A DNA stretch of 5,907 nt, from positions 1-5,907 of the forward strand of contig JALGWK010000365.1 in the NCBI GenBank assembly GCA_025774205.1. The letters are read 5' to 3'. This DNA is from a bacterium (GTDB lineage: Bacteria > Blakebacterota > Blakebacteria > Blakebacterales > Blakebacteraceae). A program made the position numbers and the translations under genes. Positions within the stretch are counted from its first letter, which is position 1, and every line of letters starts with the position of its first letter. Under the pieces are notes generated by a model. That model was not told the DNA's origin. It saw only the letters and a list, made by a program, of their open reading frames with translations, and did not search any database. Below, piece by piece: positions 1 to 5,907 of this stretch.

Positions 1-2
1 CG

Positions 3-767
3 GGGCGTCTGCTCCACCGGGCCGTGGATGAGGGGGATCTTGTTTCGGAGGGATCCTTGATAGCTCTCATCGATTCCACTGCCCTGGTCGAAGCCCGGGA
101 GCTGATCCGGGTTGGTCTGCAGGTGATCGCGGTTCAGCGCCACCAGGCGGAAACGGTGCTGGCAGCGGCCCGGGAACGGTTCGATCAGGCGATTCTCAAC
201 CGCGACCGGGTGAAACGACTGGTAGAGGGGAACGCGGCGACCAGGGCGCAGTTCGATGAACTGGAGTCGCTGGTCGAACTGGCCACCCGGCTGGTCGAAG
301 GCGCTGAGACAGCCTTCGAGGTCTTTCCCATCAAGGAAACGGAGATCAGGCTCCGCATGGCCTCCCTCCAGCGTCAGATCAGAGAGTGCAGTCTCTTCGC
401 GCCGCGCGCGGGCAGGGTCATCACGGTTTACCTTGAGCCTGGCGAGGTGGCGGCACCCGGCCGGGGGATCGTGCGGATCGCCGATCTTGAAGAACTCCAT
501 GTACGGGTTTACATTCCCGCCCCTCTCATCGGTCGGGTCACCCTCGGCGGCGAGGCGGTCGTTCGGGTGGACTCCTTCCCCGACCGGACCTTCCCCGGAC
601 GGGTCGTCCACATCGCCGATGAAGCCGAGTTCACACCGAAGAACGTGCAGACTCCCGAGGCCAGGGCCGACCTCGTCTTCGCCGTGAAGGTGACGGTAGC
701 CAATCGGGAGGGGCATCTGAAAATCGGTCTTCCCGCTGATGTCGATCTGCCCGGGATAACGCCGTGA
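3..767 (+). CDS. HlyD-family periplasmic adaptor (membrane-fusion) subunit of an ABC exporter, 5'-truncated
   Basis: The frame is open to the left edge, so the true start, signal peptide or membrane anchor, and first beta strands lie outside the window; the GTG at 24 is only an internal valine. Visible parts in order: the first lipoyl half-motif (VDEGDLVSEGSLIALID, about 24-75); a helical hairpin rich in Glu, Arg, Ala and Leu (about 80-380); the second lipoyl half (FAPRAGRVITVYLEPGEV, about 395-450); then a beta-barrel region ending with FTPKNVQTPEARADLVFAVKV (about 630-690) and a Gly-Leu-Pro-Ala-Asp-Val close. The FTPKNVQT stretch is typical of YbhG/YhiI-type adaptors. Such proteins bridge an inner-membrane ABC transporter to the outer membrane. 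The stop TGA (765-767) overlaps the start of ATPase 1, showing tight operon coupling. The family call is firm; the substrate is unknown. Confidence 0.9.
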   Translation, partial: GRLLHRAVDEGDLVSEGSLIALIDSTALVEARELIRVGLQVIAVQRHQAETVLAAARERFDQAILNRDRVKRLVEGNAATRAQFDELESLVELATRLVEGAETAFEVFPIKETEIRLRMASLQRQIRECSLFAPRAGRVITVYLEPGEVAAPGRGIVRIADLEELHVRVYIPAPLIGRVTLGGEAVVRVDSFPDRTFPGRVVHIADEAEFTPKNVQTPEARADLVFAVKVTVANREGHLKIGLPADVDLPGITP

Positions 768-1690
768 TGCCGGTTCTTTCCACGGAATCACTTTCAAAAT
801 CATACGGGAAGGTCTCTGCCCTGTCCGGGCTCGAGATCGCTCTCGCGCGGGGAACCGTCACCGGGATCCTCGGTCCCGACGGCGCGGGGAAGACCACGGC
901 CATGCGATTGCTGACCGGTCTCCTCCGACCCGGGGCAGGGAGGGTCCTGTTGGGGGAGGAGGATGTGACCGGCTCCCGCGCTTCCAGCGGACGGATCGGA
1001 TACATGCCGCAGCGATTCAGTCTCTACCCCGACCTGAGCGTGGACGAGAATCTGAAATTCTACGCCAATATTTTCGGGGTGCGCGGTGGGGAACGTCGCG
1101 AACGGACCGAACAGCTGCTCCAATTCGCGCGATTGACACCCTTCCGCAAGCGGCGGGCCGCGGCCCTCTCGGGCGGCATGAAACAGAAGCTGGCCCTGGC
1201 CTGCACGCTGATCCACACCCCCGAGATACTGCTCCTTGACGAGCCGACCACCGGCGTGGACCCGATCTCGCGGGCGGAGCTGTGGGAGATCCTGCTCGAA
1301 CTGAAGGAGCAGGGAACCACCATCCTGGTGAGTACACCCTACATGGATGAGGCCGATCGATGTGACGAGGTACTCATCCTCCGGGACGGGATCATCCTCG
1401 ACCGCGGTTCCCCGACGGAACTGCGCTCCCGGTTTCCCCACGAGATCATCGAGATCGAGGCCAGGCCGGTCGGCGAGGCCACCCGGATCCTGGAGCGATT
1501 CGACGGGGTCCGCGAAGTGGTGCCGTTCGGAACCAGGATCCATCTGACGATGCTGGCCGGTAGAGAGGACCGGGAGATGCTGCGGGAGGCGCTCATCGGG
1601 GAGGGTGTGGAGGTCGGTTCCATCCGGACCGCGTCTCCCAGCCTGGAAGATGTCTTCGTGGCGCTCGCCACCGGAGTCGACGCGGCATGA
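764..1690 (+). CDS. ABC-2 exporter ATPase subunit 1 (equivalent to the N-terminal half of YbhF)
   Basis: This is a 308-residue cytoplasmic ATPase that should energise the permeases encoded downstream. Motifs: Walker A GPDGAGKTT (residues 37-45), Q-loop Gln83 in YMPQ, signature LSGGM (135-139), Walker B LLLDEP (156-161) with catalytic Glu160, and D-loop GVDP (164-167). The switch position reads VSTPYMDEAD, so Pro192 stands where the histidine normally is. From memory, the N-terminal ATPase half of E. coli YbhF also lacks this His, so this looks like a family trait rather than damage. A C-terminal region of about 90 residues follows and ends in SLEDVFVAL, typical of drug-export ATPases. Start: GTG 764 or ATG 767; both overlap the adaptor stop and neither has a strong ribosome-binding site, so coupled translation is likely. 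The end overlaps ATPase 2 by 4 nt (ATGA). Confidence 0.93.
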   Translation: MMPVLSTESLSKSYGKVSALSGLEIALARGTVTGILGPDGAGKTTAMRLLTGLLRPGAGRVLLGEEDVTGSRASSGRIGYMPQRFSLYPDLSVDENLKFYANIFGVRGGERRERTEQLLQFARLTPFRKRRAAALSGGMKQKLALACTLIHTPEILLLDEPTTGVDPISRAELWEILLELKEQGTTILVSTPYMDEADRCDEVLILRDGIILDRGSPTELRSRFPHEIIEIEARPVGEATRILERFDGVREVVPFGTRIHLTMLAGREDREMLREALIGEGVEVGSIRTASPSLEDVFVALATGVDAA

Positions 1691-2197
1691 CTCCGCCCGG
1701 GACGATCGCCATAGAGACGCGAGGACTCACACGCAACTTCAGGCGATTCACCGCCGTGGATGAAGTCTCCTTCCAGGTGGAGCGGGGCGAAGTGTTCGGT
1801 CTGCTGGGAGCGAACGGGGCGGGCAAGACCACCACCATCCGGATGCTCACCGGCCTTCTTCGTCCCAGCCGGGGTGAGGCATGGGTGGTCGGTGTGCCGG
1901 TCCACTCTTCACCGGAGAAGGTAAAGCGCCAGCTGGGGTACATGTCTCAGCGCTTCTCCCTCTATGAGGACCTCACGGTCGGGGAGAATCTCACCTTCTT
2001 CGGCGGGGTCTATGGCCTGCCCGGATCAGAAATCAGGCAACGGAAGGAAGAACTGCTCGACCTCTTCGATCTCGATGGACTGGCCGACCGGATCACGTCG
2101 AGCCTGCCGACCGGGCACCGACAGCGGCTGGCCCTGGCCTCGGCGCTCATCCACAAACCTCAACTCCTCTTCCTCGATGAACCGACCGGCGGGATCG

Positions 2198-2208
2198 ATC
2201 CCCGATCT
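2198..2208 (+). other. Deletion/frameshift junction in ATPase 2
   Basis: This is where the frame carrying Walker A, Walker B and the D-loop gives way to the frame carrying the H-loop. Three GATC tetramers lie within 15 nt (2193-2207), two of them inside CGATC. That is the kind of short direct repeat between which slippage deletions occur. The missing helix of about 11 residues plus the one-base offset fits a loss of about 32 bases, but the exact endpoints cannot be assigned without an intact relative. Confidence 0.7.
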
Positions 2209-2387
2209 GGCCGTTGCCGGTACGACCGTCATGGTGACCACCCACTACATGGATGAGGCGGAGTACTGTCATCGCCTCGGGATCATGCGGGAGGGCCGGA
2301 TCGTGGCCGTCGGCACACCCGATGAACTCCGGGAACGGCACTCGGCCGCAACCATGGAAGAGGTTTTCCTCGGGGTTGCCGGACAGC

Positions 2388-2396
2388 AGGAGGAGG
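2388..2396 (+). promoter_or_regulatory. Strong Shine-Dalgarno sequence for permease 1
   Basis: AGGAGGAGG lies inside the last codons of the ATPase 2 reading frame and 4-7 nt before GTG 2401. It supports the GTG start. It also means permease 1 could be translated even though ribosomes on the broken ATPase 2 frame stop at 2256, about 145 nt upstream. Confidence 0.7.
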
Positions 2397-2400
2397 CCTC

Positions 2401-3549
2401 GTGATCGGCCGGATCGCGGCCGTCATGGCCAAGGAGTTCCGGCACATCGTACGGGATTCCCGGAGCCTGATGATCATCTTCCTGATGCCGGTGGTGATGA
2501 CCTTCCTCTACGGCTACGCCATGAATTTCGATGTCAGGGACATCCCCCTGGGGGTGGTCGATCATGACCGCACCCCTGTCTCCCGGGAACTGACCTCCTC
2601 CTTCCTGGCCTCGGGACAGTTCATCCTGGCCGGGCGCTACCGGGACATGGCTGAGGCTGAAGCCGGATTCAGCCTGCGGGAATCGGTCCTCACCCTGGTG
2701 ATCCCGGCAGGTTTCTCCCGTTCACTCGAGGGAGGCGCCGAGCGGCAGATCGGACTCCTCGTGGACGGCTCCGATCCCAACACCGCCTCGATCGCCCTCG
2801 GGTATGCCCGCGGGATCATCTCCCGGGTAGCGGTGGAGGGTTCGATCAAGGCGCTCTCGGCGCTGCGGGACGGGACCGGAAGCATGGTCGGCTGGGAGGG
2901 CCTGCCGATCGAACTCCATCCCCGCTTCTGGTATAACCCGGAACAGAAGAGCAGCCACTTCATTGTGCCGGCCCTGATCGCGGTCATCCTGATGATGGCC
3001 TCGGCGCTCCTGACGAGCGTCACCGTCGTCCGGGAGAAGGAAACGGGAACCCTCGAGCAGCTCCTGGTAAGTCCCGTACGCCCGACCGAACTCATCATCG
3101 GCAAGGTGCTGCCCTACGGGGTCCTGGCCCTGGCTGATGGAGCCTTCATCCTCTTTTTCGGATCCATGGTCTTCGGGGTACCGATCCGCGGCAGTCTCCT
3201 CGTCCTCTTCGGTTACACGGGGATCTACATCATGGCGGCCCTCACCATCGGTCTCGTCATCTCCACCTTTGTCAACGAACAGCGGGTCGCGATGTTCGGC
3301 GCGATGTTCGCGACGGTTCTGCCCGCCTTCATGCTCTCCAATTTCATCTTCCCGGTGAAGAGCATGCCCCTGTTCCTGCAGTGGGTCAGCAAGGCGGTTC
3401 CGGCCACCTACTACATCCCGATCGTGCGCGGAGTGCTGCTGAAGGGAGTCGGCGCGGAAGTGTTCCTGAACAATGGTCTCTTCCTCCTCGCGCTTGCCTT
3501 CGGATTGACAGTCATCAGCATAGCCCGCTTCAGACCGAGGCTTGACTGA
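2401..3549 (+). CDS. ABC-2 type transporter permease 1 (YbhS-like)
   Basis: This is a 382-residue inner-membrane subunit, the usual length for ABC-2 permeases of the YbhS/YhhJ type. The layout is a short cytoplasmic N-terminus with KEFRHIVRDSRSL, TM1 (about 22-41), a large extracytoplasmic domain (about 43-185), TM2 (about 187-210), the hallmark loop REKETGTLEQLLVSP (211-225), and further membrane segments at about 235-258, 264-288, 297-317 and 357-375. The conserved N-terminal MPVVMTFLYGYA and the FPVKSMP region before the last helices are typical of the family. It should pair with permease 2 to form the translocation path. The GTG start overlaps the ATPase 2 reading-frame stop by 3 nt and is supported by a strong ribosome-binding site. 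The frame is intact, in contrast to ATPase 2. Confidence 0.93.
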   Translation: MIGRIAAVMAKEFRHIVRDSRSLMIIFLMPVVMTFLYGYAMNFDVRDIPLGVVDHDRTPVSRELTSSFLASGQFILAGRYRDMAEAEAGFSLRESVLTLVIPAGFSRSLEGGAERQIGLLVDGSDPNTASIALGYARGIISRVAVEGSIKALSALRDGTGSMVGWEGLPIELHPRFWYNPEQKSSHFIVPALIAVILMMASALLTSVTVVREKETGTLEQLLVSPVRPTELIIGKVLPYGVLALADGAFILFFGSMVFGVPIRGSLLVLFGYTGIYIMAALTIGLVISTFVNEQRVAMFGAMFATVLPAFMLSNFIFPVKSMPLFLQWVSKAVPATYYIPIVRGVLLKGVGAEVFLNNGLFLLALAFGLTVISIARFRPRLD

Positions 3550-3551
3550 TC

Positions 3552-4682
3552 ATGCCGAAGAGTCTGCGGATCATAGGCCATCTCGTCCGGAAGGAGTTCA
3601 TCCAGGTCTTCCGGGACCACCAGATGCGCGCCATGATGTTCATGATGCCGGTCGTCATGGTGCTGATGCTGGGGTACGCCATCACGGTCGACGTCCGCGA
3701 TCTCTCCCTCGGGGTGGTCGATTACGATCACTCGCCGGAGAGCCGTCAGCTCGTGGAGAAGTTCCGGCATAATGAGACCTTCGCCCTCGACCGGGTCATG
3801 AGCGGGCCGGCGGAGATCAGGGATGCCCTCGATCGGGGGGAAGTGTCGGCGGTCCTGGTCATCCCTGACGGTTTTGCCCGTCATCTGGGTCGCTATGAGA
3901 CGGTCGAGGTCCAGCTGCTGCTCGACGGGGTGGATTCCAACGCCTCCCTGATCGCCTCGAACCATGTCAGGGGAATCGTGGAATCGTTCTCCCTCGGGGT
4001 GGTGCGGGTCTCCCTGGCCGGCGCGCCGCTGCCCGATCTCCTGCCGCGGGTTCGGGTCCTCTACAATCCGGAGCTGATCAGCCGGTTCTACATGATTCCC
4101 GGAGTCGTGGTGGTCCTGCTGACCATGCTGACAACCCTCCTGACCGGTCTCGGACTGGTACGGGAGAAAGAGACCGGGACCCTCGAACAGCTCTCTGTCA
4201 CTCCGATCCGGACCGGGGAGCTGATCGTGGGCAAGCTCCTCCCCTTCGTCTTCATCGCCTTCTTCGTCCTCGCGATCGCCCTTTCGGTCTGCCTCCTCTG
4301 GTTCGGCGTCCCGATGCGGGGATCGTGGGGCCTGCTGATCCTTTTCTCGCTCCTCTTCCTGCTCAACACCCTCGGTATGGGACTGCTGGTAAGCACGATC
4401 GCCCGGACCCAGCAGCAGGCGCTCTTCATGGTCTGGTTCTTCCTCATCTTCGGGATCATCATGTCGGGCTTCTTCTTCCCGATCGAGAACATGCCGCCCC
4501 TGATGCAGCGTCTCACCTACCTGAATCCGCTGCGTCTGCGTTACTTCCTGGTGGTGGTCCGGGAGCTGTTCCTGAAAGGGAGCGGCCTGGCGTCGTTCCG
4601 TCTGGAACTGACAGGATTGCTGATATTGGGGCCGATCGCGATAACGCTGGCAGCGATCAGGTTCACGAAACGGGCGCGCTGA
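3552..4682 (+). CDS. ABC-2 type transporter permease 2 (YbhR-like)
   Basis: This 376-residue inner-membrane protein is a paralogue of permease 1 with the same layout: KEFIQVFRDHQMR before TM1 (about 26-44), an extracytoplasmic domain (about 45-178), TM2 (about 180-202), the loop REKETGTLEQLSVTP (204-218), and TM segments at about 228-251, 258-280, 288-310 and 351-371. FFFPIENMPP (307-316) and YLNPLRLRYFLVVVRELFLKG (about 323-343) are strongly conserved family features. The start ATG is 2 nt after the permease 1 stop, with GAGG at 3537-3540 as a modest ribosome-binding site, so coupled translation is likely. The intact frame and shared features imply a permease heterodimer. It is the last gene of the operon; the next gene is convergent, 17 nt away. 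Confidence 0.93.
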   Translation: MPKSLRIIGHLVRKEFIQVFRDHQMRAMMFMMPVVMVLMLGYAITVDVRDLSLGVVDYDHSPESRQLVEKFRHNETFALDRVMSGPAEIRDALDRGEVSAVLVIPDGFARHLGRYETVEVQLLLDGVDSNASLIASNHVRGIVESFSLGVVRVSLAGAPLPDLLPRVRVLYNPELISRFYMIPGVVVVLLTMLTTLLTGLGLVREKETGTLEQLSVTPIRTGELIVGKLLPFVFIAFFVLAIALSVCLLWFGVPMRGSWGLLILFSLLFLLNTLGMGLLVSTIARTQQQALFMVWFFLIFGIIMSGFFFPIENMPPLMQRLTYLNPLRLRYFLVVVRELFLKGSGLASFRLELTGLLILGPIAITLAAIRFTKRAR

Positions 4683-4688
4683 TCAGCG
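4677..4688. repeat. Perfect 12-bp palindrome at the convergent gene ends
   Basis: CGCTGATCAGCG is a perfect inverted repeat spanning the stop codon of permease 2 and reaching into the 17-nt gap before the convergent gene. As RNA it could form only a 4-bp stem around a GATC loop and no T-tract follows, so a terminator role is unproven. Confidence 0.4.
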
Positions 4689-4699
4689 GTCGGCGTAAT

Positions 4700-4963
4700 C
4701 TAGAACCATCGACTGCGCTTCTTCCGGGAGAGCGGCCGTTCCTTGCGGCGTCGTTCCAGGTCCGCGGCCGCTTCCTCCTCCTTCCTGTGGATCCACTCCC
4801 TGATCCGGCGGCCCTTTTCGGTATCCTCCGGGTAGAGGAGGAGCAATCCCGCCGAGAGCGTCACGATGCCCTGGATGCCCGGCACGATCATACCGATCGC
4901 ACCGATACCCACCAGGGAGACTCCGGCGCTCTTCCTGAGTAATTTCTTGAAAGTATCAGTCAT
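4700..4963 (-). CDS. Small hairpin membrane protein, resembling the PGPGW-type (PF09656) putative transmembrane family
   Basis: This is an 87-residue protein of unknown function. After a short basic N-terminus (KKLLRKS), residues about 12-44 form two closely spaced hydrophobic segments joined by VPGIQG (27-32), with a Gly-rich first segment and a LSAGLLLLYPED exit. That is a re-entrant-like or two-helix hairpin. The remaining half is a highly charged tail rich in Arg, Lys and Glu (EKGRRIREWIHRKEEEAAAD), probably a cytoplasmic helix. The pattern resembles short proteins of the PGPGW type, but the family assignment is from memory and tentative. No in-frame start lies just upstream of ATG 4963, and no Shine-Dalgarno sequence is visible. 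A TATGAT-like -10 ends only about 10 nt before the ATG, so a very short or leaderless transcript is possible. It runs convergently with the exporter and divergently from the adenosine-kinase-family gene. Confidence 0.8.
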   Translation of the reverse strand: MTDTFKKLLRKSAGVSLVGIGAIGMIVPGIQGIVTLSAGLLLLYPEDTEKGRRIREWIHRKEEEAAADLERRRKERPLSRKKRSRWF

Positions 4964-4978
4964 GGGCGTACTATCATA
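4947..4978. promoter_or_regulatory. Possible divergent promoter with overlapping -10 elements
   Basis: Plus strand: TTGAAA (4947-4952) and TATCAT (4972-4977), spaced 19 nt, which is longer than ideal. Minus strand: TATGAT (complement of 4973-4978) upstream of the small membrane protein, with no good -35 at the right distance. The two -10-like hexamers occupy nearly the same bases between divergent genes. This comes from consensus matching by eye only. Confidence 0.3.
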
Positions 4979-5000
4979 CGTTCCTGGTTACCCGTTGTTT

Positions 5001-5042
5001 CAGCACCTTCTTCTCAGGACCTTCATTTCAGGACCTTCAGCA
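5001..5042 (+). repeat. Three-copy 14-nt tandem repeat before the adenosine-kinase-family start
   Basis: Copies are CAGCACCTTCTTCT (5001-5014), CAGGACCTTCATTT (5015-5028) and CAGGACCTTCAGCA (5029-5042). Copies 2 and 3 share an exact 12-nt word, TCAGGACCTTCA, starting at 5014 and 5028, and copy 1 matches copy 2 at 11 of 14 positions. The array ends 3 nt before ATG 5046 and 15 nt before ATG 5058. Its AGGA cores resemble ribosome-binding sites but sit far from the start. It could be an operator, an mRNA element or a slippage product. Confidence 0.6.
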
Positions 5043-5057
5043 AGGATGGTTGCCGTC

Positions 5058-5540
5058 ATGGAATTCACTCTGGTCCCCATCGACAAGCCCGCGGAACTGA
5101 ACGTGATCCTCGGTCAATCGCATTTCATCAAGACCGTGGAGGACCTGCACGAAGTCATAATCCAGAGTGTGCCGGGGATCAAGTTCGGGCTCGCCTTCTG
5201 TGAGGCTTCCGGACCGCGACTGATCCGCTATTCCGGCACTGATGACGAGATGATCGCCGGAGCCCGCCGGGCATGCGCCGATGTCGCGGCCGGCCACTTC
5301 TTTGCCATCTTCCTGCGGGATGCCTTCCCGATCAACATCCTGAACGCGGTCAAGATGGTGCCCGAGGTCTGCCGGATCTATTGCGCCACCGCCAATCCGC
5401 TCCAGGTGATCGTGGTGGAATCGGACGCGGGTCGGGGGGTCGCCGGCGTCATCGACGGGCAGACGCCGCGCGGGGAAGAGACCGAAGAGCAGCAGCAGGA
5501 ACGGAAGGATTTTCTCCGCATGATCGGCTACAAACTGTAA
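5058..5540 (+). CDS. Adenosine-specific kinase family protein (PF04008)
   Basis: This is a 160-residue cytoplasmic protein that matches, nearly end to end, the small adenosine-binding family known from archaea and scattered bacteria. Conserved blocks: LGQSHFIKTVEDLHE (about residues 11-26), SVPGIKFGLAFCEASGPRL (about 30-48), AGHFFAIFLRDAFPINILNA (about 72-93), VPEVCRIYCATANPLQVIV (about 97-116) and GVIDGQTPRGEETEEQ (about 125-140), ending RKDFLRMIGYKL. A structure of an archaeal member bound to adenosine or AMP gave the family its name; the physiological reaction is not settled. ATG 5058 is chosen because family members begin with a Met-Glu-Leu-like strand here. ATG 5046, four codons earlier, is the alternative, with AAGGA at 5042-5046 serving the 5058 start. 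The frame extends to 4866, but that extension overlaps the divergent gene and lacks family similarity. The SDR gene follows after 29 nt. Confidence 0.93.
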   Translation: MEFTLVPIDKPAELNVILGQSHFIKTVEDLHEVIIQSVPGIKFGLAFCEASGPRLIRYSGTDDEMIAGARRACADVAAGHFFAIFLRDAFPINILNAVKMVPEVCRIYCATANPLQVIVVESDAGRGVAGVIDGQTPRGEETEEQQQERKDFLRMIGYKL

Positions 5541-5553
5541 CCCCGGACCGGGG
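5541..5553. repeat. Short GC inverted repeat between the adenosine-kinase-family and SDR genes
   Basis: CCCCGGACCGGGG is a perfect inverted repeat around a central A, directly after the TAA stop. As RNA it could form a 4-bp GC stem with a 5-nt loop. No T-run follows and the SDR ribosome-binding site is 7 nt downstream, so it is unlikely to end transcription. It may only modulate translation or stability, or be chance. Confidence 0.4.
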
Positions 5554-5569
5554 ATATCTGGAGGCCATG

Positions 5570-5907
5570 ATGATCGATCTTGTTGACAGGCGGGCCCTTG
5601 TCACCGGTGGTTCCCGGGGGATCGGAGCCGCCTGCGTACGGGTTTTCTCCGGCGCAGGCGCCGAGGTCGCTTTCTCCTTCCGGGAGCGCTCGGACCGGGC
5701 TGATGAACTGACCGCGGAACTGGAGGGGAACGGGAGGGCAGTCCACGCCATCCGGGCCGATCTGGGATCGGGGGAGGGTTGCGAGCGGCTGGTCGAAGAA
5801 GCCGTCTCCTCTCTCGGCGGCCTCGATATCCTCGTGCACAACGCCGGGATCTGGACCGGCGGCCGGATCGAAGGGATGCCGGAGGAGATCTGGCGGGAGA
5901 CCATGGA
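5570..5907 (+). CDS. Short-chain dehydrogenase/reductase (SDR, FabG-like), 3'-truncated
   Basis: The frame is open to the right edge; 112 complete codons are visible, less than half of a typical 250-residue SDR. The N-terminal Rossmann fold is clear: TGGSRGIG (residues 12-19), the cofactor-binding glycine motif; an FSFRERSDRADEL stretch after beta-2 (35-47), whose arginines suggest NADP(H) preference; ADL (63-65), the Asp that contacts adenine; and LVHNAG (88-93). The catalytic Ser-Tyr-Lys residues lie beyond the window, so activity and substrate cannot be judged. GGAGG at 5560-5564 is 5 nt from ATG 5570 but only 2 nt from ATG 5567, favouring 5570. The 29-nt gap without a clear terminator suggests co-transcription with the adenosine-kinase-family gene. 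The acyl-carrier-protein reductase (FabG) likeness is general; many SDRs look alike here. Confidence 0.9.
   Translation, partial: MIDLVDRRALVTGGSRGIGAACVRVFSGAGAEVAFSFRERSDRADELTAELEGNGRAVHAIRADLGSGEGCERLVEEAVSSLGGLDILVHNAGIWTGGRIEGMPEEIWRETM

Follow-up and report, generated by a model that had tools for sequence, protein, structure and literature searches.

The ybiH-ybhGFSR operon of Escherichia coli encodes an adaptor, a double ATPase, two ABC-2 permeases, and the TetR regulator YbiH/CecR (PMC7190983). Many bacterial pseudogenes are assembly errors, which are commoner at low coverage and have coverage and the choice of assembler among their causes (Cooley and Wright 2024, PMC11017572). Here, we report on an exporter operon with a broken ATPase gene in a 5,907-nucleotide stretch of DNA (the window), which is the entire contig C187 of G000, a metagenome-assembled genome of 527 contigs (completeness, 85.9%; contamination, 4.8%).

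The operon in the window runs adaptor, ATPase 1, ATPase 2, ABC-2 permease 1, ABC-2 permease 2 (Table 1), and the order of adaptor, two ATPase halves, and two ABC-2 permeases is shared with E. coli YbhGFSR. By the Pfam and NCBIfam matches of each gene and by this order, it is predicted to be an ordinary YbhGFSR-like ABC-2 exporter. Neither the window nor the corresponding locus of its congener (genome G001, locus L010) has the single-polypeptide ATPase of YbhF and RbbA; the two halves are separate genes in both, whereas YbhF is one polypeptide. In the congener, a probable TetR-type gene stands directly upstream (TetR_C_29 match just below the Pfam cut-off), in a region that lies beyond the window contig.

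A first-pass annotation of the window had described the operon as otherwise intact. That description holds for ATPase 1 and permease 1; the adaptor is truncated by the contig end (the congener has a full-length orthologue), and permease 2 carries a 6-bp duplication. At 5058 to 5540, the window holds an adenosine-specific kinase family gene (PF04008), then a short-chain-dehydrogenase-like reading frame, and the order of the two is the same in the congener.

Table 1. Features of the exporter operon (window coordinates), further frame breaks in G000, and copies of an interspersed repeat
Feature	Position	Strand	Evidence
YbhG/HlyD-type periplasmic adaptor, 5' end truncated at contig start	3..767	+	NCBIfam PRK03598 "secretion protein HlyD" 1e-27; Pfam HlyD_D23; open frame
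ATPase 1 (DrrA/YbhF first-half type), intact	764..1690	+	DrrA 4e-71; RbbA 9e-68; 81% identity to L010
ATPase 2, 5' fragment; true coding to ~2202, then out of frame, stop at 2256	1687..2256	+	ORF of 189 aa; ABC_tran 7.8e-32
ATPase 2 junction, 32 bases of both relatives absent	2201..2204	+	Nucleotide alignments
ATPase 2, 3' part in other frame (H-loop and C-terminus)	2203..2404	+	ORF 1964-2404; 81% identity to L010 past junction
ABC-2 permease 1 (YbhS-like), intact	2401..3549	+	ABC2_membrane_3 2.7e-50; RbbA C-terminal part 3e-74; 85% identity to L010
ABC-2 permease 2 (YbhR-like), open frame	3552..4682	+	ABC2_membrane_3 1.2e-45; 83% identity to L010
Tandem duplication, 6 bp, CTGCGTCTGCGT, within NPLRYF motif of permease 2	4530..4541	+	Protein alignment; motif scan of 8 relative loci
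Frame break, L180 (G000:C111)	~603-606		
Frame breaks (two), L228 (G000:C410)	~1587; ~11077		
Frame break, L066 (G000:C10)	~396		
Frame break, L236	~5206-5233		
Frame break, L175	~2128		
Frame break, L181	~1553		
Frame break, L116	~1804-1829		
Two-part repeat, L228	12730-12882		
Two-part repeat, L243	4679-4856		
Two-part repeat, L229	6322-6487		
Two-part repeat, L063	116-278		
Two-part repeat, L046	17500-17561		
Two-part repeat, L038	14221-14284		
Two-part repeat, L198	2362-2526		

The gap in ATPase 2

Read from 1687, the ATPase 2 frame encodes the Walker A motif (GANGAGKTT), a signature motif in degenerate form (LPTGHRQ), and the Walker B motif together with the D-loop (LLFLDEPTGGIDP), after which the frame is lost; the H-loop (VTTHYMDEAEYC) lies in an offset frame that ends at 2404 and keeps the GTGA overlap with the start of permease 1. 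The first-pass annotation had noticed the offset between the Walker A/B and H-loop frames, estimated a loss of about 32 bases (3n + 2) and about 11 residues, and proposed alignment with intact homologues as a check. Open reading frames and alignments place the break at ~2201 to 2204. Nucleotide alignments with the congener (79% DNA identity across the operon) and with G003, a member of a second genus of the family (locus L011), locate the missing segment in a single gap of exactly 32 bases, directly after GATCGATCC. The orthologues in both relatives are one continuous open reading frame (249 and 247 aa), against which the frame in the window is disrupted, as in a true pseudogene.

From the DP to the (S/T)THYMDEA motif, there are 22 residues in every intact ATPase 2 homologue with both motifs recognized (L029, L031 to L035, L015, and L016) and 11 residues plus a frame change in the window. 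Because the 22-residue spacing is constant among intact homologues, those of more distant genomes included, the 32-base gap is not due to chance. Loss of the same residues in relatives, with the frame preserved, had been named at the outset as the observation that would count against a break; it is rejected, the spacing from Walker B to the H-loop being constant in the intact relatives checked. A functional frameshift at the junction, or a protein active without the 11 residues, would agree with both frames being still open and conserved, but all relatives encode the protein in one uninterrupted frame with the spacing fixed at 22 residues, and the missing segment is not restorable by a change of frame; we regard this reading as extremely improbable.

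GATC/CGATC words around the junction had also been put forward as possible mediators of slippage, a mechanism that the data do not support. GATC occurs at 12.13 per kb, compared with 12.07 expected from trinucleotides, and is thus not enriched beyond composition; a search for direct repeats of at least 8 nt in 2150 to 2260 found none. The other break junctions in G000 have no GATC clusters and, on visual inspection, no more than a few bases in common, several of the alignments being ambiguous. A short microhomology at the ATPase 2 junction may still have been involved.

Complementary ATPases and signs of selection

ATPase 1 of the window has a canonical signature (LSGGMKQ), and its H-loop histidine is replaced (STPYMDEA). 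The same holds among the ATPase 1 homologues seen, in which LSGG is present and the histidine absent (mostly STPYMDEA); in the ATPase 2 homologues seen, the histidine is present (mostly TTHYMDEA) and the signature is usually imperfect. We infer that the sole consensus hydrolysis site would be formed by Walker A, Walker B, and the histidine of ATPase 2 together with the ATPase 1 signature. From the established ABC mechanism, a real break in ATPase 2, with loss of its H-loop, would therefore disable the complex and with it the exporter.

This complementarity lends some weight to a real and very recent pseudogenization, in which a 32-bp deletion between the D-loop and the H-loop has left the exporter dead. 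So do the frame break itself, which is unambiguous against two relatives, and the duplication in permease 2, where CTGCGT is repeated in tandem and in frame and turns NPLRYF into NPLRLRYF. Of the relative loci, eight showed the motif, all without the duplication; some of the eight are duplicate entries of the same genome. It may be real and, as a second lineage-specific change in a conserved motif, could reflect relaxed constraint.

Relaxed selection, however, is not seen in either half of ATPase 2 or in the neighboring genes. The dN/dS ratio against the congener was 0.10 before the junction and 0.18 after it (0.12 to 0.17 for the other operon genes), and ATPase 2 has gained 10 amino acid changes in the window lineage versus 15 in the congener lineage, with no clear excess. 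Both halves still look constrained, and the relaxed constraint of a true pseudogene is missing, although a very recent loss would look alike; the pattern agrees with an intact gene or with a loss so recent that it has left no trace. As genes such as fusA, carB, and ppdK are similarly broken in the same assembly (below), we consider real loss of ATPase 2 unlikely.

Frame breaks across the assembly

The samples in which frame breaks were counted came to about 580 kb for G000 and 530 kb for G001, and about 46,500 orthologous codons were compared. A first, looser screen returned many shadow-ORF matches and was superseded by a stricter one, which required third-position-biased divergence on both sides of a break; each G000 break was then viewed as a nucleotide alignment. 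Nine breaks were found in G000, the window's own and eight more (Table 1), comprising deletions of 32, 20, 68, 109, 31, 49, 10, and 16 bp and one 22-bp tandem duplication. The genes broken include fusA (EF-G), carB (carbamoyl-phosphate synthase large subunit), a DinG/YoaA-type helicase gene, ppdK (pyruvate phosphate dikinase, which carries the tandem duplication), a DsrK-like gene, and others; disruptions like that of ATPase 2 thus occur at an elevated rate in essential genes of G000, as they should if they are assembly artifacts. The 6-bp duplication in permease 2 resembles the one in ppdK.

The broken fusA (EF-G TIGR00484, 1,091 bits; 31-bp frame-breaking deletion) lies in an rpoC-rpsL-rpsG-fusA operon. 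No other canonical copy was seen in the assembly, which is 86% complete; the remaining EF-G homologues in G000 are paralogues whose identity to the query does not exceed 45%. A living bacterium is very unlikely to carry such a deletion in what is, as far as seen, its one canonical fusA, and the short gaps in G000 are therefore best read as technical. Given a 40%-identical paralogue (EF-G2-like), fusA is strong evidence, not absolute proof, of a technical origin of this class of gaps. A 50-bp loss in G000 (L176 [contig C521], 1108 to 4386, versus L038, 4299 to 4505) has also removed a stop codon, so that two genes, distinct in the congener, are fused.

The reciprocal search, for breaks in G001, flagged five, which include this 50-bp gene fusion in G000, one beside a run of N in G001, and one in the stretch by which the window's own open reading frame extends upstream, which is probably noncoding. 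Few candidates then remain in G001, and the clearest of them measures 76 bp. With a few frame breaks in the congener assembly as well (that of 76 bp and the one by the N run), some of the differences could be real.

With the window omitted, the break rate in G000 is about 1.7 × 10−4 per codon, which gives 0.27 breaks expected per five-gene operon and about 157 (68 to 309) per assembly. One break in the exporter operon requires no special cause at this background rate, and the scattered breaks are a genome-wide quality problem of the G000 bin. The first-pass annotation had left the choice between very recent loss and an assembly fault; the size and site of the deletion and the intactness of the gene in relatives are confirmed, and the evidence favors the fault. 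Because G000 breaks essential housekeeping genes in a similar way and at this rate, the gap in ATPase 2 is, on comparison of the sequences, most probably an assembly or consensus fault of a low-quality metagenome-assembled genome. In this case, 32 bases would have been dropped from the contig within an ordinary, functional YbhGFSR-like exporter operon, and an intact ATPase 2 is probably present in the living cell. Candidate sources of the gaps are gap closing, merging on short overlaps, chimeric reads, and strain mixtures.

Strain variation collapsed in the bin, with the assembler retaining a deletion allele over an intact one, would be in keeping with the estimated contamination, the fragmented assembly, and the many other breaks, but the locus is single-copy in the assembly (a search of G000 for a second, intact copy of the operon locus found none), and an EF-G deletion allele could hardly last in a population; we hold it to be quite improbable. 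A search of the collection for a second genome of the species also found none; its returns were limited to the congener, two members of the family, and more distantly related genomes. More improbable still is a truly raised rate of short deletions in this lineage, by which the exporter and the other genes would be really broken, or rescued, in living cells.

An interspersed repeat was seen in passing. It pairs two dissimilar units, each of about 60 bp, head to head with about 40 bp between them; at least a dozen copies lie in the sampled G000 contigs and several in the congener (Table 1). No Rfam match was found in three contigs carrying it.

Meaning for the exporter and the genome

An assembly fault in ATPase 2 would be of the kind known from false pseudogenes (PMC11017572), with which G000 has in common a poor assembly and disrupted reading frames dispersed among conserved genes. 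That study counted frameshifts and internal stops across genomes, with reassembly from reads, whereas the breaks reported here are deletions of 10 to 109 bp and tandem duplications, seen in the assembly alone. The first-pass annotation had concluded that, were the break real, the strain would probably be without a functioning exporter; this assembly should not be taken as grounds for that conclusion. The break in ATPase 2 is most likely not a real feature, and its biological importance is most likely small. By extrapolation from the break rate, about 70 to 310 genes in the G000 bin may be broken in the assembly only. Before a pseudogene or the loss of a transporter is called from a draft metagenome, a frameshift should be weighed against the assembly's own rate of frame breaks.
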